Positions 1 to 56,978 of a stretch of 56,978 nucleotides of DNA are shown piece after piece. This DNA is from Prochloron sp. SulCav_FS08_3_32_3330 (lineage in GTDB: Bacteria; Cyanobacteriota; Cyanobacteriia; Cyanobacteriales; DYNF01): assembly GCA_020721205.1 (NCBI GenBank), contig DYNF01000002.1, positions 23,503 to 80,480 on the forward strand, in the 5' to 3' direction. The notes below the pieces were generated by a model. That model saw nothing but the letters and a program-made list of their open reading frames with translations, did no database searches and had not been told where the DNA came from. The translations under genes were made by a program, and so were the position numbers. Each line of letters opens with the position of its first letter. The first letter of the stretch is position 1.

Positions 1-146
1 TTAGAACAGTTGACGGTTGTTAACTATCAACTATCCACTATAAACTATCAACTATCTTGTCATATTACTGTGGCTGTGGCTGATAGGGCTTAGAACAGTT
101 GACGGTTGTTAACTATCAACTATCCACTATAAACTATCAACTATAT
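1..146. repeat. Heptamer array with a 55-bp perfect direct repeat
   Basis: Arrays of the heptamers CAACTAT and CCACTAT precede rpsC. A 55-bp block at 1-55 recurs without a mismatch at 90-144, separated by 34 bp of unique sequence. The first copy may extend beyond the left window edge. It belongs to the same heptamer family found in many later junctions of this ribosomal cluster. Confidence 0.9.
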
Positions 147-179
147 AAAGTGGTCTTGAATTGACTAAAGGAAAAACTC

Positions 180-908
180 GTGGGACAAAAAATACATCCA
201 ATTGGTTTTCGTTTGGGTATTACTAAGGAGCATTTGTCTCGTTGGTATGCGAACGATAAGGATTATCCAGAAAATCTTAAGGAGGATTATAAGATTCGTC
301 AGTATATTCAATCCCATAAGGATCTGAAAAATGCTGGTATTTCTTTGATTCGGATTGAAAGAAAGGCTGACCAAATTGAATTAGAAATTCATACGGCACG
401 ACCGGGTGTAGTGGTTGGCAGAGGCGGTACGGGGATTGAGGCTTTAAGAACCAGTCTGCAAAATCTATTAGGAAAAAATCGCTCTATTAGAATTAATGTA
501 ATTGAGGTTTCCCGAGTAGATGCTGATGCGGCTTTGATTGCTGAATTTATTACTGGACAACTGGAAAGACGGGTTTCTTTCCGTCGGGTTGTTCGTCAAG
601 CGATTCAACGGGCGCAAAAGGCAGAGGTTAAGGGGATTAAGGTTCAGGTCAGTGGTCGTCTTAATGGGGCGGAAATTGCTCGGACTGAATGGGTGAGAGA
701 GGGACGTGTTCCCCTTCATACTTTAAGGGCTGATATTGATTACGCTTACCGTACGGCTAGTACCACTTATGGTATTTTAGGTGTCAAAATTTGGATCTTT
801 AAGGGTGAAATTTTCCCGGGACAAGATGACGGTCCTGTGATTAATCAGAGCCTCGCTCCGAAAAAACAACGCCGTCGTCAACAATTTGAAGACCGTTCTG
901 AGGGTTAA
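180..908 (+). CDS. rpsC: 30S ribosomal protein uS3
   Basis: This 242-residue protein is uS3 of the small subunit, which lines the mRNA entry tunnel. The N-terminus [14 protein letters not shown] is diagnostic. A type-2 KH RNA-binding domain follows, with its GRGG loop at residues 80-83. I chose the GTG start at 180 because AAAGGAAA lies just upstream and the family N-terminus begins there. In the S10 cluster the gene before it is normally rplV, which would lie left of the window, and rplP follows. The basic C-terminal tail has the usual low conservation. Confidence 0.97.
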
Positions 909-1008
909 GTAAGGGGTAATATTTTAAGTTATGAGTTTTTACTTGATACTTAAGAGTTAATACTTTTTACTTTTTCTCTCTTACTGACCTTATTACTTTT
1001 TACTTATC

Positions 1009-1431
1009 ATGTTAAGTCCTAGAAGAACGAAATTCCGTAAACAACAGCGTGGACGGATGAGGGGTTTAGCACAAAGTGGGGCTACTCTCCATTTTGGAGA
1101 TTTTGCTCTCCAAGCGACTGAACCTAGTTGGATTACTGCTCGTCAAATTGAAGCGGCTCGTCGGGCGATGACTCGCTATATCAAGAGGGGAGGAAAAATT
1201 TGGATTCGTATTTTTCCTGATAAACCTGTGACGATGCGACCGGCTGAAACCCGTATGGGTTCTGGTAAAGGTTCTCCTGAATTTTGGGTGGCTGTGGTTA
1301 AACCGGGTCGTATTATGTTTGAAATTGCTGGTGTTTCTGAGGAAATCGCTCGGGAAGCTATGCGTTTAGCGGCTCAAAAATTACCGATTAAGACAAAGTT
1401 CATTACTCGTGATGAGGACTATATTGAATAA
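1009..1431 (+). CDS. rplP: 50S ribosomal protein uL16
   Basis: uL16 contacts the A-site and helps position tRNA at the peptidyl-transferase region. The start [17 protein letters not shown] and the later motif [18 protein letters not shown] are typical of the family, and 140 residues is near the usual length. It follows rpsC after about 100 bp of AT-rich sequence in the normal S10 order. The heptamer array that separates it from rpmC begins directly after its stop codon. Confidence 0.97.
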
Positions 1432-1644
1432 GTCATTAGTCACTGGTCATTAGTCACTGGTCATTAGTCACTGGTCATTAGTCATTAGTCATTAGTCACT
1501 GGTCATTAGTCATTAGGCTTTTAACAAAGGACAAATGACAAAGGACAAAGGACAAATGACAAAGGACAAAGGACAAAGGACAAATGACAAAAGACAAATG
1601 ACAAAAGACAAATAACTTTTGAATTTTGAATTTTGAATTTTGAA
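1432..1644. repeat. Family B fold-back heptamer array plus TTTTGAA repeats
   Basis: The rplP-rpmC gap holds repeated GTCATTA and GTCACTG heptamers on the left. Repeats of the type AAAGGACAAATGAC lie on the right and are roughly their reverse complement. The centre near 1515 reads GGCTTTTAACAAA, so the transcript could fold into a long imperfect hairpin. Four perfect TTTTGAA heptamers at 1617-1644 end just before the rpmC start codon. Confidence 0.85.
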
Positions 1645-1649
1645 TTATT

Positions 1650-1871
1650 ATGGCTTTACCAAAAATAGAAGATGTGAGAAATCTCAATGATGAGGATCTC
1701 TCAACGGAAATCTTAAATGTGAAACGGGAACTTTTTCGCCTTCGGTTAGAAAAAGCCACCCGTCAACTCAAGTCACCTCATTTGTTTAAACACAAAAAAC
1801 ATCGTCTAGCTCAACTGCTTACCGTAGAAAGAGAAAGACAATTGAAAAAAACGATGAATGATGAACGGTGA
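1650..1871 (+). CDS. rpmC: 50S ribosomal protein uL29
   Basis: This 73-residue protein is uL29, a helical hairpin at the polypeptide exit tunnel near the SRP and trigger-factor docking site. The motifs MALPKIEDVRNLNDEDL and LRLEKATRQL match the family. The ATG at 1650 is used although the preceding TTTTGAA repeats leave no obvious Shine-Dalgarno sequence. It sits between rplP and rpsQ as expected. Repetitive ATGAACGATGA-like sequence follows the stop. Confidence 0.95.
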   Translation: MALPKIEDVRNLNDEDLSTEILNVKRELFRLRLEKATRQLKSPHLFKHKKHRLAQLLTVERERQLKKTMNDER

Positions 1872-2026
1872 ACGATGAGTTATGAACGATGAAAAATAGA
1901 AGTTCAAAAAAATATTTTATCTTTATTTTAAATATTTTCATCGTTCATCGTTCCTACTTCATCGTTTAGTTCAAAGTGATTAAAATTTGTTGAGAAAATG
2001 TTTCGTGCTGGAGGCATATAACGCTT

Positions 2027-2272
2027 ATGGCGGTTAAAGAACAGGTGGGTTTAGTGGTCAGCAATAAAATGGAAAAAACCGTTGTTGTTGCTGTAGAAAG
2101 CCGCGCTCCCCATCCTAAGTACAAGAAAATTGTCGTTAAGACAAATAAATACAAGGCTCACGATCCAGAAAATAAATGTCAAGAGGGTGATCGGATTCGG
2201 ATCCGAGAAACTCGCCCTTTAAGCAAAACTAAACGCTGGGAAGTGACGGAAATTCTTGAGTCGAAACGATAA
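2027..2272 (+). CDS. rpsQ: 30S ribosomal protein uS17
   Basis: uS17 is an OB-fold primary 16S rRNA binder. The sequence [24 protein letters not shown], broken here only by its family-typical spacing, and the later HPKYKK and [11 protein letters not shown] are characteristic. The length of 81 residues is normal. The gene order rpmC-rpsQ-rplN is the standard one, and only a short AT-rich gap separates it from rplN. Confidence 0.96.
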
Positions 2273-2307
2273 TCCTTTATTTAATTATTTGTGAAGGGAC
2301 TTTTAAA

Positions 2308-2679
2308 GTGATTCAAAAGGAAACTTATCTTAATGTCGCTGATAACAGTGGCGCAAAAGAACTGATGTGTATCAGGGTTCTGGGAAAGGGCAATTGTCAT
2401 TATGGGAGTATTGGCGATCGCATTATTGCGGTAGTCAAACAGGCTCTTCCGAATATGGCGGTGAAAAAGTCTGATGTGGTCACGGCGGTGATTGTAAGGA
2501 CTCGTCAAGCTATCAGACGGGAAAGCGGAATGAGTATCCGTTTTGATGATAATGCGGCGGTGATTATTAATCCGACGGATGGCAATCCGAAAGGAACTCG
2601 TGTTTTTGGTCCTGTTGCCCGGGAATTACGAGATAAAAATTACACCAAAATTGTTTCTCTCGCTCCGGAGGTGATCTAA
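2308..2679 (+). CDS. rplN: 50S ribosomal protein uL14
   Basis: uL14 is a highly conserved large-subunit protein at the subunit interface. [20 protein letters not shown] is diagnostic and supports the GTG start at 2308. The length of 123 residues is about one more than usual. Its stop codon overlaps the rplX start as TAATG (2677-2681), so translation of uL24 is probably coupled by reinitiation. Confidence 0.97.
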
Positions 2680-3035
2680 TGGAAAATTCTGGAAAGAATA
2701 AAGCTCCTAAACGGTATAAAATGCACGTTAAAAAGGGAGATCAAGTTCAGGTCATTTCTGGTCGTGATAAGGGAAAAGTAGGTGAAATCATCAAAACTTT
2801 ACCTAAGTCTAGTAAGGTGGTGGTAAAGGGTGTTAATGTGAAAACTAAGCACGTTAAGCCTCAACAGGAGGGAGAATCTGGTCAGATTAGTACCTTTGAA
2901 GCTCCTATTCATAGCTCTAATGTCATGCTCTATTCTGAAAAAGAAAAGGTAGCTTCTCGTGTGGCTTATTCTTTTACAGAAGATGGTAAAAAAGTTAGAA
3001 AGCTCAAAAAAACTGGAGAAACAATTGATAGTTAA
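2679..3035 (+). CDS. rplX: 50S ribosomal protein uL24
   Basis: uL24 initiates assembly of the large subunit. A KOW motif is visible near residues 18-40, in [17 protein letters not shown]. The start overlaps the rplN stop by one base. The last codons (I-D-S-stop) are spelled by GATAGTTAA, which is also the first heptamer of the following array, so the repeat appears to have reached into the gene end. At 118 residues the protein is a normal cyanobacterial length. Confidence 0.96.
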
Positions 3036-3114
3036 CGGTTGATAGTTGACAGTTGATAGTTAAGAACTGTTCAAGATCAACTATCCACTATCCACTATCA
3101 ATTATCCACTATAA
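3026..3114. repeat. Family A fold-back heptamer array, rplX-rplE gap
   Basis: The left arm has GATAGTT and GACAGTT heptamers, the centre is AAGAACTGTTCAAGATC, and the right arm has AACTATC and CACTATC heptamers. The arms are reverse complements, so a long hairpin is possible in the mRNA between uL24 and uL5. The same centre, with one base changed, recurs in two later junctions. Confidence 0.85.
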
Positions 3115-3122
3115 GGATCAAT

Positions 3123-3677
3123 ATGACACAAAGACTTAAACTTCAATATATAGAAACTATTGTCCCTAAGTTGATGGAACAGTTTAAATATACCAATATC
3201 CATCAAGTACCAAAGGTTGTCAAAATCGTTGTCAATCGGGGACTGGGAGAGGCATCTCAAAATGCTAAGGCTTTAGAATCTTCTATTCGAGAGCTAAGTA
3301 CCATTACGGGTCAAAAACCTGTGGTGACTCGTGCAAAAAAGGCGATCGCTGGTTTTAAAATCCGTCAAGGTATGCCTGTGGGCGTAATGGTGACACTGCG
3401 TGGGGAAAGAATGTATGCCTTTTTAGATCGTTTGATCAGTTTGGCTCTTCCTCGCATTCGTGATTTTCGAGGTGTTAGTGCGAAAAGCTTTGACGGAAGG
3501 GGCAATTATAGCCTTGGTGTAAGGGAACAGCTTATTTTTCCTGAAATTGATTATGACACAATTGATCAAATTCGGGGTATGGATATTTCTATCATTACAT
3601 CAGCTATCACTGACGAGGAAGGTAGAGCTTTGCTCACTCAGATGAAGATGCCTTTTTCAGAAAAGTTAAATCCTTAA
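3123..3677 (+). CDS. rplE: 50S ribosomal protein uL5
   Basis: uL5 binds 5S rRNA in the central protuberance. The family motifs [39 protein letters not shown] and LPRIRDFRG are all present. It is 184 residues long. In many bacteria rpsN follows at this point; here rpsH comes next after 24 bp, as is usual in cyanobacteria. AAGGATCA just before the ATG gives a plausible ribosome-binding site. Confidence 0.97.
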
Positions 3678-3701
3678 TCTTAGGAGGACCAAAGGTCAAT
3701 A

Positions 3702-4103
3702 ATGGCGGCAAATGATACTATTTCGGATATGCTCACTCGCATTCGGAATGCTTGTTTAGTGAGACATCCTCAAACTAAAGTTCCTACTACGAAAATGACT
3801 CGCAATATCGCTCAAGTTTTAAAAAATGAGGGTTTTATTGAGGATTTTGAGGAGGTGGGTGAGGGAATTTGTAAACAATTACTTATTTCTCTTAAGTATA
3901 AGGGGAAAAATCGTCAACCGATTATCCAAACTTTAAAGCGTGTGAGTAAACCCGGTTTACGAGTGTATTCTAATCGAAAAGAACTTCCCCGGGTGCTTGG
4001 AGGAATTGGTGTAGCAATCATTTCTACAAGCCAAGGGATCATGACGGACAGGGATGCTCGTCAAAAGGGTGTCGGTGGTGAAGTTCTTTGTTATGTTTGG
4101 TAA
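3702..4103 (+). CDS. rpsH: 30S ribosomal protein uS8
   Basis: uS8 is a primary binder of the 16S central domain and a spc-operon translational regulator in E. coli. The start [17 protein letters not shown] and the C-terminal [20 protein letters not shown] are typical. It is 133 residues long. TTAGGAGGACC upstream (about 3680-3690) is a strong ribosome-binding region. A large heptamer array follows directly after the stop. Confidence 0.97.
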
Positions 4104-4248
4104 TTGTCATTAGTTAGTGGATAGTTGATAGTTGACAGTTGATAGTTGATAAATAACTAATAACTAACAACTAACAACTAATAACTAATAACTAATAACT
4201 ATCAACTATCCACTATCAACTATCAACTATTAACTATCAACTGATTTA
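4104..4248. repeat. Family A fold-back heptamer array, rpsH-rplF gap
   Basis: Left-arm TTAGTGGATAGTTGATAG-type heptamers face right-arm AACTATCCACTATC-type heptamers. The middle is a run of TAACTAA and CAACTAA variants with the centre GATAAATAAC. The same centre recurs at about 11535, in the rpoA-rplQ gap, so the two junctions share one subtype. Confidence 0.85.
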
Positions 4249-4251
4249 ATT

Positions 4252-4791
4252 ATGTCTCGTATTGGAAAACGTCCTATTTCTATTCCTAGTGGAGTAACGA
4301 TAGAAATTAACGGACAAAATATTTCCGTCACTGGAAAATTAGGTAAACTCTATCAACTACTTCCTTCTTTAATTGAATTAAAATGGGAAGGCGATACTCT
4401 AGTAGTTGTTAGGGAAAATGAATCTCGTACTGCGAGAGAAAGACATGGACTTTGCCGCACTCTTGTAGCCAATATGGTGGAAGGTGTTTCTAAAGGTTTT
4501 GAAAAGCGTCTAAGCATTCAAGGGGTAGGTTATAGAGCGGCGGCTCAAGCTAACAAGCTTACTTTGAGTGTGGGCTATAGTAAACCTGTGGAAATGATCA
4601 TGCCGGACGATATACAAGTGGCGGTAGAAAATAACACTCAGGTGATAGTGACTGGTACGGATAAAGCGATCGTGGGTAATGTTTCTGCGAAAATCCGTGC
4701 TGTTCGCCCCCCTGAACCTTATAAGGGTAAAGGGATCCGTTATTTGGGTGAAGTTGTTAGACGTAAAGCGGGTAAATCAGGTAAGAAATAA
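4252..4791 (+). CDS. rplF: 50S ribosomal protein uL6
   Basis: uL6 lies at the base of the factor-binding stalk. [15 protein letters not shown] is the conserved N-terminus, and the C-terminal [15 protein letters not shown] is the family signature. It has 179 residues, the usual length. The stop is only two bases from the rplR start codon, so these two genes are tightly coupled. Confidence 0.97.
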
Positions 4792-4793
4792 AG

Positions 4794-5156
4794 ATGAAAC
4801 TTTCTCGAAAACAAGCGATTCAACGCAGTCATCGTCGCATCCGTCAAAAGGTCAGTGGTACGGCACAAAAACCTCGTTTATGTGTGTTTCGTTCCCATCA
4901 GCATATTTATGCTCAGGTGATCGACGATGTGGCACAACATACTTTAACTGCGGCTTCTTCTTTAGAGCCAAGTTTACGAGAACAACTCCATTCGGGTGCT
5001 AATTGCGACGCATCTGTGGAGGTTGGTAAGTTGGTGGCTCAAAGGGCTTTGGCTCATGGTATTCAATCTGTGGTTTTTGACCGAGGTGGATATCTTTATC
5101 ATGGACGGATTAAGGCTTTAGCCGAAGCGGCTAGATCTGCTGGTTTGGTTTTTTAA
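4794..5156 (+). CDS. rplR: 50S ribosomal protein uL18
   Basis: uL18 binds 5S rRNA together with uL5. The start [20 protein letters not shown] and the C-terminal [20 protein letters not shown] are diagnostic. It is 120 residues long. The start lies two bases after the rplF stop, and a family A array separates it from rpsE. Confidence 0.97.
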
Positions 5157-5160
5157 CAAA

Positions 5161-5285
5161 GGTCATTAGTTAGTGGATAGTGGATAGTTGACAGTTGACA
5201 GTTAAGAACTGTTCAATATCAACTATCCACTAATAACTATCCACTAATAACTATCAACTATCCACTATCAACTATCAACTATATA
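5161..5285. repeat. Family A fold-back heptamer array, rplR-rpsE gap
   Basis: Left-arm heptamers of the type GGATAGT and GACAGTT lead into the centre AAGAACTGTTCAATATC, followed by right-arm AACTATC and CCACTAA heptamers. The layout matches the arrays at 3026-3114 and 6296-6411. Confidence 0.85.
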
Positions 5286-5298
5286 ATTAGGATTATTT

Positions 5299-5820
5299 AT
5301 GGCGAAAAAAAGAAAGGGTGGTAAAGCCAAGGAAAAAGAGTCTAATTGGCAGGAGCGAGTTGTCCAAATTCGTCGTGTGAGCAAGGTGGTCAAGGGGGGT
5401 AAAAAATTAAGCTTCCGTGCCATCGTTGTGATTGGTAACGAAAAAGGTCAAGTTGGGGTTGGAGTTGGTAAGGCTTCCGATGTGATCGGAGCAGTGCGTA
5501 AAGGCGTTGCTGATGGGAAAAAACATATCATTGATGTGTCTTTAACTAAAGCCAATTCCATTAACCATCTCGCTAAGGGGACTTCTGGCGGTGCTAGAGT
5601 GATTATGCGTCCAGCCGCACCCGGTACTGGGGTAATTGCGGGGGGTGCTGTGCGTACTGTATTAGAGTTGGCTGGTGTCCAAAATATTTTGGCTAAACAG
5701 TTAGGTTCTAATAATCCTCTGAATAATGCGAGGGCGGCTATTTCTGCTCTGGAGTCTTTACGGAGTTTTTCTGAGGTTGCTAGAGACAGGGGTGTTCCTT
5801 TGGAACATTTGTATACCTAA
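5299..5820 (+). CDS. rpsE: 30S ribosomal protein uS5
   Basis: uS5 helps form the mRNA entry channel and influences decoding fidelity. The dsRNA-binding-like N-terminal domain ([21 protein letters not shown]) and the C-terminal motifs [21 protein letters not shown] and [10 protein letters not shown], each within the expected spacing, identify it. It has 173 residues. rpmD (uL30) often follows rpsE in other phyla; here rplO follows directly, the cyanobacterial arrangement. Confidence 0.97.
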
Positions 5821-5847
5821 GTATTCAATTATTATTTTTGTTGAACT

Positions 5848-6291
5848 ATGAAATTACATGAGTTAAAGCCAAAGAAAGGCTCGACCCAACGCCCTCGTCG
5901 TGTGGGAAGGGGTATTGCCGCCGGACAAGGTGCTAGTTGTGGTTTTGGAATGAGAGGTCAAAAATCTCGTTCGGGTAGTGGAACTAGACCCGGTTTTGAG
6001 GGTGGTCAAATGCCTTTATACCGCCGACTACCTAAATTAAAGCATTTTCCTTTAATTAATCAAAAGGAATATACTGTAATTAATGTTAAAAGATTAGCTG
6101 ATTTAGAGCCTAATACTGAGGTTACTTTAGAAGTGTTAATGAAAAAAGGCATTGTTACTTCTAATGATGGTCCTTTAAAAATCTTAGGCGATGGAGAATT
6201 AAATGTTTCTCTGAAAGTAAAAGCCGCCGCTTTCACAAAATCCGCTAAGACAAAAATTGAGGACGCAGGTGGTAGTTGGGAATTAACATAA
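5848..6291 (+). CDS. rplO: 50S ribosomal protein uL15
   Basis: uL15 is a 23S rRNA-binding assembly protein. The N-terminal [20 protein letters not shown] and the glycine-rich [19 protein letters not shown] are typical. It is 147 residues long. The gene starts 27 bp after rpsE. A family A heptamer array separates it from secY. Confidence 0.97.
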
Positions 6292-6295
6292 TTAG

Positions 6296-6411
6296 TTAGT
6301 GGATAGTTGATAGTTGATAATTGATAGTTAAGAACTGTTCAATATCAACTATCAACTATCAACTATCAACTATCAACTATCAACTAATAACTATCAACTA
6401 ATAACTTACTC
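6296..6411. repeat. Family A fold-back heptamer array, rplO-secY gap
   Basis: The left arm has GTGGATAGTTGATAGTTG-type units, the centre is AAGAACTGTTCAATATC, and the right arm has at least five consecutive AACTATC heptamers followed by AACTAATAACTATC. The hairpin would separate the ribosomal message from the secY message. Confidence 0.85.
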
Positions 6412-6425
6412 TTTACTCATTTTTT

Positions 6426-7757
6426 ATGGTAGTCAGTCGAGACAAAACCCCAACTGCTCAAGAAACTTTTATGCAAATGGCTCAAGCGGCAGGTCTGCGG
6501 GGTCGTTTGCTTATTACTATTGGTTTATTAGTCTTAATCCGTTTTGGTATTCTTTTTGCTCCTCTTCCGGGGATAGATCGTGCCAGTTTTGCTGAGGCGA
6601 TTAAAAACCAAGCGGCTTTAGGGTTTTTAGATATCTTTACCGGGGGCGGTTTATCGGCGATCGGGATTTTTGCTTTAGGGATTTTACCCTATATTAATGC
6701 TTCTATTATCATGCAACTGCTTACCTCAGCTATTCCTGCACTAGAGGATCAGCAAAAAAATGAGGGGGAAGCAGGTCGTCGTAAAATCTCTCAGATTACT
6801 CGCTATGTGGCTTTAGGCTGGGCGATTATCCAAAGTTTTGGGATTACCATTGGCTTATTATATCCCCACGCTTATGATAAAAGTCCCATCTTTGTGGTGA
6901 CAACGGTTTTGGCTTTAACGGCAGGATCTATGTTTGTAATGTGGATCTCTGAGTTAATTACAGAAAGAGGTATTGGAAATGGTGCTTCTTTATTAATCTT
7001 TGTCAACATTGTAGCAGTTTTACCGCAAACTTTAGGACAAACGATTGAAGTAGCTCAAACTGGTGCTGAACAAGGCGATCGGGGTTTAGTTATTAGTATT
7101 ATTGCTTTATTGTTAGTCTTTTTAGTCATGATTGTGGGTATTGTTTTTGTTCAAGAAGGAACAAGAAGAATCCCGATTATTTCTGCCCGTCGTCAGGTGG
7201 GAAAAAGACTTTACAGAGAGCGCACTAGCTATTTACCCTTACGTTTAAACCAAGGGGGGGTAATGCCGATCATTTTTGCTTCGGCTGTGTTGATTTTACC
7301 TTCTTCTTTGGCAAGTTTTACCAAGGGTGAGGGAACTTTAGGTAAAGTAGTGACTAATATTGCTCAAGCTATTCAACCGGGGACTTTTGCTTATGTAGGA
7401 GTTTATTTAACTTTAATTGTCTTTTTTAGTTATTTTTATGCTTCTTTAATCGTTAATCCGGTAGATATGTCCCAAAATTTGAAAAAAATGGGTGCTAGTA
7501 TTCCGGGTATCCGTCCGGGTAAGACTACCAGTGATTATTTGGAACGGGTGATTAATCGCTTAACTTTTTTAGGGGCTATCTTTTTGGGCTTAGTGGCTAC
7601 TGTTCCTACTTTTGTGGAAAGTGCGATTAATGTTCAAACTTTTAGAGGTTTTGGTGCTACTTCTCTTTTAATTTTAGTGGGTGTAGCGATTGATACCGCT
7701 AAACAAATCCAAACCTACGTTATTTCTCAGCGTTATGAGGGCATGGTGAAAGATTAA
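6426..7757 (+). CDS. secY: Preprotein translocase subunit SecY
   Basis: SecY is the channel of the Sec translocon in the cytoplasmic and thylakoid membranes. This 443-residue protein has ten predicted hydrophobic segments. The plug and lateral-gate regions are recognisable: ALGILPYINASIIMQLL, ITERGIGNGASLLIF and GGVMPIIFASAVLILP. The C-terminal RYEGMVKD is the cytosolic tail. secY follows rplO and precedes adk, as in most bacteria. The cyanobacterial N-terminal extension (MVVSRDKTPTAQETFMQMAQ) supports the ATG at 6426. Confidence 0.97.
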   Translation: MVVSRDKTPTAQETFMQMAQAAGLRGRLLITIGLLVLIRFGILFAPLPGIDRASFAEAIKNQAALGFLDIFTGGGLSAIGIFALGILPYINASIIMQLLTSAIPALEDQQKNEGEAGRRKISQITRYVALGWAIIQSFGITIGLLYPHAYDKSPIFVVTTVLALTAGSMFVMWISELITERGIGNGASLLIFVNIVAVLPQTLGQTIEVAQTGAEQGDRGLVISIIALLLVFLVMIVGIVFVQEGTRRIPIISARRQVGKRLYRERTSYLPLRLNQGGVMPIIFASAVLILPSSLASFTKGEGTLGKVVTNIAQAIQPGTFAYVGVYLTLIVFFSYFYASLIVNPVDMSQNLKKMGASIPGIRPGKTTSDYLERVINRLTFLGAIFLGLVATVPTFVESAINVQTFRGFGATSLLILVGVAIDTAKQIQTYVISQRYEGMVKD

Positions 7758-7853
7758 TCTTTCTTCTGTCACCTTTGAACGAGCTTGACTATAGAAGGGA
7801 TCAATGATAATTTTTAGCTATTAGCTATTTTTGAATTTTCAATAAAAAAAATT

Positions 7854-8408
7854 GTGACAAGATTAATTTTTTTAGGTCCCCCGGGTGCGGGGAAAGGGAC
7901 TCAAGCCCAACAAGTGGCTGAACTTGCTGGGATTCCCCATATTTCCACGGGGGAAATTTTAAGAGAGGCGATCGCTGAACAATCTGATTTGGGTCAAAGA
8001 GCTTCTAGTTATGTAGACAAAGGGGAGTTAGTTCCTGATGATTTAATTTTAGATTTAATTAAAGATAGATTAAGTCATGAGGATACTCAATCGGGCTGGA
8101 TTTTAGACGGTTTTCCTCGTAATGTTAATCAAGCTCAATTTTTAGATCAGTTACTAGCACAATTAAATCAACAAGCTGATATTGCTGTAAATTTTGCTGT
8201 GACAGATCAGGTTTTAATTGAAAGAATGTTAGCAAGAGGACGCAAAGACGATAATGAGGAAACGATTACTCGTCGTCTTCAAGTTTACCGTGAACAAACT
8301 GCTCCGGTTCTTCATTATTATGAAGAAAGAAACGAACTTCAATCTGTAGATGGAGATCGTTCTGTGGAAGAAGTAACTGTGTCTTTAAGAGCTTTTTTAA
8401 ATCTTTAA
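7854..8408 (+). CDS. adk: Adenylate kinase, short-LID form
   Basis: Adenylate kinase interconverts ATP plus AMP and two ADP. The P-loop GPPGAGKGT is at residues 8-16, the AMP-binding STGEILR and WILDGFPRN segments are present, and the LID arginines sit in RMLARGRKDDNEETITRRL. At 184 residues it is the short form without the zinc-binding LID insert. A GTG start at 7854 gives the family N-terminus MTRLIFLGPPG. It sits between secY and infA in the conserved order. Confidence 0.96.
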   Translation: MTRLIFLGPPGAGKGTQAQQVAELAGIPHISTGEILREAIAEQSDLGQRASSYVDKGELVPDDLILDLIKDRLSHEDTQSGWILDGFPRNVNQAQFLDQLLAQLNQQADIAVNFAVTDQVLIERMLARGRKDDNEETITRRLQVYREQTAPVLHYYEERNELQSVDGDRSVEEVTVSLRAFLNL

Positions 8409-8474
8409 ATGTTAGCTATCAACGAGTGAGGATTTTGTGAATTTTGATTTTTGAATTTTTAAGGGAGGCTCATT

Positions 8475-8699
8475 TTGTCTAAACAGGATCTCATAGAAAT
8501 GGAAGGGACGGTGACAGAATCACTACCCAATGCCATGTTTCGAGTTGACTTGGATAATGGCTTTAATGTTTTAGCACATATTTCAGGCAAAATTAGACGT
8601 AATTATATTAAAATTCTCCCCGGCGATCGAGTAAAGGTGGAACTTACACCTTATGATTTGAGTAAGGGGAGAATTACCTATCGTCTGCGCAAAAAATAA
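8475..8699 (+). CDS. infA: Translation initiation factor IF-1
   Basis: IF-1 is an OB-fold factor that occupies the ribosomal A site during initiation. The sequence [21 protein letters not shown] and the later [12 protein letters not shown]-like region (here [18 protein letters not shown]) are diagnostic. I use the rare TTG start at 8475 because it produces the exact family N-terminus and a strong GGGAGG Shine-Dalgarno lies 6 bases upstream at 8463-8468. It is 74 residues long. A weak start behind a strong site could be a level control. Confidence 0.94.
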
Positions 8700-8793
8700 T
8701 GCTAAGTTTCATGTAAATCCCTAATCGGTATTAAGAATAAACTGGTGCAAAATTTTCCTTTTTTTCTTTTTTTGTTTTTTAAAACTCAAGATT

Positions 8794-8846
8794 AGATCAA
8801 ATTAAGGAAAATTTGATCTGACAAAATACACAATTACTGATATAAT
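8794..8846 (+). promoter_or_regulatory. Hairpin and sigma70-type promoter before rpmJ
   Basis: The 243-bp infA-rpmJ gap holds a perfect 10-bp inverted repeat, AGATCAAATT at 8794-8803 and AATTTGATCT at 8810-8819. It overlaps a promoter-like pair CTGACA (8818-8823) and TATAAT (8841-8846) with a 17-bp spacer. This would give the rpmJ-rpsM-rpsK-rpoA-rplQ section its own start. The hairpin has only a short T-run, so it may be an operator or a weak terminator. Confidence 0.6.
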
Positions 8847-8942
8847 TGTTACCTTGCTATCTTAAATAATCAAAGTCAACAGATCACGACCTGAAGAGCC
8901 ATTATTAAGATTAGTACATAAGTTCAAAAAAATCAAAAAACT

Positions 8943-9056
8943 ATGAAAGTTCGAGCATCCGTTAAGAAAATTTGCGAAAAATGCCGAGTTATTCGTCGGC
9001 GTGGTCGAGTGATGGTAATTTGCACTAATCCTAAGCATAAACAGCGTCAGGGTTAA
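8943..9056 (+). CDS. rpmJ: 50S ribosomal protein bL36
   Basis: This 37-residue zinc-ribbon protein of the large subunit begins [17 protein letters not shown]. The zinc ligands are C11, C14, C27 and H32, so it is the zinc-binding (C+) form. It lies between infA and rpsM, the conserved position. The ATG at 8943 and TAA at 9054-9056 give the usual family length. Confidence 0.96.
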
Positions 9057-9200
9057 AGCTTATGCCTTCATCGTCCAAATCGTCATTTAAGGGCATTAGA
9101 GCAACTTTAAGATTAGTCGTTTCAATCCCTTATAGGTATTGATAAAAATTTAAACACCATTATTGTAGCAATACACAAGAAGAAAAGGGAGAAAAAAACA

Positions 9201-9584
9201 GTGGCACGGATTTCCGGTATAGATTTACCCCGTGATAAACGTATCGAAATTGCTCTGACCTATATTTTTGGGATTGGACTTTCTCGTTCCCATGAAATTT
9301 TAGAGCAAACAGGTGTTAATCCTGATACAAGAGTCAAAGATTTATCTGATGAAGATGTAACTAAGTTACGCGCTTGTATTGAAACCAACTATCAAGTCGA
9401 AGGAGACTTAAGACGTTGGGAAGCAATGAATATTAAGCGTTTAACTGATATTGGGACTTATCGTGGTCGTCGTCATCGTCAAGGTTTACCCGTTAGAGGT
9501 CAAAGAACTCGCACTAATGCCCGGACTCGCAGAGGCAGAAGAGTTACCGTTGCTGGGAAGAAAAAAGCTCCTAGTAAGAAATAA
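9201..9584 (+). CDS. rpsM: 30S ribosomal protein uS13
   Basis: uS13 sits in the head of the small subunit and contacts P-site tRNA. The start [20 protein letters not shown] and the C-terminal [19 protein letters not shown]-type segment (here [19 protein letters not shown]) identify it. The GTG at 9201 follows a purine-rich AAAAGGGAGAAA. It is 127 residues long. It opens the alpha-operon segment after rpmJ. Confidence 0.97.
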
Positions 9585-9926
9585 ACTTAATTTGTTAGTG
9601 AACTATTTAACGATTGACAAGACAATTTTAAGTAATTTATGCCGATTAAGTTAGTAAGTAATTTTTAAATAAAAATCACTTATGGACCTTAAATAAACCT
9701 AAAAAATTTAAGTCATTAACTTAGTCATTTGTCATTGGTCATTAGTCACTGGTCATTAGTCATTAGTCACTGGTCATTAGTCATTAGTCATTAGTTTTTC
9801 AGAAAGGACAAATGACAAGGGACAAGGGACAAGGGACAAATAACAAAAGACAAAAGACAGACAAAAGACAAGGGACAAAAATTTTTTTTCAAAAAATGAA
9901 CCCATTAAAAAACGAAGTAAAATTCA
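9585..9926. repeat. rpsM-rpsK gap: family B fold-back heptamer array
   Basis: This 342-bp gap has AT-rich sequence up to about 9720, then GTCATTA, GTCACTG and GTCATTG heptamers to about 9795. The centre is TTTTTCAGAAA, and purine-rich AAGGGACAAATGACAAG-type repeats follow to about 9882. The two halves are approximately reverse complements. I see no gene here. Confidence 0.8.
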
Positions 9927-10316
9927 ATGGCAAAACCAAAAAAAGGCGGTCCAAAAAAAGTTAAAAAAAATATACCTAGTGGAGTCGCTCATATTCAATC
10001 TACTTTTAACAATACGATTGTAACCATTTCTGATACTAGAGGAGATGCTGTATCATGGGCTTCTGCTGGTTCTAGTGGCTTTAAAGGGGCTAAAAAAGGA
10101 ACTCCTTTTGCGGCTCAAACGGCGGCGGATAATGCGGCTAAAAGAGCGATGGAACAAGGAATGCGTCAGGTAGAAGTAATGGTCAGTGGACCGGGAGCGG
10201 GTCGTGAAACGGCGATTCGTGCGCTTCAAGCCTGTGGTCTGGAAATTACCTTAATTCGGGATGTGACTCCCATTCCTCATAACGGTTGTCGTCCTCCGAA
10301 ACGCCGGAGAGTCTAA
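9927..10316 (+). CDS. rpsK: 30S ribosomal protein uS11
   Basis: uS11 forms part of the platform that cradles the Shine-Dalgarno duplex. The motifs [21 protein letters not shown], slightly over the core length here, and the C-terminal [16 protein letters not shown] are diagnostic. It has 129 residues. The gene is flanked by family B arrays on both sides, so it is isolated within the operon by two potential hairpins. Confidence 0.97.
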
Positions 10317-10500
10317 TCAGTGAACAGTGAACGGTGAATGGTCATTAGTCACTGGTCATTAGTCATTGGTCATTGGTCATTAGTCACTGGTCATTAGTCA
10401 CTGGTCATTAGTCCGATAGCTTTTAACAAATGACAAATAACGAATAACCAATAAAAAAGACTAATAACTGCTTAGATAGATTCAAGATAACTGATAACTG
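10317..10500. repeat. rpsK-rpoA gap: family B heptamer array
   Basis: GTCATTA, GTCACTG and GTCATTG heptamers run to about 10413. The centre is TAGCTTTTAACAAA, and a shorter right arm of ACAAATGACAAATAACG type follows, ending in AATAACTG-rich sequence. The right arm is less complete than in the other family B arrays. Confidence 0.75.
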
Positions 10501-10523
10501 AATAGAGGGAGGTCATAACTTAA

Positions 10524-11468
10524 GTGGTACAGTTTCAAATTGAGTGTGTTGAAAATAAAACTGACAACAAAGATCAAAGTCAGTATAGCAAGTTTGTCCT
10601 TGAACAATTGGAAAGAGGACAGGGAACAACTGTGGGCAATGCACTCAGACGGGTTTTACTGTCTAACTTAGAAGGAGCAGCCGTTACAGCCATCCGCATT
10701 GCAGGAGTCAATCATGAATTTGCGACGATTGGGGGGGTAAGAGAGGATGTTTTGGAAATCATGTTAAACATGAAACAAATTGTTCTCAAAACCCACAGTA
10801 ATCAACCGCTTATTGGTCGTCTTTCGTCAACGACGGCAGGTGCGGTAACGGCAAGTCAGTTTGATCTTCCTTCGGAAGTGGAAGTAATCAATCCAAACCA
10901 GTATATTGCTACTTTAACACAGGGGGCAAAACTGGAGATGGAGTTTCGGATTGAAAAGGGTAAGGGATATCGGGCGGTGGATCGCTTTAAAGACGACACC
11001 ACAGCTTTAGATTTTCTCCAAATTGATGCGGTTTTTATGCCTGTAACTAAAGTTAAATATACGGTAGAATCTGCTCAAGTTGATGGTTCTACTCCTAAAG
11101 ATCGTTTAATTTTAGAAATTTGGACAAATGGCAGTATCAAGCCTGATGAAGCTCTTTCCCAATCGGCTACGATTTTGGTGGATCTGTTTAATCCTTTGAA
11201 GGATTTAACTTTAGAGATTATTCAGGAGGAATATCCACAGGATGAGGATCCTACCAGTCAAATTCCGATTGAGGAGTTACAACTTTCAGTCCGGGCATAT
11301 AACTGTCTGAAACGCGCTCAAATTAACTCCGTTTCTGATTTATTGGATTATTCTCAAGAGGATCTTTTAGAAATTAAGAATTTTGGTCAAAAATCGGCTG
11401 AAGAAGTGATTGATGCCCTAAAAGATCGTCTGGGAATAACTTTACCTCAAGAAAAGGCAAAACCTTAA
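10524..11468 (+). CDS. rpoA: RNA polymerase alpha subunit
   Basis: The alpha dimer nucleates RNA polymerase assembly and its C-terminal domain contacts UP elements and activators. The N-terminal domain holds LERGQGTTVGNALRRVLLS near residue 30. The C-terminal domain, from about 245, includes the helix-hairpin-helix region LLDYSQEDLLEIKNFGQKS. The length of 314 residues is normal. A GTG start at 10524 follows GAGGGAGGTCA, a strong ribosome-binding region. It sits between rpsK and rplQ as in other cyanobacteria. Confidence 0.97.
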   Translation: MVQFQIECVENKTDNKDQSQYSKFVLEQLERGQGTTVGNALRRVLLSNLEGAAVTAIRIAGVNHEFATIGGVREDVLEIMLNMKQIVLKTHSNQPLIGRLSSTTAGAVTASQFDLPSEVEVINPNQYIATLTQGAKLEMEFRIEKGKGYRAVDRFKDDTTALDFLQIDAVFMPVTKVKYTVESAQVDGSTPKDRLILEIWTNGSIKPDEALSQSATILVDLFNPLKDLTLEIIQEEYPQDEDPTSQIPIEELQLSVRAYNCLKRAQINSVSDLLDYSQEDLLEIKNFGQKSAEEVIDALKDRLGITLPQEKAKP

Positions 11469-11637
11469 ACAGTGGATAGTTGATAGTTGACAGTGGATAG
11501 TTAACAACTGTGGATAGTTGATAGTTGATAGTTGATAAATAACTAATAACTAACAACTAACAACTAATAACTAATAATTAATAACTAATAACTATCAACT
11601 ATCCACTATCAACTATCAACTATAAACGATCAACTAT
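11469..11637. repeat. Family A fold-back heptamer array, rpoA-rplQ gap
   Basis: GATAGTT, GACAGTG and GTGGATAG heptamers form the left arm, the centre is GATAAATAACTAATAAC, and AACTATC and CCACTATC heptamers form the right arm. It is the same subtype as the array at 4104-4248. It ends just before the strong AAAGGAGG of rplQ. Confidence 0.85.
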
Positions 11638-11654
11638 ATAAAGGAGGATTTACA

Positions 11655-12005
11655 ATGAGGCATCGCTGTAAAGTTGCACTTTTAGGAAAACCTGCGGATC
11701 AACGTAAGGCTTTACTAAGAGCTTTAACAACTCAACTGATTCGTCATGGACAAATTCAAACGACAAAAACTAGAGCTAAAGCTGTGCGTAAACAAGTGGA
11801 TCACATGATCACTTTAGCAAAAGATGGTTCTGTTGCCGCTAGAAGAAAGGCTTTAGGTTATATTTATGATAAAACTTTAGTTCATACTTTATTTAATGAG
11901 GCTAAAGATCGCTATGGTAATCGTAATGGGGGTTATACTCGGATTGCGAGAACTATTCGCCGACGAGGTGATAATGCGGAAATGGCAATTATTGAGTTGG
12001 TTTAA
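11655..12005 (+). CDS. rplQ: 50S ribosomal protein bL17
   Basis: bL17 lies near the exit tunnel. [20 protein letters not shown] and the C-terminal [20 protein letters not shown] are family signatures. It is 116 residues long, the usual size. AAAGGAGG at about 11640 is the strongest Shine-Dalgarno sequence in the cluster. truA follows after 12-27 bp, depending on its start. Confidence 0.97.
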
Positions 12006-12017
12006 ACCTGAACTTTA

Positions 12018-12908
12018 TTGTCTGATCTCATGATGAATCAAGACTTGAATACTTTAGATGTAAATGAGCAAGAAGTTGAGCGATCGTCAAAATCTCTCCT
12101 CACACAGCGAGTTGCTTTATTAATTCAATATCTTGGCAAGAATTATCACGGTTGGCAACGTCAACCTAATTATTCGACAATTCAAGGGGAAATTGAACGG
12201 GCGATCGCAAAAGTTGTTAACTATCCTGTGACTGTTTTTGGAGCAGGAAGGACAGATGCGGGAGTTCATGGGGCGGCTCAAGTTGCTCATTTTGATGTGG
12301 TAAGTTCAATCCCGGCACAGCGTTGGGCAAAAGTTTTGAATCATCATTTACCTGAAGATATTTTAATCAGGGCATCTCAAGGAGTATCTTATCCTTGGCA
12401 CTCGCAGTTTTCTGCTAGTAGTCGTCGGTATCGTTATACAATTTATACTGATCCTTGTCCTAATTTATTTATTAAAGATGTTTCTTGGCATTATTATTAT
12501 GCTCCTTTAGATGAGTCTTTAATGAAATCTGCTCTCATTCCTTTAGTGGGTCGTCATCATTTATCAGCTTTTCATCGTGCTAATTCTTCTAGGGATCATT
12601 CTTGGGTAGAAGTTCAAGAGGTGGAATGTCACCGAAACGGTGCTTTTGTCTATCTTGAAATTCAAGCGAATGGTTTTTTATATGGCATGGTACGGCTGTT
12701 AGTAGGAATGTTAATTGAGGTGGGAATAGGGAAGCGATCGCTCTTAAGTTTTAGCGATATTTGGCAAAATGAAAGGAGAGAGATGGTTAAATATTCTGCT
12801 CCGGCAAAGGGACTTTGTTTATTAAGGGTAGGATATGAAGATCATCCTTTTCCTGAAAAACTTTGGTCTGATAGTCAACCAATTTTGACGATCAACAGTT
12901 ATCAGTAA
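12018..12908 (+). CDS. truA: tRNA pseudouridine synthase A
   Basis: TruA converts U38-U40 of many tRNAs to pseudouridine. The catalytic aspartate lies in FGAGRTDAGVHGAAQVAHF. YLGKNYHGWQRQPN and GFLYGMVRLLVGMLIEVG are further family motifs. The longest frame starts at TTG 12018 (296 residues), but ATG codons at 12030 and 12033 are in frame. None has a clear ribosome-binding site, and the conserved fold begins near residue 30, so the start is uncertain by up to five residues. truA between rplQ and rplM is the common arrangement. Confidence 0.93.
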   Translation: MSDLMMNQDLNTLDVNEQEVERSSKSLLTQRVALLIQYLGKNYHGWQRQPNYSTIQGEIERAIAKVVNYPVTVFGAGRTDAGVHGAAQVAHFDVVSSIPAQRWAKVLNHHLPEDILIRASQGVSYPWHSQFSASSRRYRYTIYTDPCPNLFIKDVSWHYYYAPLDESLMKSALIPLVGRHHLSAFHRANSSRDHSWVEVQEVECHRNGAFVYLEIQANGFLYGMVRLLVGMLIEVGIGKRSLLSFSDIWQNERREMVKYSAPAKGLCLLRVGYEDHPFPEKLWSDSQPILTINSYQ

Positions 12909-12994
12909 ATAGTTATGTTGTCCCAATCGTTATAATTAATCATTCTAATTAATTATTAATTAATTTTGAATTTTCAAATATTTAGGATTAAAAA

Positions 12995-13447
12995 ATGAGT
13001 AAAACACCTTTACCAACTCAAGAAAGTCTCAATCAAGAGTGGTTTATTGTAGATGCCGCCGATCAGCGTTTGGGGCGTTTAGCTTCAGAAATTGCGATGA
13101 TTTTACGGGGTAAACGCAAACCCTCCTATACCCCTCATATTGATACAGGGGATTTTGTGATTGTCATTAATGCGGAAAAAGTCACTGTAACTGGCAAAAA
13201 ATCCGAACAAAAAGTTTATCGTCGTCATTCGGGAAGACCGGGTGGGATGAAACTGGAAACTTTTGATAAATTACAACAACGTATTCCTGAAAGAATTATT
13301 GAAAAAGCGGTGAAAGGTATGCTTCCCAAAAATACTTTAGGAAGACAACTTTTTACCAAACTTAAAGTTTATGCTGGGGATAATCATCCTCATCAAGCTC
13401 AAAAACCTACTGTTTTAACTATTAATACTATACCCGGAGGAAACTAA
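12995..13447 (+). CDS. rplM: 50S ribosomal protein uL13
   Basis: uL13 is an early-assembly large-subunit protein. [19 protein letters not shown] and [10 protein letters not shown] are family motifs, and [14 protein letters not shown] occurs near the C-terminus. It has 150 residues. The stop overlaps the rpsI start as TAATG at 13445-13449, so translation of the pair is probably coupled. It opens the rplM-rpsI unit that often follows truA. Confidence 0.97.
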
Positions 13448-13854
13448 TGTCAGGGAATACAGATAAAGTTGTTTATTGGGGAACTGGTCGCCGTAAGTCT
13501 TCTGTTGCCAGAGTGCGTCTTGTTCCGGGTACGGGGGAAATGATTGTTAATGGTAAGTCTGGAAGTGATTATTTTAATCGTGTTCCGAGCTACATTAACT
13601 CTGCTAAAGCTCCGTTGGAAACTTTGGGTTTAGAGAATGAGTATAATATTCTCGTAAGTGCTTCGGGTGGCGGTTTAACTGGACAATCTGATGCGGTAAA
13701 ATTAGGTGTAGCACGCGCTTTATGTCAGTTAGACCCTGAAAATCGTAGTCCTTTAAAAAGCGAAGGTTATTTAACTCGTGATCCTCGTTGTAAAGAGCGG
13801 AAAAAATACGGTTTACACAAAGCTCGGAAAGCGCCTCAATATTCCAAGCGTTAA
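13447..13854 (+). CDS. rpsI: 30S ribosomal protein uS9
   Basis: uS9 reaches the P-site with its C-terminal SKR tail, which is present here as [21 protein letters not shown] and [19 protein letters not shown] are diagnostic. It is 135 residues long. In some cyanobacteria rpmE follows; here the cluster stops at a strong terminator and rpmE is not seen in this window. Confidence 0.97.
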
Positions 13855-13883
13855 TCATTCGGTTAACAAAACTCATAATCTTA

Positions 13884-13921
13884 AGTGCGGGAGAAATAGT
13901 ATTTCCCCGTACTATTTTTTT
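13884..13921 (+). terminator. Rho-independent terminator after rpsI
   Basis: A 14-pair stem with one bulged A and one G-U pair spans 13884-13913, from AGTGCGGGAGAAATA to TATTTCCCCGTACT. The loop is a single base as written, so the tip must open. A T-run lies at 13915-13921. It ends the ribosomal cluster. Confidence 0.85.
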
Positions 13922-14011
13922 GTTTTGTTTCAGCGTAGAGCAATAAAATACTTTAGAATAAAGGTTCACCAGATATTGTTGTATATATATTATTAATTTA
14001 TCTATCTATTT

Positions 14012-14857
14012 ATGTTTAACGCTACTGAAATTTTAATTAATGAATTTGTCAAAGAGCTAAAAGACGGTTATCGTCGTACCTACGGCGGTTTTAAAAAAGA
14101 CTATCAAGAAATTTTAGCTTGGTCTGGAAGTATGGCAATGGAAAATATTGCTAATAGTGATGCTCTTTATCATAATGTGGAACATTCAATTTTAGTCACC
14201 CTTGTAGGACAGGAAATTTTAAGGGGAAAACATATTAAACAGGGAGGAGTAACTCCTGAAGATTGGTTACATTTTATTATTTCTTTATTGTGTCATGATA
14301 TTGGCTATGTAAAGGGAGTATGTCGTCAGGATCAAGATTCTGAGCGTCTTTATGCCACGGGAAAAGATGGTAATATGGTTCATCTTCCTTCTGGATATTC
14401 TGATGCTTCTTTAACTCCTTATCATGTGGATCGAGGAAAGTTATTTATTGATGAGCGTTTTGGAGGACATAAATTAATTGATGCTCAAATTATTAAGCGT
14501 AATATTGAATTAACTCGTTTTCCTGTGCCAAAGGAGGAGGATCATAAAGACACTAATCATTATCCGGGATTATTGCGCGCTTCTGATTTAATTGGACAAT
14601 TAAGTGATCCTCGTTATTTAAAGAAAATTAGTGCTTTATTTTATGAGTTTGAGGAAACGGGGGCAAATAAAATGATGGGCTTTAAAACTCCGGGGGATCT
14701 GCGTGATAGTTATTCTCAATTTTTTTGGAATGCGGTATATCCTTTTATTCAAGATGCTTTAAGTTATTTATCTTTAACTCAAGAAGGTAAACAAATTATT
14801 GCTAATCTTTATTGTAATGTTTTTGTGGTCGAACATCGTCCAGATAGTGACCAGTAA
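14012..14857 (+). CDS. HD-domain metal-dependent phosphohydrolase
   Basis: This 281-residue protein has the HD metal-binding pattern: H54/H58 in YHNVEHSI, the H95-D96 pair in LLCHDIGYVKG, and a downstream D in LLRASDLIGQL. I recall it as a conserved cyanobacterial group annotated as Npun_R2479-like, whose substrate is not known to me. HD proteins usually hydrolyse phosphate esters or nucleotides. No regulatory domain or membrane segment is visible. It follows the rpsI terminator, so it probably has its own promoter. Confidence 0.75.
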   Translation: MFNATEILINEFVKELKDGYRRTYGGFKKDYQEILAWSGSMAMENIANSDALYHNVEHSILVTLVGQEILRGKHIKQGGVTPEDWLHFIISLLCHDIGYVKGVCRQDQDSERLYATGKDGNMVHLPSGYSDASLTPYHVDRGKLFIDERFGGHKLIDAQIIKRNIELTRFPVPKEEDHKDTNHYPGLLRASDLIGQLSDPRYLKKISALFYEFEETGANKMMGFKTPGDLRDSYSQFFWNAVYPFIQDALSYLSLTQEGKQIIANLYCNVFVVEHRPDSDQ

Positions 14858-14878
14858 ACAAGTAGTGCAAAAAACATC

Positions 14879-15160
14879 ATGGAAAGTTTCGAGTGGGATG
14901 AAACTAAAAATAAAATTAATCAAGAAAAACATTATATCTCTTTCGAGTTAGCACAATTGGCTTTTTTTGATGAGAAAAGAATTATTCTCAAAGATCTTAG
15001 TCATAGTGAAGATGAAGAAAGATTCTTTTGTCTTGGGCAAGTTAATGGTGCTATCATAACAGTAAGATTTACCTATAGAGATCAAAAAATCCGTATTTTT
15101 GGAGCGGGTTATTGGCGTAAAGGAAAGAAATTGTATGAACAGCAAAATCAGATATACTGA
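14879..15160 (+). CDS. brnT: BrnT-family ribonuclease toxin
   Basis: BrnT toxins are RelE-fold ribonucleases held in check by BrnA. The 93-residue sequence has the family pattern: FEWDETKNKINQEKHYISFE at the start, a central DLSHSEDEERFFCLG, and a C-terminal RFTYRDQKIRIFGAGYWRK. The usual family C-terminus is RIISARKA-like, so FGAGYWR is a mild variant. The gene overlaps the antitoxin by 26 bp. The pair appears intact, unlike several other toxin-antitoxin loci in this window. Confidence 0.85.
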   Translation: MESFEWDETKNKINQEKHYISFELAQLAFFDEKRIILKDLSHSEDEERFFCLGQVNGAIITVRFTYRDQKIRIFGAGYWRKGKKLYEQQNQIY

Positions 15161-15365
15161 TGAAGAATTAGAATTTGGAGAAATAGTTGAGGATTTTTTG
15201 CCTCCTCCTTCTCAATTAATCGCTAAACAAAAAAAAGTTACAATTACCATCGAGTTAACTGAAGAAAAGTTACAATTGATTGAGAGTGAAGCCAAGAAAA
15301 AACAATTATCTTACTCTAGTTTGATTGAGTCTATTCTGAATGATTACACACAACAAGTAGGATAA
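15135..15365 (+). CDS. BrnA-like antitoxin
   Basis: This is the partner of the upstream BrnT-like toxin and likely the autorepressor of the operon. The start at ATG 15135 gives 76 residues and overlaps the toxin gene; an in-frame ATG at 15099 would extend it into toxin coding sequence and is less likely. Residues near 12-25, EFGEIVEDFLPPPSQL, match antitoxins paired with BrnT. The C-terminal half, VTITIELTEEKLQLIESEAKK, looks like a ribbon-helix-helix DNA-binding domain. Confidence 0.75.
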   Translation: MNSKIRYTDEELEFGEIVEDFLPPPSQLIAKQKKVTITIELTEEKLQLIESEAKKKQLSYSSLIESILNDYTQQVG

Positions 15366-15460
15366 ATGCTTAAAATATTTATTTTTCCATGAAATGAATT
15401 GTACTCCTAATGTAGATTGTTCAATAAATTGAATTAATTTTAAGTTATAAATAATCAATT

Positions 15461-15498
15461 ATAACTATCAACTGTCAACTGTCAACTATCAACTATAT
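15461..15498. repeat. Short family A heptamer run
   Basis: AACTATC and AACTGTC heptamers lie immediately before the permease start codon at 15500. Only the right-arm orientation is present, so no long hairpin is expected. This shows the family also occurs outside the ribosomal cluster. Confidence 0.75.
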
Positions 15499-15499
15499 T

Positions 15500-16645
15500 A
15501 TGTGGCAAAGATTAAAAAGAAATATTCCCGCACGAGTGGGAGCAATTATATTATTAATATTTTATCTCTTGGCGATCGGGGCGGATTTTTTTGCTCCTTA
15601 TGATCCTTATCAGTCTCAACTTGATGGCTCTTTATTACCCCCAACTCAGATTTATTGGACTGATCAAGAAGGTAAATTTAATCCTTTAGTTTATCCTACA
15701 ACTTTAGGTAAAACTGATATTAATACGGGCGATCGTTTGTTAGAAAAAGATAAAACTAAGCCTTCTCCTATTCGTTTTTTTGTCAAAGGATCTTCTTATA
15801 ATTTCTTAGAAATTACTTTACCTTTACCGAGAAAATGGAAGTTAACTCCTTTTCCCCATCCTCAAAAATTATTAGATACAACTCTATTTAAAGGTATCTC
15901 TTTAAATCGTCATTTATTCGGTACAATGGGGGAAGGAAAACTTAATTTATTAGGTACGGATGAACAAGGGAGAGATCAATTAACAAGGTTATTATTTGGC
16001 GGTAGAATTAGCTTATTTATCGGTATTTTTGGGATAGCTATATCCTATCCTTTAGGAATGTTAATCGGCGGAATTTCTGGTTATTTTGGCGGAATAATTG
16101 ACTCAATTTTAATGCGTTTAGTGGAAGTTTTAATGACTATTCCGGGCATTTATTTATTAGTAGCTTTATCCGGTTTTTTATTAACAGTTAAAGAAGATTT
16201 AAGTAATAGTCAAAGATTTTTATTAATAATTCTTATTACTTCTTTAATCAGTTGGACAGGTCTAGCAAGGGTAATCAGGGGGCAGGTTTTAGCGATTAAA
16301 GAAACGGAATTTGTGGAAGCGGCACAGGCGATCGGTGCCAAACCAATTTATATTATTATTAATCATATTTTACCTCAAACTGCCAGTTATATTATAATTT
16401 CTGCTACTCTTTCAATCCCCGGATTTATTGTCGCAGAATCCGTTTTAAGTTTAATTGGTTTAGGTATTCAACAACCGGATCCTAGTTGGGGAAATTTACT
16501 TTCTTTAGGCACAAATGCCTCAATTTTAGTGTTACAACCTTGGTTAATCTGGTCTCCAGCTTTATTAATTATTCTAACAGTTTTATCCTTTAATTTATTA
16601 GGAGATGGCTTAAGAGATGCTTTAGATCCTCGTAGTAATAAGTAA
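15500..16645 (+). CDS. Peptide/nickel ABC transporter permease, DppC-like
   Basis: This 381-residue inner-membrane protein is the second permease of an oligopeptide-type importer. The first membrane segment is near residues 13-32. A long periplasmic section (about 35-140) precedes the binding-protein-dependent transport domain, which starts at GTDEQGRDQLTRLLFGGRI. The EAA loop EAAQAIGAKPIYIIINHILPQ contacts the ATPase. No binding protein, DppB or ATPase gene adjoins it. A fused ATPase of the same transporter type lies 38 kb away at 54848-56770. Confidence 0.88.
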   Translation: MWQRLKRNIPARVGAIILLIFYLLAIGADFFAPYDPYQSQLDGSLLPPTQIYWTDQEGKFNPLVYPTTLGKTDINTGDRLLEKDKTKPSPIRFFVKGSSYNFLEITLPLPRKWKLTPFPHPQKLLDTTLFKGISLNRHLFGTMGEGKLNLLGTDEQGRDQLTRLLFGGRISLFIGIFGIAISYPLGMLIGGISGYFGGIIDSILMRLVEVLMTIPGIYLLVALSGFLLTVKEDLSNSQRFLLIILITSLISWTGLARVIRGQVLAIKETEFVEAAQAIGAKPIYIIINHILPQTASYIIISATLSIPGFIVAESVLSLIGLGIQQPDPSWGNLLSLGTNASILVLQPWLIWSPALLIILTVLSFNLLGDGLRDALDPRSNK

Positions 16646-16648
16646 CTC

Positions 16649-16716
16649 AAAAAGTCGGGGATTTGAGATCAATTAATTTTGTGATTATAATATTAAAAGA
16701 AAATCCCCGACTTTTT
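16649..16716. terminator. Palindromic repeat-terminator (AAAAGTCGGGGATTT family), copy 1
   Basis: AAAAAGTCGGGGATTT at 16649-16664 is mirrored by AAATCCCCGACTTTTT at 16701-16716. The A-run and T-run let the hairpin terminate both strands. It lies between the converging permease and SGNH genes. Three more copies occur in this window. Confidence 0.85.
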
Positions 16717-16728
16717 CTTATTCAATAA

Positions 16729-18084
16729 CTATAAATTAAAATTTTTCGGAATAATTTGCATTTTTTTCAAGCCCAGCAGTCCATAATACATTTGTTCCGC
16801 CATTTGTTGATTTGCTTCCGGTGTTAAATGAATCGCATCAACAAAAGTATTTTCAGGAAATTTATCATTAAGATTATAAAAATTTAAGAATTTCACATTA
16901 TTAGGAAACGCTTTTTCTAATTGTTTTCCCCCGTCTACAAATTTACCATAATCTACTTTTACTTTTTCTAAATAATCATTTCCTAACTCCTTGGTAATTT
17001 CAGTTTCTTTAGGAGAAAGTTTCGCTTTTCCTGTAATTTCTGGTTGTATTCCCATCATTACCGGAATTTTAAAACTGGAAGCTAAACGAATTAATTGTTT
17101 TTGATTTTGTTGCCATCTTTGGAATCTTAAATTTAATTCCTCCTCATTTTTAGGTAAATAATTTGTTAAAGATTTGACATCAGATTCTAAAACTAAACTT
17201 TGTTGAGCGATCGAAGATTCAGGTTTAAAAAAGTATAATTGAGAAGCTTTTAATAAATAACTATCTTTAAACAATTGTTGAATAGAATTATTTAAAGAAG
17301 TACGAAAATGTTTAGAAGCATCAGTCATAAATTCATCTACTTTAGGAATAGTTGCCCCAGTTTTTTCACTCGGTAACATTAAATCCCCATAACCATCTAA
17401 AGTAATAATTAAATCCGGTTGATAAGCTAATATTTCTAACATAAATAAAGCTAATTCATTCCCTGAAGTATAACCCGGTACCGCCGCATTTATTACTCGA
17501 TATTTACCCTGTTTAATCTTTGGTTTTTTCGCTAAAGCTTTAACCCTTGAAGGCTCATAAAAAGGAAATTCATCGGGATAATATTGATCAGGATTTTTCT
17601 TTTGATCATTAACCCTATTTTGAAGCAATTTTTCTAAATGATTACTAATCGTATCTTGATTATTTTTATTACCTTGACCAAAAGCCGTAGAGCCACCAAT
17701 AATAAAAATTCTAATCTCATCTTTCGGTTTCGCTAAGGGCAAATCTTCATCATCCCGAAAACCTTGAGCATTAATTTTCCAATAATCATTAGTTTGACCC
17801 CCTAATAATTCATAGCCTACCGCTATACTCTGTTTAGCCTCTAAATATCCTCTATCTAATAAACCATCAATCGGTTTTTTATTCCCCGAAAGAAATTTCA
17901 GACGATAGGAAGTAACTTCAGGAGGCTCTCCCTGATAGCTAGATAACTCTTTGCCAATAAAACCCCTGAGTATGACTTCTGCTAAAAATATAGCCACCAC
18001 AGAGCCAAAAATAAACCAAAAAGGGGAAAGACTTTTACGGGTTTTTTCCTTACCAGAATAAGCTCTCCGACGACTTCTAAACAT
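16729..18084 (-). CDS. Membrane-anchored SGNH/GDSL hydrolase
   Basis: This 451-residue protein has one N-terminal membrane segment (about residues 21-45) and an exported SGNH fold. Block I is FIIGGSTAFGQGNKNNQ, with the nucleophile serine in GGST. The catalytic dyad is DAIHLTPEANQQMA near the C-terminus. The segment between them (NAAVPGYTSGNELALFML) carries the expected conserved glycine and asparagine. Family members remove acyl groups from lipids or polysaccharides; the substrate here is unknown. It converges on the permease gene at a shared terminator. Confidence 0.82.
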   Translation of the reverse strand: MFRSRRRAYSGKEKTRKSLSPFWFIFGSVVAIFLAEVILRGFIGKELSSYQGEPPEVTSYRLKFLSGNKKPIDGLLDRGYLEAKQSIAVGYELLGGQTNDYWKINAQGFRDDEDLPLAKPKDEIRIFIIGGSTAFGQGNKNNQDTISNHLEKLLQNRVNDQKKNPDQYYPDEFPFYEPSRVKALAKKPKIKQGKYRVINAAVPGYTSGNELALFMLEILAYQPDLIITLDGYGDLMLPSEKTGATIPKVDEFMTDASKHFRTSLNNSIQQLFKDSYLLKASQLYFFKPESSIAQQSLVLESDVKSLTNYLPKNEEELNLRFQRWQQNQKQLIRLASSFKIPVMMGIQPEITGKAKLSPKETEITKELGNDYLEKVKVDYGKFVDGGKQLEKAFPNNVKFLNFYNLNDKFPENTFVDAIHLTPEANQQMAEQMYYGLLGLKKMQIIPKNFNL

Positions 18085-18160
18085 TTAAGATTTCCTCTAA
18101 TCAAAAAAAAATGATAAATTTACTTTTATAGTTAAGACTTACAAATATAAGTTATTCGAT

Positions 18161-18180
18161 CACAGGTCCAGATGCCTGTG
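18161..18180. repeat. Small palindrome, CACAGGCA family
   Basis: CACAGGTCCAGATGCCTGTG followed by CCAC is an imperfect palindrome in the gap between the divergent SGNH and phosphatase genes. Related units occur at 18720, 43228 and 44615. Confidence 0.65.
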
Positions 18181-18245
18181 CCACTGAGAATATAAGCAAG
18201 TCCTAATTTTTTAATTTTAGTTAACATTTATCTTATCTTGTTACG

Positions 18246-18716
18246 ATGCCATACAAACTATTATTTGTCTGTTTAGGGAATATTTGTCGCTCTCCTTCGG
18301 CGGAAAATATTATGAATCATTTATTAGAGCAAAAAGGATTAACGGATCAAATTATTTGTGATTCTGCCGGGACATCAAGTTATCATATAGGCTCATCTCC
18401 TGATTCTCGTATGTCTAAATCCGCCTTAAAACGGGGTGTTAAAATGATAGGAAAAGCCAGACAATTTGAAAAAACAGATTTTGAGGAATTTGATTTAATT
18501 TTAGCAATGGATCGCCATAATTATCGAGATATTTTAAGTTTAGATCGAGAAGGAAAATATCAAGATAAAGTAGAATTAATGTGTAATTATGCCACAAAAC
18601 ATTTAGATCGAGATGTGCCGGATCCTTATTATGGAGGTGTGGATGGTTTTGATTATGTAATTGATTTATTATTCGATGCTTGTGAAAATTTGCTAGAATC
18701 AATTATTAATAAATAG
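18246..18716 (+). CDS. Low-molecular-weight protein tyrosine phosphatase
   Basis: These cytosolic enzymes dephosphorylate tyrosine residues, often on exopolysaccharide-synthesis kinases. The P-loop C9-LGNIC-R15-S (CX5RS) is intact. The general-acid aspartate lies in VPDPYYGGVDGF. The length of 156 residues is normal. A palindromic terminator follows at 18746-18810. No tyrosine kinase or polysaccharide gene is nearby, so the target cannot be inferred from context. Confidence 0.93.
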   Translation: MPYKLLFVCLGNICRSPSAENIMNHLLEQKGLTDQIICDSAGTSSYHIGSSPDSRMSKSALKRGVKMIGKARQFEKTDFEEFDLILAMDRHNYRDILSLDREGKYQDKVELMCNYATKHLDRDVPDPYYGGVDGFDYVIDLLFDACENLLESIINK

Positions 18717-19016
18717 TAGCACAGACATCCTGTCTGTGATCAAACAAAAGTCGGAGATTTTTTTCAGATATAATATTTAAACTATATCTCTAATCAAATC
18801 CTCGACTTTTGAAGATTAAATTAACTTTCTGAAACTGTAGGGAGGGTAACTGTGATTAAGTTTCTATTTTTACCAATAATTTTTAATAGTTGTCCATCCG
18901 ATAATTTAAAAGTGATTAAGTGATACTAAATACAATAATATAATTCTATTTGGCAAAGATAATGCTATAATAAAAATAAGAATTGAATATATTTTTCATA
19001 AAAAATATTTACGAAA
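18717..19016. repeat. Gap holding three palindromic repeats and an ndhF 3'-end copy
   Basis: This 300-bp gap holds four elements. The palindrome CACAGACATCCTGTCTGTG is at 18720-18738. Copy 2 of the AAAAGTCGGGGATTT terminator family is at 18746-18810 (here AAAAGTCGGAGATTT). A GTAGGGTGGGCAACT-type element has arms at 18836-18851 and 18888-18899. A 34-bp stretch at 18903-18936 matches the end and downstream of ndhF (25304-25337) with one difference. I see no gene. Confidence 0.75.
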
Positions 19017-19955
19017 ATGACCAATCCAAATACAGAATTTGATACACCTTGGAAAGATATTTTAGAAACTTACTTTCCTGATTTTATTGAGTTCTTTTTC
19101 CCTAATATTTATACTCAAATTGATTGGAGTAAAGGCTTTGAATTTTTGGATAAAGAATTACAAAAAGTTGTCAAAGATGCAGAATTAGGAAAAAGATTAG
19201 CAGATAAATTAGTTAAAGTTTATCTGATTAATGGTGAAGAAATATGGGTATTAATTCATATTGAAGTGCAAAGTCAAACAGAAACGGATTTTGCTGAACG
19301 AATTTTTGTCTATAATTATCGAATTTTTGACCGTTATCATCGCCCTGTTGCATCTTTAGTTGTCTTGGGAGATGAAGATCCAAATTGGCGACCAAATGAG
19401 TTTACTTATGAACTTTTTGGTAGTAAAATGGGGTTAACATTTCCTATTATTAAACTCTTAGATTATAAGCAAAAATGGTCAAGTTTAGAGGAAAATATTA
19501 ATCCTTTTTCTACGGTGGTGATGGCACATTTAAAAGCTTTAGAAACAAGGAGCGATCGTTTAACTCGTAAAAAATGGAAACTCATTTTAACCAAAAGGTT
19601 ATATGATGTAGGAATGAAAAAGGAAGATGTGATCAATCTATTTCGATTTATTGATTGGATGATGACACTTCCGAAAGATTTAGAATTACAATTTAATGAT
19701 GAATTGGACAAATTTCAGGAGGACAAAAAAATGCCTTATGTTACTAGCCTTGAAAGAATTGGTATTGAAAAAGGCATGAGTCAGGGTATGAGTAATTTAA
19801 TTGAATTATTATTAAATCTAAAATTTGGGGAAGAAAGTTTAACTTTAATACCTCAAATTAAAGAGATTGATAATCAAGAAAAATTAAAAGAAATTTTTAC
19901 AAAAATTGAGCTTTCTCAAAGTCTTGATGAAGTAATTAATTTTCTTAATAATTAA
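19017..19955 (+). CDS. Rpn/PD-(D/E)XK family putative nuclease
   Basis: This 312-residue protein resembles the Rpn (recombination-promoting nuclease, once called transposase) proteins that are abundant in cyanobacteria. The PD-(D/E)XK core is visible as D63 in ADKLVKVYL followed by IHIEVQSQ with E83 and Q85. The conserved FAERIFVYNYRIFDRYHRPV follows. The C-terminal 50 residues (MSNLIELLLNLKFG onward) look like the DUF4351-type helical tail. Recent work links Rpn proteins to DNA cleavage and phage defence, but a role here is inference. A palindromic terminator follows the stop. Confidence 0.75.
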   Translation: MTNPNTEFDTPWKDILETYFPDFIEFFFPNIYTQIDWSKGFEFLDKELQKVVKDAELGKRLADKLVKVYLINGEEIWVLIHIEVQSQTETDFAERIFVYNYRIFDRYHRPVASLVVLGDEDPNWRPNEFTYELFGSKMGLTFPIIKLLDYKQKWSSLEENINPFSTVVMAHLKALETRSDRLTRKKWKLILTKRLYDVGMKKEDVINLFRFIDWMMTLPKDLELQFNDELDKFQEDKKMPYVTSLERIGIEKGMSQGMSNLIELLLNLKFGEESLTLIPQIKEIDNQEKLKEIFTKIELSQSLDEVINFLNN

Positions 19956-19965
19956 TTTCATTCTT

Positions 19966-20030
19966 AAAAGTCGGGGATTTTAAATAAGCTAATTTTAATA
20001 AAATAGATTAAGTAAAATCCCCGACTTTTT
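19966..20030. terminator. Palindromic repeat-terminator, copy 3
   Basis: AAAAGTCGGGGATTT at 19966-19980 faces AAAATCCCCGACTTTTT at 20014-20030. It lies between the converging Rpn-like and STAND genes, where it can terminate both. Confidence 0.85.
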
Positions 20031-20053
20031 CCTCAATATCTTTATTTACCCGA

Positions 20054-21382
20054 TCAACTATTAAGATATGCTTTAAAAATCGGATTTAACTGATATTTAA
20101 TCTCATTTTCTTGTAATATTTGCTCCAATAAACAACGTCTGATTAAAGATTTTCTAATTTTAATTGATTGTTGTTTAATATCTATTGCTTGATCTTGATC
20201 AGCTAAATTATTAATTAAATTTCTTTCAGTGTCTGATAATCTTTCTAAATGATTTTCTAACATTATTTCTATTCCTTCTAAACATAATTCATCTAATGCT
20301 AGAAATTGAGAAATTTCCCTATTAAAATCATCTTTAATAATGTTCGCAATCAGATTTAACCAAGATGGATTACCTTGATAAAGATTAATGAATTGTAAAT
20401 ATTGATCTTCATCTTTTAAACCTTTTTCTGTTAATATTTCTTTACCATCTTCTCCCAAACCGCTTAACTGTAATGTTTTAACATTAAAATTTTCAGCTTC
20501 TAATTGATCAATTTGTTGAGGTTTTTCCCAACTAATTAAAATGATACAACTTTGATGATCTAAACTAGCAACTTTTTGCAAAAATCTACTATAATCTTTA
20601 AATTCGGGTAAATATTGCCCTGCTAAATCACCAGTTTTAAAGATATTATGTACATCATCAAGTATTACTAAACAACGATATGATCTAAAATAATCTATGA
20701 CTTTAGGTAAAGGTTTTTCTTGAGATTGAGCAAAAAATTGTTTTAATTCATCTTTGAGGTTAATTAATGTTGGTTTATTATCAAGAGTACGATAAAAAAT
20801 ATAATCAAAATTTTCTTGAATTTCAGGAATTAATTTAAGGATTAAAGCAGTTTTACCAATTTTACTTAAACCATAAATTGTTATTAATTTAGTTTTATTT
20901 TCTAACCAATCTTTAAGTTGATCAATTTCAGTTTTACGCCCATAATTATAATTTAATTCGGGTGCATTTTTTAGATCAATGATTGGGAATTGATTTTGAG
21001 AGTTTGAAGAAGGTGATCGCCTTTTTTTATTACCTCTATCTTGTTGATTTTCCCTACAAATATTAATAGTACCATTATCCCCAATAACAGTTTGCTGTGA
21101 ACTAAAATTATAAATATTATCGGCAAATTTATTTTCTAAAATAGACTTAACATTACATTGTTTAATATTTTCTTCAAAAACCTCTGAAAGAATTTTCCAT
21201 AACTCAGCACCCTCTTTTTTAACATGATCATAACTATAACCATTATTCTTAGCAACTTTACAAAAATTTGGATGTTCTAAAACTCCTTCTAAGATATCTT
21301 TTTGTAAAGTATCAAGATGTTCTCCTGTTTTTGCAAATACTTGATCATCAGTCCATTTCGATAATTCTTTAATCCTCATCAT
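20054..21382 (-). CDS. Short STAND (NB-ARC-like) NTPase with N-terminal HTH
   Basis: This 442-residue protein has three parts. Residues 10-75 (WTDDQVFAKTGEHLDTLQKD, then YDHVKKEGAELWKILSE) match the helix-turn-helix head of cyanobacterial vMAP/NB-ARC proteins. Residues 90-140 are a linker. The NTPase has the P-loop GLSKIGKT at 171-178, Walker B CLVILDDV at 237-244, and the GxP motif GNPSWL at 337-342, followed by a winged-helix-like end. Relatives usually carry a WD40 or TPR sensor; this one stops after the NTPase. It may be a minimal regulator, or use a separate sensor. It diverges from the export-module precursor gene at 21606. Confidence 0.8.
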   Translation of the reverse strand: MMRIKELSKWTDDQVFAKTGEHLDTLQKDILEGVLEHPNFCKVAKNNGYSYDHVKKEGAELWKILSEVFEENIKQCNVKSILENKFADNIYNFSSQQTVIGDNGTINICRENQQDRGNKKRRSPSSNSQNQFPIIDLKNAPELNYNYGRKTEIDQLKDWLENKTKLITIYGLSKIGKTALILKLIPEIQENFDYIFYRTLDNKPTLINLKDELKQFFAQSQEKPLPKVIDYFRSYRCLVILDDVHNIFKTGDLAGQYLPEFKDYSRFLQKVASLDHQSCIILISWEKPQQIDQLEAENFNVKTLQLSGLGEDGKEILTEKGLKDEDQYLQFINLYQGNPSWLNLIANIIKDDFNREISQFLALDELCLEGIEIMLENHLERLSDTERNLINNLADQDQAIDIKQQSIKIRKSLIRRCLLEQILQENEIKYQLNPIFKAYLNS

Positions 21383-21476
21383 CTCCTCTTTTTTAATTAA
21401 ACCTACTTATTTTAAACACAAAAGCATACTTTTTACCACTATTTGTTAAGTTGTGTAAAGCTTTTTCTCCAAAACC

Positions 21477-21546
21477 CACTAAATAACACTAAACAACACG
21501 ATTTAATACTTTAAAATCATAAATTATTTGCACACTAAATAACACT
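21477..21546. promoter_or_regulatory. 14-bp direct repeats between divergent genes
   Basis: CACTAAATAACACT occurs at 21477-21490 and again at 21533-21546, exactly 56 bp apart, with a related AAACAACAC after the first. The pair lies between the STAND gene and the precursor gene, upstream of a TATAAT at 21568-21573. It looks like an operator pair; the regulator is unknown. Confidence 0.6.
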
Positions 21547-21605
21547 TTATTCTGATGATTTAGAGATTATAATGATATATAAAGAATTATCAAAGGAATA
21601 TAAAT

Positions 21606-22265
21606 ATGAAAACAAAAACTAAAACTTTGTTAACAGGCTTAATTAGCTTTGTCATGCTTAATGCTAGTTTCGTTCCTGTTTTTGCTAATCCTGTGATTGA
21701 GCAAGAAACTACTCAAAACCAAGAATTTCAGGTTAATTCTGCTGAAAATTCTTTAATTCTTACTCCAGCTACTAAAGACACTGCTGGGGCTGTACAAGTT
21801 GTTCCTTTAAAAGCCTATATCGCTCTTAAAGGTGAAGCAAGTCTCCAAGGTAAAGGGATTATTCAAATGATTTCTGAGCCTTCAGCCTCATCTTTAGGTA
21901 ACAAAGATTTTTCTAAAGATCTTGAAAATTCACCTTTAACCATCAACACAGAAGTTGATTTAACATCGGATTTAACTTCTGATGATTACTTCGTTATACT
22001 TCCCGAAGGAGAACATCTTAGTGATGAAGAACTAGAACAAGTCGAAGGTGAAGCTTGGTGGATTCCGGTTGGAGGTGCTGTAGGAGGTATTGCTCTTAAT
22101 GCTTACCAGAATGTTCGGGCTGGACAACCTTGGTATCAGAATTGGGGTTCTTCTGCAGCTATCGGTGCAACAGCGGCTTGGTGCGTTACTAGTGGTGGTA
22201 TGTGTCAATCAATGACTGGTGCGTGGGGTGGTACTTGGAATAGTCGGAGAAGTTGGGGATGGTAA
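21606..22265 (+). CDS. Secreted tryptophan-rich precursor with double-glycine-type motif
   Basis: I do not recognise a named family. Residues 1-28 are a Sec signal peptide (charged start, hydrophobic GLISFVMLNASFVPV, cut site VFA-N). Residues 29-137 are acidic and unstructured-looking. Residues 138-148, LSDEELEQVEG, fit the leader pattern recognised by C39 peptidases, except that E149 replaces the second glycine. The last ~71 residues are rich in Gly, Ala and Trp (nine Trp), contain VGGAVGG, and have two cysteines (C193, C200). The downstream C39 peptidase and barrel suggest it is their substrate, as a bacteriocin-like or amyloid-like peptide. Confidence 0.65.
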   Translation: MKTKTKTLLTGLISFVMLNASFVPVFANPVIEQETTQNQEFQVNSAENSLILTPATKDTAGAVQVVPLKAYIALKGEASLQGKGIIQMISEPSASSLGNKDFSKDLENSPLTINTEVDLTSDLTSDDYFVILPEGEHLSDEELEQVEGEAWWIPVGGAVGGIALNAYQNVRAGQPWYQNWGSSAAIGATAAWCVTSGGMCQSMTGAWGGTWNSRRSWGW

Positions 22266-22322
22266 ATTAACCATTACAACTAATTAAATCGCCTATTTAA
22301 TTTAGTTAGTCTCAGTTACCAA

Positions 22323-22523
22323 TTCGTAGGTTGGGTAAAACAGCCAATAATTACTTAAAAACAATAAGTATTAATAATGTTTTACCCAACACCACCTAAC
22401 ACCGAAAAATGTTAGGTAATTGTTCTTAAAACTTCTAATTTTAATCATTTTAGCTAATAAAAAAATCCGGTTCGTAGTTGGGCTTCAGCCCTAAGTAGAC
22501 AGGGCTAAAGCCCAACTACAAAC
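22323..22523. repeat. Two palindromic elements between precursor and peptidase genes
   Basis: The first has GTAGGTTGGGTAAAACA (about 22326-22342) facing TGTTTTACCCAACACCACC (about 22379-22397). The second, 22470-22523, has GTTCGTAGTTGGGCTTCAGC facing GCTAAAGCCCAACTACAAAC; a close relative lies inside the MITE at 32646-32785. Both hairpins lie within a possible operon and could reduce read-through from precursor to peptidase. Confidence 0.8.
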
Positions 22524-22552
22524 AAATTTAACTACTCGTCAATGGCTTAACA

Positions 22553-23179
22553 ATGAAACAGAAATTAAGACAGGTATTAATTATTTTAGGTATTTTAAAT
22601 TTCACTACCATTTCAGCGATCGCTTTACCTACACCCTATCGAATTTTACGTTATGAAGGAGTAGTAGGACAGACAAATTATTATACTTGTGGACCCGCCG
22701 CCGTTGCCACTTTATTAATTCATTACTATGGAATAGAAAGCGGTGAAATGGAAATCCTAGAATTAGCACATCAAGCTATTAGAGAAAGAGGAGGAAATCC
22801 AGAGGAAGGTAGAGGAATTAATGGTTTTGCCCTTAAACAAGCATTAGCAAATAAAGGTATTCGAGCAGAAGGGATTAAAATTTTACCTGAGAATTTAGCT
22901 GATTATTTTAATAAAGATGGTTTACCCTTAATTCTTCATGTCACAAAACCTAATCTTCATTATGTTTTAGCCATAGGAATGATCGGGGATTTTGTAGTAA
23001 TTGCTGATCCTTCTTGGGGACGAAAAATTATTCATCTTAATGACTTAATTAATGAAAAAGGATTTGAAGGAATGACCTTAATTCCCTTTACCCCTCGCTC
23101 TTTATTAGATCATGCTAGAGAACAACAAAATAATACCCTAATTTGGGCAGAAAATCGTTTAAACAGACTAGGAAGATAA
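22553..23179 (+). CDS. Exported C39-family cysteine peptidase
   Basis: C39 peptidases cut after double-glycine leaders. Here the domain stands alone, without the ABC transporter of bacteriocin exporters. Residues 1-25 are a signal peptide (VLIILGILNFTTISAIA), so it should act in the periplasm. The active site is complete: oxyanion Q40, nucleophile C46 in YYTCGPAAVATLL, H136 in LHYVLAIG and D152 in ADPSWGR. At 208 residues with a short tail it resembles FapD of the Pseudomonas Fap amyloid system in type. The barrel gene follows after 14 bp. Confidence 0.85.
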   Translation: MKQKLRQVLIILGILNFTTISAIALPTPYRILRYEGVVGQTNYYTCGPAAVATLLIHYYGIESGEMEILELAHQAIRERGGNPEEGRGINGFALKQALANKGIRAEGIKILPENLADYFNKDGLPLILHVTKPNLHYVLAIGMIGDFVVIADPSWGRKIIHLNDLINEKGFEGMTLIPFTPRSLLDHAREQQNNTLIWAENRLNRLGR

Positions 23180-23193
23180 ACAAATTATTAATT

Positions 23194-24162
23194 ATGAAAA
23201 AACTAATTTTAAGCTTAATTTTGCCCCTTATTACTACTCCTGTTTTAGCACAAGTTCCCATTGATCCTTTAAAATTACCAGATGTGGAAGCAGGAAGTTA
23301 TGTTTATACCTTTGGATTAGGTTATAATCCCGATGGACAGGAAAGAATATTTGCTGATTTTTTTGGTGAGCCAATTATCTTTCAGCGTAGTGAGCAAGGG
23401 TATAATTTGAATTTTTCAGGGAGCTATAGTTTTAATCAAAATCTTAGTATTTATGGTAATATTCTTCCCTCTTTACTAATTAGAGAAGATACGCAAAGAT
23501 TTGGAGATCAATCTATTACAAATCGAGAAACAAATACAGATTTAGGCGGAAATTTATCCGTTGAATATGGTTTTGCACCCGAAGCAGTATTAAATCCTCG
23601 ATTATCCCTAGGAGTTTCCTATCCTTTAGGAATTAATGTACAAACATCAACTACTTTAATCAAAGATCCAGTTATATTATTAGGTTCTTTAGGTTATAAT
23701 CGCTCTTTAGAATATGATGAAGATCGTATTTCTTTTGGTATTGGTGCGAGTTTTATTGCCAATGATAATATTAATTTTACTGCTACAGCCGATCATAGTA
23801 TTCCCTTGCAAGATAATAGCTTTACTACCACATCTCTTAGTTTTCGTACTGGATATACATTAGATCAAATGACAGGATCAGAGCTAGGTTTTAAAACCAA
23901 TTTAAGTGTTAATGCAAGAGAAACAAGGATTGGATTTAGTTTAGAATTTGGTGGACGTGGTAAACTTGGCAGTGTTTTTAATAATACAGAAATTGAGAAT
24001 AATGAAAATACTGAAAATACTGAACCTGAAAATATCTCACCTGAAATAGAATCTAATCCTAATCAAGAAAGCGAAGATTCAACTATTAATAATACTGAAT
24101 CTAATTTACAAGAAGAAATACCAGTAAATATTAATGAAAATAATGTAAATGTAAATGAATAA
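23194..24162 (+). CDS. Outer-membrane beta-barrel protein, putative exporter
   Basis: I chose ATG 23194, 14 bp after the peptidase stop, because it opens directly with the signal peptide MKKLILSLILPLITTPVLA-Q; an upstream in-frame ATG lies inside the peptidase gene. The 322-residue product alternates short hydrophobic strands and turns with aromatic belts (SYVYTFGLGYN, GYNLNFSGSYSFNQNLSIYG, LSLGVSYPLGINV, ISFGIGASF, TRIGFSLEFGGRG), as in a barrel of about 12 strands. An Asn/Glu-rich tail follows from about residue 265. There are no cysteines. The operon context suggests an exit channel like FapF. Confidence 0.68.
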   Translation: MKKLILSLILPLITTPVLAQVPIDPLKLPDVEAGSYVYTFGLGYNPDGQERIFADFFGEPIIFQRSEQGYNLNFSGSYSFNQNLSIYGNILPSLLIREDTQRFGDQSITNRETNTDLGGNLSVEYGFAPEAVLNPRLSLGVSYPLGINVQTSTTLIKDPVILLGSLGYNRSLEYDEDRISFGIGASFIANDNINFTATADHSIPLQDNSFTTTSLSFRTGYTLDQMTGSELGFKTNLSVNARETRIGFSLEFGGRGKLGSVFNNTEIENNENTENTEPENISPEIESNPNQESEDSTINNTESNLQEEIPVNINENNVNVNE

Positions 24163-24172
24163 AAAAACTATT

Positions 24173-24313
24173 TGTAGGGTGGGCAACTGTGATTAAGTTT
24201 CTGTTTTTAACAATAAATTTTAAGAGTTGCCCACCTTGTTTAATCTAAAAGTCGAGGATTTTGTTGAATATTTAAAGTTAAATTTAGATATTAAGGAAAA
24301 TCTCAACTTTTTT
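24173..24313. terminator. Two palindromic elements at the end of the export module
   Basis: A GTAGGGTGGGCAACT element has arms at 24173-24187 and 24225-24235. Copy 4 of the terminator family follows, AAAAGTCGAGGATTTT at 24247-24262 and AAAATCTCAACTTTTTT at 24297-24313. They lie between the converging barrel gene and toxin-antitoxin genes. Confidence 0.75.
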
Positions 24314-24323
24314 AGCTTAAATA

Positions 24324-24521
24324 TTAAAAACTATTATTTAATTTTGATTTAACTGCATTAATATAAGTTTGAAAATTAATCCATTGAGGCAATTCTAAAG
24401 TTATTTTTTGAGTTTCAATTCCGGGACGTTTAAGGGTAGATAAATCAAAATATTCAAGGACATCTTCCCCATCGTCAAATTTTTGATCTAAGTCTTCAGT
24501 TTTCATATAAATTAACCTCAT
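24324..24521 (-). CDS. Short BrnA/CopG-like antitoxin, possibly truncated
   Basis: The sequence KTEDLDQKFDDGEDVLEYFD, LSTLKRPGIETQKITLELPQW matches the front of cyanobacterial BrnA/CopG-type antitoxins. It then ends in NFQTYINAVKSKLNNSF, without the usual ribbon-helix-helix helix pair. The start at 24521 overlaps the stop of the upstream 50-residue gene as ATGA; an internal ATG at residue 6 is the likely family start. It is 65 (or 60) residues long, so DNA binding may be lost. Confidence 0.6.
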   Translation of the reverse strand: MRLIYMKTEDLDQKFDDGEDVLEYFDLSTLKRPGIETQKITLELPQWINFQTYINAVKSKLNNSF

Positions 24522-24670
24522 TTTTTATGGGATTTTTGTTGTTTTTCATATTCTTTTTGTAACTCTAAATAATAGTTAATTAATTTATAAGGATCATGAT
24601 CATTTTTTTGAGAAATTTGATGCCGAATTTCTCTAATTTCTTCAATTGTTGAATCATTAATAGTAATCAT
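24518..24670 (-). CDS. Small protein coupled to PIN toxin, likely its antitoxin
   Basis: This 50-residue protein begins MITINDSTIEEIREIRHQIS and contains HDPYKLINYYLELQKEY. I recall similar short proteins (IRR.RHEIS..HDP..V..YY) beside PIN-domain genes in cyanobacteria, which suggests the cognate antitoxin. Its start overlaps the PIN stop by one base (TAATG at 24672-24668) and its stop overlaps the next start (ATGA). Translation of the three genes is therefore coupled. Confidence 0.7.
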   Translation of the reverse strand: MITINDSTIEEIREIRHQISQKNDHDPYKLINYYLELQKEYEKQQKSHKK

Positions 24671-25143
24671 TATTTTTCTCCCATTAATTCTAAAGGTGTG
24701 ACTAATAAAGGTACATATAAACCTAGCATAACATTAACTCGTCTAATATGACCAAATTTATTGGCATTAGCCAAATGACGACAATTCCATGTTAAAAGAA
24801 AATCACATTTATCATAAGATGCTATGGCAAGATGAAGGGCATCTCCTAAAGGATCTTTTGGCATAACTTGGTTTTGAATATAAGTCTGTACAATTTCCGC
24901 AATTTCTGATTTAATTTCTACAATTGGAATATTATCTAATAGTTGAATTGCTTTTTCTTTACTAGGAAAATTGCCTTTATTAAGTTCATCTAATACGGCA
25001 ATACTTGTCACAAGTTGATAGTTATTGCTAAATTGTTCCCACCATAAACGAGTCCATTCTTTACGCGCTATCATATCACTTTCAGTCCGAGTTTCATAAT
25101 AAAAACTAGGAATACTTGTTTCTATGTAAACTTTTGATTTCAT
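24670..25143 (-). CDS. PIN-domain ribonuclease toxin (VapC-like)
   Basis: PIN toxins are metal-dependent RNases. This 157-residue protein begins KSKVYIETSIPSFYYETR, where the usual first aspartate is E8, a known variant of the YIETSIPS subgroup. The other acidic positions are in ITSIAVLDELNKG-type sequence (here VTSIAVLDELNKG) and in KDPLGDALHLAIASYDKCDFLLTWN. The pattern YIETSIPSFY / GDALHLA / LLTWNCRHLAN is typical of this cyanobacterial group. It heads the three-gene coupled operon on the minus strand. Confidence 0.82.
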   Translation of the reverse strand: MKSKVYIETSIPSFYYETRTESDMIARKEWTRLWWEQFSNNYQLVTSIAVLDELNKGNFPSKEKAIQLLDNIPIVEIKSEIAEIVQTYIQNQVMPKDPLGDALHLAIASYDKCDFLLTWNCRHLANANKFGHIRRVNVMLGLYVPLLVTPLELMGEK

Positions 25144-25242
25144 AATTTTTTGATTTTTTGTGATCTGACTAATTTATTTTTATAATATATTTCTGTCAAA
25201 AAATAGGAACTTAATTTTCATAATTAACCTCCCATAAAAAAA

Positions 25243-25303
25243 GTGGGCAACTAAAATTAATTTGATCTTTAATAATTAATTTTAAAAATGTTGCCCACCC
25301 TAC
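25243..25303. terminator. GTAGGGTGGGCAACT-type palindrome after ndhF
   Basis: GTGGGCAACT at 25243-25252 faces GTTGCCCACCCTAC at 25290-25303. It lies between the 3' end of ndhF and the PIN operon start, both on the minus strand, and may terminate ndhF. A near copy of this arm plus the ndhF end lies at 18.9 kb. Confidence 0.7.
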
Positions 25304-25316
25304 AATTTAAAAGTGA

Positions 25317-27362
25317 TTAAGTAATACTAAATACAATCACAAAACCTAAACAAGCGGCGAATACGATTAAGGCGTAAAACTGCGCTCGTCCATTTTCAAA
25401 GTATTTTAAGCCTTCCCCACTAATAATAGTGACTAAGCCTGTTAAGTTAACCGCTCCGTCTACTACTCGGTAGTCTATTTCTAATATTTGTCTGGCTATA
25501 CGACGGCATCCTCTCACAAATACGCTGTCATAAAGCTCGTCAAAATACCATTTTTTGAGGGAAAATTGATATAATTTCGGATATTTAGCGGCGATCGCGC
25601 TAACGTCAATTTTACCTTGAGAATAGGCTAAAAATGCCATGGTAATACCTACAACGGCGATCGCAACCGATAAACCACCCATGATCAAAAATTCATTCCA
25701 GCTAAAATGCTCGGCGGCGTGTTTGATCACTTTTTCGGCGGTTTCACCCGGTGCAAAAATGAAAGCCTCAAATTTATTATTCCAAGGTACTCCTAAAAGT
25801 CCGATGAATACTGAGGGTACTGCTAACGCCATTAAAGCAAAAGTCATGGTTAAAGGTGACTCATGAGGCTCATGGCTATGATGACCATGATCATGATTTA
25901 ATTCTGATGGATCCATCGCACCCGGACCGAAAGCGGGAACTCCGGCTTGAATTAATAATTCTTCTTTAATTTCGGAATTATTACCTCTGAATTTACCTTC
26001 AAATGTCAAGAAATACATCCGAAACATATAGAAAGCGGTTAAACCTGCGGTTAACCAACCTACTAACCAAAGTCCAGTATTTGCTTTAAATGCTAATCCT
26101 AAAATTTCGTCTTTTGACCAAAAACCAGCAAAGGGCGGAATACCACAGATCGCTAAAGTACCGATTAAAAAGGTAGTGGAAGTAATGGGCATATACTTGC
26201 GTAAACCGCCCATTAAACGCATATCTTGAGCTAAAACGGGGTCATGTCCCACTACGCCTTCCATGCCGTGAATAACCGAGCCTGAGCAAAGGAATAACAT
26301 CGCTTTAAAGTAGGCATGAGTCATAAGGTGAAATAATCCGGCGGTATAGCCTCCAATCCCCATTGCCATTACCATGTAACCTAGTTGGGAAACGGTGGAA
26401 TAAGCTAAACCTTTTTTTATATCGTTTTGGGTAAGGGCGATCGTCGCTCCTAAAAACGCTGTAAATGCTCCTGTCCATGCAATAACCGTCATTGCTGAGG
26501 GAATTTGCTCAAATACGGGATACATTCTCGCAATTAAAAACACACCCGCCGCTACCATCGTTGCCGCATGGATTAAAGCTGAGATGGGGGTAGGACCTTC
26601 CATCGCATCGGGAAGCCATACATGGAGGGGAAATTGAGCGGATTTTGCTACAGGTCCTAAAAACACCAAAATGGCAAATAAAGTGGCTAAACCTACACTT
26701 AAACTGCCACTGGCGACGAGATCGTGAAGGCGATCGCCCATAATGGTGAAGTCAAAGCTTTTGGTAGCCCAATATAAGCCTAACATTCCCAAAAGTAAGC
26801 CAAAATCACCTACACGGTTAACAACAAAAGCCTTTTGACAAGCATATGCCGCCGCTTGGCGATCGTACCAAAAACCGATTAAGAGGTAGGAAGAAACCCC
26901 TACCAACTCCCAAAATATATAAATTTGTACGAGATTAGGGCTAACCACTAAGCCCAACATGGAAAAACTAAAAATGCTTAAATAGGCGTAAAATCTAACA
27001 TAACCGGGATCATGAGCCATATAACCATCGGTATAGATCATCACCAATAACGCCACTGTAGTTACAATTGCTAACATGACGGCGGTTAAATGATCAATGG
27101 TGTAGCCCATACTTAAGTGAAAATCTCCTGCCGATGCCCATTCAAACATCATGGTATAAGCAGGATGCCCTTGGATCTGACTCCATAAAATGGCAAAAGA
27201 ATGTACCGTTGCGATCGCTAATAAAGAGATAATAAAAACGGCGTTAAGTTGTCTAAGTTTATTAGTGGTTTGATTGACGGAAATTAAGCCAATCCCTACC
27301 AGTGTCGCACCGATCAGGGGTAACACTGGGATTAACCACGCATATTGATATAGGGACTCCAT
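25317..27362 (-). CDS. ndhF: NAD(P)H-quinone oxidoreductase subunit 5 (NdhF)
   Basis: NdhF is a membrane proton-pumping subunit of NDH-1, which feeds electrons from ferredoxin to plastoquinone for respiration and cyclic electron flow. The 681-residue length and MESLYQYAWLIPVLPLIGA match NdhF1. About 15 hydrophobic segments are visible, including the conserved VFLGPVAKSAQFPLHVWLPDAMEGPTPISALIHAATMVAAG region, which spans residues near 225-270. A His-rich loop (DHGHHSHEPHE) lies near residue 500. The gene is intact, but pieces of its 5' and 3' ends are duplicated elsewhere in the window. Confidence 0.97.
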   Translation of the reverse strand: MESLYQYAWLIPVLPLIGATLVGIGLISVNQTTNKLRQLNAVFIISLLAIATVHSFAILWSQIQGHPAYTMMFEWASAGDFHLSMGYTIDHLTAVMLAIVTTVALLVMIYTDGYMAHDPGYVRFYAYLSIFSFSMLGLVVSPNLVQIYIFWELVGVSSYLLIGFWYDRQAAAYACQKAFVVNRVGDFGLLLGMLGLYWATKSFDFTIMGDRLHDLVASGSLSVGLATLFAILVFLGPVAKSAQFPLHVWLPDAMEGPTPISALIHAATMVAAGVFLIARMYPVFEQIPSAMTVIAWTGAFTAFLGATIALTQNDIKKGLAYSTVSQLGYMVMAMGIGGYTAGLFHLMTHAYFKAMLFLCSGSVIHGMEGVVGHDPVLAQDMRLMGGLRKYMPITSTTFLIGTLAICGIPPFAGFWSKDEILGLAFKANTGLWLVGWLTAGLTAFYMFRMYFLTFEGKFRGNNSEIKEELLIQAGVPAFGPGAMDPSELNHDHGHHSHEPHESPLTMTFALMALAVPSVFIGLLGVPWNNKFEAFIFAPGETAEKVIKHAAEHFSWNEFLIMGGLSVAIAVVGITMAFLAYSQGKIDVSAIAAKYPKLYQFSLKKWYFDELYDSVFVRGCRRIARQILEIDYRVVDGAVNLTGLVTIISGEGLKYFENGRAQFYALIVFAACLGFVIVFSIT

Positions 27363-27380
27363 AATTTAATTTTTAATCTG

Positions 27381-27476
27381 TTTGGAGAATTACGTTACCT
27401 ATTGTGACATATACATGGCGATCGAGGGGAATAAATACTTATGATTAGTTTAAGGTTTCCTTACTTGAGTTAAAAT
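27381..27476. repeat. ndhF upstream repeat, copy 1
   Basis: This ~95-bp unit runs from TTTGGAGAATTACGTTA to TTACTTGAGTTAAAAT and contains GCGATCGAGGGGAATAAATA. It is the native upstream region of ndhF. Copies 2 (29712-29804) and 3 (32284-32379) differ by only a few bases. Each copy precedes a plus-strand cargo block, with a TATAAT- or TACAAT-like hexamer soon after its right end. Confidence 0.88.
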
Positions 27477-27517
27477 CTATGTATAATTAAGCTCAGATAA
27501 AGTATGTAGGTTTAAAT

Positions 27518-28723
27518 ATGAAATTACTTAGAGTTCAAGTTCCTCAATTTAGGGTTTTAAAAGATGTTGATCTTAGTTTTGAAAAGGATTTTGTACCTTC
27601 TATTTTTCCATTAGGTAGTTTAAATGGTGGCGGGAAAAGTACCCTTTTACAATTAATTTTTGGTTTATTACATTGTTCTTCTGATCCAGAAAGATTACCT
27701 TATCTTCAAAATTTATTAGCAAGTTTTAAGGTAAAAAATAGCGAAGAAATGCAAACTATTGCTAAGTTTGAAATTTTAGATGATGATCAAGTTTTTGAAG
27801 TTGAATTTTTAAGTTTTCATAAAGAATCAGTAAAGTCTGAATCATTTAATATTTTGTTAGAGTCAGAAATAAATCCCGAAACAAAAAGAAAACAAGTAAT
27901 AAAAACATCAGGCACTCTTGATATTTTTACAGAAACAATAAGTAGTTTTTTAAAAAGAAAGAATATGTTATATATAACATATTTTCTTACAAGAAAATAT
28001 GGTACAGACTTAGTAAATTATCCTTGTGCCTTAGCCTGTAAAATTAATTCATTAAATCAAGTTATAAATATACAGACATTTCTTAAAAATTTATCTAATA
28101 AAATTTTTCTTATAGCTCCTTCTAGTCAAGTTTTCCATTTTATTGAAAAAGAACAAACAAGATTGTTATTCAATAAAGAAAAAGCTTATAGTCAATATCA
28201 AATAAGTCTTGATGAAGTCAAAACAAATTTACCTAACTTTTTTACTTATGATTTTATTGCTGTTAATCAAATTGTTAAACTATTTGAAAATGCAAGAGAT
28301 AAAGATTTTCAGAAAGCAGTTAAAACTGGAGAATATGGTAATAGTTATCAAAAATTATTAAATGATCTAAATCTATTATTTTCTCCTAAAAAAATAAATG
28401 TTACTCCTGATCTTAATGGCGTTACTTTTAAAATGAAAATAGATGGAGAAGAAATAGAATTATATCCAGAAGATTTAAGTCATGGGGAATTAAAAAGAAT
28501 TAGTATTTATGCTTGGCTCAAAAGTCAAAATATTGAAAATTCTATTATCTTAATGGATGAAATTGAAAACGGTTTTCATCCTGATTGGCATTATCAAATT
28601 ATCTCAGATTTAGAAGAATGGTCGCCTACTAATCAATATATTCTTGCTACCCATTCTTATGAATTATGTCAAGCACTTACCCCTTCTCATGTTAAAGAAT
28701 TAAGTCCTAAATTATTAAAATAA
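27518..28723 (+). CDS. AAA15-type ATPase of a two-gene putative defence unit
   Basis: This 401-residue protein has the split ATPase head of the OLD/RecF/AAA15 group. The P-loop is S34-LNGGGKST (serine where the first glycine normally stands). A long, Lys/Glu/Phe-rich middle follows. The last 85 residues hold an ABC-like signature LSHGELKRI, Walker B SIILMDEIENGFHP and the switch ILATHS. Such ATPases pair with a TOPRIM-like nuclease in OLD, Gabija and PARIS defence. The next gene, 18 bp downstream, has TOPRIM-like acidic motifs, which fits. The function is inferred, not shown. Confidence 0.75.
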   Translation: MKLLRVQVPQFRVLKDVDLSFEKDFVPSIFPLGSLNGGGKSTLLQLIFGLLHCSSDPERLPYLQNLLASFKVKNSEEMQTIAKFEILDDDQVFEVEFLSFHKESVKSESFNILLESEINPETKRKQVIKTSGTLDIFTETISSFLKRKNMLYITYFLTRKYGTDLVNYPCALACKINSLNQVINIQTFLKNLSNKIFLIAPSSQVFHFIEKEQTRLLFNKEKAYSQYQISLDEVKTNLPNFFTYDFIAVNQIVKLFENARDKDFQKAVKTGEYGNSYQKLLNDLNLLFSPKKINVTPDLNGVTFKMKIDGEEIELYPEDLSHGELKRISIYAWLKSQNIENSIILMDEIENGFHPDWHYQIISDLEEWSPTNQYILATHSYELCQALTPSHVKELSPKLLK

Positions 28724-28741
28724 AAATTAATTTTTATAGTT

Positions 28742-29704
28742 ATGAGTTTAAATGAAGAACAACTAAAACAACATTGTGAATATATTATTAAATCACGCCG
28801 TATTAGAGATAGAATTGTAGTTTTATGTGAAGGAAAAATTAATTTAGATTATGATCAATCTTTATCTCCTCAATCTTATAAAAGAATGGAAGAAATGCCT
28901 GATGCTAATTTTTATAAAGCTTGTATTCCTGATACATGGAGGACTCAAAAAATTCTTACACCTCAATTTTTTAATTGTGGTAATTGTGGTAATGTAATTG
29001 ATAGCTATTTTCAATTATTAGAAATTCATCAAGAAAATCCTGATAATTCTTATTTAACTCCTGATAAATTAGTAGCTATTATTGATTTAGATATTCAACA
29101 ACAAACAATAAATTATGATTATCCTTTTGCTAATAAAGAGGAAATTTTTAATCATCTTTATGAAAAAGGCAAAGTAAAAATAGCTAATCTTGATCAACAT
29201 TATATTTTTGTCACCGGATTAATTCATAAGGAAGCTTATTTTATTGTGCCAGAATTACAAGATTTTTTTGATAATTATATATATCCTCTAGTTTTTAATA
29301 AAAATACTTTAAAATTAGATGATATTTATCTCAATATGTCTAATGATTTAATTAATGATTCTGATATTAAAGATAATTTAATAAATGTTAAGCAAAGAAT
29401 TAGTTATTGTCAAGGTTTAGAACTTACTAATATTAATAAGATTCAAGATAGTTGGCAAACTCATTTTAACAATGTTAATGATGAACAAAAGAAAGAATTA
29501 ATTAGGGCTTTATTAATGATTAAAAAAGTTAAAGAATATTGGCATCAAATTTCCCAAGATAATTCCACTAATTTACAAATTAATGAAATGCAATTTAGAG
29601 AACAACTATCTTTGGAAATAGCTAAAAAATTTTATGCTAAACAAGAATATAATGAAGATAATCATATTAGAGCATTTTTTGAAAGATTAGCTCAACTTGT
29701 TTAA
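28742..29704 (+). CDS. TOPRIM-like partner of the ATPase (AriB/OLD-like)
   Basis: I do not recognise a named family, but the layout suggests a TOPRIM/DUF4435-like nuclease. RIVVLCEGKIN carries E30 after a hydrophobic strand. LVAIIDLDIQQQ carries D115 and D117 after a second strand, the E...DxD pattern of TOPRIM enzymes. A CxxC-like NCGNCGN (residues 78-84) lies between them. The C-terminal half is helical and charged. The 320-residue gene starts 18 bp after the ATPase stop. The pair resembles AriA-AriB of PARIS in composition, but equivalence is unproven. Confidence 0.6.
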   Translation: MSLNEEQLKQHCEYIIKSRRIRDRIVVLCEGKINLDYDQSLSPQSYKRMEEMPDANFYKACIPDTWRTQKILTPQFFNCGNCGNVIDSYFQLLEIHQENPDNSYLTPDKLVAIIDLDIQQQTINYDYPFANKEEIFNHLYEKGKVKIANLDQHYIFVTGLIHKEAYFIVPELQDFFDNYIYPLVFNKNTLKLDDIYLNMSNDLINDSDIKDNLINVKQRISYCQGLELTNINKIQDSWQTHFNNVNDEQKKELIRALLMIKKVKEYWHQISQDNSTNLQINEMQFREQLSLEIAKKFYAKQEYNEDNHIRAFFERLAQLV

Positions 29705-29711
29705 TCTATAT

Positions 29712-29804
29712 TTTGGAGAATTACGTTAACTATTGTGACATACCCAGAGCGATCGAGGGGAATAAATACTTATGATTAGTTTAAGGTTTCCTTACTTGAG
29801 TTAG
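29712..29804. repeat. ndhF upstream repeat, copy 2
   Basis: TTTGGAGAATTACGTTAACT to CTTACTTGAGTTA repeats the ndhF upstream unit. It starts 8 bp after the stop of the ATPase/TOPRIM pair and precedes the second cargo block. TACAAT at 29813-29818 follows. Confidence 0.88.
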
Positions 29805-29848
29805 ATTGATGGTACAATAGAAAGAAAATTATTTTAAATTGATCCTTA

Positions 29849-29953
29849 ATGAATTTTGAAATTATTAGTAATATTACCAATATTGAAGTTATTGCTGTTA
29901 ATAACTCAATTCGTGATTTAGAAAGATTAAATAAAACTTATGGAAAAAGTTAA
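29849..29953 (+). pseudogene. Truncated remnant of a conserved small protein
   Basis: The 34-residue frame MNFEIISNITNIEVIAVNNS, IRDLERLNKTYGKS matches the front of a cyanobacterial small protein that I recall continuing with a G-RWRKLKG segment. Here it stops at that point. The next gene begins inside it at 29940, so a deletion probably joined the two. I cannot assign a function. Confidence 0.55.
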
Positions 29954-30161
29954 TTTTGCAGTTTGTATTAATAATAAAGATTATCCTGTGGCTTTAGAAT
30001 TGCATAAAATTTATGCAGTTTTACCTGATGAAGAAGCCCTCAAAGATGGTGATTTAAGAATTATTGATAATAGTGGAGAAGATTATCTTTATCCTGCTGA
30101 TTATTTTGTGGTTGTAGAATTACCTACGATTATTCAAGAGTCTGTTTTAGCTACAGTTTAA
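29940..30161 (+). CDS. Conserved cyanobacterial small protein
   Basis: This 73-residue protein contains KIYAVLPDEEALKDGDLRII and DNSGEDYLYPADYFVVVELP. The pattern KIY.V.PD..A.....RVID.SGEDYLYP..YF matches a small protein common in cyanobacterial accessory regions. Its function is unknown to me. Its start overlaps the preceding remnant by 14 bp. It has no signal peptide or membrane segment. Confidence 0.65.
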   Translation: MEKVNFAVCINNKDYPVALELHKIYAVLPDEEALKDGDLRIIDNSGEDYLYPADYFVVVELPTIIQESVLATV

Positions 30162-30191
30162 ATAAATTAAAAACTTTAAATCTTGATATTT

Positions 30192-30320
30192 ATGAATCAT
30201 CAAAACATAACATCAGACGGTTTAGAAAATGCTGAATATGAAGGGGACTCTTTTTTAATGTTAAATTTTATTGCTAAAGCTTTAAAAATGAAAGTTGAAA
30301 TTGAATTAATAGCTGTATAA
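30192..30320 (+). pseudogene. HigA-type antitoxin with internal deletion
   Basis: The 42-residue frame starts MNHQNITSDGLEN and ends LMLNFIAKALKMKVEIELIAV. The start matches the antitoxin at 32924 (N-I-T-S-D-G-L-E). The end matches the usual HigA/XRE antitoxin C-terminus, which the 32924 copy lacks. The helix-turn-helix core is missing. I read it as a deletion derivative, not a working repressor. Confidence 0.6.
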
Positions 30321-30461
30321 TTTTAGTGAATAATTGATGATCACTTTAGCCATATTTTCTAAACTAATTAAAAACTCTTAAAATTTCGATAGTATAGCTT
30401 AAATTAGATCAATCTGATATAATAATGATTAAAATTTAAAATATTTTCTTAATCTAAAAAT

Positions 30462-30668
30462 ATGCGTTATAAAGTTAATCTTAAACTAACAGATGAAGGT
30501 TACACCGTTTGGTGTCCTATTTTACCCGGATGTGCTTCTCAAGGTGACACCAAAGAAGAAGCATTAATTAATATTCAAGATGCGATCGAATCCTATTTAG
30601 AAGTGCTGGAAGAAATTAATAAAGATGTTGAATCTTGTTATGTGGAAGTGGAATTAAATCATGCCTAA
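30462..30668 (+). CDS. hicB: HicB-family antitoxin
   Basis: HicB neutralises the HicA mRNA interferase. The 68-residue partial-RNase-H-fold sequence YKVNLKLTDEGYTVWCPILP, GCASQGDTKEEALINIQDAI is the family pattern. There is no C-terminal DNA-binding domain, as in the short HicB form. hicB precedes hicA and overlaps it by 8 bp, the order common in cyanobacteria. A TATAAT-like run upstream (about 30417) may be its promoter. Confidence 0.9.
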   Translation: MRYKVNLKLTDEGYTVWCPILPGCASQGDTKEEALINIQDAIESYLEVLEEINKDVESCYVEVELNHA

Positions 30669-30873
30669 ATTATCAGGAATTAATCATAAAAGAGCAATTA
30701 AAGCTTTTGAAAAAGCAGGTTTTAATATTATTCGTCAAGGTAAACATATTACCATGAGCGATGGCATACATATTGTTACAATTCCTAGAGCAAATCCCAT
30801 TAATGCCTATACAATGGGAACAATTATTCAAGGCTCTGGTATGACAATTTCACAATTCAAACAACTTCTTTAA
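30661..30873 (+). CDS. hicA: HicA-family mRNA interferase toxin
   Basis: HicA is a small dsRBD-like RNase that cleaves mRNA. The 70-residue protein starts MPKLSGINHKRAIKAFEKAG and carries the catalytic histidine in RQGKHITM. The C-terminal GTIIQGSGMTISQFKQLL is typical. The gene looks intact and overlaps hicB, so this pair is probably functional. Confidence 0.92.
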   Translation: MPKLSGINHKRAIKAFEKAGFNIIRQGKHITMSDGIHIVTIPRANPINAYTMGTIIQGSGMTISQFKQLL

Positions 30874-30911
30874 TATATAGTTAAATAGTAATTAAAATTA
30901 AAATTAAAATT

Positions 30912-32168
30912 ATGAAAATACAATTAAAATCTGAATTTAGCTTGTCTAATAATAGTTTTTTATATTCTGATTATGATGATTTGATGTTGCGTGGTATTTA
31001 TACACAAATTATGCTTGATATATCTGAGACTTTAACTGAAGAAGAATATTACGAAAAAGAAGCTATGGATGATGATATGCTAACAGAAATTGGTGAAATA
31101 ATTTGTTATCGCTTTGACTTAAAGTATTCTCAAAACGATTTGTATTATGTTGCTGATAATTATAATGAAGATTTACACCAAATAGCGAGGTTTTTTTTCT
31201 ATCAAGAAGGAAAAGAGTTGTTAGAAGAAGAAATTATAGCTAACACAATCTATTATATCAATGATGTTTTTATTAAACCGGAATATCGAGGAAAAAACTA
31301 TGGATTATATGCAGTCGCACTACTACTAGAAAGTATTGCTTCTGAACAATTAGTTAGTTGTCATCCCGCCCCAATGAGAGATTATAAAGACAAATATTCA
31401 GAGGAGAAAGGAAAGATTTTACTAAGAAAATATTGGTCTAAACTTGGTTTAGATCGGTATGAGAAAAAACATAATATTTTATGGAGTTCAGAATGGGAAA
31501 TGCCAAAATGGATTAGAAAAAAACTTTTTCCAGACTTTGAAGATAATGAAGATTCTATAATTGAAAAAATTTTATCTGATGTTAATTCAGATAAAGATAA
31601 TTTAGTTAAGCAAGAGGATAATGTAACGATGACAGAAGAAGAAAAAGATAATCTTTTATTCGCTTTTTGGGAATATCTAAGATGTATCGAAAATTACGCA
31701 CCTGAAAGATACTCAAAAACTTTATATTCTTATCTGACACATTATTATAGTTATAGTGAATTACTACTAAAACAATTCGACATTAATGAAATATCAGAAT
31801 TGGTTAAACCTCTTTTAAATAAGAAAGGAGAACCAATGTTCACTCAACAAGAAATTGAGACTTTTCATGATGCTATCAAATTTGCTTTTAGTAATGATCC
31901 GAAAAAAGTGGTTAATTATTTATGTACAATTGAATATCATTTTCCTAAAAAAAATTCTAACGAAGAAGTTAAAATTACTTGTACATTAAAAGTAAAATGT
32001 ATTTCTAATGAATATTTAAAATTATCAGAAGATAATGGGGAATATTATCAATATATAAATGATATAGTGGAAAAATTACTTTATGAGCATTATTTAGACC
32101 CAAATTTATTAGACCCAGAAAATTATTGGCACTTTCAAGATTTAGATTATAAACTTTTAGATGAATAA
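30912..32168 (+). CDS. GNAT-like acyltransferase with unknown C-terminal half
   Basis: The 418-residue protein shows a weak GNAT fold in residues 1-180. INDVFIKPEYRGKNYGLYAV resembles the beta4-alpha3 acetyl-CoA loop (R-G-K-x-Y-G). SCHPAPMRDY and YWSKLGLDRY follow. Residues 200-418 are acidic and helical and I do not recognise them. It follows hicBA in the second cargo block. Standalone acetyltransferase toxins exist, but this one is far longer, so I make no toxin claim. Confidence 0.5.
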   Translation: MKIQLKSEFSLSNNSFLYSDYDDLMLRGIYTQIMLDISETLTEEEYYEKEAMDDDMLTEIGEIICYRFDLKYSQNDLYYVADNYNEDLHQIARFFFYQEGKELLEEEIIANTIYYINDVFIKPEYRGKNYGLYAVALLLESIASEQLVSCHPAPMRDYKDKYSEEKGKILLRKYWSKLGLDRYEKKHNILWSSEWEMPKWIRKKLFPDFEDNEDSIIEKILSDVNSDKDNLVKQEDNVTMTEEEKDNLLFAFWEYLRCIENYAPERYSKTLYSYLTHYYSYSELLLKQFDINEISELVKPLLNKKGEPMFTQQEIETFHDAIKFAFSNDPKKVVNYLCTIEYHFPKKNSNEEVKITCTLKVKCISNEYLKLSEDNGEYYQYINDIVEKLLYEHYLDPNLLDPENYWHFQDLDYKLLDE

Positions 32169-32216
32169 TCTTTTTATAATCATTATCACAACAGATTACA
32201 CAAATACTGATTAACA

Positions 32217-32379
32217 GGAGAGCAACTCAAATTAATTTTATTTTTAATCATTAAATTTAAAATAGTTGCCCACCTTACAGTATTTTGGAGAATTACGTTA
32301 ACTATTGTGACATACCCAGAGCGATCGAGGGGAATAAATACTTATTATTAGTTTAAGGTTTCATTACTTGAGTTAAAAT
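32217..32379. repeat. GTAGGGTGGG-type palindrome and ndhF upstream repeat, copy 3
   Basis: A palindrome with arms near 32217-32227 and 32264-32277 (AGTTGCCCACCTTA) ends the second cargo block. The third ndhF upstream unit follows at 32284-32379, nearly identical to copy 2 through GATCGAGGGGAATAAATACT and diverging slightly after TTATTATTAG. It precedes the higBA remnant. Confidence 0.85.
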
Positions 32380-32414
32380 TACAATGAATTGATTTTATGT
32401 TAAAGTCTTAAATT

Positions 32415-32927
32415 ATGCCTAAAATAAAAATTATTTTCTATCAAGATGAAAAAGGAAATGTTCCTATTTTAAAATGGCTTGACAGTTTACCAAACAAATT
32501 ACAAACAAAATGTTTTGTTAAATTAGAAAGATTAGCTGAACTTGGCTATGAATTGAGAAGACCTGAAGCAGATTTTTTACGAGATAAAATTTATGAATTA
32601 AGAATTGGTTTTCAAGGGAATAATTATCGTATACTTTATTTTTTCTAAGTAGGTGGTCATAAATAAAGTAACAAAAAGAAGATAGTTCGTAGTTGGGCTT
32701 CAGCCCTCCTACCGCAGGGCAGAGGAGGGCTGAAGCCCAACTACGAACTTTTTTAGATAGGACAATATTTATGACCACCTACTTATCAAAATCAAGCTGT
32801 GGTTATTTCTCATGGTATAATTAAAGAACAAAAAGTTCCACCTTCAGAAATTGACCAAGCAATTAAACATAAAAATAAATTTGAAAAAAATCCTAATTTA
32901 CATACTTATACTCAGGAGTTACTATGA
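32415..32927 (+). pseudogene. HigB/RelE-type toxin gene split by a MITE
   Basis: The 5' part (32415-32648) encodes KIIFYQDEKGNVPILKWLDS and ends NNYRILYFF-stop, a phage Gp49/HigB-like RelE-fold toxin cut short. The 3' part resumes at 32786 as YQNQAVVISHGIIKEQK and ends at TGA 32925-32927. Removing the 138 bp from 32648 to 32785 restores one uninterrupted 124-codon frame. Its stop overlaps the antitoxin ATG as ATGA. The toxin is therefore almost certainly inactive here. Confidence 0.88.
32646..32785. mobile_element. 140-bp MITE with TA target duplication
   Basis: Perfect 20-bp terminal inverted repeats, TAAGTAGGTGGTCATAAATA at 32646-32665 and its reverse complement at 32766-32785, include a TA at each end that fits a target-site duplication of the IS630/Tc1-mariner type. 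The interior is the palindrome GTTCGTAGTTGGGCTTCAGC, repeated in reverse around 32729-32748. The element has no coding capacity and needs a transposase in trans. Confidence 0.9.
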
Positions 32928-33154
32928 ATAACAAAAATATAACATCAGACGGTTTAGAAATTTTATATCAGCGTTATTATGCTAATAATATTGAACGTCA
33001 ATTAGAATTAGAAAAAGCTCGTCTTGATGATCAAGTTGCTAGAAAAATTGCTGAGTTAAAACAAACTTATCATATTTCTAATAAAGCTTTAGCTGAATTA
33101 ATTAATCTTGATGAATCAATGTTAGTGTATTATTTAAACTTCTTTCTGAAATAA
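32924..33154 (+). pseudogene. HigA-type antitoxin, C-terminally truncated
   Basis: The 76-residue frame NITSDGLEILYQRYYANNIE, RQLELEKARLDDQVARKIAE, LKQTYHISNKALAELINLDE is the front of an XRE/HigA antitoxin. The recognition helix and C-terminus are replaced by MLVYYLNFFLK, where the frame runs into the opposite-strand ATPase fragment. The missing C-terminus survives in the copy at 30192. The junction near 33118 marks a rearrangement. Confidence 0.7.
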
Positions 33155-33569
33155 CCCTTAAATAATCACCTCTGGAAATATTTTCATTTTGATTTTCAAG
33201 AAGATTATGTAAAGGATCAAAAATTGAAAATTCTAATTCTAAAAAAATATTATTTAAGCTAATAGTAATTGATCTTTCGTTCCCATTATCATATTTTCCT
33301 AATAAATAAATTTTATGTTCTTTCTTCAAAAATAAACTACTCCATACTTCTGTAAGCATTGATTCGTAAAACTTTTGAGATTCTTTCCTAATATATTTAT
33401 TCAAAAAAATAATAGTAGAAAGATAAGGATTATAAGATAATAATAAAGCCTCTAATAATGAAGTTTTACCTGCATTATTTTTACCTCCAATTAAGTTAAC
33501 TCTAGCTAAATCAGAAATTTTAATTTTCTCAAAACATCGAAAATTTTGAATAACTACATTTGTTTCCAT
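33102..33569 (-). pseudogene. 5' fragment of an AAA15/OLD-like ATPase
   Basis: The 155-residue frame starts METNVVIQNFRCFEKIKISD and has the P-loop GGKNNAGKTSLLEALL near residues 28-43, typical of OLD/AAA15 ATPases. It then stops without signature, Walker B or partner gene. Its broken end meets the broken end of the HigA-like gene. I read it as the front of a deleted defence gene. Confidence 0.75.
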
Positions 33570-33919
33570 TAATTTAACTAATAAAATTATTGTAAAAGTA
33601 TAATTTATGAAACATTATAACACATAAAATTTGTATCAATGATCAATTGTATAGCTTATTAGGATTAATTCATGGTTTTTTTCAAAAATTCTTTGGAATT
33701 GACTGATTTGATTAACGAAAATTAATCCTATTCCCACTAAAGTCGCACCGATCAAGGGTAACACAGAAATTAACCACGCAGATTGATATAGGAACTTTAT
33801 CGTTTAATCTAAATTTCTTGATCTTCTAACATTTTAGCTGTTTATTTAATTAATTAGTCAATTTTGTTAAAAGTGATTTAGAATTTAGTTGTCATTATCT
33901 CAATTCTTATTTAAAAACA
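33570..33919 (-). pseudogene. Gap holding a dead 5' fragment of ndhF
   Basis: Within this 350-bp gap, 33705-33803 (minus strand) matches the first ~30 codons of ndhF (compare 27268-27362). The segments AGTCGCACCGATCA, GGGTAACAC and TTAACCACGCA are shared. Where ndhF has its ATG, this copy reads ATA, so it cannot be translated. It lies in the same orientation as ndhF and marks the far end of the accessory island. The rest of the gap is AT-rich with no other feature. Confidence 0.82.
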
Positions 33920-35524
33920 ATGGTAGACGAATTTCCCGGAAGTCCAGTGCCTCTTGACTCACCTTTTTATATCCAGCGATCGCAGGTGGAAAAGTTGGCT
34001 TATGAAGAAATAACTAAACCGGGCAGTTTATTGCGGATTAAAGCTCCTAGAAATACGGGAAAAACCTCTTTAATGTTACGTTTGATCGCACAGGCTAAAT
34101 CAAAAGATTATGCTCCAGTAATAATTAATTTAAAACAAGCTGAAGCTGAAATTTTGGCTAGTTTAGATAAATTTTTAAGGTGGTTTTGTGCTAATATTTC
34201 GGTGCAGTTAGGACTTCCTTTAAAATTAGATGATTATTGGGATGAAGATTTTGGGAGTAAAATTAGTGCGACTCTTTATTTACAAGGGTATATTTTAGAA
34301 CAAATTAATTGTCCAATTTTACTTTGTTTAAATAAAGTTCATCATCTTTTTGAATATCCGAAAATTGCTCAAGAATTTTTACCTTTATTACGTTCTTGGC
34401 ATGAAGAAGGAAAACATTTAGAACAGTGGTTAAAATTACGTTTAGTGGTAATTCATAGCACGGAAATTTATATTCCTTTAAATTTAAACCAGTCTCCTTT
34501 TAATGTGGGATTGCCTTTAAAATTACCTCCTTTTACTCTTGAACAAGTGCAAGACTTTGCTTTAAAATATGGTTTTTCCTGTGAAAAAGAGGAACAATTT
34601 AAACAAAAATTGGCATTATTATTAGAGATGGTAGGAGGTCATCCTTATTTGATTCATTTGGCTTTTTATACTATGGCTAAAGATAATATTTCGATTGAAC
34701 AAGTGTTAAGAGAAGCTCCGACTATTTCAGGGATTTATCAAGAACATTTAAGATCACTTTTAGATAATTTAAAAAAAGATTCTGCCCTAGAAACAGCTTT
34801 TAAAAAAGTAATTAATCATACTGATAAAATTAATTTATCGGCGATGAGTGCCTATCAATTAGAAAATATGGGTCTAATTGAAATTCAAGGTGATAAAGTC
34901 CAACCTCGTTGTATGCTTTATCGTCTTTATTTTCAAAATCAATTACAAGAATCTAATCCTTTATTACAGCGTTTAAAAGAGTTAGAAAAGGAAAATCAAG
35001 AGTTACATCGTCTTTGTTATCTTGATGATTTAACAAACTTAGCAAATCAGCGTTATTTTAATCATTATCTGGGAAAAACTTATGAATTAACTGCTCATCA
35101 AGGGGCTTATTTATCTGTGGTTTTATGTGATCTTGATTATTTTGATATTTATAATAAGTATTATGGTAAAGTTGCGGGGGATGAATGTTTAAAAAAAATT
35201 GCTCAAACTTTAATTAAATTAGTAGATCGTTCTTGTGATCTTGTAGCTAGATATGGGGATGATAGTTTTGCTATTTTATTATTTGAAAAACCACCGATGA
35301 TGGCGGTACATTTAGCTGAAAAAATCCGTAAAAATGTGGAAGATTTAAAGGTTATTCAAGATCCAAAACGGATTGGATTACCTTCTTCTTATGTTACAAT
35401 TAGTATCGGCGTTGCTAGTGTTATTCCTCAATTAAAAGAACAATCTCAACAATTAATTGAATCTGCTGAAAAAGCTCTATTAAAATCTAAACAAAAAGGG
35501 AAAAATACTGTTAGTCTTGCCTAA
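33920..35524 (+). CDS. AAA_35-type ATPase fused to a degenerate GGDEF domain
   Basis: The 534-residue protein starts FPGSPVPLDSPFYIQRSQVE, the hallmark of the cyanobacterial AAA-like (AAA_35) domain, with the P-loop APRNTGKTS at 42-50. Residues about 365-534 form a GGDEF domain (LCYLDDLTNLANQRYFNHYL; CDLDYFDIYNKYYGKVAGDE). The signature loop at 446-450 reads GDDSF instead of GGDEF. The third-position acid is kept but the fourth is lost, so cyclic-di-GMP synthesis is doubtful. It may bind nucleotide or act as a receptor. Confidence 0.82.
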   Translation: MVDEFPGSPVPLDSPFYIQRSQVEKLAYEEITKPGSLLRIKAPRNTGKTSLMLRLIAQAKSKDYAPVIINLKQAEAEILASLDKFLRWFCANISVQLGLPLKLDDYWDEDFGSKISATLYLQGYILEQINCPILLCLNKVHHLFEYPKIAQEFLPLLRSWHEEGKHLEQWLKLRLVVIHSTEIYIPLNLNQSPFNVGLPLKLPPFTLEQVQDFALKYGFSCEKEEQFKQKLALLLEMVGGHPYLIHLAFYTMAKDNISIEQVLREAPTISGIYQEHLRSLLDNLKKDSALETAFKKVINHTDKINLSAMSAYQLENMGLIEIQGDKVQPRCMLYRLYFQNQLQESNPLLQRLKELEKENQELHRLCYLDDLTNLANQRYFNHYLGKTYELTAHQGAYLSVVLCDLDYFDIYNKYYGKVAGDECLKKIAQTLIKLVDRSCDLVARYGDDSFAILLFEKPPMMAVHLAEKIRKNVEDLKVIQDPKRIGLPSSYVTISIGVASVIPQLKEQSQQLIESAEKALLKSKQKGKNTVSLA

Positions 35525-35544
35525 ATTAACAATTTAGAGAATAT

Positions 35545-35662
35545 CCTGTTGGCGAATTGTTCGTTGTGGTGCATTTAGCACCACAATTATATAGCACTTT
35601 AGCACAATAATTGTATAGCGCTAAAGCGCAACAACGAACCTATAAAAAAAAAAAGCTAACAG
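35545..35662. repeat. Nested palindromes in the 329-bp gap after the GGDEF gene
   Basis: GTTCGTTGT at 35559-35567 and ACAACGAAC at 35631-35639 bound an element with internal GCACTTTAGC and GCGCTAAAGC units. An outer CCTGTTGGC / GCTAACAGG pair encloses it, with an A-run of 11-12 bases before the right outer arm. It can serve as a terminator. A related unit lies at 44536-44590. Confidence 0.7.
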
Positions 35663-35723
35663 GAATTATTCAATAAATTAATCTTTGTCAAGAGTATAAA
35701 TACTCAATTTTATAATAATAAAA

Positions 35724-35774
35724 GTAACGAAAAGTACAACTTATTTTAACATTCGTTGCTAAATTGCCTATAAT
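35724..35774 (+). promoter_or_regulatory. NtcA-type site and promoter before the pentapeptide gene
   Basis: GTA-ACGAAAAG-TAC at 35724-35737 fits the NtcA consensus GTAN8TAC. TTAACA (35746-35751) and TATAAT (35769-35774) follow with a 17-bp spacer. The NtcA site is 31 bp from the -10, longer than the usual 22, so it is not a standard class II site. ureC is the second gene downstream. Confidence 0.5.
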
Positions 35775-35853
35775 CTGATCTGAATCTCTACAATAAAAAA
35801 CGTAATTATGATTGAGAGTTTATTATTTTTCTAAGCAAAAAAGGGGGAAACCC

Positions 35854-36786
35854 ATGAAAGTTAGCCAATTCCTAAGACTGTATGAGCAAGGACAGCGGGA
35901 TTTTTCTAATCTTAATCTAGCTAACGCTGATTTATCGGGAGTAATGTTGATTTGTGTGAAACTCGTAGGAGTTAATTTAACCGGAGCGAATCTTAGTCGA
36001 GCTTTTTTAACCAAGTCTGATCTGAGTGGGGCAAAATTAAATTTGGCAAACTTAAGTTTTGCCAAGATGAGCGATTGTAAATTAGTAGAAACTGATCTGA
36101 CTAAGGCAAATTTACAAGAGACGTTTATGGTAAATTCTACACTGCCACGCGCTAGATTAAACGGGGCAAATTTGACAAATAGTAATTTAAAAGGTGCTAA
36201 TTTTTGGGGTGCTAATCTCAGTGGTGCTAATTTAGATCGGACTAATTTATTGTCAGCAAATTTAAGTGGTGTTAGACTTAATTTTTCTTCTTTACGGGAG
36301 GCAAATTTAAGTGGGGTGAGATTTTATGGGGCTTCTTTTCAAGAGGCTGATTTGAGTTACTCTTGTGTCAAAGATGTAGACTTAAGTGGTATGGATTTAG
36401 GGGGGATAAATTTTACTGGCGCTCGTTTAAAAGGTGCTAATTTTGAAGGGACTAATTTTGAAGGTGCTAATTTTGAAAATGCTCATCTCAAAGAGGTAAA
36501 TTTTCGTGGTGCGGATTTAAGTAATGCTAATTTTTATCAAGCTGTGATGGAAAAAGTTGATTTAACTGGGGCAATTATTGATAATACTAATTTTAGAAAT
36601 ACTAATCTTTATCAAACTTGTTTAAACTCTGTGGATATCAAAAGAGCGCAAACAAATGATCAGACAAAATTACCCGTTAATCCTATTTATAATCTTCCAG
36701 AAAATGACAATTTTTTTTATTTTGAAAAACCGATCATAGATTGGGATAATTCTAATCCTCAATTGTTTTTGAATTATATTAATTAA
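35854..36786 (+). CDS. Pentapeptide-repeat protein
   Basis: I use ATG 35854, after AAGGGGGAAA, rather than an in-frame ATG 42 bp upstream. The 310-residue protein is almost entirely A(D/N)LXX repeats from about residue 20 to 270 (LNLANADLSGV, GANLSRAFL, ANFEGTNFEGANFE). These build a right-handed quadrilateral beta-helix. Functions range from gyrase protection to scaffolding; the sequence does not say which. There is no signal peptide. ureC begins 60 bp downstream, so co-transcription is possible. Confidence 0.88.
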   Translation: MKVSQFLRLYEQGQRDFSNLNLANADLSGVMLICVKLVGVNLTGANLSRAFLTKSDLSGAKLNLANLSFAKMSDCKLVETDLTKANLQETFMVNSTLPRARLNGANLTNSNLKGANFWGANLSGANLDRTNLLSANLSGVRLNFSSLREANLSGVRFYGASFQEADLSYSCVKDVDLSGMDLGGINFTGARLKGANFEGTNFEGANFENAHLKEVNFRGADLSNANFYQAVMEKVDLTGAIIDNTNFRNTNLYQTCLNSVDIKRAQTNDQTKLPVNPIYNLPENDNFFYFEKPIIDWDNSNPQLFLNYIN

Positions 36787-36846
36787 TAGTGATTGGTTAA
36801 TAGTTACTCGTTATTATCAAGTATTCACCATCAATTATTTACGATT

Positions 36847-38556
36847 ATGAGTTATCAAATGGATCGAAAAGCTTACGCTGAAACTTACGGACCCACTACA
36901 GGCGATCGCCTTCGTCTAGCGGATACGGAGTTATTTATAGAAGTAGAAAAAGATTACACTACCTACGGCGAGGAGGTTAAATTCGGCGGAGGTAAAGTAA
37001 TTCGTGATGGTATGGGGCAATCCCCTATCAGTAGGGCTGATGGGGCAGTAGATCTAGTGATTACTAATGCTTTAATTTTAGATTGGTGGGGTATTGTCAA
37101 AGCGGATATTGGCATCAAAGACGGTAAAATTATGAGGATTGGTAAAGCGGGTAATCCTCATATTCAAGATAATGTGGACATTATTATTGGAGTAAGTACG
37201 GAAATTATAGCGGGGGAGGGACGAATTGTTACGGCTGGAGGGATTGATAGCCATATTCATTTTATTTGTCCTCAACAAATTGACACGGCGATCGCATCGG
37301 GGATCACTACAATGATTGGCGGTGGCACTGGACCTGCAACGGGTACAAATGCCACCACTTGCACCCCCGGAGAGTGGAATATTTATCGAATGTTACAGGC
37401 TTGTGAGGCTTTTCCTCTTAATTTTGGGTTTTCAGGTAAAGGAAATAGTAGTCAACCTCAAGGTTTAATTGAACAGATTAACGCTGGAGTAATGGCTTTA
37501 AAATTGCATGAAGATTGGGGTACAACGCCCTCCACGATTGACACTTGTTTAACTGTAGCAGATCAATATGATGTACAAGTAGCAATTCATACAGATACCT
37601 TAAATGAGGCTGGTTTTGTAGAAGATACGATAAAAGCCTTTAAAAATCGTGCAATTCATACCTATCATACAGAGGGAGCAGGGGGAGGTCATGCACCCGA
37701 TATTATTAAAGTTTGTGGTTTATTAAATGTATTACCCTCATCAACTAACCCAACTCGTCCTTATACGATGAATACATTAGAAGAACATTTAGATATGTTG
37801 ATGGTATGTCATCATTTAGATAAGAGTATTCCAGAGGATGTGGCTTTTGCTGAATCGAGGATTAGGAGGGAAACCATCGCCGCCGAGGATATTTTACACG
37901 ATTTAGGAGCATTTAGTATGATTTCCTCTGATTCTCAAGCAATGGGAAGGGTAGGAGAAACGATTATTCGCACATGGCAAACCGCCCATAAAATGAAGGT
38001 GCAAAGGGGCAGTTTAAAGGAAGATTCAGCCGAAAATGATAATGAAAGAGCTAAAAGATATATTGCTAAATATACAATTAATCCGGCTATTACTCACGGA
38101 ATTGATGAATATGTAGGCTCAATAGAGGAGGGAAAAATTGCTGATTTATGTCTATGGAATCCAGCATTTTTCGGAGTTAAACCTGAGTTAGTAATCAAAG
38201 GTGGTTTAATTGCATGGTCTCAAATGGGAGATGCTAATGCGAGTATTCCTACCCCTCAACCTGTGTATATGCGTCCCATGTTTGGCAGTTTTGGCGGTGC
38301 GATCGGCGCTACATCTTTTACCTTTGTATCTGGTGCATCTTTAGAGTTAGAAATTCCTCAAAAGATTAACTTACAAAAACAAGTTTTAGCGGTTAAAAAT
38401 ACCCGTAATATTAATAAGTTAAGTTTAAAATTAAATAATGCTTTACCTAAGATTGAAGTGGATCCCGAAACTTATGAAGTAAGAGCAGATGGTGAATTAT
38501 TAATTTGTGAACCTGCTCATATTTTACCAATGGCACAGCGTTATTTTTTATTTTAG
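36847..38556 (+). CDS. ureC: Urease alpha subunit
   Basis: UreC holds the dinickel centre that hydrolyses urea to ammonia and carbamate. I use ATG 36847 ([20 protein letters not shown]) for 569 residues, the usual length; an upstream in-frame ATG would add an unconserved 18 residues. The nickel ligands appear in [14 protein letters not shown], the carbamylated lysine in [11 protein letters not shown], and the flap histidine in MVCHHLD. ureA, ureB and accessory genes are not in this window. The urt urea transporter lies 3.2 kb downstream. Confidence 0.97.
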
Positions 38557-38681
38557 GGTTAATTGTTAGAAATATAAATCACTTTGCAATAAATTGACAA
38601 AGCTAATAGCTAAAGTCTGCTAAAGCGACTTAATTGAAAAAATATTGAATCACTTTTTCAGCAAAACCCAATTAATATTTT

Positions 38682-39437
38682 ATGAAATTATCTCAATTAA
38701 ATTTTACTGAATTACCTTATGTATCTTTAGCAGATAAATCTAAATTACCTAGAGTATCTGGTATTTATTTTGTAATTAATCAAAATCAAGAATTTTTATA
38801 TATTGGTAGAGCAATTAATTTACTATTTAGATGGCGAGATCATCATCGTTTTAATCAACTTTGTGATTTAAGTATCAATCAGAATATTAATATATATTGG
38901 AGGGAATGTTCTGCTGAAGAAAATATATTGATTTCGGCAGAACAATATTATATTAAAAAGTATAAACCTTTGCTAAATTCTACAATTGTTCCTACTATTT
39001 GTAAAACAAATTTTGCTCTTACACTAAGTCAATTAACAAAAAATACAATCATTATGGGTTTATTTAATCGAGATTTTGGTTATGAATTAGTCTTAGCTTA
39101 TGCTTTTCCTAAAAAATATGAAAGCAAAAAAATAGCGAATTTATTAAAACAATGCCAAAATGATTTTATATGGATTAAAGACTATATTGAAAAAACACCT
39201 TTTTGGATTGGAGACTATCAAGGTAAAGAATTTTCAAATAAAATTAAAATTCGTGTTACTTCTTCATCTACATTTGGTTTATTTTGGAGAGAATGTAATA
39301 GCAGTTCAATCAAAACTTTAGTCTTAGGAGTACCAATGAGAATATTAGATTGGCGGACACATTTTAATATTCCTGATGAACCTAATTTTTTAGATTTATC
39401 TCAATTAGATGAATTAGTAAATTACAGTAAAAAGTAA
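38682..39437 (+). CDS. GIY-YIG nuclease-domain protein
   Basis: The 251-residue protein has the GIY-YIG motif near its start: SGIYFVINQNQEFLYIGRAI, then LLFRWRDHHR with the catalytic arginine, and a conserved glutamate in ILISAEQYYIKKYKPLLN. The C-terminal 140 residues are not familiar. GIY-YIG enzymes include homing, repair and restriction nucleases. Its place 89 bp upstream of a restriction-modification pair suggests an accessory role, but this is inference. Confidence 0.78.
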   Translation: MKLSQLNFTELPYVSLADKSKLPRVSGIYFVINQNQEFLYIGRAINLLFRWRDHHRFNQLCDLSINQNINIYWRECSAEENILISAEQYYIKKYKPLLNSTIVPTICKTNFALTLSQLTKNTIIMGLFNRDFGYELVLAYAFPKKYESKKIANLLKQCQNDFIWIKDYIEKTPFWIGDYQGKEFSNKIKIRVTSSSTFGLFWRECNSSSIKTLVLGVPMRILDWRTHFNIPDEPNFLDLSQLDELVNYSKK

Positions 39438-39525
39438 AGTCAGCAATCTGCATTTTATTTTGTATTCTAAGGTATCACTTTTGATATCGCCCATTAAAAT
39501 ATTTTATTTATTTATTTTAAAATTA

Positions 39526-40611
39526 ATGACTAACACACAAGAAACGCCTAGATTATTAGGATTAAACAATTCTAATCGAGACTTTTCTAAAGCAAATAGT
39601 TGGGGAAAAAATCAATTTAATAGCTCTTTTCCTGCTTCCCTTGCTTGTTATATGTATCAGCAAAATATTGAACCTATCTATTTAACATTAGATCAACAAT
39701 TAAATGTTATTCATAAAACCATTAATGTTTTTAATTTATTTGGGTTAAATCCTTTTTCTGATCATTTATTTTTTGCTTTTGAAAGTGATTTTGTTCCCTA
39801 TCGTAAATATGTGGTTAATAAATTACCTAGAGTTGATTTAGTTACGATTGATACATCGAAAAATGATTTATGTTTACAAGGATTAGAAATTAAATTAACA
39901 GCTTTGCCCGATAATTCTACTTATCATCTTAGGGATAATCAATATGGTTGTGAATTAGTAATTAGACCTGATACAATTGTTTATTTAGCTTTAAGTATTG
40001 CTATTAATTTTCAAGATAACAAAGAAGAAATTTTAAGTTATTTTGATCCTGTTTGTAGTAAAATTGAAGATTGGTCTAATCTTAATTGTATAAAAGATAA
40101 AATCTTAAATTTAGTAGATATTTTAGATCAATTTTTAATCAAAAATATAGATAAACAAAAACCTCTGATTTTACAACCAGTCTGGAAAACCATCGGCAAA
40201 AGTTTAAAACTTGCTCAAAATTGTTTAGATTTATTTGTGTGGAGTGATTTTGCTTTTACAAGGCTTTTTGTTGATGTTACTAAAAATTTGGTGACTTCAG
40301 AAATAAATAATATACAACGTCCGGTACGATCTTTAATTTGGTTAGTAAAAATGCTTTATGAATTTGCACAAAATGGTAAAATAGATTATCGTTTAATTAT
40401 TGATAGTTTAACTTATAATACTAAAAATGATAAAGCTTTCGCTTTAAGTGGTAGTAATACCCATAAATATATGACTTGTGCTAGTTTAACTAAACCGAGA
40501 ATAACTAAATCAGAAATTAAACAAATTATTCTCGGAAATGGACAAGATTTTTTAAGTCCAGAAAGAAGACTTGATGGAGTTATTTTAAGTGATCCAGATA
40601 TTTTTAATTAA
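39526..40611 (+). CDS. HindVP-family type II restriction endonuclease
   Basis: I use ATG 39526, because the conserved region begins soon after (PRLLGLNNSNRDFSKANSWG, KNQFNSSFPASLACYMY). The 361-residue protein matches the HindVP restriction enzyme family, including KLPRVDLVTIDTSKNDLCLQ and GLEIKLTALPDNSTYHLRD, where D, E and K form the likely PD-(D/E)XK core. HindVP cuts GRCGYC; the same specificity is known from cyanobacterial AcyI-type enzymes, so I infer it here. The methyltransferase starts 19 bp downstream. Confidence 0.88.
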   Translation: MTNTQETPRLLGLNNSNRDFSKANSWGKNQFNSSFPASLACYMYQQNIEPIYLTLDQQLNVIHKTINVFNLFGLNPFSDHLFFAFESDFVPYRKYVVNKLPRVDLVTIDTSKNDLCLQGLEIKLTALPDNSTYHLRDNQYGCELVIRPDTIVYLALSIAINFQDNKEEILSYFDPVCSKIEDWSNLNCIKDKILNLVDILDQFLIKNIDKQKPLILQPVWKTIGKSLKLAQNCLDLFVWSDFAFTRLFVDVTKNLVTSEINNIQRPVRSLIWLVKMLYEFAQNGKIDYRLIIDSLTYNTKNDKAFALSGSNTHKYMTCASLTKPRITKSEIKQIILGNGQDFLSPERRLDGVILSDPDIFN

Positions 40612-40630
40612 TCTTAATTTTTAGATAAAA

Positions 40631-41611
40631 ATGTTACAAGAAAAAAATAATTTATCCTCGTTAACTACTATAGATTTATTTGCAGGTTGTGGTGGTTTAT
40701 CTTTAGGATTTCAAAATATTGGTTTTAATTTAGTAGCAGGTTTTGATAATTGGCAATCAGCAATTAATGTTTATCACAAAAATTTTGATCACCCAATTTA
40801 TAATTTAGATTTAGCTAATTTAGATTGTATTAATCTTTTAAAAAATTTTAATCCTGATCTGATTTTAGGTGCGCCTCCTTGTCAAGATTTTTCTAGTGCA
40901 GGAAAAAGAAATGAAGATTTAGGCAGAGGAGATTTAACTGTTTCTTTTGCGGAAATTATTGCGAAAATTAAACCTCAATTTTTTGTAATGGAAAATGTTG
41001 ATAGATTAATGACAACTAATAAATATAAAATTGCTAGAGAAATATTTAAACAAGCTAATTATGGTTTAAGTGAAAAAATATTTGATGCTAGTTTATGTGG
41101 TGTACCTCAAAAAAGAAAAAGATTTTTTGTAGTAGGAATAAAAGGCGAAAATGATCATATTTTAAATTATTTATTTGACAAAAATTTAGCCCAAAAATCA
41201 ATGACTATTAAAGATTATTTAGGCAATAGTTTAGGCATTGAACATTATTATCGTCATCCGAGAAGTTATCAAAGAAGGGGCATTTTTAGTATTAATGAAC
41301 CTAGCCCTACCATTAGAGGCGTTAATCGCCCTATTCCTAAAACTTATCAACCCCATTCAGGTGATACTGCCCCCATATCTGATCAAATTAGACCATTAAC
41401 AACTATTGAAAGAAGTTATCTACAAACATTTCCGAAAAACTTTATTTTTGAAGGCACAAAAACCGATTTAGAACAGATGATCGGTAATGCTGTTCCTGTT
41501 AAATTAGCTGAATATGTGGCTAATTGTCTTAAAGAATATTTAGACAGTAAACAAGTTAATTTTTCTCTAAAAAATAAGGCATATTTTGAGCAATTGTGTT
41601 TACCCGTTTAA
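40631..41611 (+). CDS. DNA cytosine-5 methyltransferase of the HindVP-type system
   Basis: The enzyme transfers methyl groups from S-adenosylmethionine to cytosine C5 and protects the cognate site. Motif I is DLFAGCGGLSLGFQ, motif IV with the catalytic cysteine is GAPPCQDFSSAG, motif VI is FVMENVDRL, motif VIII is QKRKRFFVVG, and motif X is GNAVPVKLAEYVA. The 326-residue length is normal for a type II enzyme. It is tightly linked to the HindVP-like gene, so the two form a restriction-modification unit. Confidence 0.95.
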   Translation: MLQEKNNLSSLTTIDLFAGCGGLSLGFQNIGFNLVAGFDNWQSAINVYHKNFDHPIYNLDLANLDCINLLKNFNPDLILGAPPCQDFSSAGKRNEDLGRGDLTVSFAEIIAKIKPQFFVMENVDRLMTTNKYKIAREIFKQANYGLSEKIFDASLCGVPQKRKRFFVVGIKGENDHILNYLFDKNLAQKSMTIKDYLGNSLGIEHYYRHPRSYQRRGIFSINEPSPTIRGVNRPIPKTYQPHSGDTAPISDQIRPLTTIERSYLQTFPKNFIFEGTKTDLEQMIGNAVPVKLAEYVANCLKEYLDSKQVNFSLKNKAYFEQLCLPV

Positions 41612-41665
41612 TTATCTTTAAAGTAAGCTTTTTTTTATAAATAAATTTAATTTTTAGCAAAAAAT

Positions 41666-41733
41666 GTAGCTAAATATACATAATAAAAAATGTAGTTAAA
41701 CGTACATTTTAAAATTTAAAAATTGTTTATAGT
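41666..41733 (+). promoter_or_regulatory. Tandem NtcA sites and class II promoter of urtA
   Basis: Two GTAN8TAC sites lie at 41666-41679 (GTAGCTAAATATAC) and 41692-41705 (GTAGTTAAACGTAC), spaced 26 bp apart. The second is followed after exactly 22 bp by TATAGT at 41728-41733, the class II layout for NtcA activation. It predicts induction of the urea transporter under nitrogen limitation. The upstream site is an extra, nearly half-turn-shifted copy. Confidence 0.88.
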
Positions 41734-41777
41734 TGGGAACTACTTAATAGAAACAATTATCAAGAAGATAAACAATT

Positions 41778-43094
41778 ATGAGTAATATCGGAAGACGTAA
41801 ATTTTTGCTCTATAGTTCCGCCGCTTTAGGAACAAGTTTATTATTAAAAGGTTGTGGTCAAAATACTGATCAAACTACCACGCCAACGCCTACAGAAACT
41901 ACCACTTCTACCCCTACTCAATCACCCACAGGAGACGGGATTAAAGTGGGTATTTTGCATTCTTTAAGCGGTACAATGGCTATTAGTGAACAGACCGTTG
42001 TAGATGCTGAATTATTAGCAATTAAAGAAATAAATGCTAGTGGTGGTGTGTTAGGAAAACAGATAATTCCTATTAAGGAAGATGGGGCTTCTAACTGGGA
42101 TACATTTAAAGAAAAAGCGGAAAAATTGATTGATCAAGATAAAGTTTCCACCGTATTTGGTTGTTGGACTTCTGCAAGTCGTACCGCCGTTTTACCCATA
42201 TTTGAAAGTAAAAAACATATGTTATGGTATCCTGTTCAATATGAGGGTCAGGAATGTTCTAATAATATATTTTACACCGGAGCGGCTCCTAATCAACAAA
42301 TTGAACCTGCGGTAGATTGGTTATTAGAAAATAAGGGTAAAAAATTCTTTTTAGTGGGGTCTGATTACATTTTTCCTCGTACTGCTAATAATATTATTAA
42401 AGAACAATTAAAAGCTAAAGGTGGGGAATTTGTAGGAGAGGATTATTTACCTTTAGGGAATACGGAAGTAACAGCAATTATTACGAAAATTAAAGCGGCT
42501 TTACCCGATGGCGGTGTCATATTTAATACCCTTAATGGTGATAGTAATGTGGCATTTTTTAAACAGATGCAAGGTTCGGGTTTAACTGCTGAAAAATACC
42601 CTGTTATGTCTGTTAGTATTGCCGAGGAAGAAGTACAACAAATCGGTAAAGAATTTTTAATCGGACATTATGCGGCATGGAATTATTTTCAAACAGTGGA
42701 AACTCCAGAAAATAAAAAATGGGTAGCGAATTTCAAAAAAGAATACGGGGAAGAAAGAGTTACTAATGATCCGATGGAAGCCGCTTATATCATGGTTTAT
42801 CTCTGGAAACAAGCTGTAGAAAAAGCGGGAACTTTTGAAGATTTAGAAAAGGTCAGATCTGCGGCGATCGGGCAAACTTTTAACGCTCCTGAAGGCTTAG
42901 TTACGATGAATAGTAATCATCATATTTCTAAAACTGTGCGGATTGGACAGGTAAGAGATGATGGTTTATTTGATATTGTTTGGTCTACTGATAAACCTGT
43001 GGATCCCGTACCTTGGAATCAATTTGTCCCTGCTACAAAAGGTTATTCTTGTGATTGGAGTGACCCCAAAAAAGGCGGTAAATTTAAGTTATAA
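41778..43094 (+). CDS. urtA: Urea ABC transporter, substrate-binding lipoprotein
   Basis: UrtA binds urea in the periplasm for the high-affinity UrtABCDE importer. The N-terminus has RRKFLL after the start and a lipobox LLLKGC at about residue 26, so it is a lipoprotein. A Thr/Pro-rich linker follows. The binding domain begins at [20 protein letters not shown] and contains [18 protein letters not shown] and [16 protein letters not shown], the UrtA-specific segments. It has 438 residues. It sits behind the tandem NtcA promoter. Confidence 0.96.
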
Positions 43095-43322
43095 ATTGGT
43101 CATTGGTCATTGGTCATTGGTCATTGGTCATTGGTCATTGGTCATTGGTCATTTGTCATTGGTTATTTGTCATTTGTCATTAGTTAATAGTCATTAGTTA
43201 ATAGTTAATATTTAATATTTAATATTAACAGGCAAGATGCCTGTATCACAAGTAATAAATAACAAGTAATAAATAACAATTATTAACTATCAACTATCAA
43301 CTATCAACTATCAACTATTAAT
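43095..43322. repeat. Heptamer arrays in the urtA-urtB gap
   Basis: GGTCATT heptamers run head to tail from 43098 to about 43170 (at least eight nearly identical units), then become GTCATTA-like. A CAGGCAAGATGCCTGT palindrome lies at 43228-43244. A run of CAACTAT heptamers at about 43288-43317 ends just before urtB. Both families appear in one orientation, so no long fold-back is expected. Confidence 0.8.
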
Positions 43323-43324
43323 TA

Positions 43325-44524
43325 ATGTCTTTATTTTTAGAAAGTTTATTTAACGGTATAAGTATCGGATCAGTTTTATTAATTTCTGCCCTTGGTTTAG
43401 CGATAGTTTTTGGCTTAATGGGGGTAATTAATTTAGCTCATGGTGAGTTAATGATGCTCGGTGCTTATACAACTTTTGTTGTACAAAATCTGTTTAAACC
43501 TTTAGGTGATCCTTGGTTTAATTTGTATTTTATTGTGGCTATTCCCTGTGCTTTTGTAGTATCAGCTTTAATGGGATTACTATTAGAAAGGGGTGTCATT
43601 CGTTATCTTTATGGGCGACCTTTAGAAACTCTTTTAGCAACTTGGGGAGTGAGTTTAATTCTCATTCAATTTGTCAGAAGTGTTAACTGGAGTTTAATGA
43701 TCGGTGTTATTTTATTTCTTACTATTATTATTTGTCAAAAACCGATTATTAAACTAATTAATAAAATTTACATTTTACAATTAGGAAATCCTACGGAAAA
43801 AATTAAAACTTGGTTAAATAAAATTCCCTTATTCCTAGCAATAATTTTTGCAAGTATTTCCGTATTTGCTATTAATTATAGTAAACAAGATTTCTTCATT
43901 AAACCTTGGTTTGGTGCAGTAAATTTAAACGTAACTGCTCCTGTGTGGTTAAGAAGTCCAATAAAAGTACCCGGATTAGATTTTCAAATCTCATCAAGTC
44001 GCATCTTTATTATTATTTTAACTGTAATTTGTATCGCTGTAATTTACTGGTTTTTGAATCGTTCTAACTGGGGTTTACGCATAAGAGCAGTGACGCAAAA
44101 CCGCACCATGAGTGCTTGTTTAGGCATTCCTACGAGACAAGTTGATGCAATTACTTTTGCGATTGGATCCGGTTTAGCGGGAATTGCTGGATGTGCCATA
44201 ACTTTACTCGGATCAGTAGGTCCAAATACGGGTCAAAATTACATTATTGATGCGTTTATGGTGGTAGTTGTAGGGGGTGTGGGTAATTTATTTGGCACAG
44301 TGGTAGCGGCTTTAGCGATCGGTACAATTGATTATTTATTGGGATCAAGTACCATTGTTGCTTTATTAACTCCTCTGGAATTTTTAAAGCCTTTAACGGA
44401 ATTTTTTACCTTTTTTTCTAGTAGTAATATGGCAAAAGTAATGGTTTTTGCTTTAATTATTAGCTTTTTACAAATTAAACCTGCGGGTTTATTTCCCCAA
44501 AAAGGTAGAACCGCAGAATTATAA
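43325..44524 (+). CDS. urtB: Urea ABC transporter permease UrtB
   Basis: UrtB is one of the two inner-membrane permeases, of the branched-chain amino-acid (LivH) type. SVLLISALGLAIVFGLMGVI, NLAHGELMMLGAYTTFVVQN and the EAA-like GLRIRAVTQNRTMSACLGIP identify it. The 399-residue protein has about eight hydrophobic segments, with a longer middle section (about 120-220) than LivH. It is downstream of urtA behind repeat arrays. Confidence 0.95.
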   Translation: MSLFLESLFNGISIGSVLLISALGLAIVFGLMGVINLAHGELMMLGAYTTFVVQNLFKPLGDPWFNLYFIVAIPCAFVVSALMGLLLERGVIRYLYGRPLETLLATWGVSLILIQFVRSVNWSLMIGVILFLTIIICQKPIIKLINKIYILQLGNPTEKIKTWLNKIPLFLAIIFASISVFAINYSKQDFFIKPWFGAVNLNVTAPVWLRSPIKVPGLDFQISSSRIFIIILTVICIAVIYWFLNRSNWGLRIRAVTQNRTMSACLGIPTRQVDAITFAIGSGLAGIAGCAITLLGSVGPNTGQNYIIDAFMVVVVGGVGNLFGTVVAALAIGTIDYLLGSSTIVALLTPLEFLKPLTEFFTFFSSSNMAKVMVFALIISFLQIKPAGLFPQKGRTAEL

Positions 44525-44535
44525 TTTATTTGTTG

Positions 44536-44633
44536 GTTTGTTGTTGCACTTCAGTGCTAGAAAATATTGTGCTAAAGCACAACAACGAACTTAGCTTTAA
44601 AAGTTAATAAAAATCACAGGCAAGATGCCTGTG
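44536..44633. repeat. Two palindromes in the urtB-urtC gap
   Basis: GTTTGTTGTTGCAC...GTGC / GTGCTAAAGCACAACAACGAAC spans 44536-44590 and resembles the element at 35559-35639. CACAGGCAAGATGCCTGTG is at 44615-44633. Both lie inside the urt operon and could weaken read-through. Confidence 0.7.
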
Positions 44634-44662
44634 CCACATCAATAAATTAATGAAAAACAATA

Positions 44663-45832
44663 ATGGAAACTATCATTAATCCTCAAAAAAATAAACAAAA
44701 AAATAAACGAAAATTAATCATTGAAGGTTCTATTATTTTAGGCTTAACTTTAATTTTAGCCTTAGTTATGCCCTTAATTTTAGAACCTTTTAGACTTAAA
44801 TTATTAGGGCGTTTTTTAGCATTAGGAATAACCGCTTTAGGTATTGATTTAATTTGGGGTTATACAGGTTTATTAAGTTTAGGTCATGGTATCTTTTTTG
44901 CCCTAGGTGGATATGCCATTGCTATGCATATAAAACTGCAAATTCCTGATGGACAAATACCTGAATTTTTTACCCTTTATGGCGTAACAAAATTACCTTT
45001 TTTCTGGCAACCTTTTGCTTCTTTTCCCTTTACTTTTCTCGCTATTTTTATTATTCCTGCTATTACCGCCGGAATTTTAGGTTATTTAGTGTTTAGAAAT
45101 CGCATTAAAGGAGTTTATTTTTCGATCTTAACTCAAGCCGCTTTATTAGTCTTTTTTAACTTTTTTAATGGTCAACAAAAGTTAATTAATGGTACTAATG
45201 GATTGAAAACTGATACGGATACAATTTTTAATCTTGTAGCGGGATCAAATCAAGCTCAAATTATCTTTTATGAGTTAACAATTTTAGGAATTATTGTTAG
45301 TTATTTACTCTGTCGGTGGTTAACTAGCGGACGTTTTGGAAGACTATTAATTGCGATTCGAGATGATGAAATGCGACTGCGTTTTTCCGGTTATGATCCC
45401 ACTCCTTTTAAAGTTTTAGTATTTGCAATTTCAGGAGCGATCGCTGGATTAGCGGGGTCACTTTATACCGTGCAAAGCGGTTTAATTACGCCAGAAACGA
45501 TGAAAGTAGCCTTTTCCATTGAAATGGTCATTTGGGTAGCTGTAGGGGGTAGAGCCACCTTAATTGGGGCAATAATTGGGGCTTTAGCTGTTAATTTTGG
45601 CAGTAGTTTATTCAGTGAAAAATTCCCAGAAATTTGGCTATTTTTTCAAGGAGCATTATTTTTAATTGTCGTAACAGTTTTACCCGATGGTCTTGTGGGT
45701 TGGGTGAAAAATTCTGGTCTTAATTTAATTAAAAATCTCTTAGGAATTAAACCCCCCGTTGTTACATTTCCTGAATTGGTAGAAAACCCTGAAATTTTAC
45801 AAGAAAAGGAAGAATTAATCAATGACAAATAA
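44663..45832 (+). CDS. urtC: Urea ABC transporter permease UrtC
   Basis: UrtC is the LivM-type permease partner of UrtB. LGIDLIWGYTGLLSLGHGIF, FALGGYAIAMHI and the EAA-like LLIAIRDDEMRLRFSGYDPT are characteristic. The 389-residue protein begins with a Lys-rich cytosolic tail and has about nine membrane segments. The gene overlaps urtD by 11 bp, indicating translational coupling. Confidence 0.95.
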   Translation: METIINPQKNKQKNKRKLIIEGSIILGLTLILALVMPLILEPFRLKLLGRFLALGITALGIDLIWGYTGLLSLGHGIFFALGGYAIAMHIKLQIPDGQIPEFFTLYGVTKLPFFWQPFASFPFTFLAIFIIPAITAGILGYLVFRNRIKGVYFSILTQAALLVFFNFFNGQQKLINGTNGLKTDTDTIFNLVAGSNQAQIIFYELTILGIIVSYLLCRWLTSGRFGRLLIAIRDDEMRLRFSGYDPTPFKVLVFAISGAIAGLAGSLYTVQSGLITPETMKVAFSIEMVIWVAVGGRATLIGAIIGALAVNFGSSLFSEKFPEIWLFFQGALFLIVVTVLPDGLVGWVKNSGLNLIKNLLGIKPPVVTFPELVENPEILQEKEELINDK

Positions 45833-46586
45833 TCTTAAATCTAACATTTTAGAAATTAATAATTTAACGGTCAGTTTTGACGGTTTTAAGGCTTTAAATA
45901 ACCTTAATTTTAGTATTGAACAAGGGGAATTAAGGGTAATTATTGGACCTAATGGTGCGGGGAAAACTACCTTTTTAGATATTATTACAGGTAAGGTTAA
46001 ACCCACAGAAGGAAATGTCTTTTTTAAAGGTAAAAATTTAAGAAAATTCTCTGAACATCAAATTGCTAGATTAGGGATCGGACGTAAATTTCAAACTCCG
46101 AGAATTTACCTTAATTTAACGGTTAGGGAAAACTTAGATTTGACAGTAAATCCTCAAAAAAATGTCTTTAAAACCCTGTTTAATCCTGTTAGAAATAATG
46201 AAAAAAGAACGGTAGCTGGATTATTAGAAACTATCGGTTTAACTGCTAAAGCTGAATTAAAAGCTGATCTGTTATCTCATGGGGAAAAACAGCGCTTAGA
46301 AATTGGGATGTTAGTGGCACAATCTCCTGATTTATTATTAGTAGATGAACCTGTAGCCGGACTAACAGATGAAGAAACGGAAAATGTGGGAGCATTATTA
46401 TTAGAATTGGCTCAAAGTCATTCGATCATTGTGATTGAACATGACATGGAATTTGTGCGCCAAATTGCTAAAAAAGTCACCGTTTTACATCAGGGATCAG
46501 TATTATGTGAAGGCTCAATGGATCAGATTCAAAATGATCCGAAAGTGATTGAAGTTTATTTAGGAGAGGAACAACAACATGACTAA
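45822..46586 (+). CDS. urtD: Urea ABC transporter ATPase UrtD
   Basis: UrtD is the LivG-type ATPase. The Walker A is IGPNGAGKTTFLDIITGKVK, the signature is LLSHGEKQRLEIGM, and Walker B is PDLLLVDEPVAGLTDEE. LSHGEKQ, with H-G in place of the canonical SGGQ, is the normal UrtD form. It has 254 residues. It overlaps urtC by 11 bp and urtE by 8 bp. Confidence 0.95.
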   Translation: MTNNLKSNILEINNLTVSFDGFKALNNLNFSIEQGELRVIIGPNGAGKTTFLDIITGKVKPTEGNVFFKGKNLRKFSEHQIARLGIGRKFQTPRIYLNLTVRENLDLTVNPQKNVFKTLFNPVRNNEKRTVAGLLETIGLTAKAELKADLLSHGEKQRLEIGMLVAQSPDLLLVDEPVAGLTDEETENVGALLLELAQSHSIIVIEHDMEFVRQIAKKVTVLHQGSVLCEGSMDQIQNDPKVIEVYLGEEQQHD

Positions 46587-47328
46587 AGATCAAGCAATTA
46601 ATGATAATTTAGAGCCAATTATTCCCATGTTAAATTTATCAAATTTGAATGTATATTATGGGGAAAGTCACATTTTAAGAAGTGTGGATCTAAATATTTT
46701 CCCCGGAGAAATGGTCTGTTTAATTGGTAGAAATGGGGTAGGAAAAACGACTTTATTAAAAACTATTATGGGTTTACTTCATTCCCGTACTGGTAATATT
46801 AATTTAGAGGGCAAAAATATTAATAAAATTACCACAGATAAAAGGGCAAGATTAGGAATAGGATATGTACCTCAAGGAAGGGAGGTAATTCCTCGAATTT
46901 CGGTGAAAGATAACCTTTTATTAGGATTAGAAGCAAGACCAAAAGGAAGAAAGAAAACTGATATTATTTCTGAAGAAATATTTGAACTTTTCCCAGTTTT
47001 AAAAACGATGTTAAACCGCATGGGAGGGGACTTAAGCGGTGGTCAACAACAACAATTAGCAATAGCTAGAGCATTAATGGGAAAACCCCGTTTATTATTA
47101 TTAGATGAACCCACAGAAGGGATCCAACCTTCGATTATTTTAGAAATAGAATCAGCCGTGAAAAAGATTATTAAAACTACAGGAATTTCTGTCTTATTAG
47201 TAGAACAACATTTACATTTTGTGCGTCAAGCTGACCGTTATTATGCTATGCAAAAAGGCGGTATTGTGGCGACAGGAAATACACAACAATTAAGTCAAGA
47301 AATTATCCAGAAATTTTTAGCAGTTTAA
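46579..47328 (+). CDS. urtE: Urea ABC transporter ATPase UrtE
   Basis: UrtE is the LivF-type ATPase that completes the importer. Walker A is IGRNGVGKTTLLKTIMGLL, the UrtE-typical IGYVPQGREVIPRISVKDNL follows, the signature is DLSGGQQQQLAIARAL, and Walker B is LLLLDEPTEGIQPSII. The 249-residue length includes a ~15-residue extension (TKDQAINDNLEPI) before the domain, so a later start at M17 is possible. It ends the operon. Confidence 0.95.
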   Translation: MTKDQAINDNLEPIIPMLNLSNLNVYYGESHILRSVDLNIFPGEMVCLIGRNGVGKTTLLKTIMGLLHSRTGNINLEGKNINKITTDKRARLGIGYVPQGREVIPRISVKDNLLLGLEARPKGRKKTDIISEEIFELFPVLKTMLNRMGGDLSGGQQQQLAIARALMGKPRLLLLDEPTEGIQPSIILEIESAVKKIIKTTGISVLLVEQHLHFVRQADRYYAMQKGGIVATGNTQQLSQEIIQKFLAV

Positions 47329-47466
47329 GATAAAGATAACTTTATTAAAGATAAAATCTAATAAAATATTAGGATCAATTAAACATTTCATCGGTTATAT
47401 TTTTCCTTTAAATAATTAATTGAAAAATTATTGATTTTAATATTTATTATCATTTAATCAAAAACT

Positions 47467-47915
47467 TGTAGGGGCATGGCATCCTTAAATTATGATAATA
47501 ATTCTTAACTAATAAAACGCCATGCCCACACAATTATGATAATAATTCTTAACTAATAAAACGTCATGCCCACACAATCATGATAATAATTCTTAACTAA
47601 TAAAACGTCATGCCCACACAATCATGATAATAATTATTAACCAATAAAACGCCATGCCCACACAATCATGATAATAATTCTTAACTAATAAAACGTCATG
47701 CCCACACAATCATGATAATAATTCTTAACTAATAAAACGCCATGCCCACACAATCATGATAATAATTATTAACTAATAAAATGCCATGCCCACACAATTA
47801 TGATACCAACAATTAAATCAAAAATTGATGTTTATTTGATATTGATCAGTAGGTTGGGCATGACATTTTATAATTGAATGATAAAAAATAAAATTGATCG
47901 TGTCATGCCCCTACA
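47467..47915. repeat. 44-bp tandem array inside a palindromic element
   Basis: This occupies most of the 672-bp urtE-ABC1 gap. Seven units of exactly 44 bp start at 47492, 47536, 47580, 47624, 47668, 47712 and 47756. Each reads ATGATAATAATTCTTAACTA, ATAAAACG(C/T)CATGCCCACAC, AAT(C/T) with one to three changes. GTAGGGGCATGGCA lies on the left (47468-47481). A hairpin, GTAGGTTGGGCATGACA (47849-47865) with TGTCATGCCCCTAC (47901-47914), lies on the right. There are no variable spacers, so this is a minisatellite, not CRISPR. I see no gene. Confidence 0.88.
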
Positions 47916-48000
47916 AACTCCTTACAAGTTACAATAATTTATATTATAATAAAAAGACCATTTAAAAATCTATTGTTAACCAAGGTTTAGAAATAAGATC

Positions 48001-50010
48001 ATGACTCAACCCCTTTTACCCCCTAGCTATGATAGTGAAACCCCTTTACCCGTCAAAATTCCCCAAAAACATCAAGAAGATCTAGGTCCAGTGAGTGACA
48101 CTTCGCCCGAAAGTTGGCGTTATGATCCACAAAGAATTAATAATTATTATAAAAAAAGACCGTTACAAATTTTAGGAAGATTATTTAATATTGTTTTTAA
48201 TTTTGGTTTATTTATGCTTGGTTTATCGTGGGATAAATTCTTAGGCAATTCACCAAAAAATAGTAAAAAAAGAGCGATTCAATTAAGAGAAATTTTAACA
48301 AAATTAGGACCTACTTATATTAAAATTGGTCAAGCTTTATCAACTCGTCCTGATTTAGTTCCCCCCCTATATTTAGAGGAATTAACTACTTTACAAGATC
48401 AACTTCCTTCCTTTTCTAATGAGGTAGCTTTTCAATTTATTGAAGAAGAATTAGGGGATATTCCGACAGAAATTTTTGCGGAAATTTCAGATCAACCTTT
48501 AGCCGCCGCTTCTTTAGGACAAGTTTATAAAGCTAGGTTAAAAACAGGGGAAAAAGTCGCTGTAAAAGTGCAACGTCCTGATTTAATGAGACGCATTACT
48601 TTAGATATTTTTATTATGCGTAATTTGGCAGGTTGGGCAAAGAAACAATTTACAAAAATTCGCTCTGATCTAGTAGCAATTATTGATGAATTTTCTGGAC
48701 GTATTTTTGAAGAAATGAATTATTCCCAAGAGGGAAAAAATGCCGAAAAGTTTGCTGAATTGTACGGTTACATTAAAGAAATTTATGTTCCTAAGATTTA
48801 TTGGCAATATACCGGACGTAGAGTTTTAACGATGGAATGGATTGAAGGGACAAAATTAACGAGAATTAAAGAGATAGAAAGTAAGGGTATTAATGCGACG
48901 AGAATTGTCGAGATTGGGGTAGAATGTTCTTTAAGACAACTGTTAGAAAATGGCTTTTTTCATGCTGATCCTCATCCGGGTAATTTATTAGCAATGAATG
49001 ATGGAAAATTAGCTTATTTAGACTTTGGGATGATGTCTTATATTAAACCTCATCAAAGATATGGTTTAATTGAGGCAATTGTGCATTTAGTTAACCGTGA
49101 TTTTGAAGCTTTAGCACATGATTATGTCCAGTTAGAATTTCTCACTCCTGATACTGATTTAACCCCAATTATTCCCGCTTTAAGTGATGTTTTTGGTAAT
49201 GCTTTAGGCTCATCTGTAGCGGAATTAAATTTTAAAAAGATTACGGATCAAATGTCAGAAATGATGTATGAATTTCCTTTTCAAGTACCCGCTTATTATG
49301 CTTTAATTATTCGATCAATGGTTACATTAGAAGGGATTGCTTTAGGAATTGATCCTAATTTTAAAGTATTAAGTAAAGCTTATCCTTATGTAGCAAAAAG
49401 ATTATTAACTGATCCTTCTTTAGAGTTAAGAAATTCCTTAAAAGCTTTATTATTTAAAGATGGAAGTTTTCGCTGGAATCGGTTAGAAAATTTATTAAAA
49501 AATGCGAAAAATAGTCGGGATTATAATATTGAAAAAGTGTTAAATCAGGCGATCGAATTTATTTTTTCTGATCGAGGAATATTTATTCGAGAAAATTTAA
49601 TTAATGAAATTATCCAAGCGATTGATTTATTTGGGCGAAAAACTTGGCATGATTTTTCTTCAAAAGTTTTAAAACAAGTGGGTTTTCATTCTCAAGTAAA
49701 GCCTCCAGAATTGAATGAAAATAGTGAAAGTTTTAAACATTTACAAAATATTTGGACTATTTTACAAACTACTCAAGGCTTTGATCCTTTAAGTTTATTA
49801 CCTTTAATTCCTCAACTTTTAACGAAGGATGAAACTAAAGATATGGGGCAAAAAATTGCGGAGGGATTAGTGCAAAAAGTAGCGGCAAGATTAATCCGTA
49901 ATATCTTGTTAGAAAGTGAAAATTCTGAACAAAATCATGAGAATATTTCTAATATTCATAATGTGGTAAAGTTAGAAAAAAATCCTTTAGCTAAAGCGGC
50001 TTTTCGTTAA
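48001..50010 (+). CDS. ABC1/UbiB-family protein kinase-like ATPase
   Basis: ABC1/UbiB proteins are atypical kinases that support quinone and tocopherol biology and stress responses in cyanobacteria and plastids. The 669-residue protein has the KxGQ motif in YIKIGQALSTRPDLVPPLYL, the alanine-rich loop PLAAASLGQVYKARL, the ATP lysine in VAVKVQRPDL and the metal motif in FFHADPHPGNLL / LDFGMMS. Hydrophobic residues at about 57-75 could anchor it. Which quinone pathway it serves cannot be told here. It stands alone. Confidence 0.92.
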   Translation: MTQPLLPPSYDSETPLPVKIPQKHQEDLGPVSDTSPESWRYDPQRINNYYKKRPLQILGRLFNIVFNFGLFMLGLSWDKFLGNSPKNSKKRAIQLREILTKLGPTYIKIGQALSTRPDLVPPLYLEELTTLQDQLPSFSNEVAFQFIEEELGDIPTEIFAEISDQPLAAASLGQVYKARLKTGEKVAVKVQRPDLMRRITLDIFIMRNLAGWAKKQFTKIRSDLVAIIDEFSGRIFEEMNYSQEGKNAEKFAELYGYIKEIYVPKIYWQYTGRRVLTMEWIEGTKLTRIKEIESKGINATRIVEIGVECSLRQLLENGFFHADPHPGNLLAMNDGKLAYLDFGMMSYIKPHQRYGLIEAIVHLVNRDFEALAHDYVQLEFLTPDTDLTPIIPALSDVFGNALGSSVAELNFKKITDQMSEMMYEFPFQVPAYYALIIRSMVTLEGIALGIDPNFKVLSKAYPYVAKRLLTDPSLELRNSLKALLFKDGSFRWNRLENLLKNAKNSRDYNIEKVLNQAIEFIFSDRGIFIRENLINEIIQAIDLFGRKTWHDFSSKVLKQVGFHSQVKPPELNENSESFKHLQNIWTILQTTQGFDPLSLLPLIPQLLTKDETKDMGQKIAEGLVQKVAARLIRNILLESENSEQNHENISNIHNVVKLEKNPLAKAAFR

Positions 50011-50079
50011 TTAATTAGGGACAATTAATTGTCCTTACAAAAAAAGTATCAACTAAACTTTAATTAATTATTTTTAATT

Positions 50080-50502
50080 ATGAAAAATCTAAAAAATAAA
50101 TTCTTTTTTCTTACATTAACTATCTTAAGTTTTGGCATATTTCCTAATAATGGGAATGCTGATGAAATATGGACAACGGAAGAATATAATGTAATTTATC
50201 AAGAAGATAGGAATAATACGGCTATTTGGACTTATAACAATGGACTGGGAACGATTTTTATTGATGGTTTAGCCGGAAATTTTACTAATAGAGAATCTTA
50301 TAACGGTTATTGGGTACAAAAATCGTCTTCTTTGCGTTGTGATACTTACAGAGAAGGGGCAAATGGTCAACCTAGTTATTATTGGGGAAGATTTGAAATT
50401 ACTTTTATTGATTCTGATTTTCCTTCCCGTTGGCAAGGAAAATTTGGTCTTTGTGATCGCCAACCTGTTATTATTTTAAATGGGATTCCTTTGATTCCTT
50501 AA
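50080..50502 (+). CDS. Exported hypothetical protein
   Basis: I do not recognise this 140-residue protein. Residues 1-27 form a signal peptide (KKFFFLTLTILSFGIF-like, ending GNA-D). The mature part is rich in Trp, Tyr and Gly (IWTYNNGLGTIFIDGLAGNF, NGYWVQKSSSLRCDTYREG, WGRFEITFIDSDFPSRWQGK) and looks like a small beta-sandwich. Two cysteines (about C88 and C126) may pair. It stands between the ABC1 kinase and the RloA-like ATPase without obvious operon links. Confidence 0.6.
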   Translation: MKNLKNKFFFLTLTILSFGIFPNNGNADEIWTTEEYNVIYQEDRNNTAIWTYNNGLGTIFIDGLAGNFTNRESYNGYWVQKSSSLRCDTYREGANGQPSYYWGRFEITFIDSDFPSRWQGKFGLCDRQPVIILNGIPLIP

Positions 50503-50544
50503 AGTCATAATAAATTAATAATATTGAAGATTAAATAATCAAAT

Positions 50545-51906
50545 ATGCTAATTCGTTTTACAGTAGAAAATTATTTGTCTTTTCAAGAAAGGACAGAATT
50601 TAATATGATTGCTACGGCGGATCAAAATAAGCTTCATCATGTAGTTTATAATTCAAAAGATCAAGAATCAATTAAATTATTGAGAGGTAGCATTATTTAT
50701 GGTGCAAATGCTTCAGGAAAATCTAATCTGATTAAAGCAATGGCATTTGCTCAGGATTTTATTGTGGAAGGTGTAGCTAAAAATAAAAATATTATTCTTA
50801 ATAAATTTAGATTAAATCAAAGTTGTCAAAATAAACCTTCCCGTTTTGAATTTGAATTGAGAGTTAAAGGAAAACAATATGCTTATGGTTTTATTATTGA
50901 TAATAATAAAGTTCATGAAGAATGGCTTTATGAAATAGGTACAAAGGAAAAAGAAGATTGTATTTATGAAAGAAATGAAAATAAAATAAAGTTTAATTTT
51001 CATTATTGTTGGTTTAAAAATATAGAAAATCACAATAAAAATAGACTTTTATATGAAGCAGACAGCACTAGACAAAATTTATTATTCTTAACTAATTGTA
51101 AAGAGAGAAATATTACTTATTTTGAAAATATTTATAATTGGTTTGATGATATTTTAAATATTATTTTTCCTGAAAGTAAAGCTTTCATCTTACCTGTTTT
51201 TATTCATGATCAAAAAGAAACAGAACTTTTTTCAAAAATTTTAAATAAATTTGATTTGGGAATTGATAAACTTACTATTTCTAAAATTAATTTAAACGAT
51301 TATTCAGAAATACCACAGGATGCAAAAGATGAAATAAATAAACAATTTCCTTTTGATAACGAGGAATTTAATAGCATTTTTTCTCCTCAATATAATTGCA
51401 TTATTACTTATGATCAAGACAATCAAAATAATAAATATTTGCAAGTTTATCAGTTATCAACTATTAAGAAAAGTTCAGATAATTTAGATATAAACTTTAA
51501 AATTGAAGAAGAATCAGATGGCACTCAAAGAATTATAGATTTAATACCAATGTTAATAACTTTAGCTCAAAGTAATTCTATTTTTATTATTGATGAAATA
51601 GAAAGAAGTTTACATACTTTATTAATAAGAAAAATCTTTGATTTAGTCTTAAATAATCGTGATTTTACTAATAAAGAAAGTCAAATTATTGCTACTACCC
51701 ATGATGTTAATTTATTAGATATTGAAGAAATATTTAGAAAAGATGAAATTTGGTTTGTGGAAAAGAATAAACATGGTGAGTCTATCACTTATTCTTTAGC
51801 TAATACTGATGTGGAAAATTTAGATTTAACTAAAGGTTATTTAAAGGGAAGATTTGGTGCGATTCCTTTTCTTCAAGATATTAAAGATTTAAGTTTAAAA
51901 AATTAA
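50545..51906 (+). CDS. RloA-like AAA15 ATPase
   Basis: The 453-residue protein starts MLIRFTVENYLSFQERTEFN and has the P-loop YGANASGKSNLIKAM near residues 52-66. The C-terminal half holds the signature-like EESDGTQRIIDLIPML, Walker B FIIDEIERSLH and the switch ATTHDVNLL. This is the RloA/AAA15 (ATP/GTP phosphatase) family that pairs with RloB in restriction-linked and defence loci. The RloB partner follows after 12 bp but is truncated, so the unit may be non-functional. Confidence 0.85.
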   Translation: MLIRFTVENYLSFQERTEFNMIATADQNKLHHVVYNSKDQESIKLLRGSIIYGANASGKSNLIKAMAFAQDFIVEGVAKNKNIILNKFRLNQSCQNKPSRFEFELRVKGKQYAYGFIIDNNKVHEEWLYEIGTKEKEDCIYERNENKIKFNFHYCWFKNIENHNKNRLLYEADSTRQNLLFLTNCKERNITYFENIYNWFDDILNIIFPESKAFILPVFIHDQKETELFSKILNKFDLGIDKLTISKINLNDYSEIPQDAKDEINKQFPFDNEEFNSIFSPQYNCIITYDQDNQNNKYLQVYQLSTIKKSSDNLDINFKIEEESDGTQRIIDLIPMLITLAQSNSIFIIDEIERSLHTLLIRKIFDLVLNNRDFTNKESQIIATTHDVNLLDIEEIFRKDEIWFVEKNKHGESITYSLANTDVENLDLTKGYLKGRFGAIPFLQDIKDLSLKN

Positions 51907-51918
51907 GGACGTATATTT

Positions 51919-52077
51919 ATGCCAAGAGAAAGAAATGATGATTATAATAGAATTGCTAAAGATATTAGCAAAAAATGTAATCATGGAAAATGGAAATTAT
52001 TTATTATTGCAACAGAAGGTGATAAAGTGGAATATTTATATTTTAAAGAATTACAAAAAGAAAAAGCTGAATATTAG
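51919..52077 (+). pseudogene. Truncated RloB-like gene
   Basis: The 52-residue frame MPRERNDDYNRIAKDISKKC, then KWKLFIIATEGDKVEYLYFK, matches the front of RloB, whose TEG glutamate opens a TOPRIM-like site. It then ends at TAG 52075-52077, where full-length members continue for well over a hundred residues. The opposite-strand kinase gene begins at once (stop at 52094), so the rest was probably deleted. Confidence 0.78.
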
Positions 52078-52093
52078 TAACAAATTTATCTAA

Positions 52094-54322
52094 TTAAACA
52101 TGATATTTAATCGGAATTGTAATTATAAATTCTGTCCCTTTACCTTCTTTTGATTGACAAGAAATAGTACCTTTATGTTTTTCGACAATGATTTGATAAC
52201 TAATTGCTAAACCCATTCCTGTACCTTTTCCTATCGGTTTTGTGGTGAAAAATGGGTCAAATATTTTAGATTTAATCTCCTCCGCAATCCCTTGACCATT
52301 ATCCTTAATTATAATGAGAACATTGTTATCTAAAATTTTTGTTTCAATCTCAATTTTATTCGTTTCGTTAAGCTCTAAATTGTCATTATCAAAAGCATCA
52401 ATCCCATTAGAAAGTAAATTCATAAATACTTGATTTAACTGTCCAGCATAACATTCAATTAAGGGTAAATTACCATAATTTTTAATAATTGTAATGGCAA
52501 ATTTTTGGGTTTTAAGTTTATGTTGTAATAACATTAAAGTATTATCAATTCCCTCATGAATATTAACAGTTTTCATTTCTGATTCATCAAGACGAGAAAA
52601 ATTGCGTAAACTTAAAACAATTTGTCTAATTCTAGTAGCACCAATTTGAATAGAAGATAATAATTTTGGTAAATCTTCTTTAATAAATTCTAAATCACTA
52701 TTTTCTAGTATTTCTTCAATTTCGTCTGTGTTTTCTGGATAGGTTTTTTGATAAATTTTAATAATATTTAATAAGTCTTCAATATATTCATTAATATGGA
52801 CAATATTTCCATAAATAAAGTTAACAGGATTATTAATTTCATGGGCAATTCCTGCTATCATTTCCCCTAAAGAAGACATTTTTTCAGTATGAATAAGTTG
52901 TGCTTGAGTTTTTTGCAATTGTGTTAAAGCTTTAGTCACATCTGATAATTGATCTGTTAAAGTATTAAAAATTTGTGCTAATCTTCCTAGTTCATTTTTA
53001 CTATTGTATTTAATGTGACAATCTTTTAAATCATCATAGCGTTTTTCAATTACTAATTGCCCTAAAAAATCCATTACTTGAGAAGTTTCTATTAAAGGAT
53101 TAATTAATAGTTTTCTAGCAATAAAATAGGCGATAAAAATGACAATTGTAATAGTTATGGTTAAATAAAATATTAATAATTTAATAATATTATCCGCCAC
53201 CGCAATAGCATTAGATTTAGGTTGAACAATCACAAATTTCCAATAAGAATCAGGCATTAAAAAAACAAAGACTGTAGCTGATTCATTCAATACAAAATCT
53301 TTTTCTATTTTTAATTTTTTGACTAAATAACTATTATTAATTTTTTGGGTATTATTCGTAATAATTGCATTAATTAATTCCGCTTGTTCTAAATTAATTT
53401 GATAACTATCTTTAACCAATTTTTCCCTAATTTTGGGATTATATTGAGACGATTTTTTTGCCTGTGTAATTGCTTCTTGATTGAGATTATCTAAACTTTG
53501 AGAAATCGGTAAAAATAAGGGTTGTTTTTGAGAAAATTGATCACTATTGATAAACTCCTCTGTTTTATTTCCTTTATCATCTTTGTCAATATTTTTAACA
53601 GAAAGAGGATCGGGAAAAGTAATAAATTTATTATTGCGATCCACAATAAAAGCATAACCTCCCGTTTTTCCTTGCCATGATTTTACCCATTCTTCTAATC
53701 CTTCTAATTTTAAATCAATCGTTGCTACGCCAGAAAATTGATTTTTTTTGTCAAAAGTTGCTACAGTACAAGTAACCATTGGTTGATAGGAATAAGGGTC
53801 CATATAAGACTGACTCCAAAAGCATTTTCTGGGCTGAGAATAGCGTACAACTACATACCATTCTTCATGATGATAGCCTGTTTTTGAAGTATTATAATCA
53901 TCATAATATTGTAAATTTCCATCAGGTTTTCTGCCCCAAAAAAAGCTATTTCTTTCTTTATTTTGGTTAAATAAATATGGTTCATACCACACTCCTCCTC
54001 CCGCTACTTTTAAATCATCTTGAAAGTTAATAAGTTCGGGAATAACTGTTTTAAAAAGTCTATCTTCTTTCGGTAATTCTTCGGCTGTGGTAGCTAATGT
54101 TCTAGTTAAAGCGGCAATTTCTGAAGTACGAATATTGAGATCAGAAACTGCATTATTACCAATTTCTTCGATTAATTTTGATGACTCATCTAAAACTAAT
54201 TTTTGTCCTCTAGTTTTCATCACTAAAATCAGTCCAATAATTAACCAAATAGTAACAACTAATACCCCTAAGATTCCTTGGGCATTTAAACTTTGATACC
54301 ATTTAACTTTTATTGTTTTCAT
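52094..54322 (-). CDS. Membrane sensor histidine kinase with dCache, HAMP, HisKA and HATPase
   Basis: The 742-residue kinase has membrane segments at about 17-35 and 380-401 that bound a large periplasmic dCache-like sensor (VWYEPYLFNQNKERNSFFWG; YVVVRYSQPRKCFWSQSYMD). HAMP follows (about 405-465), then HisKA with phospho-acceptor H494 in GIAHEINNPVNF, and HATPase motifs MNLLSNGIDAFD, IIKDNGQGI and GTGMGLAIS. Its class (SSLGEMIAGIAHEINNPVNF) is common in cyanobacteria. No response regulator gene is adjacent, so the target is unknown. Confidence 0.92.
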   Translation of the reverse strand: MKTIKVKWYQSLNAQGILGVLVVTIWLIIGLILVMKTRGQKLVLDESSKLIEEIGNNAVSDLNIRTSEIAALTRTLATTAEELPKEDRLFKTVIPELINFQDDLKVAGGGVWYEPYLFNQNKERNSFFWGRKPDGNLQYYDDYNTSKTGYHHEEWYVVVRYSQPRKCFWSQSYMDPYSYQPMVTCTVATFDKKNQFSGVATIDLKLEGLEEWVKSWQGKTGGYAFIVDRNNKFITFPDPLSVKNIDKDDKGNKTEEFINSDQFSQKQPLFLPISQSLDNLNQEAITQAKKSSQYNPKIREKLVKDSYQINLEQAELINAIITNNTQKINNSYLVKKLKIEKDFVLNESATVFVFLMPDSYWKFVIVQPKSNAIAVADNIIKLLIFYLTITITIVIFIAYFIARKLLINPLIETSQVMDFLGQLVIEKRYDDLKDCHIKYNSKNELGRLAQIFNTLTDQLSDVTKALTQLQKTQAQLIHTEKMSSLGEMIAGIAHEINNPVNFIYGNIVHINEYIEDLLNIIKIYQKTYPENTDEIEEILENSDLEFIKEDLPKLLSSIQIGATRIRQIVLSLRNFSRLDESEMKTVNIHEGIDNTLMLLQHKLKTQKFAITIIKNYGNLPLIECYAGQLNQVFMNLLSNGIDAFDNDNLELNETNKIEIETKILDNNVLIIIKDNGQGIAEEIKSKIFDPFFTTKPIGKGTGMGLAISYQIIVEKHKGTISCQSKEGKGTEFIITIPIKYHV

Positions 54323-54341
54323 TGATTATTATTAATAATTG

Positions 54342-54416
54342 TCATATCAGATGTATAAGTTTAATTTCAGAAATTGCTTGTAATATATCATATAATCGTT
54401 GTTGATCTTCTCTCAT
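54342..54416 (-). pseudogene. HepT (HEPN) toxin fragment
   Basis: The 24-residue frame MREDQQRLYDILQAISEIKL matches the first helix of HEPN/DUF86 toxins of the HepT type and then ends at TGA 54344-54342. The catalytic RX4-6H region is absent. Its start overlaps the MNT-like gene stop as ATGA, the standard MntA-HepT arrangement, so this is a decayed toxin. Confidence 0.65.
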
Positions 54417-54793
54417 AATAAAATAGCTTCTTTTAAAAGTTTTTCTTTATCTTCTGGTTTTAATCCACCTTCAGATATAAGATTAAGATCATAATTAAGT
54501 AATGCTCTTAATTCCATCAATAAACCGCCTAAATCAAGTAAACTACGATTTTCTTCTAATGTTACTAAAAAATCTATTTGTTCTGATTTAATTAAATGAA
54601 TATTATAAGCTCCATAGTGAGAGCAAATTTTCAAAAGTTTATCTTTATTATTGTTAATAATATCGAGATATTTTTGTAATTGAACATTTTTAATAAGATG
54701 TTTAGATAAACTTAATTTTTCATCTAAATTAAGTTGTTCAATTTCTTGCATAAATTTATTTAATGTTGTTTGATTCATCATATTTTTCCCCAT
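54413..54793 (-). pseudogene. MntA-like antitoxin lacking its catalytic loop
   Basis: The 126-residue frame has a helical front (EQLNLDEKLSLSKHLIKN) followed by ICSHYGAYNIHLIKSEQIDF, LVTLEENRSLLDLGGLLMEL and NLISEGGLKPEDKEKLLKEA. The second part matches MNT-type nucleotidyltransferase antitoxins, but the GS...G...SDIDFLV motif is shortened to LIKSEQIDFLV, losing the glycine-serine and one aspartate. It could not adenylylate a HepT. The C-terminus (LKEAILL) is normal. Confidence 0.65.
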
Positions 54794-54847
54794 TTTAAAA
54801 GTTTAAGTTTAAGTTTAATTTTAATTTTATCCTTTTTAAATTTTGAA

Positions 54848-56770
54848 TTATTTAAGATTTCCTTTAGGAATAGAAGCAATTAATTGACGAGTATAATCGG
54901 TTTTTGGTGCAGTATAAATTTCCTCTGCTGTATCAATTTCTTCAATTTTTCCCTTATTCATTACCATAATGCGATCACTCATAAATTTGACTACACTTAA
55001 ATCATGGGAAATGAAAATATAGGTTAAATTAAATTCATTTTGTAACTCTTTTAATAAGTTTAAAACCTGTGCTTGAACTGATACATCTAAAGCGGAAACT
55101 GACTCATCACAAATAATAAATTGAGGATTTAAAGCTAATGCCCTCGCTATACAAATTCTTTGTCTTTGCCCCCCTGAAAATTCATGGGGATAACGGTTAA
55201 AATCTTGAGGATTAAGCCCCACTCTTTCTAATAAATAATTGACTCTTTCTTTTTGTTTTTGATAGTTTCCTCCTACTTTATGGATTAACATTGGTTCTAA
55301 AATTGCTTTCCCGATCGCCATTCTCGGATTAAGAGAATTATAGGGATTTTGAAAAACAATTTGCATTTCTCTGCGTAAATTTCTTAATCTTTTTTCACTA
55401 ATTTTTTTAATAGTTTCTTTCTTAATTAAACGATTAAAAATCGAAATTTGATCATGCCATGTTGCTAAATTTTCTCCCCGAAAAATAATTTTACCATCTA
55501 AAGCTGGAATTAAACATAATAAAGTTCTTGCTAAAGTAGATTTTCCACAGCCCGACTCCCCGACTAAACCTAATGTTTCTCCCGGATAAAGATTAAAAGA
55601 AATGTCATTAACTGCCATAAAATATTTTTTACTTTTTCCTAATATTTTCTTTTGAGGAAAACCAACTTTTAAATTATTTACTTCTAATAAAGGTTGATTT
55701 TTTAATAACTGATTTAATCTTTCTTCTTGATGGGTAATATCAATAATTTCTATCTGTTTATTTTCATCTTGTCGTTTTTCTTCTAATAATAATTCTCCTT
55801 GTTCATTAATTTTTTCTGACATAAAATCAGATACCGTTGGTAATACTTTAATTTTACAATCTAAACGAGGACGACAAGCTAATAATCCTTTAGTATAGGG
55901 ATGTTTTGGAGACAAAAATATCTCTTTTATTTCGCCAAATTCTACTACTTTTCCTTGATACATTACCGCCACTTGATCCACTAATTCCGCAATTACTCCT
56001 AAGTCATGGGTAATAAAAATTAAGGACATTTCTCTACTTTGACATAATTCCCTTAATAAATCTAAAATTGTAGCCTGTACTGTTACATCTAAAGCTGTTG
56101 TAGGCTCATCGGCAATGAGGAGACTAGGGTTACAAGCGATCGCCATTGCAATCATTACCCTTTGTAATTGTCCCCCGGATAATTCATGAGGATAACGCTT
56201 TAAAATGTCCTGTTTAATATTATTAATATATTGATTAATTTCTTTTTCATTTACTACTTGATTGTCATTATTACTAATACCTAATTCCTCAAAATATTGC
56301 TCTTTTAATTGTTGATCACTAGGTAATAATTTAACCTCTTGTAAACGGGCGATCGCTTGTCTTTTTGCTTCAGATTGACTAATATTTTGATGTAATAAAA
56401 TGCCTTCAGTTAACTGAAAACCAATATTATAAACAGGATTAAGAGAACTCATTGGCTCTTGAAAAATCATCGAAATTTGTCCACCTCGATATAATCGGCG
56501 TTTTTCTTCAGGTAATTTTAATAAATCAATCGGGTTTTCATCTTTCGCACCTTTAAAGAAAATTTCCCCTTTTGTCACTTTACCCGGAGTTTGAATCAAT
56601 CCCATAATTCCTAAAGCAGTAACGGATTTTCCTGAGCCTGATTCCCCGACAATGCCTAAAGTTTGACCTTTTTTTAAGTTTAGCGTTAAATCATCTACCG
56701 CCACCACTTGACGATCTTCTGTGATAAATTGTACTTGTAAATTACGAAGATCTAAAATTGTTTCACTCAT
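54848..56770 (-). CDS. Peptide ABC transporter ATPase, fused DppD-DppF
   Basis: The 640-residue protein carries two ATPase domains in one chain. The first has Walker A GESGSGKSVTALGIMGLI, signature LSGGQLQRVMIAMAIA and Walker B LLIADEPTTALDVTVQ. The second, from about residue 360, has Walker A GESGCGKSTLARTLLCLI, signature FSGGQRQRICIARAL and Walker B FIICDESVSALDVSVQ. It energises oligopeptide-type importers such as Dpp, Opp or Gsi. A DppC-like permease lies at 15500-16645. The other components are not in this window. Confidence 0.94.
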   Translation of the reverse strand: MSETILDLRNLQVQFITEDRQVVAVDDLTLNLKKGQTLGIVGESGSGKSVTALGIMGLIQTPGKVTKGEIFFKGAKDENPIDLLKLPEEKRRLYRGGQISMIFQEPMSSLNPVYNIGFQLTEGILLHQNISQSEAKRQAIARLQEVKLLPSDQQLKEQYFEELGISNNDNQVVNEKEINQYINNIKQDILKRYPHELSGGQLQRVMIAMAIACNPSLLIADEPTTALDVTVQATILDLLRELCQSREMSLIFITHDLGVIAELVDQVAVMYQGKVVEFGEIKEIFLSPKHPYTKGLLACRPRLDCKIKVLPTVSDFMSEKINEQGELLLEEKRQDENKQIEIIDITHQEERLNQLLKNQPLLEVNNLKVGFPQKKILGKSKKYFMAVNDISFNLYPGETLGLVGESGCGKSTLARTLLCLIPALDGKIIFRGENLATWHDQISIFNRLIKKETIKKISEKRLRNLRREMQIVFQNPYNSLNPRMAIGKAILEPMLIHKVGGNYQKQKERVNYLLERVGLNPQDFNRYPHEFSGGQRQRICIARALALNPQFIICDESVSALDVSVQAQVLNLLKELQNEFNLTYIFISHDLSVVKFMSDRIMVMNKGKIEEIDTAEEIYTAPKTDYTRQLIASIPKGNLK

Positions 56771-56949
56771 AAGATTTGATTATTTTTTATTAATTATTGG
56801 TTATTACTTTTTATTCTACTTGTTACTTTTTGAATTTTGAATTTTTCTTAAATTTTAGTTCTTAAAATCTATCTTGAATTTTCTCATAAAAAGCTCCTTT
56901 TTAGGATTGGAAAAATAAATTAATAATTTAACGAAAGTGAGCGAGAAGT

Positions 56950-56978
56950 CCCTATTCGAGTGCGATAGCGGAATAGGG
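56950..56978. repeat. Palindrome truncated by the window end
   Basis: CCCTATTC at 56950-56957 faces GAATAGGG at 56971-56978 around GAGTGCGATAGCG. The preceding GAGCGAGAAGT may have its complement beyond the right edge. Apart from TTTTGAA-like runs near 56825, I see nothing else between 56771 and 56949. Confidence 0.5.

Follow-up and report, generated by a model that had tools for sequence, protein, structure and literature searches.

The window, the whole 56,978-nucleotide stretch of DNA that was analysed, harbors three genes on one strand that encode a precursor with a Sec-type signal peptide, a stand-alone C39 peptidase and an outer-membrane barrel (Table 1). The initial annotation had described such an arrangement, and all three open reading frames were found at the coordinates that it gave, with the ATG of the barrel gene at 23194, 14 bp past the stop codon of the peptidase gene. 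A divergent gene for a STAND-type NTPase lies ahead of the precursor, and an inverted repeat separates precursor and peptidase.

Table 1. Features of the locus, by position in the window.
Feature	Position	Strand	Remarks
Divergent STAND/NB-ARC NTPase, 442 aa, proposed regulator	20054..21382	-	Pfam ATPase_2 1.3e-8, NB-ARC 5e-6
Three ACTAAA elements (21478, 21488, 21534), candidate operator	21478..21539	+	ACTAAA-like site count
Precursor, 219 aa	21606..22265	+	signal peptide, ~110-aa pro-region, leader, 70-aa core
Sec signal peptide, residues 1-27 (..VFA/NP)	21606..21686	+	read by eye
C39-type leader LSDEELEQVEGE, residues 138-149	22017..22052	+	class II leader spacing; ends in Glu, not Gly
Predicted mature core, 70 aa, pI 9.5, two Cys	22053..22262	+	cleavage assumed after E149
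Inverted repeat, 23-nt arms	22470..22523		between precursor and peptidase; second copy of the element at 32691-32742
Stand-alone C39 peptidase, 208 aa	22553..23179	+	PF03412 match; signal peptide by eye (..AIA/LP)
FapF-like outer-membrane barrel, 322 aa	23194..24162	+	FapF profile homology; signal peptide by eye (..VLA/QV)

Gene order and surroundings of the locus

The order precursor, peptidase, barrel on a single strand is found in each of the ten cyanobacterial genomes in which a close peptidase was detected. Because the same order and strand recur in every one of them, chance is ruled out, and the three genes represent a conserved module. The stop codon of the peptidase gene and the start codon of the barrel gene overlap in all nine cyanobacterial relatives, by 4 bp in five (L036-L040) and, at the start codon chosen, by 1 bp in four (L062-L065). 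Of the related plasmid loci, two from Thermus likewise show an overlap of 4 bp and two from Deinococcus a gap of 2-3 bp. Scans for promoters and terminators returned counts at the level of shuffled sequences.

The module had been presented as one of three genes; these three are indeed conserved, but in the order to which the window belongs a fourth, STAND-type gene is part of the locus. A STAND/NB-ARC gene is divergent from the precursor in all eight loci of this order, one of them cut at a contig end, having been identified by Pfam scan in three (the window and two relatives) and by eye in the rest. Next to the two family f55 loci, no such gene was seen. STAND proteins are linked to cell death. 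The window's STAND product has a weak PADLOC match, to PDC-S27 (4.1e-6). The intergenic regions of the eight loci contain 38 ACTAAA-like sites, most commonly spaced 10 bp apart, compared with a mean of 10.6 and a maximum of 19 in 500 shuffles, for a pattern that was picked after looking at the sequences. The sites are not significant in the window alone, where 79 of 500 shuffles reach its count of 3, nor in L062 and L063.

It had also been stated that no inner-membrane C39 ABC transporter is involved. This is true of the locus only, since a C39 peptidase domain occurs elsewhere in the same genome, within an ORF of around 1,030 aa on contig C37. This gene adjoins an HlyD-like ORF and is a canonical-looking C39 ABC exporter.

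Peptidase, precursor and barrel

The peptidase matches Pfam family PF03412 with 49.3 bits against a cut-off of 22 (5.5e-13). The residues that had been proposed to complete a C39 active site, Q40, C46, H136 and D152, are invariant in all 14 aligned peptidases, and that assignment holds. The alignments leave out L054, whose peptidase and barrel accessions are those of L053, as well as L060 and L061, in which the module is split at the record start. The best NCBIfam match is FapD (NF058616), with a score of 36.8 bits that is far under the cut-off of 330. In a tree of 39 C39 sequences, 23 stand-alone C39s are set apart from 16 ABC-exporter domains (98/97), the latter being the C39 stretches of 714-768-aa frames (1,031 aa for L002) that were assigned to ABC exporters because of their length. 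A single clade (99/96) unites the 14 module peptidases. Its neighbours are a FapD-like clade with six members (99/97) and a small, weaker group of Fil, gonococcal and Campylobacter C39s (84/85). The very long branch of exporter L002 is a warning of long branches meeting in this tree; without it, and thus with 15 exporter domains, the stand-alone split is 100/99 and the module clade is still 99/96. Membership of the C39 ABC exporters (PCATs) or of type 1 secretion was rejected for this 208-aa stand-alone protein, which the tree places apart from the C39 domains of exporters.

The precursor was initially credited with a C39-type leader. The motif and its spacing are present in all 14 aligned precursors, which come from two phyla, but the leader generally ends in Gly-Glu rather than Gly-Gly. 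Position -2 is Gly in all 14, and position -1 is Glu in 12, Ala in one and Lys in one. The usual C39 sites are described as Gly-Gly and sometimes Gly-Ala (PMC5557850). Measured against class II microcin and bacteriocin precursors, whose leaders have Gly-Gly, Gly-Ala or Gly-Ser, the module precursors share the spacing and the Gly at -2 but mostly differ at -1. The ten predicted cyanobacterial cores are 61-79 aa in length and cationic, with a pI of 9.3-11.8, and each has exactly two cysteines, with none ahead of the cut; four of them have in common the C-terminal stretch FFxNGQ(R/K)ING(I/L)RVF. The four Deinococcota cores are 44-104 aa in length, with a pI of 6.8-9.5 and cysteine counts of 3, 0, 0 and 0. 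A profile of the precursor has one match per genome in the ten module genomes at E 0.01, and therefore no second substrate of that type was found. The window precursor has no Pfam family match up to E 1, and its score against TIGR03949 is 12.9 bits (cut-off 21.5). Only one of the 14 precursors, that of Deinococcus NW-56, has a Pfam domain below E 0.05.

On the evidence of profile comparisons, the module barrel is a remote homologue of FapF. When a profile of 14 barrel sequences was searched against 177,635 PDB sequences, only FapF, in the form of four sequences, appeared below E 0.4, with whole-sequence E values of 0.0017-0.0021 and a best single-domain i-Evalue of 0.055. In hhalign, the module barrels aligned with eight FapF relatives, one of which matches FapF at 5.6e-25, at 96.7% with a score of 74.3 over 179 columns. 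Among the decoys, reversed alignments scored 24.9 and 21.3, and the highest scores were 25.1 in 100 shuffles of columns and 48.0 in 100 shuffles of ten-column blocks. As a natural-barrel control, the genome's own OMP_b-brl protein, entered as one sequence, scored 16.0 against the module barrels. The link to one FapF-like sequence taken alone is weak (33%).

The window barrel itself reaches 24.8 bits against Pfam PF13505, under the cut-off of 28.7, and has no match to the FapF equivalog NF058560 up to E 1. Its mean beta-amphipathicity is 0.994, compared with 0.630 (sd 0.072, maximum 0.865) in 300 shuffles; its number of amphipathic peaks, 16, is no different from that of shuffles, which had a mean of 13.7 and of which 59 of 300 reached 16. 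A structural comparison with FapF had been suggested as a check. Below E 0.4, FapF is the only solved structure to which the profiles connect the barrel, but AlphaFold2, run on a fragment of the window barrel without an alignment, gave a pLDDT of 34 and no usable model. All ten cyanobacterial barrels pass directly from the signal peptide to QxPIDPL, and the N-terminal coiled coil of FapF is absent. A C-terminal coiled-coil-like stretch can be recognized by eye in seven of the ten cyanobacterial barrels, the window's not among them.

Distribution and nature of the cargo

The peptidase was searched against 243 genomes of the window's order, 388 of its class and its family, represented in the search by a single genome, the window's own. 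Close peptidases were found in 4 of the 243 order genomes, with the next best match at E 1.4e-7, and in 4 of the 388 class genomes (E 1e-10). Altogether 84 of the 243 order genomes match at E 0.001, and the 80 beyond the four close ones do so at E 1.4e-7 or worse, in frames that are mostly of about 720 aa with some shorter (170-450 aa). A 14-row peptidase profile, at E 1e-25, detected close peptidases in 8 of 388 genomes of the order and in 2 of 386 of the phylum. With the barrel profile, barrels were found in nine of 388 genomes from the window's order and in two of 38 from the order that includes genome G421; one of the nine, in G707, is a remnant in a 75-aa frame. The barrel and peptidase draws are taken to be the same 388 genomes because their totals and listed handles agree, and peptidase and full barrel occur in the same eight. 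G707, with a barrel remnant only, was left out of the module counts and is the sole exception to the co-occurrence that had been put forward as a check: peptidase and barrel are adjacent in all ten cyanobacterial genomes.

The module is thus complete in ten cyanobacterial genomes, but the description of a cyanobacterial system was too narrow, as the module is also found, with one extra gene, on plasmids of Thermus and Deinococcus, bacteria that resist heat and radiation. When the peptidase was compared by tblastn with 72,556 plasmid records, nine matched, namely four in Thermus, two in Deinococcus, two in Croceicoccus and one in Photobacterium, with those in Croceicoccus and Photobacterium classed as Fap-like. 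The barrel gave three matches in the plasmid records. A scan of genome contigs for the peptidase returned a weak Lachnospiraceae match only, and a scan of viral contigs returned none. The module is rare and scattered, as would be expected of an accessory trait.

The four plasmid loci that were read (L053, L055, L056 and L057) have a leader-bearing precursor and one extra gene ahead of the peptidase-barrel pair. The extra gene encodes a CPBP-type membrane protease, a 151-aa ORF, a 63-aa ORF or a DUF4279 protein, the 151-aa and 63-aa products being judged membrane proteins by eye. In three of these loci, the membrane-protein gene between precursor and peptidase could occupy the place of an immunity gene. 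In Deinococcus NW-56, the precursor ends in an Ntox33 domain (3.7e-23) and the adjoining gene encodes the DUF4279 protein (1.8e-16). In a 2026 study of the type VI effectors of Salmonella, an Ntox33 protein is reported together with a DUF4279 protein that is likely to confer immunity to it (PMC13304343), and the relevant entry of a 2012 survey of polymorphic toxins lists Ntox33 without an immunity protein (PMC3482391). Since Ntox33 and DUF4279 at this locus correspond to a reported toxin-immunity pair, the cargo is read as bacteriocin- or toxin-like rather than amyloid. The first description, of a module resembling a Fap-type or bacteriocin-type system, is for the most part right, with the qualification that the cargo looks bacteriocin- or toxin-like. 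Inspection of the cyanobacterial loci by eye revealed no immunity gene, and a gene in the immunity position is found in the Deinococcota loci only.

Proposed secretion route and related systems

The module is probably a self-contained cassette that secretes one bacteriocin-like peptide. Its precursor would cross the inner membrane via Sec, after which the adjacent periplasmic C39 peptidase would bind the LSxxELxxVEG leader and cut either after Gly-Glu or between Gly and Glu. The product of this cut would be a core of around 70 residues, cationic and rich in Gly and Ala, in which the two cysteines may pair as a disulphide, and the core would then leave the cell through the dedicated FapF-like barrel to act, presumably, as an antibacterial or cell-lytic peptide. 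Expression may be under the control of the divergently encoded STAND protein. Points against the cassette are that Glu at -1 makes an unusual C39 site, that the cyanobacterial loci have no apparent immunity gene, that the link to FapF is remote and the barrel has no usable model, that the genome has another gene resembling a C39 ABC exporter, that the window precursor matches no Pfam family and that the Nap peptides of gonococci failed to inhibit the strains tested (PMC11798529). The Fap-like logic that had been proposed, with Sec, a periplasmic C39 peptidase, a FapF-like barrel, one substrate and a locus devoid of an ABC transporter, is supported as a likely manner of working. The module is a Fap/Nap-type variant that lies outside Fap proper and very likely works by the same logic.

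The nap island of gonococci (NapP/NapF) is described as combining a C39 peptidase, a FapF homologue and cationic leader-bearing peptides (PMC11798529). The module has this same set of features together, a likeness to the description that need not reflect orthology to NapP and NapF. In contrast to the single precursor of the module, there are several short Nap peptides, which are 16-36 aa when mature and have a Gly-Gly motif, and the candidate regulator, NapR, is a putative DNA-binding peptide (PMC11798529). The gonococcal C39 in our tree (L088, not necessarily napP) also falls outside the module clade. It has been suggested by the authors of that report that NapH might carry the Naps across the inner membrane (PMC11798529). 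The Nap peptides are the closest bacteriocin-like analogue, and they are reported to promote autolysis and not to have inhibited the strains tested (PMC11798529). This autolytic role allows another reading, in which the module serves self-directed lysis or cell death under STAND control and is not a weapon against others. The STAND gene in eight of eight loci of the order and the lack of a visible immunity gene in the cyanobacterial loci are in keeping with such a role, but the gene in the immunity position of the Deinococcota loci is not, and we consider self-lysis unlikely.

It is more doubtful still that the module is a cyanobacterial amyloid or matrix-fibre system, in which the exported core assembles at the surface as in Fap. 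The Pseudomonas Fap system likewise employs a periplasmic stand-alone C39 peptidase and a FapF-type barrel for Sec-targeted proteins, and a cysteine mutant of FapD abolishes the secretion of FapC (PMC5557850); the peptidase and barrel of the module are relatives of FapD and FapF. However, the cores are short, cationic, furnished with two cysteines and not visibly repetitive, as opposed to the repeat-bearing Fap subunits; one substrate was found per genome, and a related precursor carries a toxin domain. The module thus differs from Fap in its single, non-repetitive, bacteriocin-like core with an explicit leader and in the separate clade of its peptidase. Membership of Fap was rejected on the FapD score under the cut-off, the unmatched FapF equivalog, and the absence of amyloid subunits and of the FapF coiled coil. 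FapA, FapB, FapC and FapE were not seen at the locus, and by eye no ORFs for FapB, FapC or FapE lie beside the ten cyanobacterial loci.

The least probable reading is that the precursor serves as a surface or signalling peptide and is handled by the C39-bearing ABC exporter candidate on contig C37 while the local peptidase and barrel act otherwise. The signal peptides read by eye suggest a periplasmic location for both precursor and peptidase, in contrast to the cytoplasmic peptidase of an exporter, and the three genes co-occur and stay adjacent.

The cyanobacterial bacteriocin clusters of groups I-VII resemble the module in having a C39 peptidase and leader-bearing precursors. They differ in that, according to the description of the mining, they were recovered via C39-containing ABC transporters, HlyD and LanM (PMC3140520); none of these three is present at the locus, and membership of groups I-VII was rejected.

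With regard to Fap itself, the substrate of FapD was still undetermined in 2018 (PMC6173800), and the Fap proteins are described as lacking canonical C39 sites (PMC5557850, PMC6173800). In 2013, Fap was reported from Proteobacteria only, and the FapD and FapF models were found to match two larger protein families (PMC3792158). Homologues of fapD and fapF were later, in 2018, noted to be co-localised in five further phyla, which the section concerned leaves unnamed and for which it gives neither substrates nor leaders (PMC6173800). Some of these loci may belong to the present family. In a literature search that was short of most subscription papers and of all preprints, no other paper was recognized among the matches listed as describing the module. 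What is new here is the Gly-Glu site, which is unusual, along with the cores with two cysteines, the Deinococcus precursor that bears a toxin domain, and the STAND gene.

The cassette may also be placed in a broader setting, which we put forward tentatively and with rather less confidence than the cassette itself. The module would represent a distinct Sec-fed and ABC-free route by which bacteriocins or small toxins are secreted, and which occurs sparsely in Cyanobacteriota and Deinococcota. Its C39 peptidase would recognize a Gly-Glu leader in the periplasm and pass the core to a barrel derived from FapF, and in cyanobacteria a STAND sensor would act as the switch. Fap and Nap would then be sister uses of one ancient peptidase-barrel machine. 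If true, this adds a route of bacteriocin or toxin export that dispenses with an ABC transporter, and it points to FapD-FapF-like pairs being exporters of a general kind and not machines for amyloid. The module could also show what the little-understood periplasmic C39 enzymes cut. As a single peptidase adjoins a single barrel and a single precursor whose leader is explicit and conserved, both cleavage and export are testable with three genes.

A further C39 peptidase is FilB of the Acinetobacter Fil system, which has been named a putative pilus system. FilB is a weak match to the window peptidase, at 18.3 bits and thus far under the FilB cut-off of 475, and FilC has no match to the window barrel. 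FilC does match the FapF-like barrel of Croceicoccus.

Elements within and variants of the module

The precursor and peptidase genes are kept apart by one copy of a palindromic element, AGTTGGGCTTCAGCCC, which is found in two intergenic copies, at 22470-22523 and 32691-32742. With up to two mismatches allowed, the element gave 4 matches against 0.01 expected, and it is probably a small repeat or MITE. Among the cyanobacterial relatives, the cores of four precursors (at loci L037, L039, L062 and L065), which belong to different families, have in common the C-terminal stretch FFxNGQ(R/K)ING(I/L)RVF, for which a scan of the precursors against Pfam returned no convincing family. The precursor of genome G006 (L036:10194-10215) is without an in-frame ATG where the start is expected, and likely uses ATT as its start or else carries an indel. 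The locus in genome G707 is a decayed module, in which the barrel is present only as a remnant in a 70-75-aa frame (L066:5193-5405).

Plasmid-borne relatives and possible relatives

Downstream, both Deinococcus plasmid modules have one gene order in common, made up of three genes for hypothetical proteins and one for an S41 peptidase (L056:5313-8546; L057:5353-8570). Stand-alone C39 peptidases adjoining hypothetical proteins are also found on two small mobilizable plasmids, Campylobacter concisus pCCON16 (L068) and Acinetobacter pTR11_4 (L069), and these loci may represent additional relatives.

Possible defence and restriction-modification-like genes

The longer AbiLi-like ATPase is a possible phage-defence gene. 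The PtuA/AriA-like ATPase could form a two-gene defence pair with the following 320-aa ORF, which had no PADLOC match. The shorter AbiLi-like piece is apparently truncated. Finally, three consecutive ORFs, read by eye, resemble a restriction-modification set.

Possible defence and restriction-modification-like features of the window
Feature	Position	Strand	Basis
AAA ATPase, PtuA/AriA-like, with the following 320-aa ORF	27518-29704		PADLOC 5.9e-18 (ATPase)
AbiLi-like ATPase, N-terminal piece, 155 aa	33102-33569	-	PADLOC 1.6e-17
GIY-YIG-like ORF, unknown ORF, cytosine-C5 methyltransferase-like ORF	38682-41611		by eye
AbiLi-like AAA ATPase	50545-51906		PADLOC 7.5e-83
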